A stretch of DNA of 64,000 nt from Marinovum algicola (GTDB taxonomy: Bacteria > Pseudomonadota > Alphaproteobacteria > Rhodobacterales > Rhodobacteraceae). Shown here in pieces: positions 1 through 64,000 of this stretch (within the stretch, counting starts at the first letter, position 1; the number at the start of each line of letters is the position of its first letter). The DNA is taken from positions 1-64,000 of the forward strand of contig NZ_FNYY01000016.1 in NCBI RefSeq assembly GCF_900109145.1, given 5' to 3'. A program made the translations under genes and the position numbers. The notes beneath the pieces were generated by a model. The model was not told the origin of the DNA, did not search any database, and saw only the letters and a list, made by a program, of their open reading frames with translations.

Positions 1-327
1 AGCGGTGGTTCCGGTTCCGGCGGCAGCAAAGGGTCGGGCTCTGGCGGCTCGGGCAGCGGCGGCTCCGGTTCGGGTGGCAGCAAGGGCTCCGGTTCTGGCG
101 GCTCCGGCAGCGGTGGCTCCGGTTCCGGTGGCAGCAAAGGCTCCGGTTCCGGCGGCTCGGGCAGCGGATCCGGAGGCTCCGGTTCCGGCAGCGGTGGCTC
201 TGGCTCTGGCTCGGGCGGTTCCGGCAGCGGATCCGGTGGCTCGGGCTCCGGTGGGTCCAAGGGATCCGGCTCTGGCGGGTCAGGCAGCGGTGGCTCCAAG
301 GGCTCGGGGACCGGCGGGTCCAAGGGC
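1..327 (+). repeat. In-frame tandem repeat coding Gly-Ser-Lys
   Basis: Three consecutive units of 54 bp start at bases 19, 73 and 127, each coding 18 residues with a GGSK core. Beyond about base 180 the period breaks into 6- and 9-residue variants, and the GGSK motif returns near 250, 290 and 313. The repeat stops at the acidic tail. This is coding repetition, not an intergenic satellite. Confidence 0.8.
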
Positions 328-501
328 ACCGAGGATTGGGCGGCGGCGTCCGGTCTGCCGGCCTTTACCCCCGATCCGACCGATTATCCCGACATGTCGG
401 AAGACGCGGTCATGAAGATGATGACCCAGGGCGCGGACGATCAGGAAACGCCCGAAGACGAGACCCCGGACGACTGGGACGACAGCGACATCATGGTCTG
501 A
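1..501 (+). CDS. Gly/Ser/Lys-repeat protein, 3' end only
   Basis: The reading frame is open from base 1 to a TGA at 499-501, so the start lies outside the window. About the first 109 residues are a low-complexity Gly-Ser tract with Lys at regular places (GGSKGSGSGGSGSGGSGS units). A short unique acidic tail follows, beginning EDWAAASGLPAFTP and ending DDWDDSDIMV. Codon choice within the repeat varies (TCC, TCG, AGC, TCT for Ser), so the protein pattern has been kept while the DNA drifted. The tract resembles a flexible linker or a surface-exposed spacer. No family is recognised. The real gene must be longer upstream, and nothing here shows what its main domain is. Confidence 0.75.
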   Translation, partial: SGGSGSGGSKGSGSGGSGSGGSGSGGSKGSGSGGSGSGGSGSGGSKGSGSGGSGSGSGGSGSGSGGSGSGSGGSGSGSGGSGSGGSKGSGSGGSGSGGSKGSGTGGSKGTEDWAAASGLPAFTPDPTDYPDMSEDAVMKMMTQGADDQETPEDETPDDWDDSDIMV

Positions 502-582
502 GCCTCCGGCCCGACATGACGAAAACGCGCGGCACGAGAAATCGTGCCGCGCGTGCCATTTGCAGGCCAGGCCCGCGCGAGG

Positions 583-1806
583 TCAGTAATTCCACATCGT
601 GCCGTCTTCGAGCCGCACGACCGGATGGCTGCCGGGCTGGTATTCGTAGCGCGCGACTTCGGTTTCGTCGAAATCCACGCCAAGCCCCGGCGCGTCCGAG
701 ACATAGACCATGCCGTTCTCCATCCGGTGCTCCGACGGAAACAGCGCGTCGCATTCCGGGGTGCCCAGCACCAGGTATTCCTGCACGCCAAAGTTCGGCG
801 CCCAGGCGTTGAGATGCGCCTGCGCCGCCATGCAGAGCGGTGAATGGCTGGGCGCACCGTGGAAACCGGTCTTGACGTGGTGCAGCGCGGCCAGATCGAC
901 GATCCGTTTCACATGGGTGATGCCGCCGGCATAGGTCACCGCGACGCGGATGTAATCGATCAGCTCCTGCTCGATCAGCTTGTTGCAATCGTAGATCGAA
1001 TTGAACACCTCGCCGATGGCCACCGGCACCGTGGAATGCCGGCGCAGGAGCTTCAGCGCGTCCTGATCGTCGGCCGGGGTCGGATCTTCCAGCCAGAACA
1101 GGCCGACCGGCTCCACCGCCTTGGCAAATTCCGCCGCCTCGCGCGGGGTCAGCCGGTGGTGCACATCGTGCAGGATGTGCAGCTCGGGGCCAAACCGCTC
1201 GCGGATCCGCATCAGCGCCTCGGGCATGAAGCGCATGTATTTGCCGCTGTCCCATATCTCGACCGTGGGCCGGATGCCGCTGTAATCGGTGATGTAGTTC
1301 CGGGCGCCCTTTTCCTCCGGCACCGCATAGCTGGCCGTCGGCATGCCGGGAATGCCGCATTGCACCCGCACCGCCTTGTAGCCTTCGTCGACATAGGCGG
1401 CGACGGAGTCCATCAAATCCTCGAGATCGGCGCCGGTGGCATGGGCGTAACACATGGCGCCGTCACGGCTCTTGCCGCCAAAGAGCTGATACAGCGGCAT
1501 GTTCGCCAGCTTGCCCTTGATATCCCAGAGCGCCATGTCGATGGCGCCATATGCCGCCATGGCAATCGGCCCGCGCCGGAAATAGGCGCCGCGATAGAGG
1601 AATTGCCAGATATCCTCGGAATTGCGCGGGTCCATGCCGATCAGATTGGGGATCAGGTAATCCTGAAGGTATTTCGCCGGCAGGGTCTCGCGGTTGTTCA
1701 GCGTCGCATCGCCGAGACCGTAGACACCCTGATCGGTCATGATCTTGAGCGTGACATAATTCTTCTTGGGGCCGCCGACAAAGACCCTGGCGTCGGTGAT
1801 TTTCAT
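583..1806 (-). CDS. manD: D-mannonate dehydratase, enolase superfamily (ManD/RspA type)
   Basis: The 407-residue product belongs to the mandelate racemase/enolase superfamily. It starts MKITDARVFVGGPKKNYVTLK and carries the barrel metal-site motifs WLEDPTP and IGEVFNS and the FHGAPSHSPLC segment typical of ManD proteins. The expected reaction is D-mannonate to 2-keto-3-deoxy-gluconate. Length matches the family. The ATG is preceded by an AGGAGGAG ribosome site. It lies 71 bp downstream of the Gfo/Idh/MocA gene on the same strand, which suggests an operon for uronate or sugar-acid use. Some RspA-like members act poorly on mannonate, so the exact substrate is inferred. Confidence 0.85.
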   Translation of the reverse strand: MKITDARVFVGGPKKNYVTLKIMTDQGVYGLGDATLNNRETLPAKYLQDYLIPNLIGMDPRNSEDIWQFLYRGAYFRRGPIAMAAYGAIDMALWDIKGKLANMPLYQLFGGKSRDGAMCYAHATGADLEDLMDSVAAYVDEGYKAVRVQCGIPGMPTASYAVPEEKGARNYITDYSGIRPTVEIWDSGKYMRFMPEALMRIRERFGPELHILHDVHHRLTPREAAEFAKAVEPVGLFWLEDPTPADDQDALKLLRRHSTVPVAIGEVFNSIYDCNKLIEQELIDYIRVAVTYAGGITHVKRIVDLAALHHVKTGFHGAPSHSPLCMAAQAHLNAWAPNFGVQEYLVLGTPECDALFPSEHRMENGMVYVSDAPGLGVDFDETEVARYEYQPGSHPVVRLEDGTMWNY

Positions 1807-1877
1807 GCTGTCTCCTCCTGAAAAAGCCGCCCCCGCGCCCTCTGCGCGGCACCGGGCGGGGAATACCTGGGGCGGGC

Positions 1878-3017
1878 TCAGCCCAGATCGGTCACATCAG
1901 TCCAGCTCCGGTTCTGGCGGAGCCGCTCGATGATCTTCTGGTCGCGGCTGCCCTCTGCAAAGGTCGGGTAGGGCGCCACCGTCTCGCCCTGGATGTCGCG
2001 CAGGAACTCCCGCGCGAGGTAATGCCAGCACAATTCGGTCTCGCCCGCGACTTCAGGCATCCCGGCGGCAATCTCCGGCGGCAGGGCCTGCGCCTGCCAC
2101 TGTTTGTCGGCGCCGTAGTGAAAGAGCTGGCCGCTGCCGTAATGGCCCTTGATGTAGATCGCGCCGGCGGTGCCATAGACCACGATGTGATCTTCGTGAA
2201 AGCGCGGCACCAGACCGCCGTGCTTGAACAGCACCGACACCGGCTTGTCGGCCAACGGGCTTTCGAGCTGCGCCATCACGGTATACGACCATTCGACATT
2301 GCTCTCGCCCCATTGCAGCGCGGGATCCTCCAGGTTCTCGGGGATGAAGTTCCGCCGCGTGGCAAAGTTGTGCACCCCCTCGACGATGGGCGCGCGACCC
2401 AGATCGTCGCGCACCTCGCCGGCGATGTTGAGGATGCGGTCGCCGACAAGAGCGCAGGCAATCGACAGCGTGTGGGTGAAATTGTTGTTGAGCCGCCCGC
2501 CGCCCTGTTCGCGGCGGTGCGACCAGCCGAAGGGGATCGCGCGCTCGAGGTTGAAATGCGAGATGCATTCGATTTCGGTCGGTTCGCCAATCGCGCCTTC
2601 GGCCACTAGTTGCCGGGCGTGCAGCACCGAGGGCGTGTAGCGGAAGCTGGCGGCATAGGCGGTTTTCACCCCCCGGGCGGCCGCCAGATCGCGCAGTTCG
2701 ACGGCGGTTTCCGCGCTCTCGGTCATCGGTTTGTCGCAGAACACATGGCAGCCGGCGGCAATGGCGGATTTGATCGGCGCGTAATGCGCCCCGCCGGGGG
2801 TGGCGATCGAGACGATATCGGGCTGGCAGGCGGCCAGCGCCGCATCCCAATCGGTGCCGGCATAGGGAATGCCGCCGGCCTCGGCCACCTCTTCGACCAC
2901 CCGCGGCGTGCGGCCGACGATGCCGACAATCTCGGCCCCGGCGCCGCGAAAGGCATCGGCATGGCCTTGGCCGGCAAAGCCGGTGCCGGAAATCAGAACT
3001 TTCAACGGGGCGCTCAT
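1878..3017 (-). CDS. Gfo/Idh/MocA-family oxidoreductase
   Basis: This 379-residue NAD(P)-dependent sugar dehydrogenase has an N-terminal Rossmann fold (ISGTGFAGQGHADAF near residues 9-23). It also has the family's catalytic Lys-Pro motif, read here as CDKPMTES, and a C-terminal alpha/beta dimerisation domain. A GGAGGAC ribosome site precedes the ATG. It is upstream of the mannonate dehydratase on the same strand and probably feeds or drains the same pathway by oxidising a sugar or inositol-like substrate. The substrate cannot be read from sequence. The divergent region upstream holds a 12-bp palindrome that could be its operator. Confidence 0.8.
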   Translation of the reverse strand: MSAPLKVLISGTGFAGQGHADAFRGAGAEIVGIVGRTPRVVEEVAEAGGIPYAGTDWDAALAACQPDIVSIATPGGAHYAPIKSAIAAGCHVFCDKPMTESAETAVELRDLAAARGVKTAYAASFRYTPSVLHARQLVAEGAIGEPTEIECISHFNLERAIPFGWSHRREQGGGRLNNNFTHTLSIACALVGDRILNIAGEVRDDLGRAPIVEGVHNFATRRNFIPENLEDPALQWGESNVEWSYTVMAQLESPLADKPVSVLFKHGGLVPRFHEDHIVVYGTAGAIYIKGHYGSGQLFHYGADKQWQAQALPPEIAAGMPEVAGETELCWHYLAREFLRDIQGETVAPYPTFAEGSRDQKIIERLRQNRSWTDVTDLG

Positions 3018-3040
3018 GGGGTCCTCCTCAAATTAGACGA

Positions 3041-3052
3041 CTAGTATACTAG
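3041..3052. promoter_or_regulatory. Perfect palindrome, candidate operator
   Basis: CTAGTATACTAG is a 12-bp perfect palindrome 24 bp upstream of the oxidoreductase start, in the 171-bp divergent gap. The TAGTATACTA core resembles sites of GntR-type regulators of the FadR/UxuR kind, which often control uronate genes. No such regulator is in the window, so its binding protein is unknown. Confidence 0.4.
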
Positions 3053-3188
3053 ATGCTTTACTTAAGCGGAGCAATGGCAATTTACACCCCTGCGCAGGAC
3101 TTGGCCGGTGCGATTTTCCGGTTACATTTCCTCCTGAATTCAGATATTTAACGGGGGATGGCCGGGAATTTCGACAGGAGTGACTTGC

Positions 3189-4388
3189 ATGACGCCCGAT
3201 TGGATGCGCGACGCCGCCCGACGCTACGAAAGCTGCAACCGGGCGACGCTTCGCTGGCTTGTCGCGCGCGACGATCCGGGGGCCGGCTTCCTCGACACCA
3301 AGGTGCATTCGATCACCGGGCAGGATTACGATGCCACCTCGGGGCTGCGCGGCCCCGGGTATACCTATGGCTGGATTCAGGGGCGCGGGCTCGAGGCACT
3401 GGCCACATTTGCCGGCCACTACCGGGGCACCGATGCGGCCTTTGCCGCCGAACTGGAAACCGCCGCCTCGGCGCTGTACCGGCGGCTGGCCGAGCTGCAC
3501 GCCCGCGACGGGCACGCCTATTTCCTGTATGACCGCGACCTGCGGCCGGTGGTGTCGCGCGACGGCGACCTCGCGCCGCAGACCGAAGCCGGCGCGATCT
3601 TCAGCTATTCAGATGCCTTCGTGGCCAAGGGGCTCTGTGCCGCCGCGCCTCTGTTCGCGCCCGAGGCACAGACCCGCCATCTTGCCTCTCTGATGTCGGT
3701 GATCGACGCGATCGAGGACGGCCGGTTCCAGATGGACGAAACCAGGCCATTGTTGCCCGCAAGCGTGGACGCGGAGCCGGACGATTTCGGCCCGCGCATG
3801 ATCCTGCTGGCGGCGGCGGGGCTGCTGCACCGCCTGGGCCATTCCGACAAGACCGGCTTTGCCGACCGGTTCATCGATCACGTGCTGGAGCGCCATTTCG
3901 ACCCCGCCTCCGGCCTGCTGCTGACCATCCGCGGCGAGGACATCTGCAACATCGGCCATGCCGTGGAATTCTGCGGCTTTGCCTTCGAACATCTCCTGAC
4001 CCGCCCCGACGATCCGCGGATCGCGCCGCTGGTCGACATCCTGCTGCGCTGTCTCGCGGTCGGAATGCAGGGCCCGGGGATCGCGCTGTATCTGTCGGCG
4101 CGAACCGGCGACCTGGCCTCGCCGTATTTTCCCTGGTGGCCCATGCCCGAGGCGATCCGCGCCTGTGCCCTGGGCTTTCAGCTGACCGGCGACCGCCGGC
4201 TGATCGCGCCCTGGCAAGAGGCCGATGCGGCGTTCTTTTCGCACTATTGGCGCGACGACAAGAGCTTTGCCTATCAGACCAGAACCCTCGAGGGCCCGGT
4301 GGATTTTGTCCCGGCGACCCCCGATCTCGACCCCGGCTATCACACCGGGCTGAGCCTTCTGGCCGCGATCCGGGCGATCGGCGCCTAG
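3189..4388 (+). CDS. AGE-family (N-acylglucosamine 2-epimerase-like) epimerase/isomerase
   Basis: The 399-residue protein looks like an alpha/alpha-barrel sugar epimerase of the AGE superfamily. Features include GYTYGWIQGRGLEALATF near the N-terminus, NIGHAVEFCGFAFEHL (the conserved His-x2-Glu) in the middle, WWPMPEAIRACALGFQLTGD, and a terminal YHTGLSLLAA segment. Members interconvert sugar epimers or aldose-ketose pairs. I place the start at ATG 3189 because AGGAG at 3176-3180 is then 8 nt upstream; an in-frame GTG at 3180 would overlap that site. The gene is convergent with the ABC ATPase and overlaps it by 4 bp. It may supply or remove a sugar handled by the neighbouring amino-sugar operon. 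The substrate is unknown. Confidence 0.7.
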   Translation: MTPDWMRDAARRYESCNRATLRWLVARDDPGAGFLDTKVHSITGQDYDATSGLRGPGYTYGWIQGRGLEALATFAGHYRGTDAAFAAELETAASALYRRLAELHARDGHAYFLYDRDLRPVVSRDGDLAPQTEAGAIFSYSDAFVAKGLCAAAPLFAPEAQTRHLASLMSVIDAIEDGRFQMDETRPLLPASVDAEPDDFGPRMILLAAAGLLHRLGHSDKTGFADRFIDHVLERHFDPASGLLLTIRGEDICNIGHAVEFCGFAFEHLLTRPDDPRIAPLVDILLRCLAVGMQGPGIALYLSARTGDLASPYFPWWPMPEAIRACALGFQLTGDRRLIAPWQEADAAFFSHYWRDDKSFAYQTRTLEGPVDFVPATPDLDPGYHTGLSLLAAIRAIGA

Positions 4389-5449
4389 GCGTCGATACGC
4401 GCGCCGGTTTCGGCGTCGAAGAGCTGGGCGAAGACGGGGTCCACGGTCAGGCGGTGGCGCTCGCCGGGATGGCAATCAAAGCGTTCGCGCAGCAGCGCGG
4501 TGATCGACTGGCCGGCCAGATCGGCCTGGATCAGGGTTTCCGATCCGGTCTGCTCGCTCGACTCGATTGTCACGTTCAGCCCGGCTGGCTCGGCAGTATG
4601 GCGCAGGTGTTCGGGCCGCAGCCCGAGGTCGAAGGCACCCGAAAGCGCCCGGAACTGCGGCAGGTCGAGGCTCTGGCCATCCGCCAGCACCACGGCATCC
4701 GCGCCCGCCGTGCTGGTCACCGGCACGAAATTCATCGCCGGCGAGCCGATAAAGCCGGCAACAAAACGGTTGACCGGGCGGTCATAAAGCTCGAGCGGCC
4801 GGCCGACCTGTTCGACGTGGCCGTCGCGCATGACCACCACGATATCGGCCATTGTCATCGCCTCGATCTGGTCATGGGTGACATAGATCGTTGTGGTGCG
4901 CAGCCTTTGGTGCATCGCCTTCAGCTCGGCGCGCATCTGCACCCGCAGCTTGGCGTCGAGGTTCGACAGCGGCTCGTCGAACAGAAACACCTGCGGCTGC
5001 CGGACGATGGCGCGGCCCATGGCGACCCGCTGGCGCTGCCCGCCGGAAAGCTGCTTGGGAAAGCGGTCGAGAAGCCCGTCGATCCCGAGGATCGTGGCCG
5101 CCTCATGCACCGCCGTCTCGATGTCCTTTTTCGGTTTCTTCAGCAGGCGCAGCGAAAACCCCATGTTCTGGGCCACCGTCATATGCGGGTAGAGCGCATA
5201 GTTCTGAAACACCATGGCGATGTCGCGGTTCTTGGATTCGACGTCGTTGACCACCCGGTCGCCGATCCGGATGTCGCCGCTGGTGACCTCTTCGAGCCCG
5301 GCGATCAGCCGCAGGATGGTCGACTTGCCGCAGCCCGACGGCCCCACCAGCGCGGCAAAGGCGCCTTCGGGGATCTCGAAAGAGACGCCATGCAGGGTCT
5401 CGACGGGGCCAAAGCTTTTCCGGAGGTCATTGATTTCAACTTGGGTCAT
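4385..5449 (-). CDS. Sugar ABC transporter ATPase (UgpC/MalK type)
   Basis: The 354-residue ATPase has Walker A GPSGCGKST (about residues 36-44), signature LSGGQRQR, Walker B FLFDEPLSNLD and the switch His in VTHDQIEA. Its C-terminal OB-type regulatory domain is typical of CUT1 sugar importers. It is the last gene of the operon that begins near 12580, and energises the two permeases just upstream. Its 3' end overlaps the convergent epimerase gene by 4 bp. Confidence 0.92.
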   Translation of the reverse strand: MTQVEINDLRKSFGPVETLHGVSFEIPEGAFAALVGPSGCGKSTILRLIAGLEEVTSGDIRIGDRVVNDVESKNRDIAMVFQNYALYPHMTVAQNMGFSLRLLKKPKKDIETAVHEAATILGIDGLLDRFPKQLSGGQRQRVAMGRAIVRQPQVFLFDEPLSNLDAKLRVQMRAELKAMHQRLRTTTIYVTHDQIEAMTMADIVVVMRDGHVEQVGRPLELYDRPVNRFVAGFIGSPAMNFVPVTSTAGADAVVLADGQSLDLPQFRALSGAFDLGLRPEHLRHTAEPAGLNVTIESSEQTGSETLIQADLAGQSITALLRERFDCHPGERHRLTVDPVFAQLFDAETGARIDA

Positions 5450-5492
5450 TGCCGGTCTTTCAGAGGTCGGTGAGCGGAGGTCGCGCCTGGTT

Positions 5493-6335
5493 TCATTCTT
5501 TCATGCCGCTTGCCGCGATGCCTTCGACGAAGTTGCGGCGCAACAGGACAAAGGCGAGCACCGAGGGCACCATGACGGCGGCCGAGGCGGCGCTGAGCAG
5601 CGAAAGCTCCACGGTATAGGCACTCTGGAAATTCGCCAGACCGACCTCGATGGTGAACGAGGTCTTTCGGGTCAGGGTGATGATCGGCCAGGCAAAGGCG
5701 GTCCAGGCCTGGAAGAACGCCAGAACCGCCAGGGCGGCCAGCGGCCCGCGCAACAGCGGCACCACGATATGCCGGAAAATCCAGAATTCGCCGGCGCCAT
5801 CGATCCGCGCGGCTTCCAGCAGCTCGTCGGGGATCGAGGCGATGACATTCTGGCGGATCAGGAAGATCCCGAAGCTCATCACCAGATAGCCGATCAGCAA
5901 CCCGGTGATCGAGTTCAGCGCGCCAAGCGCCTTTACCTGGAAATAAAGCGGGATCATGTAGACTTCGAAGGGGATGATCGCCGTGGTCAGGAACAGGATG
6001 AAGATTACATTGATCGATCGGAAGGGGAACTTGGCCACCACATAGCCGGCCAGCGCCGAGGTTGCGACAATGGCGATCATCGACAGCGTCGCAAAGGCCA
6101 GGCTGTTGAACATCCAGCGCAGCAGCGGCGTCTCGGTGAAGACCGTGACAAAGTTTTCCAGCGTCGGGTTGCGGGGCAGGATGGTGGGCGGCCAGACCAG
6201 CATTTCCGCCGGTGTCTTGAAGCCGTTGGCGATCAGCATGATCAGCGGCAGCAGCAGCGCCAGGCAGATGAAGAACAGGCAGACATCGATCAGGAAGTTG
6301 CTGCGGCGGGCACGGGCCTTGGCGGACATGGTCAC
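5493..6335 (-). CDS. Sugar ABC transporter permease (MalG/UgpE type)
   Basis: The 280-residue inner-membrane permease has about six hydrophobic helices and an EAA-like loop (ELLEAARIDGAGEFWIFRHIVVPLLRGPLAA) that docks to the ATPase. The start drawn is GTG 6335, overlapping the previous stop as GTGA. An ATG at 6329, two codons later, is better spaced from the GGGGGG ribosome site, so the start is uncertain by two residues. It pairs with the upstream MalF-type permease in a CUT1 importer. Confidence 0.9.
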   Translation of the reverse strand: MTMSAKARARRSNFLIDVCLFFICLALLLPLIMLIANGFKTPAEMLVWPPTILPRNPTLENFVTVFTETPLLRWMFNSLAFATLSMIAIVATSALAGYVVAKFPFRSINVIFILFLTTAIIPFEVYMIPLYFQVKALGALNSITGLLIGYLVMSFGIFLIRQNVIASIPDELLEAARIDGAGEFWIFRHIVVPLLRGPLAALAVLAFFQAWTAFAWPIITLTRKTSFTIEVGLANFQSAYTVELSLLSAASAAVMVPSVLAFVLLRRNFVEGIAASGMKE

Positions 6336-7225
6336 TTCCCCCCTTTCTGACGCAGCATGCCGAACTGCACCGCGGTCAGCACCAGCACGATGGAGAGCAG
6401 GATGACAGCCTCGGCGGCGGCATAGCCGACACGGAAGTTCTGAAAGCTGTTTTCCAGCATGTCGAGCACCAGCACCCGCACCAGCCGGCCGGGCGCGCCC
6501 TGGGTGTCGGACGCCAGCACATAGGCCTGGGCATAGACGTTGAAGCCGGAAATCAGCGTCACCACCGAGACGTAGAGCGTGATCGGCTTCAACAGCGGCA
6601 CCGACATGAAGAAAAACGATTGGATGCCGTTGGCGCCGTCCAGCTTGGCGGCCTCATAGACCGATTTCGGCAGGTTGCGAAAGCCGACCAGATAGATCAG
6701 CACCGCATAGCCAAGGGTTTGCCAGGACACCAGAAGGATGATGCAGACCACCGACAGCACCGGATCGAACAGCCAGGCCTGCGCCTCGCCGCCAAGTGCC
6801 ACGATGACCGCGTTGAGCGGCCCGAGCTTGGCATCGAATATCCATTTCCACGCCATCGCCGCCGGCACCAGCGAGACCACATGCGGAATGAAGACCGCGG
6901 TTTCGTAGAACCCGGCAAAGCGGCTGCGGGTGCGGTGATAGATCACCCCGGCCAGCGCCATGGACACCGGGATCGTCACCGCCATGGCGCCAAAGGCGAT
7001 GATGGCGGTATTGGTCAGGGCATCGAGAAACTGGTCGTCGCCAAACAATTCGATGAAATTGGACAGGCCGACAAAGGTCTTGTCCCGCGACAGAAGGTTC
7101 CACTGGAACACGCTGAGCCGAAGCGTCTCGACGATGGGATACATCCGCACCCAGCCAAAGATCGCAAAGGTCGGAATGATCGCCATCACGGCGAACAGGA
7201 ACCGTTTTCGTTTCAGCATCGTCAT
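6332..7225 (-). CDS. Sugar ABC transporter permease (MalF/UgpA type)
   Basis: The 297-residue permease begins MTMLKRKRFLFAVMAIIPTFAIFGWVRMYPI and has the docking loop YEAAKLDGANGIQSFFFMSVPLLKP. It is the second membrane subunit of the importer, between the binding protein and the MalG-type permease, and overlaps the next gene by 4 bp, consistent with translational coupling. Confidence 0.9.
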   Translation of the reverse strand: MTMLKRKRFLFAVMAIIPTFAIFGWVRMYPIVETLRLSVFQWNLLSRDKTFVGLSNFIELFGDDQFLDALTNTAIIAFGAMAVTIPVSMALAGVIYHRTRSRFAGFYETAVFIPHVVSLVPAAMAWKWIFDAKLGPLNAVIVALGGEAQAWLFDPVLSVVCIILLVSWQTLGYAVLIYLVGFRNLPKSVYEAAKLDGANGIQSFFFMSVPLLKPITLYVSVVTLISGFNVYAQAYVLASDTQGAPGRLVRVLVLDMLENSFQNFRVGYAAAEAVILLSIVLVLTAVQFGMLRQKGGK

Positions 7226-7282
7226 ACCCCTGGTTTCGGGCGGCCCGGCTAGAGAGAGAGGCGCCGGGCCGCCGGATGGCGT

Positions 7283-8578
7283 TTACTCGGCCAGGATGCC
7301 GGCGCGATCGAGGATCGCGTTGGTCTCTTCCTCGGCGGATTCGAGCAGTGCCATCATCGCCGCGTCATCCCCGGCAAGCGAGGGGTCGGCAAAGGCTTCG
7401 GTTAGAACCGCCGCGAAACGCGTCAGGATCTCGTTGATCGGCTCGATCGAGGGCAGGGTGAACAGATCGTAATCCTCGGGCAGATCGACAAAGGCCGAAA
7501 ACTGCGGCTTGGCCTCGATGACGCCGCTGTAATCCACGCCCGCCCGGTTCGGCAGCCAGCCGACATTGTCGAGCAGCCAGATCAGGTGCTCGGGCTTGTT
7601 GGCCTCGATGGCAAAGGCCCAGGCCGCGTCCTGCGCCGCGTCGGAGCCGCCGGAAACATAGAGATTGACCGGCAGCGCGATGGAGCCGCGCGGCAGCAGC
7701 GCCGTGTCATAGTTGAGCTCGGGCGCCTTTTTCTCGGTGTCGCCGATCACCCAGCTTTCCCGGATAAACATCGCGGTCTGGCCGCGTTGAAAGGCGGCCG
7801 CATCGGCCGGCATGTCGATGGTGACGGTCTTGTCGCCGCTGACCGCGTTCACATATTGCCGCAGCGCCGCCAGACCAGCCTCATTGGCATAGGCGGCGCG
7901 GTATTTGTCGCCGACCGGTTCCAGCAGCGCGCCGCCGAACTGGTGCATGTTGATCCAGAACTTCTCGGCAATGCCGCCGCCGCCGCCGGACAGGCGCAGC
8001 GACCAGCCCGAGACCGTCGGATTGCCATCGGCATCGCGCTGGGTCAGCTTGGCGGCATAGTCGTCATATTCCTCCATCGTCGTCGGCGGGCCGTCCAGGC
8101 CGGCCTCGGCCAGCATGTCGGTGTTGTAGAACAGCGCGCCCTGGCCACGGAACAGCGGCACGCCGTAGACGGTGCCGTCCACCGTGGCGGTGTCGCGGAA
8201 GAACGGTTCGAAATTGCCGGCATCATTGACGAAGTCGGCGATGTCGTCGGGCGCGGGCGGCAGCAGATCGTTCACGATATAGCGGTTCGCCGTCGATCCG
8301 ATGAGTTCGAGTACCGTGGCATCGTCAAGCCCGGACGACAGGCCCAGCGCCACCCGCTTTTCGTGATCGCGCAGGCCGATCGGCTCGACGATCACGTTGA
8401 GATCGGGATATTCGTCGCTCATGCCCTCGGCCACGCGCTCGTAGAAATCCGCCAGTTCCGGGAAGCCGCCCCAGATCACGACGTCCTGCGCCTGGGCCGA
8501 CAGCGTGCCGGCCAGCATCAGCCCGGCAGACCACATGGTCGCCCTGGCGACGGTTCCGTTTCTACCCCTGAATGTCAT
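7283..8578 (-). CDS. Sugar ABC transporter substrate-binding protein
   Basis: The 431-residue periplasmic protein begins MTFRGRNGTVARATMWSAGLMLAGTLSAQAQ, a clear Sec signal peptide with likely cleavage at AQA-QD. The remainder is a cluster-D (MalE-like) binding protein (DVVIWGGFPELADFYERVAEGMSDEYPDLNV). The start at ATG 8578 is supported by AAGGAGAG upstream; longer in-frame versions lack a signal peptide at the N-terminus. The first 17 bp overlap the end of the ceramidase-like gene. From operon context the ligand is probably an amino sugar or an amino-sugar-containing oligomer. Confidence 0.88.
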   Translation of the reverse strand: MTFRGRNGTVARATMWSAGLMLAGTLSAQAQDVVIWGGFPELADFYERVAEGMSDEYPDLNVIVEPIGLRDHEKRVALGLSSGLDDATVLELIGSTANRYIVNDLLPPAPDDIADFVNDAGNFEPFFRDTATVDGTVYGVPLFRGQGALFYNTDMLAEAGLDGPPTTMEEYDDYAAKLTQRDADGNPTVSGWSLRLSGGGGGIAEKFWINMHQFGGALLEPVGDKYRAAYANEAGLAALRQYVNAVSGDKTVTIDMPADAAAFQRGQTAMFIRESWVIGDTEKKAPELNYDTALLPRGSIALPVNLYVSGGSDAAQDAAWAFAIEANKPEHLIWLLDNVGWLPNRAGVDYSGVIEAKPQFSAFVDLPEDYDLFTLPSIEPINEILTRFAAVLTEAFADPSLAGDDAAMMALLESAEEETNAILDRAGILAE

Positions 8579-9872
8579 GTGAACTCTCCTTGTTGTTGGA
8601 CGTTTTGATTGAACAGCCTTCAGCGGTCGCAATCGCCGCTGTTTCGGCGGCACGTTGGGCTGCTTGGGACAACGCCTCCGCCACGCCGGGCGCGATCGAC
8701 GCACCCATTCCGTAAAATCTATGTGCTTCCTCAACCTCGTAGCCGCCCGCGTCAAATTCTTCGCGGGGCGGGATATAGCCGGGATTGTCATCGGCATAAG
8801 CGATGATGTGGAGCGGCCCGGTTCCGCCCAGCGACTGCCGCAGGTCAAGCGCGGTCCGGGCGAAGATCTCGCCCGGCAGCCCGAGGATGCGCGCCCCGGC
8901 CCAGTGCAGCGCGGTGCAGCGGGCGGGCATCGGATCGATCTTGCGGCCCATCCTCTGTTCGGCCCACTCCGCCCAGATCGCATGGATATCGCCCGGCGCC
9001 TGCGACGCGGCACGCCAGCGCCGCGCCAGATCTGCGCGGTCGCCCACCTCGCGCGGCGCGAACCTGAGGCTGTCAAAGCCCTCGCCGGCGCCGCTTGCGC
9101 CGGTCAGCGGCGCCAGATCGGCGGCGAGCGCGGCCTGTGCCACACCTTCGCCGATGATGCGGGCCCGGTCGTAAGTCCGGTCACTCTGACGCGCACGGCT
9201 CAGCGAGGCGGCGGCGCTGTGCCCGGTGTTCACATCGCCGGCGCAGCCGGTGGCAAAGATCGCAATCGCCCCGGGGCTGGCCGCTTCGAGACGGGCGCGC
9301 AGGAAATGCGGATAATCGGCGGTCCAATGCAGGTTGTCGGCGCCCAGCACCACCGGATGGCAGGCGTAAGAGACGAAATAGGCCAGAACCGTCCCGTCCA
9401 TCCGGTCAAACCGCAGCACCGGCACCCCCCGGTCGACCGGCCCGCCGGCGTGCCGCCGGTTGCTGGCAAATCCGGGCTCGGCGCCGCATCCGCCGTACAG
9501 CCTGGCCGGCTGGCGCGCCTGCGCGGCCTCTTCGATGGCGCGCAGGATACCGGTTTCCAGCCGCCGCAGGAATTCGGCATCGGCGCGGCCCGCCAGCCGG
9601 CCCGGCATCGAGACCGGGCCGCCATGGGTATGGGTGGCCGCAAGGGTGATGTTCTGCGCCGGCAGAGGGCTGCGGGCGCGGACCCGCGCCGAGAGCGCGG
9701 CGTCGATGCCGATCACGTCCACCGCCACCAGCGCCGTGTCCTCCACCACCAGGGCCCGCACCGTCAACGCATCATGCGCGCCCTCCGCCGGAGCCTGCCG
9801 CGCCGCGAACCCGGACATGGCGCCCCCCGGCGGCGGGGTGATATCGACGACCGAGACCCCGACCCGCGTCAT
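8562..9872 (-). CDS. Neutral/alkaline ceramidase-like hydrolase domain protein
   Basis: The 436-residue protein resembles the N-terminal catalytic domain of neutral/alkaline ceramidases and related zinc amidohydrolases. It has VGVSVVDITPPPGGAMSGF at the start, the metal-site motif ATHTHGGP, and a VSYACHPVVLG segment. In true ceramidases the catalytic Ser lies in a GDVS context. Here the equivalent reads GCAGDVNTG, with Asn at about residue 215, so amide hydrolysis of ceramide is doubtful. There is no signal peptide. It sits inside the nag operon, overlapping NagA by 4 bp upstream and the binding protein by 17 bp downstream. A role in opening an N-acyl or glycosidic amino-sugar substrate in the cytoplasm is a guess. 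Confidence 0.7.
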   Translation of the reverse strand: MTRVGVSVVDITPPPGGAMSGFAARQAPAEGAHDALTVRALVVEDTALVAVDVIGIDAALSARVRARSPLPAQNITLAATHTHGGPVSMPGRLAGRADAEFLRRLETGILRAIEEAAQARQPARLYGGCGAEPGFASNRRHAGGPVDRGVPVLRFDRMDGTVLAYFVSYACHPVVLGADNLHWTADYPHFLRARLEAASPGAIAIFATGCAGDVNTGHSAAASLSRARQSDRTYDRARIIGEGVAQAALAADLAPLTGASGAGEGFDSLRFAPREVGDRADLARRWRAASQAPGDIHAIWAEWAEQRMGRKIDPMPARCTALHWAGARILGLPGEIFARTALDLRQSLGGTGPLHIIAYADDNPGYIPPREEFDAGGYEVEEAHRFYGMGASIAPGVAEALSQAAQRAAETAAIATAEGCSIKTSNNKESSHDIQG

Positions 9873-11017
9873 GAGCGCACGCTGACGCCGTCAAAGACGA
9901 TCTCGGCCGGAAGCAGCCGGCCATCGGCGGCGGCGCCTTGGAACAACAGGAAATTGGCCGGCGCACCGGGGCTCAGGGCCAGGTCGCGGCCGATCATCCG
10001 CGCCGGGTTGACCGTGGCCATGCGCAGCGCGTCAGTCGCCGGAAAGCCGGTAAAGGCCTGATAGCCGCAGACGATATCCAGCAGGCAGGCGCCGCTGCCG
10101 GCCAGGTATTCGGTGCCCGCAATCGCCACTTGGCCGCAGTCGCTGACCTCGACATCGCCGCCGATCGGCGATTGGTAGCGGCCCGGCGCCATGCCGGCGA
10201 ATTTCACGCTGTCCGAGACAAGAACCACCCGCTCGTCCCCCTTGGCGCGGATCATGGCGCGGGCGGTGGCGCGGGACAGGTGATGACCATCCAGGATCAG
10301 ACTGGCGGTGAGCCGGTCGTCGGACAATTGCGCCCAGATCGCATTCGGGTGGCGCGGCAGGGTGGCAGCGATGCCGTTGCCCAGATGGGTCGACATCCGC
10401 GCCCCGGCGGCAACGGCGCGCGCGATATCCTCTTCCGTCGCGTCGCAATGGCCCAGCGCGACACAGATGCCGCGATCGGCCAGAGCTTTGATATAGGTCG
10501 TCGCCCCGGCTGTTTCGGGGGCGAGGGTGACCATCCGCACCAGCCCGCCGGCGGCGTCCTGCCAGCGGGCGAACTCCTCGGTCGCGGGCGGGCGCACATG
10601 CGCCAGCGGATGCGCCCCCCTCGGGCCGTCCTTGGGCGAGATCGACGGGCCTTCGACATGGATGCCAGCGATCATCTTGCCGGCCAAGGGCAGGGTCTCC
10701 TGCGCCCTGCGGATCGCCGATAGCCGCTGGCAGAGCGCGGCCTCGGAGGCGGTGATCAGCGTCGGCAGAAAGGCCGCCACCCCGACCTTGACCAGCGCCT
10801 TGCACAAAGCCTCGACCGCCTCCGGCGTCAGCCTGCCGTCGTTCAGATCATGGCCGCCAAAGCCGTTGACCTGAAGGTCCACGAAGCCGGGCGACAGCAG
10901 CGGCAGATCCGCCTCGTCGCACCTGGTCACGGCGGCGATCCGACCGTCGCGCAGATGCAGGGTCTTGCCTTCGCCGCTCAGAACGTCGCGGCCCGAGAAC
11001 GTGGCGACAGAGGTCAA
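9869..11017 (-). CDS. nagA: N-acetylglucosamine-6-phosphate deacetylase
   Basis: The 382-residue amidohydrolase has the NagA landmarks: PGFVDLQVNGFGGHDLND (metal and substrate loop), IAGIHVEGPSISPKDGPRGAHP, LGHCDATEEDI, STHLGNGIAATLPRHPNAIWAQL, LILDGHHL and VLVSDSVKFAGM (the catalytic Asp). It deacetylates GlcNAc-6-P to GlcN-6-P. The start is TTG 11017, overlapping the previous stop as TTGA; no ATG fits. The next enzyme, the NagB-like deaminase, is two genes upstream in the operon. Confidence 0.9.
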   Translation of the reverse strand: MTSVATFSGRDVLSGEGKTLHLRDGRIAAVTRCDEADLPLLSPGFVDLQVNGFGGHDLNDGRLTPEAVEALCKALVKVGVAAFLPTLITASEAALCQRLSAIRRAQETLPLAGKMIAGIHVEGPSISPKDGPRGAHPLAHVRPPATEEFARWQDAAGGLVRMVTLAPETAGATTYIKALADRGICVALGHCDATEEDIARAVAAGARMSTHLGNGIAATLPRHPNAIWAQLSDDRLTASLILDGHHLSRATARAMIRAKGDERVVLVSDSVKFAGMAPGRYQSPIGGDVEVSDCGQVAIAGTEYLAGSGACLLDIVCGYQAFTGFPATDALRMATVNPARMIGRDLALSPGAPANFLLFQGAAADGRLLPAEIVFDGVSVRS

Positions 11018-11793
11018 AGCGCGCGTACCCTTCCGCGAAAGTTGCCCAGGAATTTCCGGTTTGCCTCGTCGCCGCCCGGCGCATTGCCGCTGCGCCAGAC
11101 CGGCGGCTCGACGCCCTTGTCGCGCAGATGCAGCACCGTGCGGATCACCAGCGTGTTCAGCGCCGTGGCATTGGCAAAGGTCGACACCGCCGCGATGCGT
11201 TCCGCCATGCCGGGGATCTCGACGATGGCGTCGCCGATCTGAACCTTGCTGTCGATGGCCACGTCGACCAGATCATGCAGGTTCTGTTTCGACGGATGCC
11301 GGGCCGGGTGATCGGCGGCGGTGCTCTCGGCGTGCTGCCGCGAGGAGATGCCGATGGTCTTCACCCCCCGTTCCTTCGCCACCAGTGCCGCGTCGATCAG
11401 CGCCGCGTTGATGCCATAGGCGTTCACCAGGATCAGCAGATCGCCGGCGGCCAGCCCCTGGTCCTCGATCACGATCCGGCCATAGCCCGGCGTCCGTTCG
11501 ATCGCCATCGAGCGCAGAGCGCCGTTCGACAACAGCGTGCCTTCGTCGAGGATGGCATTGACATGCATCAGCCCGCCGGCCCGGAAAAACACCTCTTGCG
11601 TGGCCAGGTTGGAATGGCCGCCGGGGCCAAAGACATGCACCAGCCGATCCTCGGCCACATGATCCGCGATCATCCGCGCGGCGGCGTCCAGCGGGCCGGT
11701 CTCTTCGCGCTGGATGCGGCGCATCAGCGTGACGACATCCTCCAGATAGCCGGTGCAGATCTCGTCGGCGGTGCGGGGGGTCGGGTCATCCAT
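11014..11793 (-). CDS. SIS-domain sugar-phosphate protein
   Basis: The 259-residue protein has a SIS (sugar isomerase) fold: VHVFGPGGHSNLATQEVFFRAGGL near the N-terminus, GDLLILVNAYGINAALIDAALVAKERGVKTIGISS in the middle, and a C-terminal AATALNTLVIRTVLHL helix. It resembles the COG4821-type SIS proteins rather than MurQ etherases, lacking a recognisable MurQ signature. The start at ATG 11793 makes an 8-bp overlap with the upstream deaminase gene. Within a nag operon it may be an isomerase, a second deaminase-isomerase or a regulator of amino-sugar phosphates. Confidence 0.75.
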   Translation of the reverse strand: MDDPTPRTADEICTGYLEDVVTLMRRIQREETGPLDAAARMIADHVAEDRLVHVFGPGGHSNLATQEVFFRAGGLMHVNAILDEGTLLSNGALRSMAIERTPGYGRIVIEDQGLAAGDLLILVNAYGINAALIDAALVAKERGVKTIGISSRQHAESTAADHPARHPSKQNLHDLVDVAIDSKVQIGDAIVEIPGMAERIAAVSTFANATALNTLVIRTVLHLRDKGVEPPVWRSGNAPGGDEANRKFLGNFRGRVRAL

Positions 11794-12580
11794 GCGGGGC
11801 GGCCTCGCGGTCAAGGTAGATGGTGCAATTTCGGTGGGTCCGAAGGATACTGGCCGGGCAATCGGTGCTGATCGGCCCTTCCAGCGCCGCCTTGACGGCT
11901 GCACGCTTGCGGGCGCCGGGCACCGCGCAGAACAGCGCGTCTGCGGCCATCAGCGTCGGAATGGTCAGCGTGATCGCCCGCTCCGGCACCGCCTCGAAAC
12001 GCGCGAAACATCCGTCGTCGACTTGTTGCTGGCGGCAGACCCCGTCCAGCTCGACAACCCGCACCGCCTGGCTGTCGTGGAAATCGGCGACCGGCGGGTC
12101 GTTGAAGGCGATATGCCCGTTCACCCCGATGCCGAGACAGACGATATCGATCGGCGCCTCGGCCAGACGCGCGGCGTATCCCGCGCAGATCTCGTCGGCG
12201 GTGCCCTCGGCGGCAATCCGGTGCACCGCGCCAAAGGGCACCTTGGAAAACAGATGCGCCTCGAGCCAGTTGCCGAACCGCTCCGGCGCCGCGGCCTCGA
12301 GGCCGAGGTAATCGTCCATGTGAAAGGCGGTGACCTGCCCCCAGGGAATATCCGGCAGGGCGACCAGGCTGGCCAGCATGTCCGACTGGCTGGGGGCGGC
12401 GGCAAAGATGATCCGCACCTCGGCCTTCCGCGCGGCCACCTGGCGGATCCGGGCCGCGACATCCGCGGCAACGGCGGCGCCCAGGGCCGGGCGGGATTCA
12501 TAAATCTCGACGCAGTATTTTTCGCTCAGCCCGCTGGCCCTGCGGCCCGGCACCTCTGAAACACGCTCGCTACTCTTCAT
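11786..12580 (-). CDS. nagB: Glucosamine-6-phosphate deaminase/isomerase-like protein
   Basis: The 264-residue protein is of the NagB/6-phosphogluconolactonase family. It has IIFAAAPSQSDMLASLV (phosphate loop region), FHMDDYLGL (proton-donor Asp pair), CLGIGVNGHIAFNDPP (catalytic Asp-His-Glu region, here with Asp for Glu nearby) and AITLTIPTLMAADALFCAVPGARKRAAV. The reaction expected is GlcN-6-P to Fru-6-P plus ammonia. It is the first gene of the operon, 34 bp downstream of the 18-bp LacI-type operator. The symbol is used in the family sense; some NagB-like proteins deaminate other amino-sugar phosphates. Confidence 0.8.
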   Translation of the reverse strand: MKSSERVSEVPGRRASGLSEKYCVEIYESRPALGAAVAADVAARIRQVAARKAEVRIIFAAAPSQSDMLASLVALPDIPWGQVTAFHMDDYLGLEAAAPERFGNWLEAHLFSKVPFGAVHRIAAEGTADEICAGYAARLAEAPIDIVCLGIGVNGHIAFNDPPVADFHDSQAVRVVELDGVCRQQQVDDGCFARFEAVPERAITLTIPTLMAADALFCAVPGARKRAAVKAALEGPISTDCPASILRTHRNCTIYLDREAAPHG

Positions 12581-12606
12581 GACTCACATTCCCCTGATTG
12601 ACAGTC

Positions 12607-12635
12607 AGCACACCATGCAATCGATTGCATGTCAA
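12607..12635 (-). promoter_or_regulatory. Promoter of the nag operon
   Basis: On the minus strand TTGACA (12635-12630) is a perfect -35 hexamer. A weak -10 candidate (TGTGCT) follows after 17 bp. The palindromic operator lies between them. The distance to the deaminase start is suitable for a leader of about 20 nt. Confidence 0.55.
12614..12631. promoter_or_regulatory. LacI-family operator, perfect 18-bp palindrome
   Basis: CATGCAATCGATTGCATG is a perfect palindrome with the central CG typical of LacI-family operators. It lies between the LacI-type regulator gene (ends at 12669) and the first gene of the nag operon (starts at 12580), occupying the promoter spacer. Repression by the adjacent regulator, relieved by a sugar or sugar phosphate, is the obvious model. 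Confidence 0.8.
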
Positions 12636-12668
12636 CGCCTGTCTCTGCAAACCGCCGATTTGGCCGGT

Positions 12669-13667
12669 TCAGCCCCGTCCGGGTGCGCTCACTGTCTGGC
12701 GAATGACCAATTCGGTCTCGAGGACCACGCGCAAATCGCCCTCGGGCGGGGCGCCCAGCGAACTGGCCAGCATTTCGACGGCTTTCTGCCCGGCCTGCGC
12801 CGAGGGCCCCGAGACCGTGGTCAACATCGGATAGCCCAGGATGTCATCGCAGCCGACGACGCTGTAATCGGCCGGATTGCTCAGCCCGTTGTCCACCAGA
12901 CCGCTACAGATGCCATGCGCCAGAACATCGTCGAAGGCGATGCAGGCGGTGGCCCCAAGCGCCAGTAGCTGGGGTACGATCTCGGCCCCCCGGGCGAAAG
13001 AGGCGGTTCCGGCGGACAACGTGCTGAGCGTGAGCCCATGCGCCGCCGCGGCGCGGGTGACCGCCTGATGCCGCTGGTCGTTCGACCACGAGTTGTCGGG
13101 CCCGCCGGCATAGGTGATGTGGCGATGGCCCAGGCCCGCCAGATGCGCAACCGCCTGCGCCATGCCCTGGCCGGAATCGATCAGCACCCGCGGCACGCCC
13201 TCGATGTCGCGGTTGATCAGCACCAGCGGGGTATCGCGCGCCAGATCGTGGATCTGCTGCGACGCCGAGCGGGGCGAGGCCAGAATGGCACCGGCCACCT
13301 GATCGGCCAGCCGGTTCAGCAAATCCACCTCTTGGCTGGGGTTTTCATCCGCATTGCCGATGAACACTGCAAACCCGCGTTTCGCGGCTTCTTTCTGCAC
13401 CGCCAGCGCGATCGGCGGCATGAAGGGGTTGGTCAGATCGGGCACGATCAGCGCGATATTGCTGTTGCGCCCGGTGCGCAGCGCCCGCGCCGCCGAATTC
13501 GGCGAATAGCCCAGCTTTAGCGCCACGTCCTTGACGCGTCTGACAGTCTCTTCCAGCAGGATATCGGGATTGTTGAACACCCGCGACACCGTCGAACGGT
13601 CCACGCCGGCCGCATGCGCGACCTGTTGAATGGTGACCCGTTTGGTCGCTCTCGGTTTTGGTGCCAT
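12669..13667 (-). CDS. LacI-family transcriptional regulator
   Basis: The 332-residue regulator starts with a LacI helix-turn-helix (VTIQQVAHAAGVDRSTVSRVFNNPDILLEETVRRV, about residues 11-45) and the hinge region LGYSPNSAARALRTGRNSNIALIVPDLTNPF. A periplasmic-binding-protein-like effector domain follows. It is immediately upstream of, and codirectional with, the nag operon. The perfect palindrome in the gap is its probable site, so it likely controls amino-sugar uptake and breakdown. Confidence 0.92.
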   Translation of the reverse strand: MAPKPRATKRVTIQQVAHAAGVDRSTVSRVFNNPDILLEETVRRVKDVALKLGYSPNSAARALRTGRNSNIALIVPDLTNPFMPPIALAVQKEAAKRGFAVFIGNADENPSQEVDLLNRLADQVAGAILASPRSASQQIHDLARDTPLVLINRDIEGVPRVLIDSGQGMAQAVAHLAGLGHRHITYAGGPDNSWSNDQRHQAVTRAAAAHGLTLSTLSAGTASFARGAEIVPQLLALGATACIAFDDVLAHGICSGLVDNGLSNPADYSVVGCDDILGYPMLTTVSGPSAQAGQKAVEMLASSLGAPPEGDLRVVLETELVIRQTVSAPGRG

Positions 13668-13761
13668 GCGGCTGATCTGCCAAAACTCCGGGAATTTTGC
13701 AACTCGGACGAGAGCGCATAGGACGAATTATGTAATTGGATGGGCGCCGCGCGCCTCACGT

Positions 13762-13801
13762 TTGAGTGATTGCTCAATTCATCTATTGAGTGATCGCTCA
13801 A
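13762..13801. promoter_or_regulatory. Twin operators, probable TetR sites
   Basis: TTGAGTGATTGCTCAA (13762-13777) and TTGAGTGATCGCTCAA (13786-13801) are two near-perfect 16-bp inverted repeats whose centres are 24 bp apart. They lie about 76-115 bp upstream of the AhpD-like gene whose operon ends in a TetR gene. Base-for-base repetition of an imperfect palindrome strongly suggests binding sites for one regulator, most simply that TetR protein. Confidence 0.65.
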
Positions 13802-13876
13802 AGTTGCCATATCAGTCCGACGCGACCCGGACGGGCTGCATTGTTCACGCAAGCTACAGACCAACAAAGGATGCCA

Positions 13877-14440
13877 ATGACCGATTTTCCGCTTCACACC
13901 GAAGAGACCGCCCCAGACGCCGCCAAGCCGCTGCTGGCGAAATCCAAGGCAGCCTACGGCATGATCCCCGGCCTGCACGCCGTTATGGCCGAGGCGCCCG
14001 GCCTGCTGGAAGCCTACCAGCGCGTGCATGAGCTCTTCGTGGATTCGAGCTTCGACAAGGACGAACTGACCGTCGTCTGGCAGACCGTCAATGTCGAGAA
14101 CGCCTGTCACTACTGCGTGCCGGCCCATACCGGCATCGCCAAGAGCATGCAGGTCGACGACGCCATCACCGACGCCCTGCGCAACGGTACGCCGCTGCCG
14201 AACGCCCGGCTCGAAGCGCTGCGCAGCTTCACCCTGCAACTGGTCCGCCAGCACGGCAATCTCGAGGAATCCCAGGTGCAGGCCTTCCTCGAGGCCGGCT
14301 TCACCAAACGCCACATCCTCGAGGTGATCCTGGGCTACAGCCAGAAGATCATGTCGAACTACACCAACCACCTGGCCGAGACCCCGGTCGACAAGGTGTT
14401 CGAGAAATTCGCCTGGGCGCCCGCCGACAAGGCCGCCTGA
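13877..14440 (+). CDS. AhpD-like / carboxymuconolactone decarboxylase-family protein
   Basis: The 187-residue protein has the CMD/AhpD fold with a redox motif NACHYCVPAH: Cys77, Cys80 and His84, the usual Cys-x2-Cys-x3-His. Such proteins act as thiol peroxidases or disulfide reductants rather than true decarboxylases. The start at ATG 13877 is preceded by CAAAGGATG; an in-frame ATG at 13871 is also possible. It heads a plus-strand group with a DsbA-like protein and a TetR regulator, behind the twin operators. A role in oxidant or electrophile defence is inferred. Confidence 0.8.
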   Translation: MTDFPLHTEETAPDAAKPLLAKSKAAYGMIPGLHAVMAEAPGLLEAYQRVHELFVDSSFDKDELTVVWQTVNVENACHYCVPAHTGIAKSMQVDDAITDALRNGTPLPNARLEALRSFTLQLVRQHGNLEESQVQAFLEAGFTKRHILEVILGYSQKIMSNYTNHLAETPVDKVFEKFAWAPADKAA

Positions 14441-14463
14441 GCCGCACGTCCCGCCACAGCCCG

Positions 14464-14487
14464 AGGGGCGGCCCGCCGGCCGCCCCT
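14464..14487 (+). terminator. Hairpin after the AhpD-like gene
   Basis: AGGGGCGGCC and GGCCGCCCCT form a perfect 10-bp stem with a CGCC loop, 23 bp after the stop. The T-tract is poor, so it may attenuate or protect mRNA rather than terminate; it splits the first gene from the DsbA-TetR pair. Confidence 0.45.
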
Positions 14488-14554
14488 TACGCCCGCGCCG
14501 GCCGCGCCTTATATCGCCAGGCAGACAGGCCCCAACCCGCCGAAAGGCCGCAAA

Positions 14555-15202
14555 ATGACCGATCAGACCCTTCGTATCGACATCGTCTCTGACGTGATGT
14601 GCCCCTGGTGCATCATCGGCTATCGCCAGCTCGCCCAGGCGCTCGAGGCGACCGGCACGCCGCATGAAATCCACTGGCACCCCTTCGAGCTCAACCCCGA
14701 GATGCCGCCCGAAGGCCAGAATCTGCGCGCGCATATCACCGAGAAATACGGCTCCACCGCCGAACAATCGGCGCAGAGCCGGGCGCAGATGACCGAGCTG
14801 GGCGAAAGCCTCGGCTTTACCTTCGCCTTTGCCGAGGACATGCGGATGCACAACACCTTCGCGGCGCATCAGCTGCTGCACTGGGCCGGCGAACAGGGCC
14901 GGAAACAGGCGCTGAAGATGGCGCTGTTCAGCGCGCATTTCACCCACCGCCGCGATCTCTCGGATCCGCAGGTGCTGGCCGATGTCGCCGGCGAAATCGG
15001 TCTCGACCGGGCCGAGGCGCTGGCGGTGCTGGCGGACGGCCGCTTTGCCGATATCACCCGCGAGCATGAGCGTTTCTGGCTGCAACAGGGGGTGCGCGGC
15101 GTGCCTGCCATGGTGTTCGACAGCAAACATCTTGTCACCGGCGCCCAGGGCGAAGAGAATTATGCCCGCATCCTGACCCATCTGACCCAGCAAGAGGCCT
15201 GA
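14555..15202 (+). CDS. DsbA-family thiol oxidoreductase (FrnE type)
   Basis: The 215-residue cytoplasmic thioredoxin-fold protein begins LRIDIVSDVMCPWCIIGYRQL, with the active-site CPWC at residues 16-19. A helical insertion follows, then the cis-Pro region GVRGVPAMVFDSKHLVTGAQ. No signal peptide is present, matching FrnE-like dithiol-disulfide isomerases linked to polyketide or oxidative-stress functions. It ends 3 nt before the TetR start, so the two are almost certainly cotranscribed. Confidence 0.88.
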   Translation: MTDQTLRIDIVSDVMCPWCIIGYRQLAQALEATGTPHEIHWHPFELNPEMPPEGQNLRAHITEKYGSTAEQSAQSRAQMTELGESLGFTFAFAEDMRMHNTFAAHQLLHWAGEQGRKQALKMALFSAHFTHRRDLSDPQVLADVAGEIGLDRAEALAVLADGRFADITREHERFWLQQGVRGVPAMVFDSKHLVTGAQGEENYARILTHLTQQEA

Positions 15203-15205
15203 CCC

Positions 15206-15805
15206 ATGCCGCGCGCCGCGCCCTATGACCGCGACACCACCCTCGAGGCGGCGATGGGGCTGTTCTGGCACAAGGGCTATCACGCCACCTCGCTCAAGGA
15301 TCTCGAGGCCGCGCTGGCAATGAAACCGGGCAGCATCTATGCCGCCTTCCAGAGCAAGGAGAACCTCTATCTCCTGGCCATGCAGCGTTATTTCGACCGG
15401 TTTCGCGGCCAGTTCCGCGACCGGATCGTCGCGGCGGCATCGCCGCTTCAGGCGCTGGCCGATCATCTGCGGGCCTATGCCGCGCTCTCGCCCGGGGATG
15501 CCAACGCCCAGGCCTGCATGCTGATCAAGAGCTTTGTCGACACCCGCGGCACCGAACCCGCGATTGCCGAACAATCGCAGGCCTATCTCGCGGCCATGCG
15601 CGACGAGATCGCCGCCGCCTTCGCCGCCGCGAAGGCCCGCGGCGAGATTGCCGAGGACAGCGATTGCCCGGCCCTGGCGCGGCGCTATCAGGCCTATGTC
15701 AACGCCCTGCGGCTGGAGCTGCATCAGGGCACCGCGGCCGCCGAGGTCGCGGCGCTGGCCGACAGCCTCGCGCGCGAGGTCGAGGCGCTGCGCCGCGCCG
15801 GCTAA
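15206..15805 (+). CDS. TetR/AcrR-family regulator
   Basis: The 199-residue regulator has an N-terminal TetR DNA-binding domain (DTTLEAAMGLFWHKGYHATSLKDLEAALAMKPGSIYAAFQSKENLYLLAM). A helical ligand domain with LSPGDANAQACMLIKSFVDT follows. It is cotranscribed with the DsbA-like gene. The twin 16-bp inverted repeats at 13762-13801 are likely its targets. The Cys in the effector domain and the redox partners suggest thiol or electrophile sensing, which is inference. Its 3' end overlaps the convergent gene by 4 bp. Confidence 0.85.
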   Translation: MPRAAPYDRDTTLEAAMGLFWHKGYHATSLKDLEAALAMKPGSIYAAFQSKENLYLLAMQRYFDRFRGQFRDRIVAAASPLQALADHLRAYAALSPGDANAQACMLIKSFVDTRGTEPAIAEQSQAYLAAMRDEIAAAFAAAKARGEIAEDSDCPALARRYQAYVNALRLELHQGTAAAEVAALADSLAREVEALRRAG

Positions 15806-16551
15806 TCGGCGATCCGGCAATCGGTCGCGGCATATTCCGTCATCAGCAGCTCATAGACAAAGATCTCGGCGTCGAGCTCGTTGAGCATGAACTGCCGCCA
15901 TTCTGCCAGGCTCTCCGGCAGCCCGGCGCCCTCGGCCTGCATCGCGTGCAGCGCCTCGGCAGCGGCGTCGAGATGCCTGCGCAGCCCGGCGTCCTCGTCG
16001 GCCTCGGCGATGTCCAGGGCCACCGCCGCCGCGCCAAGCGCCCGGGCGGCCACCAGCCGCCGATGGGAAAAGCCGCCGCCGGGCCCCGCCACCTGCGGAA
16101 GAAAACACGACCAGCGCCCGGCCAGGCAGATCAGCGCCGCTTGTTGCCGGTCGACGTAATCATCGGCGCAGAGCGTCTGGATCACCAGCCGGCCCGACCG
16201 CGCCACAAGCTGCGCCCCCTGCGCCGCGCCCAGAAGCTGCGCCCCCCGGCTGTGCACCGACAGCGCCCGGAACAGCCCGCCGCTCAGCAGGATCGTCTCG
16301 CGCGCGCGCAGCCGCAGCCCCTTGCCGGAACTGTCGATCACCGTGCGCAGCCGGGTCTCCAGCGTCGCCCGCAGGCTCGGCCGGCCGGCCAGTGCCGTCA
16401 TCGCCCGGCGCGCGCATTCCTCGATCTCGCGCTGTGGCGCCCGGGTCAGCAGGGCATAGCGGCTGCTCGCCTCCTGCCGCGCCTGCACCAGATCGGCACA
16501 GCCCGCGACCGGGCAGGCACTGACGCGGCCGACCTCCAGCCGGATCGTCAT
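15802..16551 (-). CDS. Hypothetical protein, helical, unknown family
   Basis: This is a 249-residue protein from ATG 16551 (GAGG about 8 nt upstream). A TTG at 16635 would add 28 residues but has no ribosome site. It is Arg/Ala/Leu rich, begins MTIRLEVGRVSACPVAGCADLVQARQEASSRYALLTRAPQREIEECARRAM, and carries Cys pairs near the N-terminus. A central stretch (ETILLSGGLFRALSVHSRGAQLLGAAQGAQLVARSGRLVIQTLCADDYVDRQQ) looks beta-rich, and the C-terminus is helical. I do not recognise a family. It lies next to the SARP-type regulator on the same strand and may be part of that locus. Confidence 0.6.
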   Translation of the reverse strand: MTIRLEVGRVSACPVAGCADLVQARQEASSRYALLTRAPQREIEECARRAMTALAGRPSLRATLETRLRTVIDSSGKGLRLRARETILLSGGLFRALSVHSRGAQLLGAAQGAQLVARSGRLVIQTLCADDYVDRQQAALICLAGRWSCFLPQVAGPGGGFSHRRLVAARALGAAAVALDIAEADEDAGLRRHLDAAAEALHAMQAEGAGLPESLAEWRQFMLNELDAEIFVYELLMTEYAATDCRIAD

Positions 16552-16646
16552 CGGGCCTCGCCCCGGCCCGCCAGGGGCCGGCATCTCCGGTAAGCACTGC
16601 GCCGAAACAAAGTCACCCAAGCCCCCAAAGCCCAAAGCCTGACTTC

Positions 16647-16660
16647 AGAATAGGTATTCT
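16647..16660. promoter_or_regulatory. Small inverted repeat between two minus-strand genes
   Basis: AGAATAGGTATTCT has 6-bp arms around GG. It lies about 95 bp upstream of the hypothetical gene's start, in a 171-bp gap that is more AT-rich than the genes. It is a possible operator; nothing else supports it. Confidence 0.3.
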
Positions 16661-16722
16661 TTCCCGGATGTTACCATCGGTGCGGCCGTTAAAAAGACGT
16701 CAATGGCCACAGCGCCGCCGCG

Positions 16723-18366
16723 TCAGACCGATTTGACCAACCCGATCGCCCGCAGCCCCGGAACCGGGTATTCCTTGTCGCGGAGGGAATCGATGGTGAA
16801 CTCCGGTTCAAGCCGCCGCAGCCGCCGGATCGCCAGCCGCAGCTCCTCCATGTCACCGCGCGCCGCATGGATCGCGGTGAGATAGCGCAGCGGCGCCCGG
16901 TAAAGCGGCGCCTTCTTCGACGCCCGTTCGGCATAGCGCACCGCATCATCCAGCATCCCGGCGCTGGTGGCGGCGGCACAGCTGAAGGTATCGACCACAT
17001 AGGAATAAAACCCGCCGCCCTGGATGCGCTGGGAATATTCGCTGTCGCGCAGACCGCGCTCGCCATCGCCCTCCAGCGAATAGGCGGCGCCGCGAAACAG
17101 CCAGGCCAGCGGATTGGCACGGTTGATCTCCAGCGCCTGGGTGGCCAGCTCGACGCCGCGCGCCCGGTCGCCCAGGATGAAGGACGAGGTATAGGACACC
17201 AGCGCCAGCGTCATCGAGCCATAGGGATCGAGCTCCAGCGCCTTGCGGCACAGCGCATCGGCGTTTTCCTGCAAGGCGCGCTGGTCGCGAAAGTCCTTCT
17301 CGGCGCGCTCCAGCGTGGTGACATAGGCCAGCCAGGCCAGGTAGATGCCCTTGCGGTGCACTTCGAAGTTGCGCGCCAGCTGGGTCTTGGCCAGCTTGAG
17401 ATCGCCGGGCCGATTGCGAAAGATCAGCCGCACCGCGCCCAGCGTGCCGGCGGCCAGGTAATCATTGGTCGCCGCATCCGCATGGCCCGGCGCCAGATCG
17501 AGCATGGTGCGCTCGACCGTGCGGTTGACCAGCCGCAGCATCTCGGAATCGTCGAGCAGCGCCACCGGATCGGCGGTGATCGCCGCCGACATCGACCATT
17601 TCGGCGCATAGGGTTCCCCCTCCGCAAGCGCCACATGCGCCGCCGCCCGCTCGCCGTTGGCCTCGACCCGGGTCGAGAGCAGATATTGCGCCAGATCCTC
17701 GGGGCCATTGCGCGCCAGCCTGTCGGGATCGTCGGCGATGGCGGCAATGCGCAGCGCGCACCAGTCGCCGATCGAATTGGCGATGCCATGCGTCAGCAGC
17801 CGGTGATGCATCTCGTCGGCCGAGCCGGCGCTGCGGATCTCGACCGGCAGCCGCCGCGCCAGCCGTTCCTGCACGCTGAACTGGCCGCGCATCTGCGCCA
17901 GCCACTCCGACAGCGCGCCGTCGGTGCTCTGGACATCCTCGAGAAAGGGCAGGCCCTGCGCGGTCTTTTCCTGCGCCGCGTCGATATCGGTCTCGACCGC
18001 GCCGGGACGAAAGGCCACCGCCTTGCGGTCGGCCTGAAAGGCGTCGGCGGCGGGGCCAAGCGCGCTGCGGATTTCGCTGATCGCCTGCCGCAGGCTGGCC
18101 AGCGCCTGGGCCTGCGCCCGGTCCGACCACAGGCTCTGCGCCAGATAGGGCCGCGACCGGCACTGATCCGGCGCCATCAGCACCATGGCGACAAGCGCCT
18201 TGGCCTTGGCGCCCTTGGGCGTGCGGTCCGCGCCAGCGGCATCGGTGATGCGGAACGGGCCGAACAAGCCGACGCGCAGCTCTGCCGCCCGCGCAGCCGA
18301 ACCGTCCCCCCCCGGTGTCTGTGCGAGTTCGTTCAAATCACTTGTTCCTCGCGTCGGATTGTTCAA
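16723..18366 (-). CDS. SARP/BTAD-like regulator with TPR-type C-terminus
   Basis: The 547-residue protein has an N-terminal winged-helix domain of the OmpR/SARP kind (ELRVGLFGPFRITDAAGADRTPKGAKAKALVAMVLMAPDQCRSRPYLAQSLWSDRAQAQALASLRQAISEIRSALG, about residues 28-104). A long helical region with TPR-like repeats follows (LCRKALELDPYGSMTLALVSYTSS, QALEINRANPLAWLFRGAAYSLEGD, RYAERASKKAPLYRAPLRYLTAIH). The apparent start is TTG 18366 without a convincing ribosome site, so the N-terminus is uncertain. It is divergent from the phosphatase-peptidase pair, separated by an AT-rich 177-bp region, and probably regulates it. Confidence 0.75.
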   Translation of the reverse strand: MNNPTRGTSDLNELAQTPGGDGSAARAAELRVGLFGPFRITDAAGADRTPKGAKAKALVAMVLMAPDQCRSRPYLAQSLWSDRAQAQALASLRQAISEIRSALGPAADAFQADRKAVAFRPGAVETDIDAAQEKTAQGLPFLEDVQSTDGALSEWLAQMRGQFSVQERLARRLPVEIRSAGSADEMHHRLLTHGIANSIGDWCALRIAAIADDPDRLARNGPEDLAQYLLSTRVEANGERAAAHVALAEGEPYAPKWSMSAAITADPVALLDDSEMLRLVNRTVERTMLDLAPGHADAATNDYLAAGTLGAVRLIFRNRPGDLKLAKTQLARNFEVHRKGIYLAWLAYVTTLERAEKDFRDQRALQENADALCRKALELDPYGSMTLALVSYTSSFILGDRARGVELATQALEINRANPLAWLFRGAAYSLEGDGERGLRDSEYSQRIQGGGFYSYVVDTFSCAAATSAGMLDDAVRYAERASKKAPLYRAPLRYLTAIHAARGDMEELRLAIRRLRRLEPEFTIDSLRDKEYPVPGLRAIGLVKSV

Positions 18367-18543
18367 AAGATATCACAAAACAAGGCGCTTACCCCAGCAA
18401 AAGCGTTAAAAATTCGCAATTCGGGGCCTTGCCCGACCTGCATGGTTGAGAAATTAATCGCATATAAACGAATTCTTAACGGATTCGTTCGCGCGGGCCG
18501 ATCATTTTTTCTACGGCCCAGATAGTCAACCAAGGGAAGAGCC

Positions 18544-19641
18544 ATGTCATTGAACAATATTGGGAATATCGGAAACATCGGGAATATTGGAAACATCGGC
18601 AATATTGGAAACATTGGCAATATCGGCAACATCGGGAATATCGGAAACATAGGCAACATCGGCAATATCGGTCTCGAAGCGGTGCCCGGCGCGGCCTCGG
18701 GCGCGATGATGCTGGCGCGTGACGGGGTGGTTGGCGCCCGTCAACCGGCGGCCCACACTCCCACCCATCTGCCGATGAACAGCCCCGAGAACCTGTTCCG
18801 CTGGGATCCCGGCTCGCGGCAATCGGCGGTCTTCGTCGACACCATGTCGGGCCTCGACGTGGCGTTCGACGCCGCGGCCGAAACCGCCAGCGTCACCGTC
18901 GCCGGCGCCAAGCTGTTTCACACCGACCGGCCGAGCGAGGCCGGGTTCACGGCGCAGGTCGATGACATCAAGGCCGCCGCCGATCTGCGCGGCGACCGGG
19001 CGCCCGAAATCCTTGCCCAGACCACCGATATCCTGTCCTTCCTCGCGATGCCGCTGTCGCTCAACCTTGCGCGGCACAAATGGACCATCGAGCTGTTGCA
19101 GGCGGTGATGCTGCCGGTGGTGGCGGTGGAAAAGGCGCTGAAAAACGGCCTCGCCTGCCGCCGGCCACAGGAATACGACGCCCAGATCCAGCCGATGATC
19201 ACCGCGCCGGCGCATAGCGCCTTTCCCTCTGGTCACGCCACCGAGGCCTTTGCCATCGCCGAGGTGCTGAGCCTGGTTTCCGGCGCCAGCGGCGACCGGG
19301 CCGCCTATGGCGAGCAGATGACGCTTCAGGCCGCGCGCATCGCCCACAACCGCGTGGTTGCCGGCGTGCATTTCCACGTCGACAACATCTGCGGCGCCGC
19401 CCTGGGCCGCAGCCTGGCCCGGATGCTGCTGCACCGCGCCGGCGCGCTCGGCGGCCATCACTGCATCGGCGTCAAGGCGCAGACCGCCGCACTGGCCGGG
19501 GCGAAGCTCTCGCTCGACGATCTCGACGCCGCCTTTTCCGGCGGCACCGCCGATCACTACGACGCCAGCGAGGTCGCCAGCGTCGCCCCCGCGCCGCTGC
19601 TCGCCGCGCTCTTTGCCGCCGCCCAGGACGAATGGACCTGA
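18544..19641 (+). CDS. PAP2/vanadium-haloperoxidase-fold protein with N-terminal NIG repeats
   Basis: The 365-residue protein has all three acid-phosphatase/haloperoxidase motifs: K200-x6-R207-P208, PSGH at 228-231, and R270-x5-H276-x3-D280 (NRVVAGVHFHVD). It is therefore a soluble PAP2-superfamily phosphatase or vanadium-dependent haloperoxidase-like enzyme, with no obvious membrane segments. Residues 5-43 are 13 perfect Asn-Ile-Gly triplets, an unusual extension before the catalytic domain. AAGGGAAGAG precedes the ATG. The next gene, an S8 peptidase, starts 1 nt after the stop, so the two are coupled. The substrate is unknown; the repeat could be a targeting, anchoring or assembly element. 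Confidence 0.82.
   Translation: MSLNNIGNIGNIGNIGNIGNIGNIGNIGNIGNIGNIGNIGNIGLEAVPGAASGAMMLARDGVVGARQPAAHTPTHLPMNSPENLFRWDPGSRQSAVFVDTMSGLDVAFDAAAETASVTVAGAKLFHTDRPSEAGFTAQVDDIKAAADLRGDRAPEILAQTTDILSFLAMPLSLNLARHKWTIELLQAVMLPVVAVEKALKNGLACRRPQEYDAQIQPMITAPAHSAFPSGHATEAFAIAEVLSLVSGASGDRAAYGEQMTLQAARIAHNRVVAGVHFHVDNICGAALGRSLARMLLHRAGALGGHHCIGVKAQTAALAGAKLSLDDLDAAFSGGTADHYDASEVASVAPAPLLAALFAAAQDEWT
18556..18672 (+). repeat. Thirteen in-frame NIG codon triplets
   Basis: A 9-bp unit coding Asn-Ile-Gly occurs 13 times in a row. Codons alternate freely (AAT/AAC, ATT/ATC/ATA, GGG/GGA/GGC/GGT), so the amino-acid pattern rather than the DNA has been held constant. The tract is much more AT-rich than its surroundings. 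Confidence 0.95.
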
Positions 19642-19642
19642 G

Positions 19643-21823
19643 ATGCCCGGCTGGACAGAAACCCCGCTCGACGCGGATGAGGCGCACCGCCATCCCTACG
19701 AGCTCTGGTACGCCAGCCCGCCGGGCGCGGCCGAGATCGGGGCCCCCCGGCCCGACCGCTATTATCCCCAGATCGTCGCGCTCGAGCTCTCGGTCAGCGG
19801 CAAGACGACGCCGCTCGGCGCCTTCCTCTCCCGGGCGCACGCAGCCTGGCAGGCGCTGACCCGGCCGGCCCCCGCCGGGGGCAGCGCGCCCTTTGTCGCC
19901 ACCCCGCATGATGCCGCCTATGCCTTTGCCGCACTAATGCGCGCCATCCACGCCGGCGAGGCGGCCAGAACCGAACTGCTGCTCTTTCTGCGCGGCGACC
20001 TGCTGCAATCGCCGCTCGAACGCCATCTGCCGCGACCGGAAAACGCCGCGCTCGCCGTCACCTCGGCGCAGATCCTGCGCGGCGACACCGGGCTGACCCC
20101 GGTGCGCGGCTGCCTGCCGCCCGAGGGCTCCGACACCGCCCTGCTCGCCCCGCTCGAAACCGCGCTGACCGCGGGCACCGCCCTGCCTCCGCGCCCGTCC
20201 GAGGCGCCGCCGGTCGGCGTCGTCATCGATCACGCCATCGGTTTCGCCAATCAGGTGTTCCGCCGCCGCACCCCGAAAACCGCCAGCCTGCGCAGCCGCT
20301 TCATCCGGTTCTGGGCCCAGGGCGACGGGCTGGACGACAGCCCCGGCATCGGCACCGCGCTTGACGCTGCCCGGATCAACCGCGCCCTGCACGAACTGAC
20401 AGACAGCCCCTATCGCACCGAAGCCGACCTGTACGAACGCCTCGGCCTCGCCGCCGACGGCCCCGATCACCACCACCTGAAGAAACGCGCCTCGCATGGC
20501 ACGGCGGTCGGGCATGTGGCCTTTGGCACCGATCCCGATGCCCCCGAGGCCGGCCTTGACGGCGTCGATCTGATGGGCATCCAGCTTCCCGCCGCCTCGG
20601 TCGCGCGCACCAACGGCCACCTGCACGATCTCTACGTGATCTCCGGGCTCAACTGGCTCTGGTATCACCGGCTGCAAGAGGCGATCGCCGGCCGCCCGGC
20701 GCCGGATTACCTTGTCACCCATTCGTTCGGCACCTTTGCCGGGCGCCATGACGGCCTTGACGGGCTCAGCGCCGAGTTCGACCGCAGGCTCGACGCCGGC
20801 GAGATCCGCGCCGTCGCCGCCGCCGCCGGCAACAGCCTGCAAAGCGCCACCCACGCAAGGCTCACCGCCGCCGACCTCGCCGACAGCGCGAAATGCGACA
20901 TCGGCCTTGCCATCCAGCCCGACGACCGCAGCGCCAGTTTCGTGCAGCTCTGGAGCGACCTGGCGGCGCCCGCCGGGGGGTCGGGCTTTCCGGTCGGCCT
21001 CTCGCTCACCCTGCCCGACGGCACCAGGCTGGACCCGCCACAGGGCGGCTTCCGCCCCGGTCATGCCTATGATTACGCCATGCGCGGCCAGACCGTGGCC
21101 CGGCTCTACTGCCAGCGCAGCCTGCCGCGCGCCGTGCCGGGCGCCCAGGGCCACGAACGCCGCAGGCTCACCCTGGCCATCCCCGCCACCGCCGATGGCC
21201 AGGGCCGGCCCGGCACCGCGCCCGAAGGCCTCTGGCGCCTGCGCCTCGGCCCGGCCGAACAGGGGTTCGCCGATCAGGTCGCCCTCTGGGTCGAACGCGG
21301 CGAAACCCCCGAGGGCTTTGCCCCCGCCGGCCGCCAGGCCTATCTCGAACACCCGGCCTATCTGCGCTTTGACGCCGAGGGCCGCCGCCCCGCCGGCGAC
21401 ACCGGGACCGCGCCGATCAAACGCTTCGGCACGCTTTCGGCCGCCGCCGGCTCGCGCGGGGTCATCACCGCCGGCTCCTGCCGCGCGTCCGATGCCAGCG
21501 TCTCGGCGTTTTCCTCGGCCAGCGCCGGGCCCGATCCAGCGCAACCCACCTGCGCCGCCGTGTCGGAAGCCAGCGACATCCGGCCCGACATCCTGGTCAC
21601 CGGCACCTACAGCGGCAGCACGGTCGCGGTTCGCGGCACCAGCTTCGCCGCGCCCTTCGCGCTCAGAACCGCGCTGGCCAGGCTGCTCACCGGCGCCCCC
21701 GGCACCCCGCGCGAGATCCTGACCCGGAGCCTCGCGCCGTCGGAGGCCGATCCCCGCCACATCGGCCAGGGCCGGGTTCCCGGCATGTTCAGCCCGACGC
21801 CCGACAGGTTCACCCGCCGCTAG
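19643..21823 (+). CDS. S8 (subtilase) family serine peptidase
   Basis: The 726-residue protein carries a complete subtilisin-like triad: Asp196 in GVVIDHAIGFANQ, His285 in RASHGTAVGHVAFG, Ser667 in VRGTSFAAPFALR. Nearly 380 residues separate His and Ser, against roughly 150-160 in subtilisin, so the domain contains large insertions. About 190 residues precede the Asp. No signal peptide is visible. The start at ATG 19643 follows the phosphatase stop by 1 nt. Pairing with the NIG-repeat protein suggests that the peptidase processes or regulates it or a shared target; this is inference. Confidence 0.85.
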   Translation: MPGWTETPLDADEAHRHPYELWYASPPGAAEIGAPRPDRYYPQIVALELSVSGKTTPLGAFLSRAHAAWQALTRPAPAGGSAPFVATPHDAAYAFAALMRAIHAGEAARTELLLFLRGDLLQSPLERHLPRPENAALAVTSAQILRGDTGLTPVRGCLPPEGSDTALLAPLETALTAGTALPPRPSEAPPVGVVIDHAIGFANQVFRRRTPKTASLRSRFIRFWAQGDGLDDSPGIGTALDAARINRALHELTDSPYRTEADLYERLGLAADGPDHHHLKKRASHGTAVGHVAFGTDPDAPEAGLDGVDLMGIQLPAASVARTNGHLHDLYVISGLNWLWYHRLQEAIAGRPAPDYLVTHSFGTFAGRHDGLDGLSAEFDRRLDAGEIRAVAAAAGNSLQSATHARLTAADLADSAKCDIGLAIQPDDRSASFVQLWSDLAAPAGGSGFPVGLSLTLPDGTRLDPPQGGFRPGHAYDYAMRGQTVARLYCQRSLPRAVPGAQGHERRRLTLAIPATADGQGRPGTAPEGLWRLRLGPAEQGFADQVALWVERGETPEGFAPAGRQAYLEHPAYLRFDAEGRRPAGDTGTAPIKRFGTLSAAAGSRGVITAGSCRASDASVSAFSSASAGPDPAQPTCAAVSEASDIRPDILVTGTYSGSTVAVRGTSFAAPFALRTALARLLTGAPGTPREILTRSLAPSEADPRHIGQGRVPGMFSPTPDRFTRR

Positions 21824-21844
21824 GATGCCCCCGGGGCGGCGCGG

Positions 21845-22735
21845 TCAGGGCGCCGCCCCGGCGCCGACCAGCCAGTCACAGAGCAGATGCGCCTGATGCG
21901 AGGCATGCGGGCTGACCTTGATGTAGAAATCCAGCGGCGAGGGCACGCTCACATCGAGCAGCGGCACCAGTCGCCCGGCGCGCTCCAGCCCCGCCGTCAA
22001 CCCCTCCCAGCCCAGCACCGCGCCCATGTCGTCCTCGGCGGCCTGCAAGCCGATGACGTAATTGTTCACCCGCAGCCCGCCGCCCACCGGCCCCTCGTGC
22101 CCCAGCGCCCGGCACCAGTCGCGCCACGAGGTCCAGCCGGTCTCCGCCCGGTCGACATGGACCAGCGGCAGCCGCTCGAAATCCGCCACCCGCCGCACCG
22201 CATGCCGGGCGGCAAAGCGCGGGCTGGCCAGCGGCTTGATGCAATCGTGGATCAGCAGCCGGCAATCGCCGCTGTCGCGCGCCATGTCGCCGTAATGGAT
22301 CGCCAGGTCGCTGTCCTCGCCGCCGCTGTCCAGATCGCTGACATTCTGCGCCACGGTGATATGTCCATGCGCGCGCCAGAATGCCCCCAGTCGCGGCGTC
22401 AGCCAGAGCGCGCTGACCGCGGTTGTGGCCCGGATCGTCACCGCCGGCCGGGTCGCCCGCGACCGCAGCTGATCCACCGCCCCGGCCATTTCCTCGAAGC
22501 CGCGTTGCAGCGCCACCAGCAGATAGGCGCCGGTCTCGGTCAGGCTGACCCCGCGATGATGGCGGCGAAACAGCACCTGCCGCAGCTCGGCCTCCAGCGC
22601 CTTGACCTGATGGCTGATCGCCGCCGGGGTGACGTTCAGCTCCTGCGCGGCGGCCTTGAAGCTCTCATGCCGCGCCGCGGCCTCGAAACTGGCAAGCGCG
22701 GTCAGGGGCGGCAGATCATAGGGGCTTTGCGACAT
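21845..22735 (-). CDS. LysR-family regulator (GcvA-like)
   Basis: The protein has 296 residues from ATG 22735. An in-frame ATG at 22795 would add 20 residues without a ribosome site. The N-terminal LysR helix-turn-helix reads LPPLTALASFEAAARHESFKAAAQELNVTPAAISHQVKALEAELRQVLFRRHHRGVSLTETG. The effector domain follows the GcvA/AmpR subgroup pattern. It is divergent from the MttB-family methyltransferase gene and is its likely regulator. The shared 159-bp gap contains short AT-rich stretches near 22795-22830 where a LysR box could lie. Confidence 0.88.
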   Translation of the reverse strand: MSQSPYDLPPLTALASFEAAARHESFKAAAQELNVTPAAISHQVKALEAELRQVLFRRHHRGVSLTETGAYLLVALQRGFEEMAGAVDQLRSRATRPAVTIRATTAVSALWLTPRLGAFWRAHGHITVAQNVSDLDSGGEDSDLAIHYGDMARDSGDCRLLIHDCIKPLASPRFAARHAVRRVADFERLPLVHVDRAETGWTSWRDWCRALGHEGPVGGGLRVNNYVIGLQAAEDDMGAVLGWEGLTAGLERAGRLVPLLDVSVPSPLDFYIKVSPHASHQAHLLCDWLVGAGAAP

Positions 22736-22894
22736 GAACCTGTCTTGTGCAAGGGGGCCACGATCCGCGATCATGCTGTGCCGTGACGGGATCATGACTC
22801 AATCAATCTAAGTCATAGCCGAATATTTTTGCGATTGCCAGCCCGCCCCGCCCGGGCCGAAACTGTCGCGCAACCGCAAAGGAGCGCCGCCGCC

Positions 22895-24460
22895 ATGCTC
22901 GACCGCACCGACAGACCTGCCCGCAAGTCCCGCCGCAAATCCCGGCCCGAACGCAGCGCCGCGCCGGGCCAGAACCCGCATCTGCATGTGCCCTTCATCC
23001 GCCGCAGGACGCCCCCCTATGACATCCTCGACCCGGCCAGCCTGGCGCGGATCGAGGCCGCCGCCGACCGCATCCTCGCCGAGATCGGCATCGAGTTCCG
23101 CGACGATCCCGAGACCGTGGAGCTGTTTCGCAAGGCCGGCGGCGTGGTCACCGATCATGGCGAGAACCGCTGGCGCATCCGCTTCGAGCCCGGGCTGATC
23201 CGCGCGCTGCTGAAAACCGCCCCCGCGCGCTTTACCCAGCACGCCCGCAACCCGGCCCGGAATGTCGAGATCGGCGGCGATGCGGTGGTCTTTGCCCCCT
23301 CCTACGGCTCGCCCTTCGTGATGGATCTCGACCGGGGCCGGCGCTACGGCACGCTCGAGGATTTCCAGAACCTGATCAAGCTCGGCCAGTCCTCGCCCTG
23401 GCTGCACCATTCCGGCGGCACCATCTGCGAACCGACCGACGTGGCGGTGAACAAACGCCATCTCGACATGGTCTACAGCCACATCCGCTATTCCGACCGG
23501 CCGTTTCTCGGCTCGATCACCGCGCCGGAACGGGCGGCGGATTCGATCAAGATGTGCCGCCTGCTGTTCGGCGCCGATTTCGTCGACCGCCATTGCGTCA
23601 TCATCGGCAATTTCAACACCACCTCGCCGCTGGTGCTCGACGGGGTGACAACCCGCGGCATCCGCGAATATGCCGGCGCGGGCCAGGGCTCGATCATCCT
23701 GCCCTTCCTGCTCGGCGGCGCGGTCGCGCCGCTGACCATGGCCGGCGCGGTGGCCCAGAGCCTGGCGGAATCCATGGTCGGCTGCGCCCTCACCCAACTG
23801 GTGCGCCCCGGCGCCCCGGCGGTGCTGGCGGGGTTCCTGTCGTCGATGTCGCTGCGCTCGGGCAGCCCCACCTTCGGCACGCCGGAACCGGCCCTGGGAT
23901 CGCTGGTCCTGGGCCAGCTCGCCCGGCGGCTGGGCCTGCCGCTGCGCTGCGCCGGCAATTTTAGCACCTCCAAGCGCCCTGACGGCCAGGCAATGCAACA
24001 GGCGATGATGTCGATGCTCTCGGCGGTGCAATGCGGCGCCAATTACGTCCTGCATTCCGCCGGCTTCCTCGACGGGCTGCTGTCGATGTCCTACGAGAAA
24101 TTCGTGATGGATTGCGACATGTGCGGCGCGCTGCACGCCTATCTCGGCGGGGTCGAGGTCAGCGACGACAGCCTCGGCGTTGAGGCGCTGGCGCAATACG
24201 GGCCGGGCGAACATCTCTTCGGCACCGATCACACCCTGCGCCACTACCAGACCGCCTATTGGGACAGCGGGCTGAACGACGACCAGCCCTGGGAAACCTG
24301 GGACGAACAGGGCGCGGAAGATTACGCCGTCCGCGCCAATGCCCGCTGGAAACAGCTCCTGCATGACTATCAGGCGCCCCCGCTCGATTTCGACACCGAC
24401 ATGGCGCTGCGCGATTTCATCGCCCGTGAGAAGGCATCGAAAGAGGACATGTGGTACTGA
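22895..24460 (+). CDS. Trimethylamine methyltransferase (MttB)-family protein, non-pyrrolysine
   Basis: The 521-residue protein belongs to the MttB/COG5598 superfamily of corrinoid-dependent methyltransferases. It has DILDPASLARIEAAADRILAEIGIEFRDDPETVELFRKAGG near the N-terminus, FVMDLDRGRRYGTLEDFQNLIKLGQSS, and ANYVLHSAGFLDGLLSMSYEKFVMDCDMCG later. There is no in-frame UAG, so it is of the non-pyrrolysine type, whose known members demethylate quaternary amines such as glycine betaine. GGAG 10 nt before ATG 22895 fixes the start. No corrinoid protein or reductive activator gene is next to it. A divergent LysR protein probably controls it. Confidence 0.82.
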   Translation: MLDRTDRPARKSRRKSRPERSAAPGQNPHLHVPFIRRRTPPYDILDPASLARIEAAADRILAEIGIEFRDDPETVELFRKAGGVVTDHGENRWRIRFEPGLIRALLKTAPARFTQHARNPARNVEIGGDAVVFAPSYGSPFVMDLDRGRRYGTLEDFQNLIKLGQSSPWLHHSGGTICEPTDVAVNKRHLDMVYSHIRYSDRPFLGSITAPERAADSIKMCRLLFGADFVDRHCVIIGNFNTTSPLVLDGVTTRGIREYAGAGQGSIILPFLLGGAVAPLTMAGAVAQSLAESMVGCALTQLVRPGAPAVLAGFLSSMSLRSGSPTFGTPEPALGSLVLGQLARRLGLPLRCAGNFSTSKRPDGQAMQQAMMSMLSAVQCGANYVLHSAGFLDGLLSMSYEKFVMDCDMCGALHAYLGGVEVSDDSLGVEALAQYGPGEHLFGTDHTLRHYQTAYWDSGLNDDQPWETWDEQGAEDYAVRANARWKQLLHDYQAPPLDFDTDMALRDFIAREKASKEDMWY

Positions 24461-24563
24461 CGCCTTGCGCTGTGCAGGCGGCCATGATGGCCTGCCCCAA
24501 AGGATAGCCGGCGCGCCCTCTGCTCGGATCTCTACGCATTCGCGACCCGGATCGCGGCCGTTT

Positions 24564-24602
24564 CCCTTGGTAATGTGATCTCAACCGCTCAGACACCAAG
24601 GG
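24564..24602 (+). promoter_or_regulatory. Hairpin that could mask the next ribosome site
   Basis: CCCTTGGT (24564-24571) and ACCAAGGG (24595-24602) can pair across a 23-nt loop. The right arm runs into GGGAG, the ribosome site of the small ORF at 24614. This could be a translational switch or chance. Confidence 0.35.
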
Positions 24603-24613
24603 AGCCAGAGACC

Positions 24614-24796
24614 ATGACCAACTACATTAACAAAGCCCGGCAAGGCCGCGTCAAAGCCCTCGCCTTTCTGCAACAGAAACAGCTCGGCACCGCCGAGGGC
24701 TACGCCTCGCAAAGCCACTTCGGCACCCCGGAAATGATCCGCCGGTCCGAACTCAACCTCTGGGCGCCCGAATTCGGCGGGATGGCACGCACATGA
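24614..24796 (+). CDS. Small protein, 60 residues, unknown
   Basis: The protein begins MTNYINKARQGRVKALAFLQ and ends LWAPEFGGMART; it is soluble and basic at the N-terminus. The ribosome site GGGAG is 9 nt upstream of the ATG, and the stop overlaps the next start (ATGA). Good initiation signals and coupling to a second small gene argue that it is real. No family is recognised. It is probably cotranscribed with the MttB-family gene. Confidence 0.6.
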   Translation: MTNYINKARQGRVKALAFLQQKQLGTAEGYASQSHFGTPEMIRRSELNLWAPEFGGMART

Positions 24797-25023
24797 TCCT
24801 GGTTCTGCTTCTCCTCTCCATCGCCCTCGGCGGCGCCTGCGGCCTGACCGCCTTTCTCTGCGACTACGGCATGTTCCAGTCGCTGGTGATCTACGCCGTC
24901 GCCGGCCAGCTGCCCTTCCTCCTGGCGCCGCTGATGGGGCCGATGCTCGGCATCTTCACCCCGTCCGAACCCGACCGCACCCAGGCCTATCACCCTGGTT
25001 TCGCCCCTCTCGAGGCGCGCTGA
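24793..25023 (+). CDS. Small membrane protein, 76 residues, unknown
   Basis: Two hydrophobic helices are visible (MILVLLLLSIALGGACGLTAFL and SLVIYAVAGQLPFLLAPLMGPMLGIF), followed by a polar tail rich in Pro. It overlaps the 60-residue ORF by 4 bp and is followed by a strong terminator, so the unit mttB-like/orf60/orf76 ends here. No known family is recognised. It might be a membrane partner of a transport or sensing step for the methylated amine. Confidence 0.6.
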   Translation: MILVLLLLSIALGGACGLTAFLCDYGMFQSLVIYAVAGQLPFLLAPLMGPMLGIFTPSEPDRTQAYHPGFAPLEAR

Positions 25024-25154
25024 CCACCGCCCCTGGTGTCACGGACAGCCCGGCTTGCCTGCCTTCTGCCTCTTCCGGAGCGCGGCCCTCCAGACCGGCC
25101 CCCGGAGCTTCAGGCGCCCAAGCAAAAACAAAATACGAAGGCACCCAAGCGGGC

Positions 25155-25184
25155 AGCCCGGCACCGAAAGGCGCCGGGCTTTAT
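25155..25184 (+). terminator. Intrinsic terminator after the MttB-family unit
   Basis: An 11-bp stem with one mismatch (left arm AGCCCGGCACC, right arm GGCGCCGGGCT) closes a GAAA tetraloop and is followed by TTTAT. It lies about 130 bp after the last small ORF. Confidence 0.7.
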
Positions 25185-25246
25185 CGTCCCGGGCGCGGGC
25201 TGGCATCACCGCCCCGAGGCCGTCCATCCCCGGCCCCGCCCCGGGC

Positions 25247-25738
25247 TCACAGGCTGTCGAGGTACGGCGCCTCACCGTCGATCAGCAGGTCCACCAGCTC
25301 ATGCAGGGCCTGCATCTGCGCCGCCGTGAGCTTGCGGGAAAAATGCGTATTGTTGTCCTGAACCAGCGGCTTGCAGGCCATCAGCTTGCAGCGGCCCGCG
25401 GCGGTCAGCGTCAGCTGCCGGTTGCGGCCATCGTCGGGATCAAGCGTGATCTCGATCAGCCCGTCGCGGGACATCGCCTTGATCAACCGTGACAGCATCG
25501 GCCGCGTCACACCCAGGTTGTCGGCAATGCCCGACGGCGTCGAAATCCCCTCCAGCCCGATGCTGCTCAGAACGCACCAGGTCAACCGCGTCAGCCCCTG
25601 CGGCGCCAGAACCGCCTCCAGCCGCTGCTGCATCAGGCGCGAGGTCCGGCTCAACTTGAAGCCGAGCTGCTGCCGCAAGGCATACTCGGCCAGCTGCCGA
25701 TCTTCGACTGTCTCTTCGCGCACAAGGGCCTCCGTCAT
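25247..25738 (-). CDS. MarR-family regulator
   Basis: The 163-residue regulator has a MarR winged helix (LTRLTWCVLSSIGLEGISTPSGIADNLGVTRPMLSRLIKAMSRDGLIEITLDPDDGRNRQLTLTAAG). It is divergent from the reductive dehalogenase gene. A perfect 15-bp palindrome occupies the intergenic space between the two, so it very probably represses that gene and responds to an aromatic acid or phenol, the usual MarR ligands. Confidence 0.88.
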   Translation of the reverse strand: MTEALVREETVEDRQLAEYALRQQLGFKLSRTSRLMQQRLEAVLAPQGLTRLTWCVLSSIGLEGISTPSGIADNLGVTRPMLSRLIKAMSRDGLIEITLDPDDGRNRQLTLTAAGRCKLMACKPLVQDNNTHFSRKLTAAQMQALHELVDLLIDGEAPYLDSL

Positions 25739-25756
25739 CCGAGCCGGCAGGGTGCC

Positions 25757-25771
25757 GCAAATTCAATTTGC
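25757..25771. promoter_or_regulatory. MarR-type operator
   Basis: GCAAATTCAATTTGC is a perfect inverted repeat (7-bp arms, one central base). It is 18 bp upstream of the marR start and 65 bp upstream of the dehalogenase start. Its length and AT-rich core suit MarR sites. A TATAAA at 25795-25800 may be the -10 of the plus-strand promoter. Confidence 0.65.
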
Positions 25772-25836
25772 ATTATTTGATTAACCATGGCAACTATAAA
25801 CTCAGGCAATCTTTTACCCGACACAAGAGGCACGCC

Positions 25837-28800
25837 ATGGGCATCCGTCTGTTCTCCGACAAGAACCGCCCCGTCCACATGGGCCGCTATCCTTCGGAAC
25901 TGCTGGCGCGCAGCTGGACCCTACCGGATCTGGCGCAGGTTCCGGCCTTTGTGCCGCTGTCCTTCGACCGGTCGGACAGGCCCCATTGCATCGTCAATGC
26001 CATGCGCGAGCATCAGGCCATGCTGGACGTGATCCGCGACGGCATCGTCAACCCCGCGATGGCGGCATGCCCGACCGACCCGCTCGAGCGCGCCAACCAT
26101 ATCAAGGCGTTCTCCTACTTTTCCGATGCCGCCGTCACCGGGGTCTGCGCCCTGCCCCGGGCCGCGCGCCTGCCCGAGCCGCACCAGAACCCCGATGTCG
26201 CGCATCTGGCGCAACAGCTGAAAACCCGCCAGACCAAGACCTTGGCCGCCGGCATCGATCAGATCATGGCCGATCTCAAGGAGTCCGCCGAGGCGCCGCC
26301 CTCCTCGATCGACGGCCACACCCACGCGGTCGTCTTCCTCTATGAAAACCCGCGGGATCCGCGCCCCGATGAGCCCGGCACCGCCTGGTTCAAAGAGGCT
26401 TACGCCCATCGCGCGGCGCTGCTGGCGGCGGAAACCGCCTCGGTGCTGGCGAATTACCTGCGTGTTCTGGGCCATGACGCGCGGGCGCATACCGCCTCCT
26501 GCGCCGACGTCGATCTCAACCGGCTGGCGGTCGCGGCGGGGCTGGCCACGGTCGAAAACGGCGTGCTGACCCATCCCTATATCGGCACGCGCTTTGGCCT
26601 GTCCGCCATCACCACCAGCTTTGAACTCGCCCCCGATCTGCCGCTGGTGCCGCTGGAACAGCAGCCCAAAACCGCCTTTGGCACCGCCTGGAAGCTGGGG
26701 CGCGGCTTTGCCAAGAACGCCTCCAACGCCCTGCCCTACCGCACCCGCCGCTTTGTCGATGGCGCGCATCCCTTCGAAACGCTGAACCGCGTGGACACCC
26801 CCACCACCTATATCGACGAGGCCAATGTCGCCCGCGTGCCCAAGCGCGCCGACATGTTCGCCCGGTCGGTGTTCGGCGATCTCGGCAAACATGTGCAGGA
26901 CGGCGCCCGTGGCGGGCATTACGTGTTCAAGGCCGCGCCCTCCACCGCGCAGCGCCGGGCGCTTGGCGCCTTTACGCTGTTGCAGGACGGTGACCCCGCG
27001 CCCGACAAGGCCCGGATCGCGCCCGAGGCCGCCGCCGATCTGATCAAGGCCACCAGCTATTTCCTCGGCCTCGATGCCGTGGGCATTTCCCGCTGCCCGG
27101 AGTGGACGTGGTACAGCCACGACGCGCGCGGCGAACCGATCCGGCCCGACCATGACCAGGCGATCAGCATGATCGTCGACCAGGGCTATGAGACCATGGA
27201 AGGCTCATCCGGCGACGACTGGATCGCCGTGGCGCAATCGATGCGCGCCTACCTGCGGTTTTCGCTCCTCGGCGGGGTGATCGCCAAACAGATCCGCAAC
27301 CTCGGCTACAAGGCCAAGGCGCATACGGTGATGGATGGCGAGGTGCTGCAACCGCCGCTCCTGCTGCTGGCCGGGCTGGGCGAGGTCAGCCGCATCGGCG
27401 AGGTGATCCTGAATCCGTTTCTCGGCCCCCGGCTGAAATCCGGCGTCGTCACCACCGATCTGCCGATGACCCCGGACAAGCCGATTGATTTCGGGCTGCA
27501 AAGGTTCTGCGAAAGCTGCAACAAATGCGCCCGCGAATGCCCCTCGGGGGCGATCACCGCCGGGCCGAAACTGATGTTCAACGGCTATGAGATCTGGAAG
27601 AGCGACAGCCAGAAATGCACCACCTACCGGATCACCACCCCGGGCGGGGCGATGTGCGGGCGCTGCATGAAAACCTGCCCCTGGAACCTCGAAGGCCTGT
27701 TTGCGGAAAAGCCGTTCCGCTGGGCCGCGATGAACATGCCCGGGGCCGCGCCGCTGCTGGCCAAGCTCGATGATTACGTCGAAAACGGATCGCTGAACCC
27801 GGTCAAGAAATGGTGGTGGGATCTCGAATTGCAGGCCGATGGCGCCTATCGCCCCACCGACAAGCCGGTCAACACCCGGTCGCTGCAAACCGATCTGGAT
27901 CTGAAATACGAAGATCAGACCCTGGCCGTCTATCCCGCGCCCTTGGCGCCGCCGCCGCATCCCTACCCCTTCCCGATGGACCGCGAAGCCGGGATCGAGG
28001 CCTATCAGGCGATGATCACCGCCGAGGAATACCAGCGCCGCGCCGCCGAGGGCACGCTCGAGCCCTTCCTGCACAAATACACCGCCGATGGCGAAAGCCC
28101 GGTTATCCAGGTCACGATCTCCAGGGCCGAGATCATGGCCCAGGGCGTGACGAAATACGAGTTTCGCCCGGTCGATGGCCAGCCGCTGCCCGAATGGCGC
28201 GCCGGCGCGCATCTGGATATTGTCGTCGCGCCGGATTTCCTGCGCCAGTATTCCCTGTCCGGCAATCCCGCCGACCGCGACCGTTTTCAGATCGCCGTGC
28301 TGCGCGAAGACGCCGGCCGGGGCGGCTCCAAGCTGCTGCACCGGATTTTCAACGAGGGCCGCCGGGTCTTCGTGTCGAAACCGATCAACCATTTCCCGCT
28401 GGCGCCCGAGGCCAGCCATTCGGTGCTGATGGGCGGCGGCATCGGCATCACCCCGATGCTCGCCATGGCGCATGAGCTGCACGCCGAGGGCCGGAGCTTC
28501 GAGATGCATTATTCCGGCCGGTCCCGCGACACGATGGGCTTTCTGGCCGATATCGAGGGCTTTGCCTGGGCCGACAAGGTGCAGCTCCACATCTCGAACG
28601 AAGGCAGCCGCGTCGACCTTGCCGCCATCATGCGGCGCTACGCGCCCGGCTGGCATGTCTATACCTGCGGCGGCGACCGCTACATGCGCGCCGTGATCGA
28701 CGCCGCCGCCGAAGCCGGCGTCCCGGAAGAGGCGCGGCACCTGGAATATTTCTCGGTGCCCGAGCAGCCCGATTACGTGAACCACGATTTCGAGATCAGG

Positions 28801-29049
28801 CTGGCCAGATCCGGCAAGCGGCTCACCGTCCCGGCGGACAAGACGGCGGCGGATGTGCTGGTGGAAAACGGCTATCCCATCGACATCAAATGCGCCGACG
28901 GCATCTGCGGGGTCTGCAAATGTGGGCTGGTCTCGGGCGCGGTCGAGCACCGCGATTTCGTACTGTCCAAGGCGCAGCGCGCCTCCGGGATCATCCTGTG
29001 CCAGTCGCGGGCGGCGGAAAAGGACGGCGTTCTGGAGCTTGATCTCTAG
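25837..29049 (+). CDS. Self-sufficient reductive dehalogenase fused to ferredoxin reductase (BhbA/NpRdhA type)
   Basis: The 1070-residue protein joins a corrinoid/iron-sulfur reductive-dehalogenase part (about residues 1-700) to an FNR-like flavin/NAD part (about 750-985) and a plant-type [2Fe-2S] domain. Two [4Fe-4S] sites are visible: C558-x2-C561-x2-C564-x3-C568-P, and C594, C607-x2-C610-x3-C614-P. The [2Fe-2S] ligands are C1019, C1024, C1027 and C1055. There is no Tat signal and no membrane anchor gene, so it is cytosolic and not respiratory. The arrangement is that of the aerobic catabolic enzymes BhbA and NpRdhA, which remove bromine or chlorine from hydroxybenzoates with NAD(P)H. The start at ATG 25837 has AGAGG upstream. 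The exact substrate is unknown. Confidence 0.87.
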   Translation: MGIRLFSDKNRPVHMGRYPSELLARSWTLPDLAQVPAFVPLSFDRSDRPHCIVNAMREHQAMLDVIRDGIVNPAMAACPTDPLERANHIKAFSYFSDAAVTGVCALPRAARLPEPHQNPDVAHLAQQLKTRQTKTLAAGIDQIMADLKESAEAPPSSIDGHTHAVVFLYENPRDPRPDEPGTAWFKEAYAHRAALLAAETASVLANYLRVLGHDARAHTASCADVDLNRLAVAAGLATVENGVLTHPYIGTRFGLSAITTSFELAPDLPLVPLEQQPKTAFGTAWKLGRGFAKNASNALPYRTRRFVDGAHPFETLNRVDTPTTYIDEANVARVPKRADMFARSVFGDLGKHVQDGARGGHYVFKAAPSTAQRRALGAFTLLQDGDPAPDKARIAPEAAADLIKATSYFLGLDAVGISRCPEWTWYSHDARGEPIRPDHDQAISMIVDQGYETMEGSSGDDWIAVAQSMRAYLRFSLLGGVIAKQIRNLGYKAKAHTVMDGEVLQPPLLLLAGLGEVSRIGEVILNPFLGPRLKSGVVTTDLPMTPDKPIDFGLQRFCESCNKCARECPSGAITAGPKLMFNGYEIWKSDSQKCTTYRITTPGGAMCGRCMKTCPWNLEGLFAEKPFRWAAMNMPGAAPLLAKLDDYVENGSLNPVKKWWWDLELQADGAYRPTDKPVNTRSLQTDLDLKYEDQTLAVYPAPLAPPPHPYPFPMDREAGIEAYQAMITAEEYQRRAAEGTLEPFLHKYTADGESPVIQVTISRAEIMAQGVTKYEFRPVDGQPLPEWRAGAHLDIVVAPDFLRQYSLSGNPADRDRFQIAVLREDAGRGGSKLLHRIFNEGRRVFVSKPINHFPLAPEASHSVLMGGGIGITPMLAMAHELHAEGRSFEMHYSGRSRDTMGFLADIEGFAWADKVQLHISNEGSRVDLAAIMRRYAPGWHVYTCGGDRYMRAVIDAAAEAGVPEEARHLEYFSVPEQPDYVNHDFEIRLARSGKRLTVPADKTAADVLVENGYPIDIKCADGICGVCKCGLVSGAVEHRDFVLSKAQRASGIILCQSRAAEKDGVLELDL

Positions 29050-29123
29050 ATCGGGCGGGCCCGGATTTGCGGCCCGGCGAGGCCCGGCGGCTTTGCCGCT
29101 GATCCTGCCCGTGGCGTGAAAGC

Positions 29124-29186
29124 AAAAGGCCCCGCCTTCGCAGCTCGCTTCGGGCGCCGCCTCTCGTCATCTGATCCGGCGGGGCC
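29124..29186 (-). terminator. Terminator of the ALDH-NrtS-TPP enzyme operon
   Basis: On the minus strand a 9-bp stem (GGCCCCGCC at 29186-29178 pairing with GGCGGGGCC at 29136-29128) encloses a structured 41-nt loop and is followed by TTTT. It lies in the 169-bp gap between the convergent dehalogenase gene and the TPP-enzyme gene. Confidence 0.65.
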
Positions 29187-29218
29187 GGTGCCGGTCAATT
29201 CGGCGCCGGCCGCTCGCC

Positions 29219-30913
29219 TCACTCCGGCCGCACCGCCACATCCAGGAGCACCGGCAGACGCTGGTCGCGGATGACCGTCACCGCCTCTTGCAGCACGGCC
29301 GGCAGATCCTCGGCCCGGTCCACCCGGCGCGCCCAGAGCCCGCAGGCCTCGGCCACCTGCGCATGGTCCGGGTTCGCCCCGAATTCCGTCAAAGGCACCT
29401 GCGCCGCACCCGAGGTCACACCCTCGGGATAGACCTCCAGCGCCGACAGCCGCACCGCGTCCCAGCCGGAATTGTTCAGCACCACGGTCAGCACCGGCAG
29501 CGCATTGGCCTTGGCGACCTGGTGGCAGACCACCGGATTGGCAAAGAGATGCGACCCGTCGCCCACCACGCAGACCACCAGCCGGTCGCGATCCGCAAGC
29601 TGCACGCCCAAGGCCGCCGGGCCGCCCCAGCCCAGCCCGCCGGCGGGCGTGTTGCCAAAGAACCGGTTGGCGCCAAGCTCGGGATAAAACGGCGCCGGCG
29701 CGCCCCGCTCCGACACCACAACCCCGGTTTCGCCCAGAATGCCGGAGACACATGCGGCCACGTACGCCTTGCTGGCGGTGCCGGTCGATCCGGCCCGGGC
29801 CGCCCCGGCCACGCGGGCCAGATAGGCCGCGTGGTCCGCCGCGATGGCCGCGCTGTCCCGCGCCCTGGCCGGCACGGTCTCGAGCGCCGCATCCAGCGCC
29901 GCCAGCGTGGCGGCAGTATCGCCCGCCAGCCCCAGCGTGGTGCGATACGACCGCATCGGCATCCGCGCATGCAGCGGGTCCGGCCCGACATGGATCACCT
30001 TGGCCGAGGCGCGGGGGCGGTTGTGATGTTCGATCCAGGCCACCGGCGCATCGACCACCAGCACCACATCCGCCTCCGGCAGCCGCTGCGACAGGTCCGG
30101 CCCGACCGCCATCGGATGGGTGCCGCGAAACACCTTGCGCGTGGCAAAGACCTCGGCCACCGGCAGGTCATGCGCCTCGGCCAGATGCTCCAGCACCGCC
30201 GCCACCCTACCGCCGGGATCGCCGCGCTGGCAGATGATCAGCGGATTTTCCGCCGCCGCCAGCCAGCCGGCGGCGGTGGCAATGTCCTCCTCCGCCGCCG
30301 CCCCGGCCCGCGACGGCGCCTGAAGCGGATCGGCCGCGACATCGGCGCCGGTCAGCTCGGTCAGCGGCTCGCGCGGCAGGCTGAGGTACACCGGCCCTTC
30401 CGGCGCGCTCTTGGCGACGGCCAGCGCGCGCGACAGCAGCGCCGGAACCGTTTCCGGGTAGCGCAGCTCGAAATGCCACTTCACCACGTCGCGCACCAGC
30501 GACGCCTGATCGAATTGCTCCTGCCCGTACTGGATCGGCGTGCGCCGGGCGCCGGGGCGGTCGTGTTCGGTCAGCGGCGTGCGGCCCGACATCAGCAGCA
30601 CTGGCACATCGTCGGCGCGGGCATTGATCATCGCCATCGCCGCATTGGCCAGCCCGACATTGACGTGCACCATCGCCGCCTGCGGCCGCCCGGTCGCCAG
30701 CCAATAGCCATGCGCCATGCCCACCAGCGCCGATTCATGCGGCACGATCACCGGTTCCGGCAGATCGGGCGAGCCGCTGCCCACCCGCGCATAGGCTTCG
30801 ACGATCGGGGCGAAATCGCTGCCTGCATTGGCAAGGAAATGATCCATGCCCTGCGCCTTCAGGCTGCGCAGCAAGAGCTCGCCGCCCGACATGGAGTTCT
30901 TGAGATCTTTCAT
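29219..30913 (-). CDS. Thiamine-pyrophosphate-dependent enzyme (benzoylformate decarboxylase/acetolactate synthase-like)
   Basis: The 564-residue protein has the three ThDP-enzyme domains. The catalytic Glu sits in VPHESALVGMAHGYW. The pyrophosphate/Mg motif is GDGSHLFANPVVCHQVAKANALPVLTVVLNNSGWD. Candidate reactions are decarboxylation of a 2-oxo acid to an aldehyde or carboligation. It is last in an operon with an aldehyde dehydrogenase and an NrtS-like protein. A decarboxylase handing an aldehyde to the dehydrogenase would make chemical sense. The substrate is not readable. Confidence 0.8.
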   Translation of the reverse strand: MKDLKNSMSGGELLLRSLKAQGMDHFLANAGSDFAPIVEAYARVGSGSPDLPEPVIVPHESALVGMAHGYWLATGRPQAAMVHVNVGLANAAMAMINARADDVPVLLMSGRTPLTEHDRPGARRTPIQYGQEQFDQASLVRDVVKWHFELRYPETVPALLSRALAVAKSAPEGPVYLSLPREPLTELTGADVAADPLQAPSRAGAAAEEDIATAAGWLAAAENPLIICQRGDPGGRVAAVLEHLAEAHDLPVAEVFATRKVFRGTHPMAVGPDLSQRLPEADVVLVVDAPVAWIEHHNRPRASAKVIHVGPDPLHARMPMRSYRTTLGLAGDTAATLAALDAALETVPARARDSAAIAADHAAYLARVAGAARAGSTGTASKAYVAACVSGILGETGVVVSERGAPAPFYPELGANRFFGNTPAGGLGWGGPAALGVQLADRDRLVVCVVGDGSHLFANPVVCHQVAKANALPVLTVVLNNSGWDAVRLSALEVYPEGVTSGAAQVPLTEFGANPDHAQVAEACGLWARRVDRAEDLPAVLQEAVTVIRDQRLPVLLDVAVRPE

Positions 30914-30935
30914 ATCGATGTTCCCTTGGTTCCCG

Positions 30936-31190
30936 TCAGACCCGCTGCATCCTGTCGCGCACCGCCAGCACCGAGGAATAGGTCGATACGCAATAGGGCA
31001 CGAGAAAGGTCAGCCCGATCCGGGCCAGCGCGGCGCCGTCTGTCGCGCCGGCGATCAGCCGGTGGCCATGGTTGATGAGCGCCAGCACCACCCCCACCAC
31101 CAGCGCGATGCGCGCGGCCCGGATCACGACGCTGCGCTCGGTGGCGATGGCCCAGAACGCCGGCGGGGTGTCTTGGCGCGCGGCGCTCAC
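30936..31190 (-). CDS. nrtS: NrtS-like small membrane protein (nitrate/nitrite transporter family)
   Basis: The 84-residue protein has two hydrophobic helices and the family-like segments ALVVGVVLALINHGHRLIAG and LTFLVPYCVSTYSSVLAVRD, which match the small NrtS proteins first linked to nitrate/nitrite uptake in cyanobacteria. It starts at GTG 31190, overlapping the ALDH stop as GTGA. In this operon it may instead carry an organic anion; the transport role is inferred from family resemblance only. Confidence 0.7.
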   Translation of the reverse strand: MSAARQDTPPAFWAIATERSVVIRAARIALVVGVVLALINHGHRLIAGATDGAALARIGLTFLVPYCVSTYSSVLAVRDRMQRV

Positions 31191-32686
31191 AGAAGAAAGC
31201 CCCCGGGCCCGGAAATCGAATGCGCCTCGGTAAAGGCCAGCACGCCGTCATAGCCCAGATTGCGCCCGATGCCCGAGTTCTTCACGCCACCAAACGGCCC
31301 GCGCCCGTCCTGCGCCATCGGCCCATGGCCGTTCAGATAGGTATAGCCCGCCTCCAGCCTACGCGCGACGCGCAGCGCGCGCTCGGCATCCGGCGTCCAG
31401 ACCGACGAACAGAGGCCGAATTCGCTGTCATTGGCCAGCGCAACGGCCTCGTCGTCGTTGCGGAACTTCATGATCGGCAGGCAGGGGCCGAATTGTTCCT
31501 CGCGCACGATCGACAGGCCGGGATCGGCATCATAGACCAGCACCGGCTTCTGGAAATAGCCGCCACCGTCATAAAGCGCCGGGTCCGGCACCTGCCCGCA
31601 TTCGCGCAGCTCCGCCCCGCTGGCGCGGGCCTCGGCGATCATGTCGGTCACCACCTTCAGCTGTCTGGCATTGTTGACCGGCCCCATGGTCGTCTCGGGC
31701 AAGAGCCCGTCGCCCACCACCGCCCGCTCGCAGGCGGCGGTAAAGCCATCGACCACCTCGTCATAGCGGCTCTCATGCACATACATCCGCTTCAGCGCCA
31801 TGCAGATCTGGCCCGAAGATGCGAAGGCGGCCCAGTACATCTTGTCGAACACCGCGTCGTTCAACTCGATGTCTTCCAGCATCAGCGCCGCGTCATTGCC
31901 GCCCAGCTCCAGCGTCACCGGCGTCAGGTTCTCGGCCGCGACCTTCATCACGTGTTTGCCCACCGGCACCGAGCCGGTGAAGTTCACCTTGCGCACCAAC
32001 GGATGGCCGGTCAGCACATCGCCGATCTCGCGGCTCGATCCGGTGAGCACGTTGACCACGCCGGGCGGCAGCAGTTTCGCGATGATCTGCAAGGTCAGCA
32101 TCGGCGCCAGCGCCGAGTTTTCCGCCGGCTTGACCACCACGGTATTGCCGGTCACCAGCGCCTGCGGCAGCTTGGCGCCGAGGATCGACAGCGGCCAGTT
32201 CCACGGCACGATCAGCGCCGCCACCCCGCGCGGCTGGCGGGTGATGATGGTGTCGAACGCCGGGCCGGCCTCGGCCGGGCCCATCTTTTCGTCAATCGCC
32301 ATGCGCTCGCCATAGGCGGCGGCCTGCATGAAGCGATCCCCCAGCCGCGACATCTCCAACAGGGTCTCGCGGGCGATCTTGCCGTGTTCGCGGGTAAAGA
32401 GCCGCGAGCGGAACTGCACATCTGCCTCATCCGCCGTCAGCGCCCCGGCCACCTCGCGCAACAGGCGCGCGCGTTCGGCAAAGCCCAGATCGGCCCAGGC
32501 CGGAAAGGCCGCATGCGCCGCGCCGACAGCGGCCTCGACATCCCTGGCCGTGGCCGCCGCCGCATGGCCCACCAGCTCTGCCGGCCGCGCCGGGTTGAAC
32601 AGGTCATAGGTCGCCCCGTTCGATGCCGGGCGCGCCGCGCCATCCACAAAGATCCCGGTCTCTACAATCCGGTCCATGGTGCTCAT
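31187..32686 (-). CDS. NAD(P)-dependent aldehyde dehydrogenase
   Basis: The 499-residue ALDH has VPWNWPLSILGAKLPQALVTGNTVVVKPAE (cofactor binding), FTGSVPVGKHVM, the general base Glu in VTLELGGNDAAL and the nucleophile Cys in SSGQICMALKRMYV. ATG 32686 is preceded by GGGGAGGAGG, a strong ribosome site; longer in-frame forms are unlikely. It heads a three-gene operon with NrtS-like and TPP-enzyme genes, and probably oxidises the aldehyde made by the latter. The 289-bp upstream region contains GGATAC/GTATCC-type repeats near 32772-32816 that may be regulatory. Confidence 0.9.
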   Translation of the reverse strand: MSTMDRIVETGIFVDGAARPASNGATYDLFNPARPAELVGHAAAATARDVEAAVGAAHAAFPAWADLGFAERARLLREVAGALTADEADVQFRSRLFTREHGKIARETLLEMSRLGDRFMQAAAYGERMAIDEKMGPAEAGPAFDTIITRQPRGVAALIVPWNWPLSILGAKLPQALVTGNTVVVKPAENSALAPMLTLQIIAKLLPPGVVNVLTGSSREIGDVLTGHPLVRKVNFTGSVPVGKHVMKVAAENLTPVTLELGGNDAALMLEDIELNDAVFDKMYWAAFASSGQICMALKRMYVHESRYDEVVDGFTAACERAVVGDGLLPETTMGPVNNARQLKVVTDMIAEARASGAELRECGQVPDPALYDGGGYFQKPVLVYDADPGLSIVREEQFGPCLPIMKFRNDDEAVALANDSEFGLCSSVWTPDAERALRVARRLEAGYTYLNGHGPMAQDGRGPFGGVKNSGIGRNLGYDGVLAFTEAHSISGPGGFLL

Positions 32687-32920
32687 GCCGGCCTCCTCCC
32701 CTTGTTTCTGATCCGCCACGCCGGCGCGAACGCCGCAGCCCTGCTGATGCGTGCTTTGTATCCAAAAAACGCGGATACCCTCCCATATGACATATTCGTA
32801 GCATGAACGTATCCGTATTTCAAGAACGGATGCATATTCCGCCAAACACCGGCAACATCGCGACAAATGCTCGATCAATGTATTCAAAGCGGCCGAGACC
32901 CGGGCTCCGACGCCCTCTCG

Positions 32921-32950
32921 CAAAAACGCCCCCGCATCGCTGCGGGGGCG
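32921..32950 (-). terminator. Terminator of the envelope DUF11 operon
   Basis: A perfect 10-bp stem (CGCCCCCGCA / TGCGGGGGCG) with a TCGC loop is followed, on the minus strand, by TTTTT (32926-32922). It lies 26 bp beyond the stop of the 1914-residue gene. Confidence 0.85.
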
Positions 32951-32975
32951 CATGGCCTTGCGATCGCCGGGGCCG

Positions 32976-35900
32976 TCAGCCGCCGAGAAACCGGTCGAGC
33001 TGGTCCCACAGGCTGTCGTCCAGCTTCAGCCGCAGCTTGAGGTAAAACCCGTCCTCGAAGATGGCGCTGTCATAAGGCAGGGTTTCGCGGGCGTGGGTAT
33101 ACCCCAGCGATACCATCACCCCCTCATCCACCACCAGCCCCGCCTCGACCCCCAGCGCCTGGCTGGAAAAGCCGCTGTTGTCCCACATGTGGTAGGCATT
33201 GACCGAGGCCTCGAGCCGGTTGGCGATCACCTCGCCGGTCACCCCGGCCTGCACCAGCTGCATCAGCCCGGTCGCATCGGCGCCGTTCTCGAAGCCCTGG
33301 GCGCTGTACTGGCCGGCGTATTTGCCGTTCAGCCGCAGCCGCGGGTTGGCGTCCCAGGTGCCGGCGACCGACCAGAGATGATCGACGCTGCGGATGGTGT
33401 TCACCTCGAGTCGGTTCTCGTACCAGGCCAGCACATTGGCCCGCGCCTCGTTTTTCGGCCGATAGGACATGCCGGTGCGCAGCCGGTGCCGGTGCTTGTC
33501 GGCGCCGTCGCGGCCGTCAAAGGCGTAGCGGCTGCGCGCCAGCAAGGTCAGATCGGGCGAGACCTGCCCGGCCAGGCCAAGATCGGTAAACGCGGTATAG
33601 CCGGCCGACTCGACGGTCTGGTCAAACGCGGCCTCGCCGATCCACCGGCCATCTTCCGAGGTCCACTTGGCCCCAAGCGCCAGGCTGGTCAGGCCGCTGT
33701 CGGCCGCGCCCAGGTCAAAGCTGTGCTCCAGCCCGGCGCGCAGCGAGACCCGTTCGCTCAGCTCCCATTTGCCATCGAGGCCCTGCACGACCCGGGTGCC
33801 CTGATCGACGGCCGAGGTCATCTCGGACCGGCCGGTCAGCCATTCGGTCATGCGGTATTCGGCGCCGATCTGCGCATCGGTCAGCGCGTCGCCCAGCGGC
33901 CCGAAGGACAGTTCGGCCTGGCCAAAGATCCGCAGCCCGTCGCGCAGCTCGTAATCGCCACCGATCCGCAGCGTGCCCTGCTCGACCCCGACGAGCGGCA
34001 ATTCGAGATCGAAGGAGAGTTTCACGCCCGGCGTGCTCTCGGGCCGCCATTCGGCGTTCTGCACCCAGAGCAGCTCGGTGCCCTCGTCGGCATCGGCTTG
34101 CAGATCGCGCGACAGGCGCAGCGCGTCGGTCCGGCGGGTGGTCTCGCTGATCTTGCGGCGCACCCCCAGCTCGGCATTGGCGCGTTCGGTCCCGGCAATC
34201 CGGTCCTGCACGTATTCCGCGCTGGCGGTCAGCGCCGCGGTCTCGGTCAGCTTGGTCTCATACGACAGCTTGGCCTGGGTCGTGCCGGGGCGCACCGGCG
34301 CACCGGGCGGGGCGAAATCCTCGCTCGCGGTCGAGGCCTCGATCTGGAATCGGCTCTCGTCGGTGGCGTATTCGTAGGCGATCCGCGCCGCCGTGCCCTG
34401 CGCGCCCTGTCCATTCTCGGACCGGGCGATCTCGGCGGTGACGCTGGCGTTGCGGCTCAGCTGGTGTTCGACAAAACCGGCATCGATGGCAAAGCGCTCG
34501 TCGCTGCCCTCGCGCCCGTCAGACCGCACCACCCGCACCCCGGCGCGGCTGCGCTCGGAGAGGTCGATCCCGGCTTCGGCACCGTACAGCCAATAGGTCT
34601 CGTCGCCCTCGCCTTCGATCTGATAGGTCACCCGCACCGAGATCGGGTTGCCCTCCTCGTCGGCCTGCCGCAGCGGGGTGTCAAAGATGATCGTGTTGCG
34701 GAAATAATCCAGCGTGTAGTCGATCAGCCGCCGCAGCCGCGTGGTCGACAGGATCTCGCCGGTGTCTTCGTCGCGCACCAGCAGCTCCACCAGGTCCGAG
34801 CCCTCGCGGAAATCGCGCAGGTCGATGTCATAGGGCCCCGAGATGCCGCGGCCGCGAAGCTCGACGGTGCGGCTTTTCTGCGCCGTGCGCGCGGCAAAGA
34901 CGGTCACCCGGGCGGTCTCGCCTTCCCAATGCGCCTTCACGCCGGTGGTCACATCGCGGTAGCCGCCCAGCTTGAAGGCCGGATCCTCGGGTTCGATGGC
35001 GATATCGCCATAGAGGATGTAAGAGGCGCCCTTCTCGACCTTGACGAAGAGGTTGGTCGAGGATTGCGCGTCGAACCCGCGTTCGGAATTGTCGCCGTAG
35101 ACCGGGTAATATTCATCGGCGCGAATGTCGCGGAACAGCCGGTCCTCGGTGTCGCGATCCGAGCTGTAGCGCAGGGTCAGCAGCGCGTCGCCACGGATCC
35201 GGCCCTTGAGATAGACCTCGCCGCGCAGGCCCGAAACGCTGTCCTCAAAGGGGCTGAGCGCGGTGTCCTCGACGTGCAGCGCCCCGTCCCGCAGACCGAC
35301 CGCGCCTTCGATCAGGCCGACCAGAATGCGATCGGCCAGGTCGGGCTTGAACAGGATGCGGGTGCTGGCGTCGCCAAAGCCGCTTTGCACGCCGATGGTC
35401 TCGGGGCCGGCGTTCTGCGGCGCCAGCAGATCATAGGTCGCCTCGCCATTGTCGAGATAGACCTGCACCCCGGGCTGATCGTCGCGGATGTCGGTCACGT
35501 CCCATTCGGCGTTGCGCGCCATCAGCGTCACCACGGCGGCGGCCTGCGCCGGGTTGCCGCGCGCGTCGAGAATGCGCACCAGCACCGGGATCGCGCTGCC
35601 GGGGGCGGCCTGGGCCTCGGCCGGGGCGACGATCTCGATCCGCGCCGGATCGCCGGGGGCGGTGATGGTGATCTCGGCGGATTTGCGGGCGATGCCAAAG
35701 GGATCGGTGCCGCTCAGCCGGATCTTGTTGGCGCCGGGATTGAGCCGCAGGGCGATATATTCCTTGGCCTGAAGGTTGCCGCCTTCCCAGACCGCATGTT
35801 CCCCCACCCGGTCGCCGCCGACCTCCTTGCCATTGACCTCGAGCCGCAGGGTCAGATCCGCCGGGCCCTTCACCCGCAGCTTGAGGCTGCGGCGGCTGAC

Positions 35901-38720
35901 CCGGTCGCCATCGGCAAGCCCGAGAAAGCCAAAGCCCTGATCGAGCTGCTTGATGATCTCTTCCAGCGTGCCGGGCTGATTGGCGGCCTCGGTCTGATCG
36001 GCCGGCAGGTCCGCGGCACCGGTCAGCGGTGTCTGGCTGCCATAGACCTGGGTGGTGGTCGCAAGTCCGGCCTCGGAGCGCGCCGAACGGCTGTCCGGGT
36101 TGCCGCCGTCGATCGGCAGATCCGAGAGCAGCTTGGCCTCGCCGTCGTCGCGGTCCTGCATCGCCTCGGCACGGCGCTGCACCTCGGCAAAGGCGGCCGG
36201 GGTACAGCCTTCGAGCGGGAAATTCTCGGCCCGTAGCTCGCCCCGCTTGAGCGCCACCAGCCGCGAGCCGGCTTGCAGCATGTCGGCGGTCCGCGACACC
36301 CGCGGTTTCGCCGAAAGCGGCAGGGTCGAGGATTGCAGCGCCAGCACATGGCTGATCGGTTTCAGCCCGAACAGCGAATATTTTCCATCGCGGTCGGTAA
36401 CCACCGCCAGCCCCTGCTGGGTGACAAGACGCACGCCGGGCACACCGATCTCGGCGTCACCGTCCATGATGCCGTTTTCGTTGCAGTCGAGAAAGACCGA
36501 GCCGAGGATCGTGCCTTCGCGCGAAAACACCCCGCCCTCGGCGTTCAGCCGCACCTTGGCGCGGGCGATGTTCGACAGCCGGCGCTGGCCGGTGCCGGCC
36601 TGATCGCCGAACAGCACCGCCTCGTTGATCCGGTCGCCGCTCTTGGTGGTGGGGGTGAAGCGCAGCACATATTCCAGCGTCACGCTCTCCAGCGGCGCCA
36701 GATCGCCAAGCTCGAAGACCACCGCGCCGGCGCCATCGGCCTGCGGATCGTCGATCTTTTCGCCGGCCAGCCGGGCCGAGTCGCCGACCATCACCGCATT
36801 GCGCGGCAGCCGGTCCGAGATCCGCGCCCCGATCAGCGCCTGGTTCATGTTGTTGGTGGCGGTCAGGGTGTAGAGCACGAATTCGCCCGATTGCACCTTG
36901 GTCTTGTTGGCGGATTTCTCCAGCGCCAGCGGCACGCCGTAAAACGGATCAAGCGGGATGTCCATCCGCGCCATCATGCCGCCGCCATGGGTCCAGACCT
37001 GACCGAAGGAGGCCCGCGGCATCACCTTCCGGCCATAGCCGCCAAAGGCATCGCGCACCGAGGGAAAGCTGTATTCGGCGGGCGGGCGCACCATCAGGCT
37101 GTAATCGCCGGGCACGGCCTGGCCCATCGCGGCAAAACCGTCGGGCCCCGAGGTCGAGGTGGCGACAACGGTGCCCGAGGCATCGGTCAGCTCGATCACC
37201 GCGCCGGCGACAGCGGCGTTGGTGACGCTGTCGAACACCATCAGGCCGGGGGTGATCATCAGGTCGTCGGCGGCGGAAATCCCGGCGCAGACCACCAGGC
37301 CCGACAGCAGGTCACCCTGCACCGAGGCCATCACGCCATCGCCCGCCACCGGAGTCAGCATCTCGGCGATCGGCAGCGCGGCGGTGTCGAAAATACCGGT
37401 GTTGGGGCCGGTTTCGGTGGCGGTGACATATTCCACATCGCCGGTGATGGTGCTGCGCACCTCGATCTCGACCCGGTCGATCTCGCGGCTGATGTTGCAG
37501 GCGCCGGACACCACGCGCAGCGCGGTATCGGTGCCGGGATCGGTGAAATCGACGCGCTCGTCGGTCTGCGGATCGACGAAATCGAGCGTGATGCTGGCCT
37601 CGGCCGCCCCGGCCAGGCGCACCCGGTTCGAGGGCACCTGATGCATGCGCGAGGCGCCTTCGACAAAGGTCTCGGCGATGTTGAGCACTTCGCCGGCGCT
37701 CAGCGCGAGCGGGCGCAGCACGGTGAAATGCACCTCGCGGAACTGGCCCACCGGATAGGCCCCGCGGTGAAAGAACGCCACCGCGTCGACGGTGGCCGGA
37801 TCGGCCGGCCGGGACGAGACATATTGTTGCTCCGGCGTACCTTGCAGATGGTAGAGCGTGACCAGCGACATGGTGCTGCCGGCCGAGACGAACTCGGTGT
37901 TGAGCGGGATCGCATCGCGCACCACCACGCCGGTGGCGGCCGTGCCGTCGATCATGATCGGCGCGCCGTTGACGCTGTCATAGGCGGCAACCGGGCTTTG
38001 CGAATTGTTGTAGAGCCGCAGGCGATAGGTGATCTGCGTGCCTTCGGCGGTCTGCATGTGGCTGAAGGTCTTTTCCAGCTGCAAGGCGGCATCGACGATC
38101 TCGACGCTGCCCATCGCCTGGCCGTGGCTGGCGGCGGCGACGGCGCCGTTGGCGGATTTGCCACTGGCCATCAGCTCGGACATCAGGGTATCGCCGGGGG
38201 TGGCGTCATGGGCCACGTCAAAGACATAGATCAGCGCGAGGGTCTCGTCGACGCCCAGCGTCACGGTCTCGCCCATGGCAATCTCGCGGTCGGCGCTGTC
38301 GACGATGCCGTTGCCGTTGACGTCGATGAACAGGCTGCGGTCGGTGATCACCCCGGTGGTGCCGCTGTCGGCGACGTCGAAATCCATCTCGAGCACCACG
38401 TTGCCCACGTTGGTCACGTCATACTGATGAAACGAGGTGGCGCCGCGCGCCAGGATCAGGTCGCTTCGGCCCGAGAGCTCGAAGGCCGGAACGGCGACAA
38501 CCGTGGCGGCGACGGTGTTGGAACGGACGGTTTCGACCAGGCCGAGGCGGGCGTTGAAATAGCTCGCGGTGGCGGTGTTGCGGATGATCAGCCCGGCGCT
38601 GGCGGTCTGGCTGCCGGCGGTCTGGGCAAAGGCGACCGCCGCGCCGCAGGTGGCTGCCATGATGAAGGCGAGCAGGAGCGGCGCGAAAAGCTTGAACCAG
38701 TCTATTCTTGAGAACCACAT
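32976..38720 (-). CDS. Giant surface/outer-membrane protein with DUF11, SdrD-like and beta-barrel parts
   Basis: The 1914-residue protein starts MWFSRIDWFKLFAPLLLAFIMAATCGAAVAFAQ, a signal peptide. DUF11-type repeats follow (for example LALEKSANKTKVQSGEFVLYTLTATNNMNQALIGARISDRLP). An SdrD B-like domain is present (GSVFLDCNENGIMDGDAEIGVPGVRLVTQQGLAVVTDRDGKYSLFGL), then an Ig-like region (VLVRILDARGNPAQAAAVVTLMA). The last 700 or so residues are amphipathic strands resembling an outer-membrane barrel. A GTG at 38762 is an alternative start, but ATG 38720 gives a better signal peptide. It is last in a three-gene operon with an S-layer-like DUF11 protein and may anchor or export it. Confidence 0.8.
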   Translation of the reverse strand: MWFSRIDWFKLFAPLLLAFIMAATCGAAVAFAQTAGSQTASAGLIIRNTATASYFNARLGLVETVRSNTVAATVVAVPAFELSGRSDLILARGATSFHQYDVTNVGNVVLEMDFDVADSGTTGVITDRSLFIDVNGNGIVDSADREIAMGETVTLGVDETLALIYVFDVAHDATPGDTLMSELMASGKSANGAVAAASHGQAMGSVEIVDAALQLEKTFSHMQTAEGTQITYRLRLYNNSQSPVAAYDSVNGAPIMIDGTAATGVVVRDAIPLNTEFVSAGSTMSLVTLYHLQGTPEQQYVSSRPADPATVDAVAFFHRGAYPVGQFREVHFTVLRPLALSAGEVLNIAETFVEGASRMHQVPSNRVRLAGAAEASITLDFVDPQTDERVDFTDPGTDTALRVVSGACNISREIDRVEIEVRSTITGDVEYVTATETGPNTGIFDTAALPIAEMLTPVAGDGVMASVQGDLLSGLVVCAGISAADDLMITPGLMVFDSVTNAAVAGAVIELTDASGTVVATSTSGPDGFAAMGQAVPGDYSLMVRPPAEYSFPSVRDAFGGYGRKVMPRASFGQVWTHGGGMMARMDIPLDPFYGVPLALEKSANKTKVQSGEFVLYTLTATNNMNQALIGARISDRLPRNAVMVGDSARLAGEKIDDPQADGAGAVVFELGDLAPLESVTLEYVLRFTPTTKSGDRINEAVLFGDQAGTGQRRLSNIARAKVRLNAEGGVFSREGTILGSVFLDCNENGIMDGDAEIGVPGVRLVTQQGLAVVTDRDGKYSLFGLKPISHVLALQSSTLPLSAKPRVSRTADMLQAGSRLVALKRGELRAENFPLEGCTPAAFAEVQRRAEAMQDRDDGEAKLLSDLPIDGGNPDSRSARSEAGLATTTQVYGSQTPLTGAADLPADQTEAANQPGTLEEIIKQLDQGFGFLGLADGDRVSRRSLKLRVKGPADLTLRLEVNGKEVGGDRVGEHAVWEGGNLQAKEYIALRLNPGANKIRLSGTDPFGIARKSAEITITAPGDPARIEIVAPAEAQAAPGSAIPVLVRILDARGNPAQAAAVVTLMARNAEWDVTDIRDDQPGVQVYLDNGEATYDLLAPQNAGPETIGVQSGFGDASTRILFKPDLADRILVGLIEGAVGLRDGALHVEDTALSPFEDSVSGLRGEVYLKGRIRGDALLTLRYSSDRDTEDRLFRDIRADEYYPVYGDNSERGFDAQSSTNLFVKVEKGASYILYGDIAIEPEDPAFKLGGYRDVTTGVKAHWEGETARVTVFAARTAQKSRTVELRGRGISGPYDIDLRDFREGSDLVELLVRDEDTGEILSTTRLRRLIDYTLDYFRNTIIFDTPLRQADEEGNPISVRVTYQIEGEGDETYWLYGAEAGIDLSERSRAGVRVVRSDGREGSDERFAIDAGFVEHQLSRNASVTAEIARSENGQGAQGTAARIAYEYATDESRFQIEASTASEDFAPPGAPVRPGTTQAKLSYETKLTETAALTASAEYVQDRIAGTERANAELGVRRKISETTRRTDALRLSRDLQADADEGTELLWVQNAEWRPESTPGVKLSFDLELPLVGVEQGTLRIGGDYELRDGLRIFGQAELSFGPLGDALTDAQIGAEYRMTEWLTGRSEMTSAVDQGTRVVQGLDGKWELSERVSLRAGLEHSFDLGAADSGLTSLALGAKWTSEDGRWIGEAAFDQTVESAGYTAFTDLGLAGQVSPDLTLLARSRYAFDGRDGADKHRHRLRTGMSYRPKNEARANVLAWYENRLEVNTIRSVDHLWSVAGTWDANPRLRLNGKYAGQYSAQGFENGADATGLMQLVQAGVTGEVIANRLEASVNAYHMWDNSGFSSQALGVEAGLVVDEGVMVSLGYTHARETLPYDSAIFEDGFYLKLRLKLDDSLWDQLDRFLGG

Positions 38721-38802
38721 GAAACACAACCCGAACTCTGAAGGGAAAGGAGGGGGGTCCACCCGGCCCCGGGGAGGGCTGGGCCGGGTGGACCGGGGGT
38801 CG

Positions 38803-41448
38803 TTACTCGGAGACCTTCACGGTGAACTCGAGCCGGGCAAAGTCACCGGGCAGAACCGTGTTGTGGAAGCTGTCCGCAGTGGTGCCGGTGATGGTCACCG
38901 AGGATGCGGGCTCGGCCGGATAGACCGAGTAGGTGCAGGCGCCGCCGCAGGTGTGGATCGTCGAGTAGGCCGGGGCCACGTCGCGGATACGCACGTTTCC
39001 TGCATTGGTCGTGCCGGTGTTCTCGGCTTCGATCTGGTAGCGGATGCACTGGCCCGGCTCGACGTCGAGACGGTTCTTGGTGAAGGTGCCAGGCGCACCG
39101 GTGCAGAGCGGATCGATGTACTGCATCTTGGTCAGCGTCACGTCACCCGAGACGATCACCACCTTGTCGTTCACCGCGTTGTCGGCAGTGTCGACATCGG
39201 TATCGGCGCCCGCGTTCAGCGTGTTCGCCAGGGCGATGGTGCCGATTTCGGACAGGCCGGGGGTGGCGCTCGACGGGGTCTGCACCCGGTAGATCAGCGA
39301 GATCTGGTCGCCTGCGGCAAGCCCGTTGGTGCCCGCTGCAACACCGTCAACCAGGTCGTCGAAGTTGTCGACGATGACCTCGGTCGCATCGATCACGCCG
39401 TTCTGGTTGGCGTCCCAGTAGATCGCGCCGGAGAAGTCGGTCAGACCGCTCTGGGAGATCGCACCTTCGGTGATCGCGACGTTCGAGTTGTTGGTCACGG
39501 TGTGCACCATGTCGACGATGCCGCCGGGGGCTGCCTGGGCTTCCTGATCGGCCTCGATGGCCACGTCGACAACCTTGTTGATGGTCAGCTGGTTGACGAT
39601 GCGGTCGGATTGGCCGGTGACGGCCGACGACACCAGGATGTCGATCGGGTTGTCGCTCGGCGGATAGCCTTCGGTCGGCGTGATGACGACGTTGAAGTCC
39701 TTGCTGCCGCCCGCCGGGATGGTGCCGGTGTTGGAGACAACGGTTCCGTCAAGCGTCTGGAACTCCACGGTCCAGCCCGCCGGAATGGCCTGCGCCAGTT
39801 CCAGGTTGAAGCTGTCCGAGGTGGTGCCGCCGTTTTCGACATTCATCGGGAAGGACACCGCCACACCGGGATCGGTGGTCTGGGTCACCCAGGGCAGGCC
39901 GCCATTGGTCGGCGCCGCGCCGTCACCTTCGGATCCCGCGACCTTGTTCTCGAGGTCGATGGCCGAGGCCAGAACCGCACCGGTGTATTCCGCGGTCGAG
40001 CTGTCGAAGGTGCCGCTGTTTTCCGAGGTCGCCACCACATTGGCGGTGTACTCGGTGGTCGGAACCGGGGTCACATCGGTCGGCAGGGTCGCCAGCAGGG
40101 TCACCTTGACCGCGTCACCCGAAACCAGCGGGCCGACGGTGCCGACGATCGGCGTCGCGCCGTCTTCCGCGACCATGCGGAAGGTGGTGCCGGCCGGGAA
40201 GTCGACGTTGTTGACGTCAAGCGTGTAGCTGTCGGTCACGTTCGAGGTATTCGAGATCACGAATTCGAACGGGATCGTCGCGCCCTGATAGACATCGGCA
40301 TTGTCGGTCACCACGTCATTGGCGGCGGCGTCGGTGTCGGTGGCCGAGGCGACGGTGCCGTCACGGGTGCCGTCCAGGTTGATCTTGGTGTCGTCGATTT
40401 CCAGGCTGAACTGCTCGTCCACGGTCACCGAGGCGGTGTTCGAGTCCGGGAAGGCCGCGCCGTCGACGGTCTGGGTGGCGGTGTTGGGGATGATGCCGGC
40501 CGGGGCACCGTCGGCGATGGTGGCCTTGAAGGTCACGCTGCCGGAGCGGCCCGAGGGCACTTCGGACAGGATGAACTGCAAGGTCTGGGCGTTGTCGTAG
40601 GACCAGGCGATGGTCTGGCCGCCGCCGTTGGTCTGGTCGGTGGCATTGGCCGCGTTGGCTTCGCCCAGGGGCCCGGTCGCATCCGACCAGGTGGCCGAGT
40701 TCGCCACATAGTTCAGGCGGCCGTCGAGGATGTCGCGGACCACGTAGTTGTTGGCCGAGACCAGGCCGGTCGACGAATAGGTCAGCGTGATGGTGACTTC
40801 ATCGCCGGAGTCGACAATCGCGTTGTTGCCGGTGCCCGAGGCGGGATCGACGGTCATCGACTTGACGACTTCGACAATCGCGCCGTTCGAGATGGTCAGC
40901 GTGTCGACATTGGCGTCGGTGACGGTGTTGTCGAGCGCCGAAACGGCGAGGACGTCAATGTTGTCGGTGCCGGTCTGGGTCGAGGAGGCCGAGGCCTCGA
41001 TGATAAAGCCGTATTGCTCACCGGGCGCCAGCACCGGGGTGCTGGTGATCGGCGTGGCGCTGTCGGCGACACCGTCCATGTTGGCATCCGGGTAGAACAC
41101 CAGGGTGGTGTCCAGGGCGCCCGAGTCCTGCTCGGTCGCGGTCAGCGCGAAGCTGTCGGGGCCGTTGCCGTCGTTGGTCACGATGTGCGGCAGAAAGGCC
41201 TTGCCGCCCGGGGCGATGGCTTCCGAATTGTCGGAGATCATCGTCAGGCCGGCGACCTGCTGGACGACGGTCTCGACCTTGTTCGACGTGACCGTGATGG
41301 TATCGCCGGAGCTGTTGGTATAGGTGGCAACCGCCTGGTTGCCGATGACCGAACCGGCCTCTGGTGCGGCAGCATAGGCTGCGGCCCCGAAAACCGACAT
41401 GAGAGCGACAGCACTACAGCCGCGTTTGAAGTGCGCTTGAGTATTCAC
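38803..41448 (-). CDS. DUF11-type secreted repeat protein, 881 residues
   Basis: The protein begins MNTQAHFKRGCSAVALMSVFGAAAYAAAPEAG, a signal peptide cleaved near AYA-AAP. Repeated beta-sandwich units follow, such as PGGKAFLPHIVTNDGNGPDSFALT, TIPFEFVISNTSNVTDSYTLDV and VSFPMNVENGGTTSDSFNLELAQAIPAGWTVEF. It is acidic, rich in Asp, Thr and Val, and poor in Lys, like S-layer or calcium-binding surface proteins. The C-terminus has a Cys-containing DUF11 domain (QCIRYQIEAENTGTTNAGNVRIRDVAPAYSTIHTCGGACTY). It starts at GTG 41448 without a clear ribosome site, perhaps by coupling to the upstream gene. Confidence 0.82.
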   Translation of the reverse strand: MNTQAHFKRGCSAVALMSVFGAAAYAAAPEAGSVIGNQAVATYTNSSGDTITVTSNKVETVVQQVAGLTMISDNSEAIAPGGKAFLPHIVTNDGNGPDSFALTATEQDSGALDTTLVFYPDANMDGVADSATPITSTPVLAPGEQYGFIIEASASSTQTGTDNIDVLAVSALDNTVTDANVDTLTISNGAIVEVVKSMTVDPASGTGNNAIVDSGDEVTITLTYSSTGLVSANNYVVRDILDGRLNYVANSATWSDATGPLGEANAANATDQTNGGGQTIAWSYDNAQTLQFILSEVPSGRSGSVTFKATIADGAPAGIIPNTATQTVDGAAFPDSNTASVTVDEQFSLEIDDTKINLDGTRDGTVASATDTDAAANDVVTDNADVYQGATIPFEFVISNTSNVTDSYTLDVNNVDFPAGTTFRMVAEDGATPIVGTVGPLVSGDAVKVTLLATLPTDVTPVPTTEYTANVVATSENSGTFDSSTAEYTGAVLASAIDLENKVAGSEGDGAAPTNGGLPWVTQTTDPGVAVSFPMNVENGGTTSDSFNLELAQAIPAGWTVEFQTLDGTVVSNTGTIPAGGSKDFNVVITPTEGYPPSDNPIDILVSSAVTGQSDRIVNQLTINKVVDVAIEADQEAQAAPGGIVDMVHTVTNNSNVAITEGAISQSGLTDFSGAIYWDANQNGVIDATEVIVDNFDDLVDGVAAGTNGLAAGDQISLIYRVQTPSSATPGLSEIGTIALANTLNAGADTDVDTADNAVNDKVVIVSGDVTLTKMQYIDPLCTGAPGTFTKNRLDVEPGQCIRYQIEAENTGTTNAGNVRIRDVAPAYSTIHTCGGACTYSVYPAEPASSVTITGTTADSFHNTVLPGDFARLEFTVKVSE

Positions 41449-41513
41449 TTGTATTCACCATTGAACATATTGAGTTGACGGGGCTCCACCCCCGGGGACG
41501 AGGACCGGAGGGA

Positions 41514-42023
41514 TCAGTTGACGACCACCCGGTAGGAGTTCAGGGCCTCGTCGCCGGCGGCGAGCGAGGTGCCGAGCGTCCAGCGGACGGCTTCGACGAT
41601 GTCTTCGGGAACCGGTTCCATGCGCACGGTTCCGTCGTCTTCAATGATCTTGCGCAGCGCCGGCAGGGTCGACCATTCGAGGCCGGGCAGCTCGGGGTCC
41701 ATTTCGGCCTGGATCTCGAAGGTGGCGTCATGCGAGCTCTGCTCGGTGCCCAGCTTCAGGGTCACGCCCTCGGGCACCGGACCGACGATGACCAGGTCGG
41801 CCATGGCGTCATCGCTGAGGTTCTCGTGCTGGATCGCGAAATGGATGGTCTCGCCGGGCTTGACGCTCTCGCGCTCGACGAGCTGCTCGAGGCCGGCCTC
41901 ATCGCTTTCGACGATGAACAGTTCGAAATTGGCGCGCAGCTCCTCGGCCTGAAGGGCCAGGGCCGATGTGGCGAGCATCGCCACTCCCAGACCTGCGCGG
42001 GTGATGGTCGTTACGAGGCACAT
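41514..42023 (-). CDS. Small secreted DUF11-like protein
   Basis: This 169-residue protein has a signal peptide (MCLVTTITRAGLGVAMLATSALALQAEE) and one beta-sandwich domain with VERESVKPGETIHFAIQHENLSDDAMADLVIVGPVPEGVTLKLGT, the same theme as the repeats in the next two genes. AGGAG precedes the ATG. It is the first gene of the envelope operon and could be a periplasmic chaperone or an accessory subunit. Confidence 0.78.
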   Translation of the reverse strand: MCLVTTITRAGLGVAMLATSALALQAEELRANFELFIVESDEAGLEQLVERESVKPGETIHFAIQHENLSDDAMADLVIVGPVPEGVTLKLGTEQSSHDATFEIQAEMDPELPGLEWSTLPALRKIIEDDGTVRMEPVPEDIVEAVRWTLGTSLAAGDEALNSYRVVVN

Positions 42024-42579
42024 AGTTAAAGTCTCCTGCTGTCAGGCGGGCCGGCGGGCCGGCATCGCTTGTCGGGTTGATCGGCCCACCTCGGAGATGA
42101 GGCGAACTACAGCGACTTTTTCGCGTGAATGGCCTGCTGCTCACATCCCCGAGACCGGATAGGAGAGGGCACCGGTTGGCGGATCCCGCACTGCCAAAGC
42201 GCGCCGCGCGTCCGGTTGGACGGCAGGCTCTGCACCATGGGCGGGTCGCCCTGTCCGAAGGGATAGGCGGTTTTGCCGCCCGGCGGGCGCCTCGGCCCGG
42301 GAAATCCGGTCAAAGCGCAGGCTCCGGGCCGGCGGCTGCTGGGGATTCGCTATCAGAGGCGGCGGTCAAGCTCTTGTCGGCAAAGGGCGAATCGGTCGGG
42401 CGACCGTATCGGAGCGACGCCGCGAAGGATCAGCGCCGCCAGCAAAGGGCACGCCGCCTATACCGCCGGAGAGGCCCGCCAAGACGAAAGAAGCCGCCCG
42501 AAGGCGGCTTCTTTCTGCAAGGAGATGCGGTCTGGGATGTTCTCCGGCTCGGTTTGAGCCCGGCGCGCGCGGGGTGGGA
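42024..42579. other. 556-bp gap holding the envelope operon leader and a terminator
   Basis: No gene is supported here. The left part must contain the promoter of the minus-strand envelope operon, but I see no convincing -35/-10 pair. The middle is GC-rich with no RNA gene I recognise. The right end holds the terminator at 42487-42514. Open frames across it lack ribosome sites and overlap the response regulator in antisense. Confidence 0.6.
42487..42514. terminator. Bidirectional-looking terminator
   Basis: AAAGAAGCCGCC and GGCGGCTTCTTT form a perfect 12-bp stem around a CGAA loop, with A- and T-rich flanks on both sides. It lies 66 bp beyond the stop of the minus-strand response regulator. 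Confidence 0.85.
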
Positions 42580-43191
42580 TCAGACGAAGCCGGCTTCCTT
42601 GGCGATCAGCGCCGCATGGGTCCGGTTGCGGGCGTTCAGCTTGCGGCTGAGGGTCTTGACGTGCAGCTTGACCGTGACCTCCTGAAGATCGAGATCGCGG
42701 GCGATGGCCTTGTTCGACTGCGCCTTGGTCAGCCCGATAAACACCTGCTTTTCCCGGTCGGTCAGCAATTCGTCGAAGGCATGCGCCGGATCGTCTTCCT
42801 TCTGCGCCATGAAGCTCACCGGGGCAAAGGTCTCGCCGGCGGCCATGAAGCGCACCGCGTTGCGCAGCGACCGCGCCGCCATGGTCTTGGGCAGGAACCC
42901 CGCCGCCCCGGCCTCGAGCGCCTCTTCGGCGACGGTGCGCGAGGCGGTGCCGGAGAGAATGCCCACCGGGTTGCGGCCATTGACCTCGATGGTTTCGGAC
43001 AGGCCGTCGAGCCCGTTCATTCCGGGCATGTCGAAATCCAGCAGGACCAGATCGAACGGTCCTTTCTGCCGGATCAGCGACAGCGCCCCGCCCAGGTCGT
43101 CGGCGGTGTGTACCTGGATGCCATCACCTTCGAGGAAGGCCGCAATGGTGTCGCGCACCAATTCATGATCGTCTGCTATCAGAACATGCAT
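42580..43191 (-). CDS. NarL/LuxR-type response regulator
   Basis: The 203-residue protein has a REC domain (acid pocket ADD at residues 6-8, phospho-acceptor Asp52 in LLDFDMPG, Lys in FLPKTMA) and a LuxR-type helix-turn-helix (LTDREKQVFIGLTKAQSNKAIARDLDLQEVTVKLHVKTLSRKLNARNRTHAALIAKE). No kinase is cotranscribed. The hybrid kinase with REC and HPt domains encoded divergently 850 bp away is the natural partner. The adjacent envelope operon is a plausible target. Confidence 0.9.
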   Translation of the reverse strand: MHVLIADDHELVRDTIAAFLEGDGIQVHTADDLGGALSLIRQKGPFDLVLLDFDMPGMNGLDGLSETIEVNGRNPVGILSGTASRTVAEEALEAGAAGFLPKTMAARSLRNAVRFMAAGETFAPVSFMAQKEDDPAHAFDELLTDREKQVFIGLTKAQSNKAIARDLDLQEVTVKLHVKTLSRKLNARNRTHAALIAKEAGFV

Positions 43192-43486
43192 TCTGTCTTG
43201 TTCCTATCTCGGCGACCCTTCGGCCACTTGTTACCCATTTCGCTCATTCCGCGCAAGTCTATGGAATAGTTCTGCCTTAGAGTGAACGCATTCTACAATC
43301 CGTATGTATGCTCTAGCGGCGGCGCTTACGGTCGATCAACCCTAATGTGCGACACCAATACCACTGACACTCGGCGACTATACCAAAGGTTATAACGAGC
43401 ATCCTAATACGCCAATGCAGTATGCGATCAGGACGGATTAATATGGCTCGTACAAACCCTGCACTTTAAAGAGTAAGGACCCCGCG
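43192..43486. promoter_or_regulatory. AT-richer divergent promoter region
   Basis: This 295-bp gap separates the response regulator (minus) from the secreted protein and kinase (plus). It is clearly lower in GC than the genes and has no supported ORF. TATGTATGCT and TATAACGAGC-like stretches could supply -10 elements, but no single promoter stands out. Confidence 0.4.
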
Positions 43487-44011
43487 ATGACCTTGACCCT
43501 CAGGCCCCCTTCGACCATGGCCGCGATGCTTTTGCTGACACTGGCCTTTTTTGCCACCACCGCCCTGTCCGAAACGTTGAAGGCACCGGAGGGCGAGGTC
43601 ATCCTGACGGTCACCGGCAACGTGCATGTCACCAATGCGATGGACAAGGCGGAGTTCGATCTCGAGATGCTCGAGGCGCTGCCGGCCACCGAATTCACCA
43701 CCTCGACGATCTGGACCGCCGGCGAACAGACCTATACCGGTGTCGAGCTGAAGACCTTTCTCGACAGCCTGGAGGCCACCGGTACAATGATCGATGCCAC
43801 CGCGATCAACGATTATTCGGTCGAAATCCCGATCAGCGACGCGGTCGAAGGCGGGCCGATCCTGGCCTACAAGAGCGATGGCGCCTATATGTCCCGCCGC
43901 GACAAGGGCCCGATCTGGCTGATCTATCCCTATGATCAGAACGCCGACTACCGGTCCGAAACGATCTACAGCCGGAGCATCTGGCAGCTTGACCGGCTCA
44001 ACGTCAAGTAA
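43487..44011 (+). CDS. Secreted molybdopterin-oxidoreductase-fold protein, 174 residues
   Basis: It has a signal peptide (MTLTLRPPSTMAAMLLLTLAFFATTALSE), then a short domain like the Moco-binding fold of sulfite-oxidase proteins (VILTVTGNVHVTNAMDKAEFDLEMLEALPATEFTTSTIWTAGEQTYTGVELKTFLDSL and GPIWLIYPYD). It lacks the conserved cofactor Cys, so it is likely a ligand-binding relative rather than an enzyme. It sits 30 bp upstream of a hybrid kinase gene, as is common for this family, and may be the kinase's periplasmic sensor partner. Confidence 0.72.
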   Translation: MTLTLRPPSTMAAMLLLTLAFFATTALSETLKAPEGEVILTVTGNVHVTNAMDKAEFDLEMLEALPATEFTTSTIWTAGEQTYTGVELKTFLDSLEATGTMIDATAINDYSVEIPISDAVEGGPILAYKSDGAYMSRRDKGPIWLIYPYDQNADYRSETIYSRSIWQLDRLNVK

Positions 44012-44041
44012 TTCAGAAGTTAAGACAAAAGGGCGGACCGC

Positions 44042-46636
<2,595 letters not shown>

Positions 46637-46649
46637 GCCCTGCCCCCGG

Positions 46650-47285
46650 TCACTGACCGAGGATGCGTTTGACGTAGTTGCGGGTCTCGCGGAACGGCGG
46701 CACGCCACCGTATTTGCGCACCGCCCCCGGCCCGGCATTATAAGCCGCCAGCGCCAGCCGCCAGTCGCCGAAGCGGTCATATTGCGCGCGCAGGTACTTG
46801 GCCCCGCCGCGCAGGTTCTGCACCGGATCATGCGGATTGACCTTCAGCTCGCGCGCCGTGCCCGGCATCAGCTGCGTCAGCCCGATGGCGCCGACATGCG
46901 ACCGCGCCTTGCTGTTCCAGCCCGATTCCTGCTGGATCAGCGCCAGAAAGAGCTCTTCGGGAATGCGAAAGGCCGAAGCCTGGCGCTTGGCCTCGTCCAG
47001 ATAGGCCCCGACATGTTTGCCTCGCGGCCTGACCTTGATCCGGGCCAGTTGCAGGCTGCCGGCGGTGGCAATCACCGCCGAGGCGCCCACCGGCGGCGGC
47101 GCGGGCGCCACATCGCTGCGGGTCGACGTCACGCCGACACGTCGGTCGATCACCGCCGATTGTGCCTGCAAGATCTCCATCCGGCTGGCGCCTGCGGCGC
47201 TGAACAGCGCATCCGCCAGCATCGGGGTCGGGCAGGCCAAGAGAACGAGGGGTAGCAGTCGCCTTGTCACAAACACGTCACTCAC
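46650..47285 (-). CDS. Lytic transglycosylase (SLT domain)
   Basis: The 211-residue secreted protein has a signal peptide ([26 protein letters not shown]) and a C-terminal SLT domain: [96 protein letters not shown]. The catalytic Glu is in QQESGWN. It cleaves peptidoglycan glycan strands. It is convergent with the kinase gene (13-bp gap) and divergent from the thiamine operon; single lytic transglycosylases of this kind often serve conjugation or secretion machines, but none is seen here. Confidence 0.88.
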
Positions 47286-47469
47286 TCCTAAAGTTGATTA
47301 CCAAAGAAGCAGTAGCGGTTTCCCGGCGAGATTTCGGCGACCCGGATGTCGAGCGCAGGGCGCAAAAGGTTAGCCGCCCCAAGGCTTTCGAGAGCGCGCG
47401 GCACCGCACCGGACGACACAGGCCAAGGAATGGGTTGCACGGCGGCGCCGGCATGCCTATACGTCAACC

Positions 47470-47577
47470 CACGCAGGGGAGTCCCGCCGAGGGGACTGAG
47501 AGGCAGACAGGGCTTTGGCCCGGTGACGCGACCCTTTGAACCTGACCCAGTTGACACTGGCGTAGGAAGCTGAGGGC
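47470..47577 (+). promoter_or_regulatory. TPP riboswitch (THI element)
   Basis: The leader shows the conserved THI-box pieces in order: GGGGA, the CTGAGA pyrimidine-sensing motif (47535 minus about 20), ACCCTTTGAACCTGA, then GTTGACACTGGCGTAGGAAGC. It precedes thiC by about 110 nt with no gene between. Binding of thiamine pyrophosphate should lower expression of the thi operon; a GGGGG/CCCCC hairpin just after it (47585-47597) may be part of the expression platform. Confidence 0.93.
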
Positions 47578-47661
47578 GCATCATGGGGGGTTCCCCCGGC
47601 TCCCTGACAAGTCGGCCCCGCGCCGCCGCCTCCTCTCCCGGATCATCTGGTGTCTTTTTGA

Positions 47662-50453
<2,792 letters not shown>

Positions 50454-50620
50454 GGTCTCGGGCCTCACCCTGTCCGAGGCGCTGGCCGAGCTGGGCTTTG
50501 ACAGCCCCGCCGTCGCCACCGCGCTGAACGGCGATTTCGTGCCGCGCGACAGCCGCGCCGCGACCGCCTTGCAACACGGCGACCGGCTGGAAGTGCTGGC
50601 CCCGATGCAGGGAGGCTGAA

Positions 50621-51388
50621 ATGCGGATCTACGGAGAGACAATCGCCTCGCGGCTGCTGCTCGGCACCGCGCAATACCCCTCGCCCGCCGTGTTGCAGGA
50701 CGTGATCCGCGCCAGCGGCACCGGCCTTGTCACCGTCTCGCTGCGTCGCGAAACTGCCGATGGCGCCGGCGAGGGCTTTTGGCGCACCCTGCGCGAGACC
50801 GGTGCCCGCATCCTGCCCAACACCGCCGGCTGCCACACCGTCAAGGAAGCGGTGACCACCGCCCATATGGCGCGCGAGGTCTTTGCCACCGACTGGCTCA
50901 AGCTCGAGGTGATCGGCCATGCCGATACCCTGCAACCGGATGTCTTTGCCCTGGTCGAGGCAGCGCGGATCCTCACCTCGGAGGGGTTCAAGGTGTTTCC
51001 CTATACCACCGATGATCTGGTGGTCGGCGAACGGCTGCTTGATGCCGGCTGCGAGCTGCTGATGCCCTGGGGCGCGCCGATCGGCTCGGGCCAGGGGCTG
51101 CGCAATCCCGATGCCCTGCGCGCCATGCGGGCGCATTTCCCCGGTGTTCCGCTGGTCGTCGACGCCGGCATCGGCCGGCCCTCCGACGCGGCGCAGGCGA
51201 TGGAGCTGGGCATGGATGCGGTGCTCCTGAACACCGCCGTGGCCCAGGCCGGCGACCCCGCCGGGATGGCACGCGCCATGGCGCTGGCCGTCGAGGCCGG
51301 GCGCGCGGGCTTTGACGCCGACCCGATGGACCGCCGCGACCTGGCGGTGCCCTCGACCCCGGTGCTCGGCCTGGCGGAGCTGGCGTGA
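50621..51388 (+). CDS. thiG: Thiazole synthase
   Basis: The 255-residue TIM-barrel enzyme has [54 protein letters not shown] (substrate Lys region), [26 protein letters not shown], and [12 protein letters not shown] with [32 protein letters not shown]. It assembles the thiazole from DXP, the ThiO imine and ThiS thiocarboxylate. It follows thiS by 1 nt. Confidence 0.95.
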
Positions 51389-51978
51389 TGCAGCGGTTCT
51401 ATCTGATCGTGGGCCATGTCGCCCGGCTGGAACTCTTGGTGCCGCAGGGGGTGAAGCTGGTGCAGCTGCGCATCAAGGACCAGCCCGAGGCCGAGGTGCG
51501 GCGCCAGATCGCCCGCGCCCGCGATATCTGTGCCGTGCAGGGCGCGCAGCTGGTGGTCAACGATTTCTGGCAGGCGGCGCTCGATCTGAACTGTTCCTTC
51601 GTGCATCTCGGGCAGGAGGACATGGAGACCGCCGATTTCGCCGCCCTGCGCCGCGCCGGGGTGCGCTTTGGCCTGTCGACCCATGACGACGCGGAACTGG
51701 AGCGTGCCCTCTCGCTCGATCCGGCCTATGTGGCGCTTGGCCCGGTCTATCCGACATTGCTGAAAAAGATGAAATGGGCGCCGCAGGGCCTTGACCGGGT
51801 GACCGCCTGGAAACGCCGTACCGGCCAGGTGCCGCTGGTGGCCATCGGCGGGCTGACGCCCGAGCGCGCGCCCGGGGTTCTGGCGGCCGGCGCCGACAGC
51901 CTCGCGGTGGTGACCGATGTGCAGCAGGCCGAAGACCCCGAGGCGCGGGTGCGCGACTGGCTGAAGGTCTGCCAATGA
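51388..51978 (+). CDS. thiE: Thiamine-phosphate synthase
   Basis: The 196-residue TIM-barrel protein joins HMP-PP and thiazole phosphate. Motifs are VKLVQLRIKDQ, LVVNDFWQAAL, VHLGQEDM, GLSTHDDAELERAL, YVALGPVYPTLLKKMKWAPQGL and VAIGGLTPERAPGVLAAGADSLAVVTDV. ATG 51388 overlaps the thiG stop (TGATG); a GTG one codon earlier is possible. Its stop overlaps thiF. Confidence 0.92.
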   Translation: MQRFYLIVGHVARLELLVPQGVKLVQLRIKDQPEAEVRRQIARARDICAVQGAQLVVNDFWQAALDLNCSFVHLGQEDMETADFAALRRAGVRFGLSTHDDAELERALSLDPAYVALGPVYPTLLKKMKWAPQGLDRVTAWKRRTGQVPLVAIGGLTPERAPGVLAAGADSLAVVTDVQQAEDPEARVRDWLKVCQ

Positions 51979-52940
51979 GCCGCTATGCCCGCCAGGAGAT
52001 CCTGCCCGAGGTCGGCGCCGCCGGCCAGGAGCGGCTGCGCCAGGCGCATGTCGTTGTGATCGGCGCCGGCGGGCTGGGCTGTCCGGTGCTGCAATATCTC
52101 GCCGGTGCCGGTGTCGGGCGGATCACGCTCTTTGATCCCGACCATGTCGAGGAAAGCAACCTGCACCGCCAGCCGCTCTACCGCATGGCGGACCTTGGCC
52201 GCCCCAAGGCGGAGGCCGCCGCCGAAGCCTTGCGCGGCTTCAACCCCGAGGTACGGCTGCGCGCCCATGTGGCGCCGCTGGGGCCCGGCCTTGCCCCCGG
52301 TCTGGTGCAGGCGGCCGATCTGGTGATCGATGCCGCCGACAGTTTCGCGGTGTCTTACATCTTGTCCGACGCCTGCCTCGCCGCCGGCACGCCGCTGATC
52401 TCGGCCAGCGCGCTGGGCCAGTCGGGTTATGCCGGTGGATTCTGCGGTGGCGCGCCGTCGCTGCGCGCGGTTTTTCCCGATCTGCCAACCTCGGGCGCCA
52501 CCTGCGCCACCGCCGGCGTCCTCGGCCCGGCGGTCGGCATGATCGGCAGCTTGCAGGCGCAGCTGGCCTTGCAGCTTCTGCTCGGCACCGGCGCGCCGCT
52601 GGGCCGGGTGGTCTCGGTCGATCTGGCCACGATGCGCTTTGGCGGTTTCACCTTCCTCGGCAGCCCCGAACCGGCGCGCCCCTGGCCCTTTCTGGCGCCC
52701 GCGATGCTGCGCCCGGACGATCTGGTGATCGAGCTGCGCGACGCCGCCGAAGCCCCCTGCCCGATCACGCCAGAGGCGCTGCGGCTGCCCATGGAAGAGG
52801 TTCCCGGGCTGACCCCCGCCCCCGGGCAACGGCTGGTCCTGTGCTGCGCCTCGGGGCTGCGCGCCTGGCGCGCGGGCTTGACGTTGCAGGCGCAAGGCAT
52901 TGAAAATATGTCGATTATCGCCGCGAAGGCCTGCGCGTGA
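51975..52940 (+). CDS. thiF: ThiS adenylyltransferase with remnant rhodanese tail
   Basis: The 321-residue E1-like enzyme has VVVIGAGGLGCPVLQYLAGAGVGRITLFDPDHVEESNLHRQPLYRMADLGRPKAEAA (ATP site) and adenylates the ThiS C-terminus. The C-terminal 55 or so residues keep a rhodanese-like piece (EEVPGL, then RLVLCCASGLRAWRAGLTLQAQGI), shorter than a full rhodanese domain. The usual zinc-site Cys pairs of MoeB proteins are reduced. It is last in the operon. A parS-like palindrome fills the 27-bp gap to the next, convergent gene. Confidence 0.9.
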   Translation: MSRYARQEILPEVGAAGQERLRQAHVVVIGAGGLGCPVLQYLAGAGVGRITLFDPDHVEESNLHRQPLYRMADLGRPKAEAAAEALRGFNPEVRLRAHVAPLGPGLAPGLVQAADLVIDAADSFAVSYILSDACLAAGTPLISASALGQSGYAGGFCGGAPSLRAVFPDLPTSGATCATAGVLGPAVGMIGSLQAQLALQLLLGTGAPLGRVVSVDLATMRFGGFTFLGSPEPARPWPFLAPAMLRPDDLVIELRDAAEAPCPITPEALRLPMEEVPGLTPAPGQRLVLCCASGLRAWRAGLTLQAQGIENMSIIAAKACA

Positions 52941-52945
52941 CGGGG

Positions 52946-52965
52946 AAATTGCCCATGGGCAATTT
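52946..52965. other. Candidate parS site 3
   Basis: AAATTGCCCATGGGCAATTT is a perfect 20-bp palindrome sharing an 18-bp core with the two sites after parB. It exactly fits the 27-bp gap between the convergent thiF and kinase genes, 4.9 kb from parB. Confidence 0.75.
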
Positions 52966-52967
52966 TG

Positions 52968-54917
52968 TCATTCCGCCGCCATCTCCTCTTCGGCCGCCGG
53001 CAGCCAGACGGTAAACTCGGCGCCGCCGGCCTTGCGGTTGCGCACCGAGATCAGCCCGCCGGCGCGCTGGATCAACGTCTGCGAGATCGACAGGCCAAGG
53101 CCGGTGCCCTCGCCCCGTTTGGTGGTGAAAAACGGATCGAAAACCGCGCTCAGCATCGCGTCGGGCACCCCGGGGCCGCTGTCGCGCACCTTGAGCGCGG
53201 TGCCGCGGCGGCCGTTGCGGCGCGCTTCGGTCAGGAGAAGCGCGAGCCGGCCGCCCTGGCCCATGGCCTGCACCGCGTTGATGATCAGGTTGACGACCAC
53301 CTGCTGCATCTCGCCGGGGGCAATGCGCACCGGCGGCACGTCGTCCAGCCGGGTTTCGACACGGACACCGGCCTTGTCGATCACATGCTCCACCAGAACC
53401 AGGCAATCGCCGAGCACCGGGGCAAGATCGACCTGGCCGCCCATTTCCTCGATCTCGCCGGGGGCGGCGAATTTCAGCAGCTTGCCGACAATCGCCTGAA
53501 TGCGCCCGACCTGGGCGTCGATCAGGTTGAGCTCGGTCGCGACCGGGGCGGCGCGCTCCTGCAAGGCCTCGCGCATCACGTCGAGATTGCCCTGGATCAC
53601 CGCCACCGGATTGTTGATCTCATGCGCCACGCCGGCGGTGATCTCGCCGATCGAGGCCAGCTTTTCGCTCATCACCAACTGCCGGTAGGTTTCTTCCAGC
53701 TTGGCGTTGGCCGCACGCAGCTCGGCGGTGCGTTCCTCGACGCGGGTGTTCAGCTCATCGGCCCAGGCGCGCAGCTTGCGGTCGCGGTCCTGCACCTGGT
53801 CGAGCAGATCGTCGAGATGGCCGGCGACGGCGGCAATCTCGTCGCGCCGCTTCATCCGCCCGATCCGCGCCGAAAGGTCGCCGCGTCCGACCCGGGCCAT
53901 GGTCTGTGTCATCCGCTCCAGCGGCGCAAAGATTCCGCCGGCCATCCAGAGAAACACCGGCGCCGAGAGCACCAGAACCGCAAAGAACGCCGCCAGCATC
54001 CACAGGAAGGCCTGCCGCTTGGCGGCGGTGAACGGCGCCTCGAGAAAGCCGACATAGAGCATGCCCACACGGTCGCCGAAACTGTCGGTCAGCGGCATAT
54101 ACGCCGAAATATACCAGTCGTTGACCACGAAGGCGCGGTCGAGCCAGGTCTTGCCCTGGCCCAGAACCTGGCCGCGCACCGCCGCCGAGACCCGGGTGCC
54201 AAGCGCGCGCACATCCTCGAACAGCCGCACGTTGGTGCTGACCCGCACGTCATCAAGGAACAGTGTCGCCGTGCCCTGCCGTTCGCCGCCGGTGACGGCG
54301 TTGAGATAGACCAGCGCGTTGATCGAATCGATGAAATCCAGGTTGCGGTTCAACAGGATGCCCCCCACCAGCACGCCGTCATGTCCGGGCAGGCGCACCG
54401 GGCTGGCGGAATGCACCACCATGCCGCGATCCTCGACCTCGCGGTCGGTGGGCACCGCGGCCTCGGTCTCGATCAGCGGGATGCGGGCCTGTGCGGCCAG
54501 CGGCGCCGGCAGCGCCCCGGCGGGAAAGATATCGATCCGGGTGTCGGGGCGGCTGAGCCCGGCGGCGATCACCGGCCAGCGGTCGGCCTGCGCGCCGGCG
54601 GCCTCGGCCGGCAGGTAATACAGGAAATCGAGGCCCAGTTCGGCCTGCTTTTGCCGGAAATACGCCGCCGGATCGCCCTCGGCCAGCACTTCGGCGAATT
54701 CGACCGAGCCGGCCAGCCCGTGCAGCTCTTCGCCGGTGCCGGTCATCAGCCGGTTGAGATATTGCTCGGCAATCCGCAGGTCGCTTTCGACATTGGCGAT
54801 CAGCACCTTGTCGTAATCCGCTGTCCAGCGGGTCATGCCGAGCAGCAGGAGCAGCGGCATCAGCAGGATCAGGGGGGCAAGCGCCAGGATCAGCAGGCGC
54901 AGGCGAACCGATTGCAT
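52968..54917 (-). CDS. Sensor histidine kinase (Cache-HAMP-HisKA-ATPase)
   Basis: The 649-residue membrane kinase has a first helix at about residues 8-28, a large periplasmic Cache-like domain (about 30-285, with GVLVGGILLNRNLDFIDSINAL and WYISAYMPLTDSFGDRVGMLYVGF), a second helix (about 290-312) and HAMP (about 313-365). A coiled coil follows (LRAWADELNTRVEERTAELRAANAKLEETYRQL), then HisKA with His432 in AGVAHEINNPVAVIQ, and an ATPase domain (NLIINAVQAMG, VRDSGPGVP, GEGTGLGLSIS). I use ATG 54917. It resembles DctB-type kinases. No response regulator gene adjoins it, so its partner is elsewhere. Confidence 0.9.
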   Translation of the reverse strand: MQSVRLRLLILALAPLILLMPLLLLLGMTRWTADYDKVLIANVESDLRIAEQYLNRLMTGTGEELHGLAGSVEFAEVLAEGDPAAYFRQKQAELGLDFLYYLPAEAAGAQADRWPVIAAGLSRPDTRIDIFPAGALPAPLAAQARIPLIETEAAVPTDREVEDRGMVVHSASPVRLPGHDGVLVGGILLNRNLDFIDSINALVYLNAVTGGERQGTATLFLDDVRVSTNVRLFEDVRALGTRVSAAVRGQVLGQGKTWLDRAFVVNDWYISAYMPLTDSFGDRVGMLYVGFLEAPFTAAKRQAFLWMLAAFFAVLVLSAPVFLWMAGGIFAPLERMTQTMARVGRGDLSARIGRMKRRDEIAAVAGHLDDLLDQVQDRDRKLRAWADELNTRVEERTAELRAANAKLEETYRQLVMSEKLASIGEITAGVAHEINNPVAVIQGNLDVMREALQERAAPVATELNLIDAQVGRIQAIVGKLLKFAAPGEIEEMGGQVDLAPVLGDCLVLVEHVIDKAGVRVETRLDDVPPVRIAPGEMQQVVVNLIINAVQAMGQGGRLALLLTEARRNGRRGTALKVRDSGPGVPDAMLSAVFDPFFTTKRGEGTGLGLSISQTLIQRAGGLISVRNRKAGGAEFTVWLPAAEEEMAAE

Positions 54918-54969
54918 CAAGAGACCCTCCCGCCGGCCAGACTATCGGCGGCCGACGGGGCGCGCAAAC

Positions 54970-55989
54970 TCAGATCGGGTTTTTCTCCGCATAGGTCCGA
55001 AAGAACGCCAGAAACGCCCGGTCGGGATCGCGTGCGGGCTCTCTGCCCCGGCTCCAGTCGCGCCATTCGCCCTCGACGTGATAGATGTCATACCCCGGGT
55101 GGCGCAGCCGCGCAGTCTCGTAGGTTTCGCTGCGCAGGGCGGTGCCGCGGCTTTCCAGCCAGGCCGGCCGCGGCCGGGGTTCCGGCACCAGCCGCTCTTC
55201 GGTGCCGGCCATCCGCGCCTTGCGGCCCACCTTGGAAAAGCTCAGCTCGCGTTCCGCCTGGGCCGAGGTGCCGCTGTCCTTGCGCCACCAGCGCAGCTCG
55301 ACATGGGTCACCCGCCGGCCGGTCTTGACCGGCTCGATCTCGACCACGTAGTCGCTCAGCGCATTGACCTCGGCCATCGCCGGCTCGATCGCCCGCAGCT
55401 TGAGGTTCGACCAGGAGGTGAGCTTGCCCTTCGCGACGCCGAGAATGCCGCGCAGATCCTCGAGGCTGAAGCGTTCCGACGAGCGATAGCGCAGATTGCC
55501 GCGTTTCTGGATCATCTCGTAAAGCGTCAGCGCATATTTCGACGACAGCGCGAACATCACCTCGCGTTGCAGGCGGGCAAAGACGGTGCTGTCCTTGATG
55601 ATCCGCCGCAGCCGCTGCGGGATCTCGTATTCCAGCAGCCCGTCGCGCCGCGTGGTCTCGATATTGCCACCCAGAAGCTGCACCCGCTCGATCGCCTCTT
55701 CGCCGTCACGGGTGACGCGGACCTTGACGATCGAGGACATCAGCCGCTCGATGCTCTCGCCGACCCGGTCGTTGGAATTGTGCGAACCGCGCAAATCGGC
55801 CTTGGCGATCACATGGGTCACCGGCTTGTCGATGGCATCCCAAGCGTTTTCCAGCAGCTGGTTGTAGATCCGGCGGTCCGCCAGCGTCAGCGGGGTGACC
55901 TCGACAAGGTCGACCAGCTCGCCGGGTTTGACGAGGCTTTCGGCGTTTGGCCGCGCCTCGATGGTGCGATAAGGTTTGCCTGTGGCCAC
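54970..55989 (-). CDS. repB: Plasmid replication initiator, Rep_3 superfamily (RepB type)
   Basis: The 339-residue protein has paired winged-helix domains of Rep_3 initiators: LVDLVEVTPLTLADRRIYNQLLENAW, VAKADLRGSHNSNDRVGESIERLMSSIVKVRV, FARLQREVMFALSSKYALTLYEMIQKRGNLRYRSSERFSLEDLRGILGVAKGKLTSWSNLKLRAIEPAMAEVNALSDYVVEIEPVKTGRRVTHVELRW. It binds iterons to start replication. The iteron region lies directly upstream, between this gene and parAB. Symbol use follows Roseobacter plasmid naming. Confidence 0.9.
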   Translation of the reverse strand: MATGKPYRTIEARPNAESLVKPGELVDLVEVTPLTLADRRIYNQLLENAWDAIDKPVTHVIAKADLRGSHNSNDRVGESIERLMSSIVKVRVTRDGEEAIERVQLLGGNIETTRRDGLLEYEIPQRLRRIIKDSTVFARLQREVMFALSSKYALTLYEMIQKRGNLRYRSSERFSLEDLRGILGVAKGKLTSWSNLKLRAIEPAMAEVNALSDYVVEIEPVKTGRRVTHVELRWWRKDSGTSAQAERELSFSKVGRKARMAGTEERLVPEPRPRPAWLESRGTALRSETYETARLRHPGYDIYHVEGEWRDWSRGREPARDPDRAFLAFFRTYAEKNPI

Positions 55990-56062
55990 GTGCGTTACCT
56001 GACTGCTCTTACTTTTGTAGGCCTTTGGGCGTAAGATATCAAAAGCCGACGCCCCCGTCCAT

Positions 56063-56084
56063 CACCCGAAAGGTAAGCTTTCGC
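56063..56084 (+). repeat. Iteron-like element upstream of rep, possible rep operator
   Basis: A 22-bp element from CACCCGAAAGG to AGCTTTCGC contains inverted arms CGAAAG/CTTTCG around GTAAG. It is 74 bp upstream of the rep start, where initiators often repress their own gene. It is identical to 61308-61329. Confidence 0.75.
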
Positions 56085-56164
56085 GCCGGGGATTCGCGCC
56101 ACCCGATTCGCAATGCCCTGCCCCGCAAGGCTTTTTTCAACGGTTTTTTTGCCCCTGTGGCGCG

Positions 56165-56272
56165 CACCCGAAAGGTAAGTTTTCCGCCCTGCCCGATCCG
56201 TAAGCCCCGCCGCCCCGATGCGTAAGGACAAACACCCCGAAGCGTAAGCCATGCCGCCCCGGGACGTAAGAA
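56165..56272 (+). repeat. Iteron array, five units, 22-bp spacing
   Basis: GTAAG occurs at 56175, 56200, 56222, 56244 and 56266; the last four are exactly 22 bp apart and the first is 25 bp off. Each is preceded by a CCCGA- or CCCGG-like box. A related inverted copy (GCTTACTTTTCGGGTGC) is at 56418-56434. Regular two-turn spacing is the mark of Rep_3 iterons. Confidence 0.85.
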
Positions 56273-56614
56273 TTGGGCGGAATTCCCGTGGTTTGGCAAT
56301 GCGTTGGATGACGCGAACAAGGAATCCTTGAATCCAGAACAAGAGGGTTTTTTAAATTTGGATTTTTGGGGGTTTTGCCTGCCGCCCGGACACCGTTTGA
56401 AGCCGCGACCCGGCCAAGCTTACTTTTCGGGTGCCGCACGGTGCGAAAAAGCCCCGAGGTTCGGAAATTGGGGGCCTCTCCGGTGTTTTCGCGGCATTGG
56501 CGGGCAATCGCGCAACTTCCGCTATTTTCGGCATCCGCTGCCGGATTTCGCACTTGAGACGGCTGGCCACAGGGTCCATGATTCGCGTCAAACCATCCCC
56601 CTGAGAGGTAGGAC

Positions 56615-57817
56615 ATGGAGCAGTCAGCCCTTCCCCCGGTGTCCCTGCGCGAGCTCGACCAGCTTGCCGGGCGCGCCTCCACCGTCATCTCGCGCCTGCG
56701 CGACCGCCTGTATGCCCCCGGCACCGAAAAGCGGCTCGAGCTGCAATTCAACGTGCGCCGCGCCGCCGAGATGGTCGGACGCAGCGAAAAGGCGATCCGC
56801 GACGCCGAGGCCGACGGCCGCCTGCCGGCGCCGGAGAAAGACCCCGAGACCGGGCGGCGCACCGGCTACAGCCTGACCGATGTGAACCGCATGCGCCAGC
56901 TTTTCGGCACCTTGCCGCATCGGGCGCCCGACGATCCGGCGATGGTGCTGGCGGTTCAGAACTTCAAGGGCGGTGTCGGCAAATCGACCACCGTCTGTCA
57001 CCTGGCGCAATATCTCGCGCTCAAGGGCTATCGCGTCTGCGTCATCGATTGCGACAGCCAGGCTTCGACCACCTCGGTTTTCGGGTTGAACCCCGACGTC
57101 GATGTGGATGAAGACGAGGACACGCTTTACCCGTTCTTTCGCCATGGCGGCCCGCCCGATCTGAGCTATGCGCTGCGCGCCACCTATTGGCCGAACATCG
57201 CGCTGATCCCCGCCAATTTGGGCCTCTATGACGCCGAATATGAATTCGCCGCCCGCATGGCGCGCGAGAAATCCTTTGTGCTCGACCGGCTGCGTCACGG
57301 TATCGAGACCATCAAGGACCGCTTTGATGTCATCCTGCTTGATCCGCCGCCGGCGCTTGGCATGCTTTCGCTGTCTGTGCTGCGCGCGGCCGAGGCGCTG
57401 GTGATCCCGGCGCCGCCCAACAACATCGATTTCGGCTCTACCGCGCATTTCCTCAAGATGCTCGGCGCCACGCTCAATGAGCTGGCCGAGGCCGGAGGCG
57501 CGCGGGATTATGCATTTGTTAAAATTCTTGCGACCAAGATGAATGACACCAAATCGGCGCATGTCGCCATCAAGCGGATGATGGATGCGGTCTTTCCCAT
57601 GGATATGCTTCTCTCTGTGCAGAAGGACAGTGCCGAGATCGACAACGCGACGGCCAATCTCTCGACGGTCTACGAGCTGACCGGCGCCGCCACCCGCACC
57701 GAGACCCACAAGCGCTGCCGCGCTTATCTCGATGCGGTGGGCCGCGAGATCGAGATTCTGATCCGCAAGACCTGGCCGAGCCATCACGCGCAGCTGCGCA
57801 AGGAAGGACTGCTATGA
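56615..57817 (+). CDS. parA: Plasmid partition ATPase ParA
   Basis: The 400-residue protein has an N-terminal helix-turn-helix (LQFNVRRAAEMVGRSEKAIRDAEADGRLPAPEKDPETGRRTGYSLTDVNRMRQLFGT). A deviant Walker A (NFKGGVGKSTTVCHLAQYLA) and the motifs CVIDCDSQAS and FDVILLDPPPALG follow. It is a type Ia ParA that can bind its own promoter through the N-terminal domain. GAGAGG precedes the ATG, and it overlaps parB by 4 bp. Confidence 0.93.
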   Translation: MEQSALPPVSLRELDQLAGRASTVISRLRDRLYAPGTEKRLELQFNVRRAAEMVGRSEKAIRDAEADGRLPAPEKDPETGRRTGYSLTDVNRMRQLFGTLPHRAPDDPAMVLAVQNFKGGVGKSTTVCHLAQYLALKGYRVCVIDCDSQASTTSVFGLNPDVDVDEDEDTLYPFFRHGGPPDLSYALRATYWPNIALIPANLGLYDAEYEFAARMAREKSFVLDRLRHGIETIKDRFDVILLDPPPALGMLSLSVLRAAEALVIPAPPNNIDFGSTAHFLKMLGATLNELAEAGGARDYAFVKILATKMNDTKSAHVAIKRMMDAVFPMDMLLSVQKDSAEIDNATANLSTVYELTGAATRTETHKRCRAYLDAVGREIEILIRKTWPSHHAQLRKEGLL

Positions 57818-58806
57818 CCCGCAAGCATGATGCCATTTTCGACGATGTTCTCAGCGGCTTTGACGCCCCCGACCCGGCCGAAGAAGACCGGGCCGGCGCG
57901 CGATTTCTCAAACGCACCACCACGATCTCCGAGCGGCTTTCGGGCGAGCTCGAGGAGAAGACCCTGCGCTGGGTCGACCCCGCCCGCTGCCGCATGTGGG
58001 ACCGGCACAATCGCGAATATGCGCTGCTCAACGAAGACAATTGCCGCGACCTGATCGATGGCATTCGCTCGCAGGGGCGGCAGGAATTTCCCGCCATCGT
58101 GCGCACCTCTGACGATCCGGATTACGACTTCGAGGTGATCTGTGGCGCCCGGCGGCATTTCGCGGTGAGCTGGCTTCGGGCCAACAATTACACCCAGTTC
58201 AAATATCTCGTCGAGCTGCGTGACCTGTCGGATGAAGAGGCCTTTCGTCTTGCCGATATCGAGAACCGCGACCGCGAGGACATCTCGGATTACGAGCGGG
58301 CGATCGATTATGCCGATGCCGTGGAGCGCTATTACGGCGGCAAGCAGAAGGCGATGGCCGAGCGGCTCGAGGTGTCGCAACCCTGGCTGTCGCGTTACCT
58401 GCAACTGGCGAAACTGCCCGAAGAGATCGTCGCCGCCTTTGCCTCGGTGCGCGACATCCGCGAGCGCAACGCCCGCGAGCTGAAGCCGCTTCTGGGGGAG
58501 GCCGTGGTCGCCGAACGCGTGCTCGATGCCGCCCGGACCATCGCCCGCGAGCAGGCCCAGGCGCGGCGCGGCAGCGGGGCCTTTGTCGATGGGGCGGCGG
58601 TCATGCGGCGGCTGGTCAACGCCGGCAAGCCGGCCGCCCCGAAGCCGCCGCGCGCGGGCAAGATCTATCGGCGCTCATCTGGCGAGGCCGGCATCGAAGT
58701 CCGTCGCAAGGGGCGCAAGGTTCTGGTGGAATTCGAGGATTCGCTGTCGCGCCCGCAGCTTGTGGCGGCTTTTGACGCCTACTTGAAAGATCGCTTCTCG
58801 CACTGA
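57814..58806 (+). CDS. parB: Plasmid partition protein ParB
   Basis: The 330-residue protein has the ParB N-domain (WVDPARCRMWDRHNREYALLNEDNCRDLIDGIRSQGRQEFPAIVRTSDDPDYDFEVICGARRHFAVSWL), with the GxRRHxA CTP/nuclease-fold box. A DNA-binding helix-turn-helix follows (AMAERLEVSQPWLSRYLQLAKLPEEIVAAF), then a C-terminal dimerisation part (VRRKGRKVLVEFEDSLSRPQLVAAFDAYL). Two parS-like palindromes follow its stop within 130 bp. Confidence 0.95.
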   Translation: MTRKHDAIFDDVLSGFDAPDPAEEDRAGARFLKRTTTISERLSGELEEKTLRWVDPARCRMWDRHNREYALLNEDNCRDLIDGIRSQGRQEFPAIVRTSDDPDYDFEVICGARRHFAVSWLRANNYTQFKYLVELRDLSDEEAFRLADIENRDREDISDYERAIDYADAVERYYGGKQKAMAERLEVSQPWLSRYLQLAKLPEEIVAAFASVRDIRERNARELKPLLGEAVVAERVLDAARTIAREQAQARRGSGAFVDGAAVMRRLVNAGKPAAPKPPRAGKIYRRSSGEAGIEVRRKGRKVLVEFEDSLSRPQLVAAFDAYLKDRFSH

Positions 58807-58811
58807 CCCGG

Positions 58812-58833
58812 AAAATTGCCCATGGGCAATTTT
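58812..58833. other. Candidate parS site 1
   Basis: A perfect 22-bp palindrome with core AATTGCCCATGGGCAATT begins 6 bp after the parB stop. The same core occurs at 58918 and 52946. Position next to parB and repetition identify it as the likely centromere. Confidence 0.82.
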
Positions 58834-58846
58834 TGCACGGTGAGGC

Positions 58847-58896
58847 CCCGGCGCGAGGCCGGGGCGCGCCGGCCCCCGTCCCGGCCTCGCGCCGGG
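58847..58896. repeat. Long GC-rich inverted repeat between parS sites
   Basis: A perfect 17-bp stem (CCCGGCGCGAGGCCGGG and its complement) encloses a 16-nt loop, lying exactly between the two parS candidates. It may terminate the parAB transcript, though no T-tract follows directly, or it may shape the partition complex. Confidence 0.7.
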
Positions 58897-58917
58897 ACCC
58901 CGTGGCTCGCACGGCAC

Positions 58918-58935
58918 AATTGCCCATGGGCAATT
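58918..58935. other. Candidate parS site 2
   Basis: AATTGCCCATGGGCAATT is an 18-bp perfect palindrome centred 104 bp from site 1, close to ten helical turns, so both sites may face the same side of the DNA. Confidence 0.8.
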
Positions 58936-59083
58936 TTTTGCAGCCGGACAATTTGACCGGGTTTTGTCGGGCGAGCGACCTCGTTGCGGCCAGTCTGACC
59001 CAATCGCTGATCCGTCGTCGAAACCGGCTGGCATCCCTCTGCGGGGAATGCCAGTTTGCCCGAAACGGGAGGGACATCCGGGG

Positions 59084-59788
59084 ATGGTGGATATCTGGAG
59101 CGGTCTGGTGCAGGCGGCCTGGCTGGTGGGGACGCTTGATGCGGAACTGCTGGAAATCGCCTTGCGCTCGCTCAAGGTCACGCTCTCGGCGCTGGTTATT
59201 GCCAGCCTGATCGCCCTGCCCCTGGCGGCCTTGCTCGCGGTGCGCCGCTTCAGGTTTCGCCGCACGGTGATTGCGGTGCTGAATGCGTTGATGGGGCTGC
59301 CGCCGGTGGTTGTGGGCCTGGTGGTCTATGTGCTGCTGTCGCGCTCGGGCCCGCTTGGCGTGCTGGGGCTTCTGTTCACGCCGACGGCCATGGTGATCGC
59401 CCAGGTCGTCATAATCGTGCCGCTGATTGCCTCGATCGCGCATCAGTCGATCCGCGATCTCTGGCAGGAATACCACGATCTGCTGATCTCGATGAACGTC
59501 ACCCAGGGACAGAAGATCCGCACCCTGCTGTGGGACAGCCGCCGAGCGCTGCTGACCGCCGCGCTGGCGGGGTTTGGCCGTGGCATCGGCGAGGTGGGCG
59601 CGATCATGATCGTCGGCGGCAATATCGATCATGCCACGCGGGTGCTGACCACCGCGATTGCGCTCGAGACCGGGAAAGGCAACTTCGCGCTGGCGCTGGC
59701 CTTGGGGTTCGTGCTGATCGCCTTGGCGATTGCGGTCAATCTCGCGATCCATGCGCTCAGCCGGACCGAGCGGGAGGGGCGCTGGTGA
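59084..59788 (+). CDS. tupB: Tungstate ABC transporter permease
   Basis: The 234-residue permease has five to six hydrophobic helices and the molybdate/tungstate-type loop QEYHDLLISMNVTQGQKIRTLLWDSRRALLTAALAGFGRGIGEVGAIMIVGGNIDHATRVLTTAIALETGKGNF. GGGAGG lies about 11 nt before ATG 59084; in-frame codons further up lack membrane character. It overlaps the ATPase start by 4 bp. Confidence 0.88.
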   Translation: MVDIWSGLVQAAWLVGTLDAELLEIALRSLKVTLSALVIASLIALPLAALLAVRRFRFRRTVIAVLNALMGLPPVVVGLVVYVLLSRSGPLGVLGLLFTPTAMVIAQVVIIVPLIASIAHQSIRDLWQEYHDLLISMNVTQGQKIRTLLWDSRRALLTAALAGFGRGIGEVGAIMIVGGNIDHATRVLTTAIALETGKGNFALALALGFVLIALAIAVNLAIHALSRTEREGRW

Positions 59789-60498
59789 GCGACTTGTTTC
59801 CGGTCAGGCTCGAGGCGGCCCGAGCCACGCGGCGCGGCAGGACGCTGGTCGGCCCGGTCGATCTCGAACTCGACGGCGCCGGGACAACCGTGGTGATCGG
59901 CCCCAACGGCGCCGGCAAGACGACCTTTCTGCGTATGTTGCACGGCACGGCGCGGCTGGGGGGCGGGCGGATTCGCTGGAATTGCACCACCGAAGAGGCG
60001 CGGCATCACCAGTGTTTCGTGTTTCAGCAGCCGGTGATGCTGCGGCGCACGGTGATGCAGAACCTGATCTACCCGCTGCGCATGCGCGGCATGTCGCGCG
60101 GCGAGGCCGAAGACCGCGCGCGGCGCTGGGCCGCGCGGGTGGGGCTGGGCTCGATGCTGACCCGACAGGCGCCGGTGCTATCCGGCGGCGAGCGGCAGAA
60201 GCTGGCGCTGGCGCGGGCGATGATCACCGAGCCGAAGCTGCTGTTTCTCGACGAGCCCTGCGCCTCGCTCGATGGCCGGGCGATGCGCGAGATCGAGGAG
60301 ATCCTGCAAGAGGCCCGGGCCGGTGGCATGCGGCTGATCCTCTCGACCCACGATATGGGCCAGGCGCGGCGACTGGCCGACGAGGTGCTGTTTCTGCTGC
60401 ATGGCTGGCTGCACGACCGGGGCGCCGGACCGGAATTTTTCACCCAGCCCGCCACGCCTCAGGCGCGGGCCTTTCTGAACGGAGATATTGTCGAATGA
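59785..60498 (+). CDS. tupC: Tungstate ABC transporter ATPase
   Basis: The 237-residue ATPase has Walker A GPNGAGKTT, signature LSGGERQKLALARAM and Walker B LLFLDEPCASLD. GTG 59785 overlaps the permease stop (GTGA). It drives the TupB channel. The assignment to tungstate rests on the binding protein encoded next. Confidence 0.88.
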   Translation: MSDLFPVRLEAARATRRGRTLVGPVDLELDGAGTTVVIGPNGAGKTTFLRMLHGTARLGGGRIRWNCTTEEARHHQCFVFQQPVMLRRTVMQNLIYPLRMRGMSRGEAEDRARRWAARVGLGSMLTRQAPVLSGGERQKLALARAMITEPKLLFLDEPCASLDGRAMREIEEILQEARAGGMRLILSTHDMGQARRLADEVLFLLHGWLHDRGAGPEFFTQPATPQARAFLNGDIVE

Positions 60499-61304
60499 AA
60501 CATCTGATCCTGTCGCTGGCGCTGATCGCGTGTTCCGGCGCCGCCCTGGCCGCCGAGACGATGAAAATGGCCGTTACCACGTCGTTCCATAATTCCGGGC
60601 TGGCGGATGTGTTGCTGCCGCGGATCGCGGCGGACCTCGATCTCGAGGTGCAGCTGCTGGTGGTTGGCACGGGGCAGGCGATCCGGCTGGGCGAGGCGGG
60701 TGACGTCGATGCCATCCTGGTGCATTCGCGCGGCGCCGAAGAGACATTTGTCGCGGCAAGGAACGGCACCCACCGGCGCGAGATCATGTACAACGATTTT
60801 GTCTTCATCGGGCCCGAGAGCGACCCCGCCGATATCGCCGGTGCGCCGAGCGCCACCGAAGCGCTGCAACGCATTGCCGCGGCCGAGGCGCCGTTTGTCT
60901 CGCGCGGGGATGACAGCGGCACCCACAAGAAGGAGCTGAGCCTCTGGGACGACGCCGGGCAGGATCCGGCGACGCTGCACGATTGGTACAAACCCGTGGG
61001 CGCCGGCATGGGTGCGGCGCTGAACACCGCCGCCGGCATGGGCGCCTATATCATGTCGGATCGGGCGAGCTGGCTGAATTTCGGCAACAAGGGCGATCTG
61101 GCGCTGCTGTTTTCCGGCGATGCGGTGCTGTTCAACCAATATGCCTATCTTCCGGTGAACCCGGAGAAACATGGCCATGTGAAACATGACCTGGCAATGA
61201 AGCTGGAAGACTGGCTGGTGTCCGACACCGCAAAAACGCTGATCGATGGCTACACCATCGACGGCGAGACGCTCTTTGTCTTCAACGCCAAGGCGGCGGA
61301 CTAG
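60495..61304 (+). CDS. tupA: Tungstate-binding periplasmic protein
   Basis: The 269-residue protein has a signal peptide (MKHLILSLALIACSGAALAAE). The TupA fold includes the oxyanion-site segments VTTSFHNSGLADVLLPRIAAD, VLLVHSRGAEE-like AILVHSRGAEETFV, FVFIGPESDPAD and SRGDDSGTHKKELSLWDDAG. It delivers tungstate (or possibly molybdate) for Moco/Wco enzymes. The ATG overlaps the ATPase stop. Order permease-ATPase-binding protein is unusual but seen in this group. Confidence 0.9.
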   Translation: MKHLILSLALIACSGAALAAETMKMAVTTSFHNSGLADVLLPRIAADLDLEVQLLVVGTGQAIRLGEAGDVDAILVHSRGAEETFVAARNGTHRREIMYNDFVFIGPESDPADIAGAPSATEALQRIAAAEAPFVSRGDDSGTHKKELSLWDDAGQDPATLHDWYKPVGAGMGAALNTAAGMGAYIMSDRASWLNFGNKGDLALLFSGDAVLFNQYAYLPVNPEKHGHVKHDLAMKLEDWLVSDTAKTLIDGYTIDGETLFVFNAKAAD

Positions 61305-61307
61305 GCG

Positions 61308-61329
61308 CACCCGAAAGGTAAGCTTTCGC
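61308..61329 (+). repeat. Distant copy of the 22-bp iteron element
   Basis: This segment, 4 bp beyond the tupA stop, is identical over 22 bp to 56063-56084 beside rep, 5.2 kb away. It is followed by AT-richer sequence with AAGCTTAT. The remaining gap to 61565 holds nothing else I can support. Confidence 0.8.
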
Positions 61330-61565
61330 AACTGTGGTGCAAGCTTATCGGACATTTTCGGGGAGGGCAGGGCAGGGCGGTTTCCTGCCCGGTGTGCCCT
61401 GACAAGCGCCGCCCGGCGGCATTGCCGTGCGGCCGCGCCGCGGCCGCCACGAAAGACTACGCCGGATGGTGGGCCGGGTCACGCGGCGGCGTGAGAGACC
61501 CGAGACGTTGTGGCGTTTTTGCCGAGCCCTGCGGCGCGGGTAATCCCGGCCGGGCCGGGGGGCGC

Positions 61566-62345
61566 TCAGGCACAGCCCAGATGGCGGGAGATCGCGCGGG
61601 CGCAGGATGTGACCGCATCGATCACGCTCTGATCGGGCGGCGCGGGCGCATCGAAGGCGCGGGTGGCGTTGATCGCCCCGACGATGCCGCCGGATATGTC
61701 GCGGATCGGGGCGGCGACCGAGGCCATGCCACGTTCGAAACTGCCGAGCTGCACCACGACATCGCGCGCGCGGTCGGCGCGCCATTGCGCCAGCAGCGTT
61801 GCCATGTTGCGCGGCGTCCCGCGGGGCGCATGATCGTAATGTTCATCCCGGTAGAGCGCGATCAGCGAGGCTTCGTCGAGATCGGTCAGCAGCACCCGGC
61901 CCATGGTGGTGGCCGCCGCCGGCAGCCGGCTGCCGACATGCACGATGCTGCCCATGCCCATGCGGCTGGCGACCCGCAGCATGTAAAGCACGCTCTTGCC
62001 GTCGCGCACGCCAAGATGGGTCGACCAGTCGGTTTCGTCCCGCAGCGCCTCGATCTCGGGCAGGGCGATCTGCACCAACTCGCGCGAGGCCATGTATCCA
62101 TGCCCCAGCCGCAGCACCGCCGGCCCCAGCGCATAGGTCTGCCGCCGCGCGTCGTGCAGCAGGAAGCCCAGATGCGCCAGGGTATAGACCGTGCGGAAGG
62201 CGGCCGACCGGCTGAGCCCCAGGCTGCGCGCGATATCGCTGAGCGTCAGTTCCTGCCGCTCGGTGGTGAAGGCATCCAGCACCGCGAAGCCGCGGAGCAG
62301 GCCGGGGACCAGATAGCGGTCTTCATCGGCGTCCGTTTTATCCAT
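61566..62345 (-). CDS. IclR-family regulator
   Basis: The 259-residue regulator has an N-terminal winged helix (GFAVLDAFTTERQELTLSDIARSLGLSRSAAFRTVYTLAHLGFL) and the IclR effector domain (VGSRLPAAATTMGRVLLTDL, GMASVAAPIRDISGGIVGAINAT). It is divergent from the double-cupin gene (85-bp gap, with TGAAACGC repeated at 62345 and 62364) and probably controls it and the transporter genes beyond, where an excellent palindrome is found. Confidence 0.9.
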   Translation of the reverse strand: MDKTDADEDRYLVPGLLRGFAVLDAFTTERQELTLSDIARSLGLSRSAAFRTVYTLAHLGFLLHDARRQTYALGPAVLRLGHGYMASRELVQIALPEIEALRDETDWSTHLGVRDGKSVLYMLRVASRMGMGSIVHVGSRLPAAATTMGRVLLTDLDEASLIALYRDEHYDHAPRGTPRNMATLLAQWRADRARDVVVQLGSFERGMASVAAPIRDISGGIVGAINATRAFDAPAPPDQSVIDAVTSCARAISRHLGCA

Positions 62346-62430
62346 GAAACGCCATGTATCAGGTGAAACGCGTGCCGGCTACAAATCTCTGCATCGAATT
62401 TTGCACGACAGCCACCACGGAGGACCCGAC

Positions 62431-63375
62431 ATGAACATGCGCGCAACCGCCTCGCCGCTCGCGGCGGAACTCAAGGCCCATACCGGGCGCTTCACCGACA
62501 AGGAATTCGACTGGAACGCCTTTCCCTCGAACGCCGGTTTCCCCGATCTGGCGCGGGCGCAGATGCGCTATGTCGGGGCAGGGGGCTCGCCCAAGGTGGG
62601 CGATACCTCGACGCTCAAGGCCGACAATTTCACCGTCTCGCTGATCTACAAGGAGCCGGGCAAATACGCCGCCTGCCACAGCCATGAAATCGAAGAGAGT
62701 TTCCTGATCATCGATGGCGCGCTGATCGTCGGCTGGGAGCGGGACGGCGAGGTCTGCGAGGTCAACCTCGGGCCGAAGGACATGATCCTGAACGCGCGCG
62801 AGATCGGCCATGGATTCCGCGTCGACGGGGTGGAGCCGGTGCTGATGTCGATCTCGGTCGATGTCGGCAAGCCGCTGCCGCCGGTCTATCACTATCACCC
62901 GAAGGAACATGCGCCCGAGCTCGCCCGGGCCTTTGGCGCCAAGCCGGGCGAGACCATCAAGTTCGATCCCGCCGGCGATCATCCGTTGCAGAAGCTGATG
63001 GCGCAATATGTGATTCGCCACGTCGACCAGCCGACGATCTGGGAAGACGCCGGCTTCAGCCGCAAGGTCTATGTCGGCGAGGGCGGTCTGGGCCATGATA
63101 CCTGCCGCAAGGAGATGTGGGGCGTGCCGTCGCGTGTGGGGATCAAGGGATTCGTGCGCGATGTCGAGGATGCCTTCCTGGTGCTCGAAGGCAGCCTGAC
63201 CGTGGGCTGGGAAGACAATGGCGAAACCGTCGAGGTCGAGCTCGGGCCGCGCGATCTGGTCAAGACGCCGGCCGGCCGCAAGCACTGGATTCGCAACGAT
63301 GGTGCCGGCGCGGCCACGGTCTGGCACGTGATCGGTTCGTCGAAGGGCGATGATGTGGTCTACGAAGCCGCCTGA
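62431..63375 (+). CDS. Double-cupin domain protein
   Basis: The 314-residue protein has two cupin barrels. The first carries the metal-site pattern CHSHEIEESFLIIDGALIVGW (His, His, Glu) and LNAREIGHGFRVDG. The second has VEDAFLVLEGSLTVGW and KTPAGRKHWIRNDG, with fewer metal ligands. ATG 62431 follows CGGAGGA. Bicupins of this kind include gentisate-type dioxygenases and sugar isomerases; the exact role is unknown. It is divergent from IclR and upstream of a transporter, suggesting catabolism of an imported compound. Confidence 0.78.
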   Translation: MNMRATASPLAAELKAHTGRFTDKEFDWNAFPSNAGFPDLARAQMRYVGAGGSPKVGDTSTLKADNFTVSLIYKEPGKYAACHSHEIEESFLIIDGALIVGWERDGEVCEVNLGPKDMILNAREIGHGFRVDGVEPVLMSISVDVGKPLPPVYHYHPKEHAPELARAFGAKPGETIKFDPAGDHPLQKLMAQYVIRHVDQPTIWEDAGFSRKVYVGEGGLGHDTCRKEMWGVPSRVGIKGFVRDVEDAFLVLEGSLTVGWEDNGETVEVELGPRDLVKTPAGRKHWIRNDGAGAATVWHVIGSSKGDDVVYEAA

Positions 63376-63566
63376 ATGCCCAAAACCTGATCACCCGGGC
63401 CATGGCGGCTGATCCGCCATGGCCGAGAAGGCCGCCTGCCTGCCGGTGAAACGGTGAATGCGGCCTGTGGGGCATCGCCGGTTTCCTTTGGATATCAGCG
63501 GCTTGCCCTGACTTCTACGGTTCAAGACCTGACCGCGCCTGCCCAAGAAAAACTTTTCGAAAACAC

Positions 63567-63597
63567 TTGACTCACCGGGGTGGCCTTCAGTTATCAT
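63567..63597 (+). promoter_or_regulatory. Candidate promoter of the small-protein/ABC unit
   Basis: TTGACT (63567-63572) and TATCAT (63592-63597) are separated by 19 bp, directly followed by the palindromic operator. The rest of the 298-bp gap after the cupin gene shows nothing coding. Confidence 0.45.
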
Positions 63598-63603
63598 CAA
63601 TAG

Positions 63604-63627
63604 TGAACAAGTTGTTCATATTTGAAC
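63604..63627. promoter_or_regulatory. Overlapping palindromes, candidate IclR operator
   Basis: TGAACAAGTTGTTCA (63604-63618) is a perfect 15-bp inverted repeat. It overlaps GTTCATATTTGAAC (63614-63627), which adds a third half-site of the same TGAAC type. It sits just after the promoter-like sequence and 47-70 bp upstream of the small protein start. Confidence 0.65.
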
Positions 63628-63673
63628 ACCTGCAAGACGGACGAAACATCAAGCAACCGAGAGGAGCCACGTC

Positions 63674-63976
63674 ATGGATGCTTTCAAGGACAGACTTGCA
63701 CAGCGGGCCGCGGACACCAGCCGCCCGGCGCTGGCGCATCAATGCCGGGGGCGGGAGCTGGAGCCGCAGGAGGCGGATTTCGCGTCGGTCCTGATGGAGG
63801 TCTATGACGCCGTGCGCCATGACTATGACGCCGTCGCCACCGCCCTGACCGAGCGCGGCTTTGCGGCGCCGGTCTCGGGCCGCACCGACTGGACCGCCGA
63901 TCTGGTTCACGATGAGCTGGTGGCGATCAACGCCGCGCTTGACGCGGCATATGCGGAGCACGGGTATGGCGCTTGA
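63674..63976 (+). CDS. Small recombinase-like helix-turn-helix protein
   Basis: The 100-residue protein reads like the DNA-binding end of a recombinase: HDYDAVATALTERGFAAPVSGRTDWTADLVHDELVAINAALDAAY. Here it stands alone before a transporter. GAGAGGAG precedes the ATG. The N-terminus RAADTSRPALAHQCRGRELEPQEADF is polar. Its coupling (11-bp overlap) to an ABC gene argues for a regulatory or accessory role rather than recombination. Confidence 0.65.
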   Translation: MDAFKDRLAQRAADTSRPALAHQCRGRELEPQEADFASVLMEVYDAVRHDYDAVATALTERGFAAPVSGRTDWTADLVHDELVAINAALDAAYAEHGYGA

Positions 63977-64000
63977 GTTCCGCAATGTGACCAAGAAGTT
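63966..64000 (+). CDS. ABC transporter ATPase, 5' end only
   Basis: ATG 63966 begins MALEFRNVTKK, the usual opening of an ABC ATPase (strand leading to Walker A), and runs off the window. It overlaps the small HTH-like gene by 11 bp. The family call rests on eleven residues, so it is tentative. Confidence 0.5.
   Translation, partial: MALEFRNVTKK

Follow-up and report, generated by a model that had tools for sequence, protein, structure and literature searches.

Three neighbouring genes of Marinovum algicola, encoding a PAP2-fold enzyme with an N-terminal tail of short tandem repeats, an S8 subtilase and a tetratricopeptide repeat (TPR) protein, form a real linked system in which the conserved trait of the tail is near-perfect short tandem repetition, and not the repeated motif itself. 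The genes lie in the window, the 64,000-nucleotide stretch analysed here (contig NZ_FNYY01000016.1, positions 1 to 64,000). We tentatively read the trio as a device of post-translational control, in which a private recognition tail on the PAP2 enzyme would be handled by its own subtilase and a TPR sensor, and the enzyme controlled by cutting or docking; we consider this quite possible, if short of probable. To our knowledge there are few parallels for an arbitrary motif that is kept identical within each gene yet repeatedly replaced between species, and here the motif belongs to a widespread enzyme whose catalytic residues are conserved and whose two partners are constant.

The gene layout agrees with the initial annotation, which had described 13 perfect Asn-Ile-Gly (NIG) triplets on a PAP2-fold enzyme, an S8 gene directly after it and a large, divergent TPR-regulator gene (Table 1). 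The natural start of the S8 gene (ATG, 19643) falls one base after the PAP2 stop codon (TGA, 19639-19641), and the stretch between the regulator and PAP2 starts is likely, from its position, to be a promoter region. Judged by eye, none of the three window proteins shows a signal peptide, and none matched a PADLOC-DB anti-phage defence family at E 0.1. In plasmid records, such proteins carry only the names 'phosphatase PAP2 family protein', 'S8 family serine peptidase', and 'winged helix-turn-helix' or 'tetratricopeptide repeat protein'.

Table 1. Features of the three-gene locus, in window coordinates
Feature	Position	Strand	Size	Basis
TPR regulator, divergent	16723..18366	-	547 aa, TTG start	weak TPR matches
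Intergenic region, regulator / enzyme gene (divergent pair)	18367..18543	.	177 bp	ORF coordinates
PAP2-fold enzyme (acid phosphatase / vanadium haloperoxidase superfamily), N-terminal repeat tail	18544..19641	+	365 aa	Pfam PF01569
Array, 13 perfect NIG triplets, 9 distinct DNA units	18556..18672	+		inside PAP2 ORF
S8 subtilase, CspB-like architecture	19643..21823	+		Pfam PF00082, Foldseek

Both enzymes of the trio have conserved catalytic residues. The PAP2 / vanadium haloperoxidase superfamily is marked by the motifs K-x6-RP, PSGH and R-x5-H-x3-D, all of which are present in the window enzyme (48.8 bits against PF01569, cut-off 27.2). In an alignment of 60 sequences, K200, R207, P228, H231, R270, H276 and D280 are invariant, and P208, S229 and G230 are conserved at 90% or more. 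Among solved folds, class A acid phosphatases (7f17) come closest. The structure model has a pLDDT of 88, falling below 50 in residues 1-44, and the repeat tail is thus predicted to be disordered. The S8 protein scores 31.7 bits against PF00082 (cut-off 21.8). Counting from position 19652 (a 723-aa stretch that falls three residues short of the ATG), D193, H282, N394 and S664, read by motif as the triad and the oxyanion Asn, are invariant in 53 sequences. The triad had been called intact but widely spaced, and so it is: the spacing is due to an insert before S664, modelled as a beta-rich stretch between N394 and S664. With this insert between Asn and Ser and its overall Csp fold, the window protein is of the Csp type; the best Foldseek match of its model is CspB (4i0w, E 4.9e-20, TM 0.71 on the target), and its best profile match to Csp chains reaches 2.4e-30. 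This fold implies no role in spore germination.

The published excerpts on the Clostridium proteins describe CspB as a subtilase with a jellyroll insert, and CspB-type subtilases as required for processing of the pro-SleC zymogen (PMC3567191). The likeness to the window peptidase is twofold, in that CspB has the closest fold and is needed to remove an N-terminal propeptide from a hydrolase of a neighbouring pathway. Unlike the window trio, CspB acts in spore germination, its target propeptide is no repeat array, and those excerpts describe it without a TPR partner.

The divergent gene had been labelled a SARP-TPR regulator. The TPR part of this label stands, on weak profile matches; for the SARP part the case is less clear, as the window protein gave only sub-threshold TPR matches in Pfam and no family at E 0.01. 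Across 68 scanned relatives, the TPR part is kept while the output domain varies: 11 matched Trans_reg_C (a winged helix) and 21 matched Guanylate_cyc, and BTAD, which together with a winged helix marks SARP regulators, is absent among the 25 Pfam families listed for them. Judging by these profiles, 'TPR protein with an exchangeable output domain' would suit the protein better than 'SARP'.

How general is the array? A search with the PAP2 profile gave 251 distinct ORFs, of which 15 scored 150 bits or less and were dropped; the other 236 correspond to 225 genes after merging pieces. A short tandem array is present in 216 of these 225 genes, so that the repeat, whose absence from relatives would have spoken against the initial annotation, is a family trait. 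Among 11 control PAP2-profile matches at 60-92 bits, 10 had no array and one had a short one (GGNWF x3, L150). The nine family genes without a filter-passing array include four with degenerate or six-residue repeats (L265, L283, L310, L322), one in which an NVS array is read before the frame is lost (L158), a broken gene with an NSF array upstream of the called piece (L250), one that begins at a contig end (L190) and a short ORF (L025); in the last, L276, no array was found. The surveys of units and codons reported below started from perfect runs, a filter that favours perfect arrays. We therefore also detected periodic segments without demanding perfection, and found them in 220 of the 225 genes; 198 of the 220 were fully perfect, and 5656 of 5699 lag comparisons within genes were equal.

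The unit itself, in contrast, turns over fast. NIG did not prove to be a conserved motif, and the unit differs between most lineages: a tree of 207 rows requires at least 129 changes (L231, which has masked letters, and L224 left out). Family arrays have periods of 2-5, 3-20 copies and 113 different units, among them NIG, GGL, NSF, SAY, TAM, GVH, SGD, GQ and SR. Copy number also varies, as in nine Phaeobacter plasmids of three species that carry five to seven NSF copies. The NIG array has no second copy in its own genome at three-unit stringency, and no array was found in 23 scanned loci that have a regulator paralogue and lack the enzyme.

Could the identical copies simply let like tails associate, in oligomers or condensates, with divergence keeping the assemblies of different species apart? 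Uniformity within genes and divergence between species would fit such self-recognition, as would the weak match of the window array to the Pfam Collagen profile. Yet the units share no structural class, being helix-prone, charged, aromatic or Gly-rich with periods of 2-5, and self-association does not account for the constancy of the protease and of the TPR protein; we give this explanation little credence. A collagen-like protein is rejected, because the window array is below the cut-off (20 bits against 27.2) and, where collagen needs Gly at each third residue, the unit of many relatives has no Gly or a period of 2, 4 or 5. More generally, we rejected single-fold explanations, whether collagen-like or amyloid-like, for the diversity of units. 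The earlier suggestion that the repeat mediates self-assembly thus fares poorly: units as different as GGA, GS, EAV, TAM, TGW, GHE, SR and TPH make it unlikely that a single physical self-assembly fold is the function common to all.

At the DNA level, purifying selection keeps the copies identical. Between neighbouring units we counted 4216 silent changes and 162 replacements (pN/pS 0.014), and the 13 window units occur in 9 DNA versions, so the window array is not a fresh DNA duplication. These counts bear on the possibility that the tail is a neutral linker of low complexity, made uniform as a side effect of repeat mutation. Its low-complexity composition, N-terminal place and disorder in the model are compatible with a linker, but a neutral one would decay, against both the excess of silent changes and the retention of arrays across the family, and we regard it as very improbable. 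Neighbouring units share codons less often than expected by chance (1459 of 5211, against 1904 expected, sd 30). Codon scrambling is no sign of a special process, which also agrees with a neutral linker: the same holds in 16 other repeat arrays of the fetched loci (424 of 1029 against 531 expected, sd 12), a comparison set in which some stretches of DNA enter twice, once from each strand. We therefore take it to be common to long-lived protein repeats in general. Repeated codons could also serve to sense amino-acid starvation, an idea that we rejected because synonymous codons are mixed in the window array. GC3 is lower in the arrays than in the gene body (0.575 against 0.727), partly a 5'-end effect, as the 5' ends of S8 genes (0.637 against 0.700) and regulator genes (0.626 against 0.705) are also low.

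The linkage of the three genes was assessed on the 143 arrays that are flanked by 4.5 kb to either side. A TPR-regulator profile match and a subtilase gene adjoin all 143. The initial annotation had asked whether an S8 gene is always adjacent and whether homologues of the enzyme and peptidase occur apart; in these loci they do not. The subtilases are CspB-like, as in the window, in 130 cases and belong to two other subfamilies in 13. The TPR protein is not the only constant partner, since the 13 seemingly subtilase-free loci contain divergent subtilases that the profile misses. Among 149 loci, no other neighbour family occurs in more than 13, and no exporter or importer family is linked. A tail that may be handled by the protease remains a leading idea, with the TPR protein an equally constant partner.

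Do the partners change with the unit? Unit identity was compared with protein columns using 300 within-clade permutations in six whole-set settings; L231 was again left out, as it was from the tests of pocket columns. For the TPR region of the regulator, the observed covariation was reached by 1, 14, 0, 1, 0 and 0 of 300 permutations; the strictest clade cut gave the weaker value (14 of 300), and in the same-strand subset the signal disappeared (67 of 300). For the subtilase the corresponding counts were inconsistent (29, 116, 0, 76, 20 and 0), and enzyme and subtilase columns also covary with the unit in some settings. Subtilase pocket columns were not significantly enriched in two tests (p 0.075 and 0.29). 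Nor does the unit occur inside the partner proteins more often than in shuffled partners (S8, 4 against 8.8; regulator, 1 against 2.8). Taken as sequence comparisons, these data weakly favour the TPR protein as the partner of the unit.

They also bear on another possible role for the tail, as a multi-site propeptide or timer for the subtilase, in which the number of identical cleavage sites would set an activation delay and the TPR protein would regulate only the operon. The tail is N-terminal, the subtilase is always linked, copy number varies, and the excerpted Csp work offers a precedent (PMC3567191). Against it stand the inconsistent covariation of subtilase and unit and the cyclase matches in 21 of 68 TPR relatives, which argue that the TPR protein is not simply an operon regulator. 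We consider such a timer unlikely.

The array could instead be a multi-copy precursor from which the subtilase frees identical peptides as a private signal, with the TPR protein as receptor and the enzyme as carrier, a Gram-negative analogue of tandem pheromone propeptides. In RRNPPA systems, subtilisin-like proteases mature the propeptides, which carry a signal peptide, and the receptors are TPR proteins with a helix-turn-helix. These propeptides can be tandemly duplicated, giving several short-peptide copies per precursor, and are matured by extracellular proteases, according to a source that deals with small secreted propeptides of Bacillota (PMC11343458). Here, too, the units are arbitrary but internally identical and vary in copy number, and a protease is linked together with a TPR protein with DNA-binding or cyclase output. 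Unlike in RRNPPA systems, the array here belongs to an enzyme of 365 aa whose catalytic residues are conserved, no secretion signal is seen by eye, exporter and importer families are not among the linked genes, and the output domains are others, HTH_3 being absent among the Pfam families listed for the regulators. On balance we find a released peptide signal of this kind improbable.

Returning to post-translational control, we envisage the tail as many identical copies of one short motif, each a recognition site for neighbour-encoded partners. A dedicated, probably intracellular subtilase would cut in or at the tail, and the TPR protein would read the tail or its fragments and answer through its DNA-binding or cyclase output. 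The copies would have to match, as all of them would fit one and the same pocket. The unit would nevertheless be free to drift, since nothing else reads it and its readers, encoded in the same genome, would drift along. We infer the cutting, the docking, the direction of control and the PAP2 substrate. A more specific form, which seems to us rather unlikely as stated, is a natural private repeat code: units presented or released by the subtilase would be read one by one by a co-evolving TPR sensor with exchangeable output (transcription or cyclic nucleotide), the code being near-perfect in each genome and re-invented between lineages. If true, Gram-negative bacteria would possess a form of self-specific peptide signalling or enzyme addressing that makes up a new class.

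The Plasmodium circumsporozoite protein and other species-specific tandem-repeat proteins likewise have units that are uniform inside a gene and change between species. Unlike the apparently intracellular enzyme here, the circumsporozoite protein is a surface antigen under host immune pressure. Unit-by-unit reading resembles designed repeat proteins that bind dipeptide and tripeptide repeat peptides in orthogonal pairs, one unit per protein repeat (PMC10115654); those proteins are artificial, whereas the natural TPR region here shows no regular repeat matched to the array. No described precedent for the trio or such a tail was found in the literature searched, which covered few subscription journals. 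Should each unit of the tail indeed be read separately, the family would provide a natural system for the co-diversification of repeat motifs and readers, with about a hundred different combinations of tag, protease and reader at hand. Such a reading would also give a function to proteins so far named by family only.

Also in favour of post-translational control by the partners, array type is associated with subtilase subfamily. The unit contains Lys or Arg at all 10 loci with a second-subfamily subtilase, and this subfamily neighbours 11 of the 15 period-2 arrays, an association that may reflect shared ancestry. As a separate lead, an acidic residue was seen by eye in 9 of 12 second-subfamily subtilases; it might suit basic units, and we presume it to be comparable to that of furin.

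The three genes lie where the initial annotation had placed them, as their coordinates in the window bear out. Among the 13 NIG units of the enzyme's N-terminal array, we found 9 distinct DNA sequences, and every difference between them is silent. At three-unit stringency, the array has no second copy in its own genome.

Coordinates of the trio and of a separate repeat region in the window
Feature	Position	Remarks
Tandem repeats coding Gly/Ser	1-248	at window start; periods of 54 bp and shorter
TPR regulator gene	16723-18366	minus strand; divergent from enzyme gene, 177 bp apart
PAP2-fold enzyme	18544-19641	starts MSLN, followed by 13 NIG triplets
Subtilase	ATG at 19643	starts one base past the enzyme stop

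Searching with a PAP2 profile yielded 251 distinct ORFs, of which 236 scored above 150 bits, corresponding to 225 genes once pieces were merged; an array is present in 216 of these 225 enzyme family genes. In 214 DNA-distinct arrays, extended over single interruptions, adjacent units differ by 4216 silent versus 162 replacement changes (pN/pS 0.014), and 27 of 2047 units are imperfect, spread over 26 arrays. Since this set had been picked by a search for perfect runs, the test was redone on segments found without demanding perfection: 5656 of 5699 lag comparisons were equal, and 198 of 220 segments were perfect. Recent duplication would leave the silent sites alike, and these differ; gene conversion would wipe out silent differences as well. 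Because both explanations fail on the silent differences, the copies are, judging from their sequences, kept identical by selection acting on the protein. Scrambled codons occur in other repeat proteins too and are not in themselves a special signal. For example, four fetched loci (L085, L086, L087 and L294) encode proteins unrelated to the trio that contain long, perfect runs of short units (PTD, DPTDGT, DPV; up to 119 copies), again with scrambled codons.

The unit itself is highly variable. The 218 array-bearing ORFs carry 113 distinct cyclic units in 3-20 copies, with a period of 2 in 15 ORFs, 3 in 173, 4 in 27 and 5 in 3, and a 207-tip tree of repeat-free domains, across which 108 units occur, implies at least 129 unit changes and 11 period changes. 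The same unit is shared by 25/25 pairs with enzyme identity above 0.9, by 8/138 pairs at 0.50-0.55, and by 83/11,991 pairs at 0.20-0.45. In the 20 pairs with identity above 0.7 and unlike units, a single residue is swapped across the whole array (GGV/GGI, SGGL/SGGA/SGGV/SGGI, SSD/SGD, GGS/GGT). Two loci, L202 and L208, each have a single GGV unit inside a GGI array, as in a transition. In nine Phaeobacter plasmids from three species, NSF copies range from 5 to 7, and differences within arrays are silent only.

Each protein alone is a member of a known superfamily. In the enzyme, K200, R207, H231, R270, H276 and D280 are invariant across 60 sequences; its model is confident save for residues 1-44, where the array sits, and the folds nearest to it are those of class A acid phosphatases. 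The catalytic residues of the subtilase are invariant, and its confident model is closest to CspB. This subtilase has a jellyroll insert and is needed for efficient processing of the pro-SleC zymogen (PMC3567191). Among 68 regulators scanned, the commonest TPR family was matched in 48, a nucleotidyl-cyclase domain in 21 and Trans_reg_C in 11, and thus the TPR part is the element that stays constant, with the output domain being exchanged.

The trio is general, beyond the window. With the window proteins as queries (E 0.001), the subtilase was matched in 13/101 related genomes, the regulator in 38/101 and the enzyme in 28/101, some of the enzyme matches being repeat-only or ordinary PAP2. A profile of 24 repeat-free enzyme domains (E 1e-8) had matches in 146/394 genomes of the family and 96/398 drawn from the phylum, the weaker of which include ordinary PAP2 proteins. 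The best 80 of 576 loci (named genomes) include Rhodobacteraceae, Methylobacterium, Microvirga, Bradyrhizobium, Variovorax, Hydrogenophaga and Polaromonas; within these 80, both partners are present for 78 of 81 family ORFs, and the remaining 3 lack a regulator and start less than 160 bases from a contig end.

Across all fetched loci, flanks of 4.5 kb or more on both sides are available for 143 of the 218 ORFs with an array. A regulator-profile gene is near the array in 143/143, and a subtilase of the window's type in 130/143; at the remaining 13, the subtilase belongs to a second subfamily (10 loci) or a third (3 loci). Against a profile derived from eight of their own number, the ten second-subfamily proteins score 345-611 bits; PF00082 was matched by the three of these ten that were tested and by each of the 3 third-subfamily proteins. 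A fourth common gene was not found, the top neighbour family occurring in only 13/149 loci. One ORF family near the trio in 10/149 loci, which includes L312:8828-10588, has an animal-type heme peroxidase (PF03098) as its representative, a second possible peroxidase activity next to the PAP2 enzyme. On three Rhodobacterales plasmids (L238, L250, L251), runs of small hypothetical genes lie downstream of the trio; of five tested in Pfam, one gave a weak sub-threshold match and four none. The trio is decaying in L239 (Phaeobacter inhibens M647 plasmid; regulator and subtilase each in pieces) and L250 (Parasedimentitalea marina plasmid; enzyme and subtilase each in pieces), as if the genes go together.

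Residues of a partner that reads the unit would be expected to covary with it more than common descent explains. We examined 135 representatives (148 in one setting) with permutation within clades, in six whole-set settings. The signal in the regulator TPR region (mean z 0.14-0.49) was reached by 1, 14, 0, 1, 0 and 0 of 300 permutations, and by subset in 0/300 for divergent genes and 67/300 for same-strand genes. The corresponding counts were 148, 266, 81, 279, 137 and 52 for the regulator's DNA-binding part, 29, 116, 0, 76, 20 and 0 for the subtilase catalytic part, and 17, 30, 0, 81, 21 and 7 for the enzyme body. Subtilase pocket columns showed no significant enrichment for covariation (p 0.075; p 0.29). 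Subtilase subfamily goes with array type: the unit contains Lys or Arg at 10/10 second-subfamily loci, and 11/15 period-2 arrays adjoin a second-subfamily subtilase. As evidence of unit reading, this is only suggestive, because ancestry is shared there.

The reading we favour, tentatively, is that the array is a recognition tail: each copy would present the dedicated subtilase and the TPR protein with the same docking or cleavage site, and cutting or release of the tail would switch enzyme activity or location, or sensor output. In its boldest form, this may be a private repeat peptide code. Our searches of the open literature turned up no account of the trio and none of a PAP2 enzyme with a tail of this kind; for the three window proteins, PADLOC gave no match and NCBIfam nothing above cut-offs. 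The system and its repeat behaviour match no known kind among those tested.

Regulator paralogues occur in L088 (the window's own genome, contig C35), L089 and L333-L352, with no enzyme, subtilase or array nearby, and the neighbours in L088 and L089 resemble catabolic genes by eye. Thus, the regulator family is wider than the trio system.
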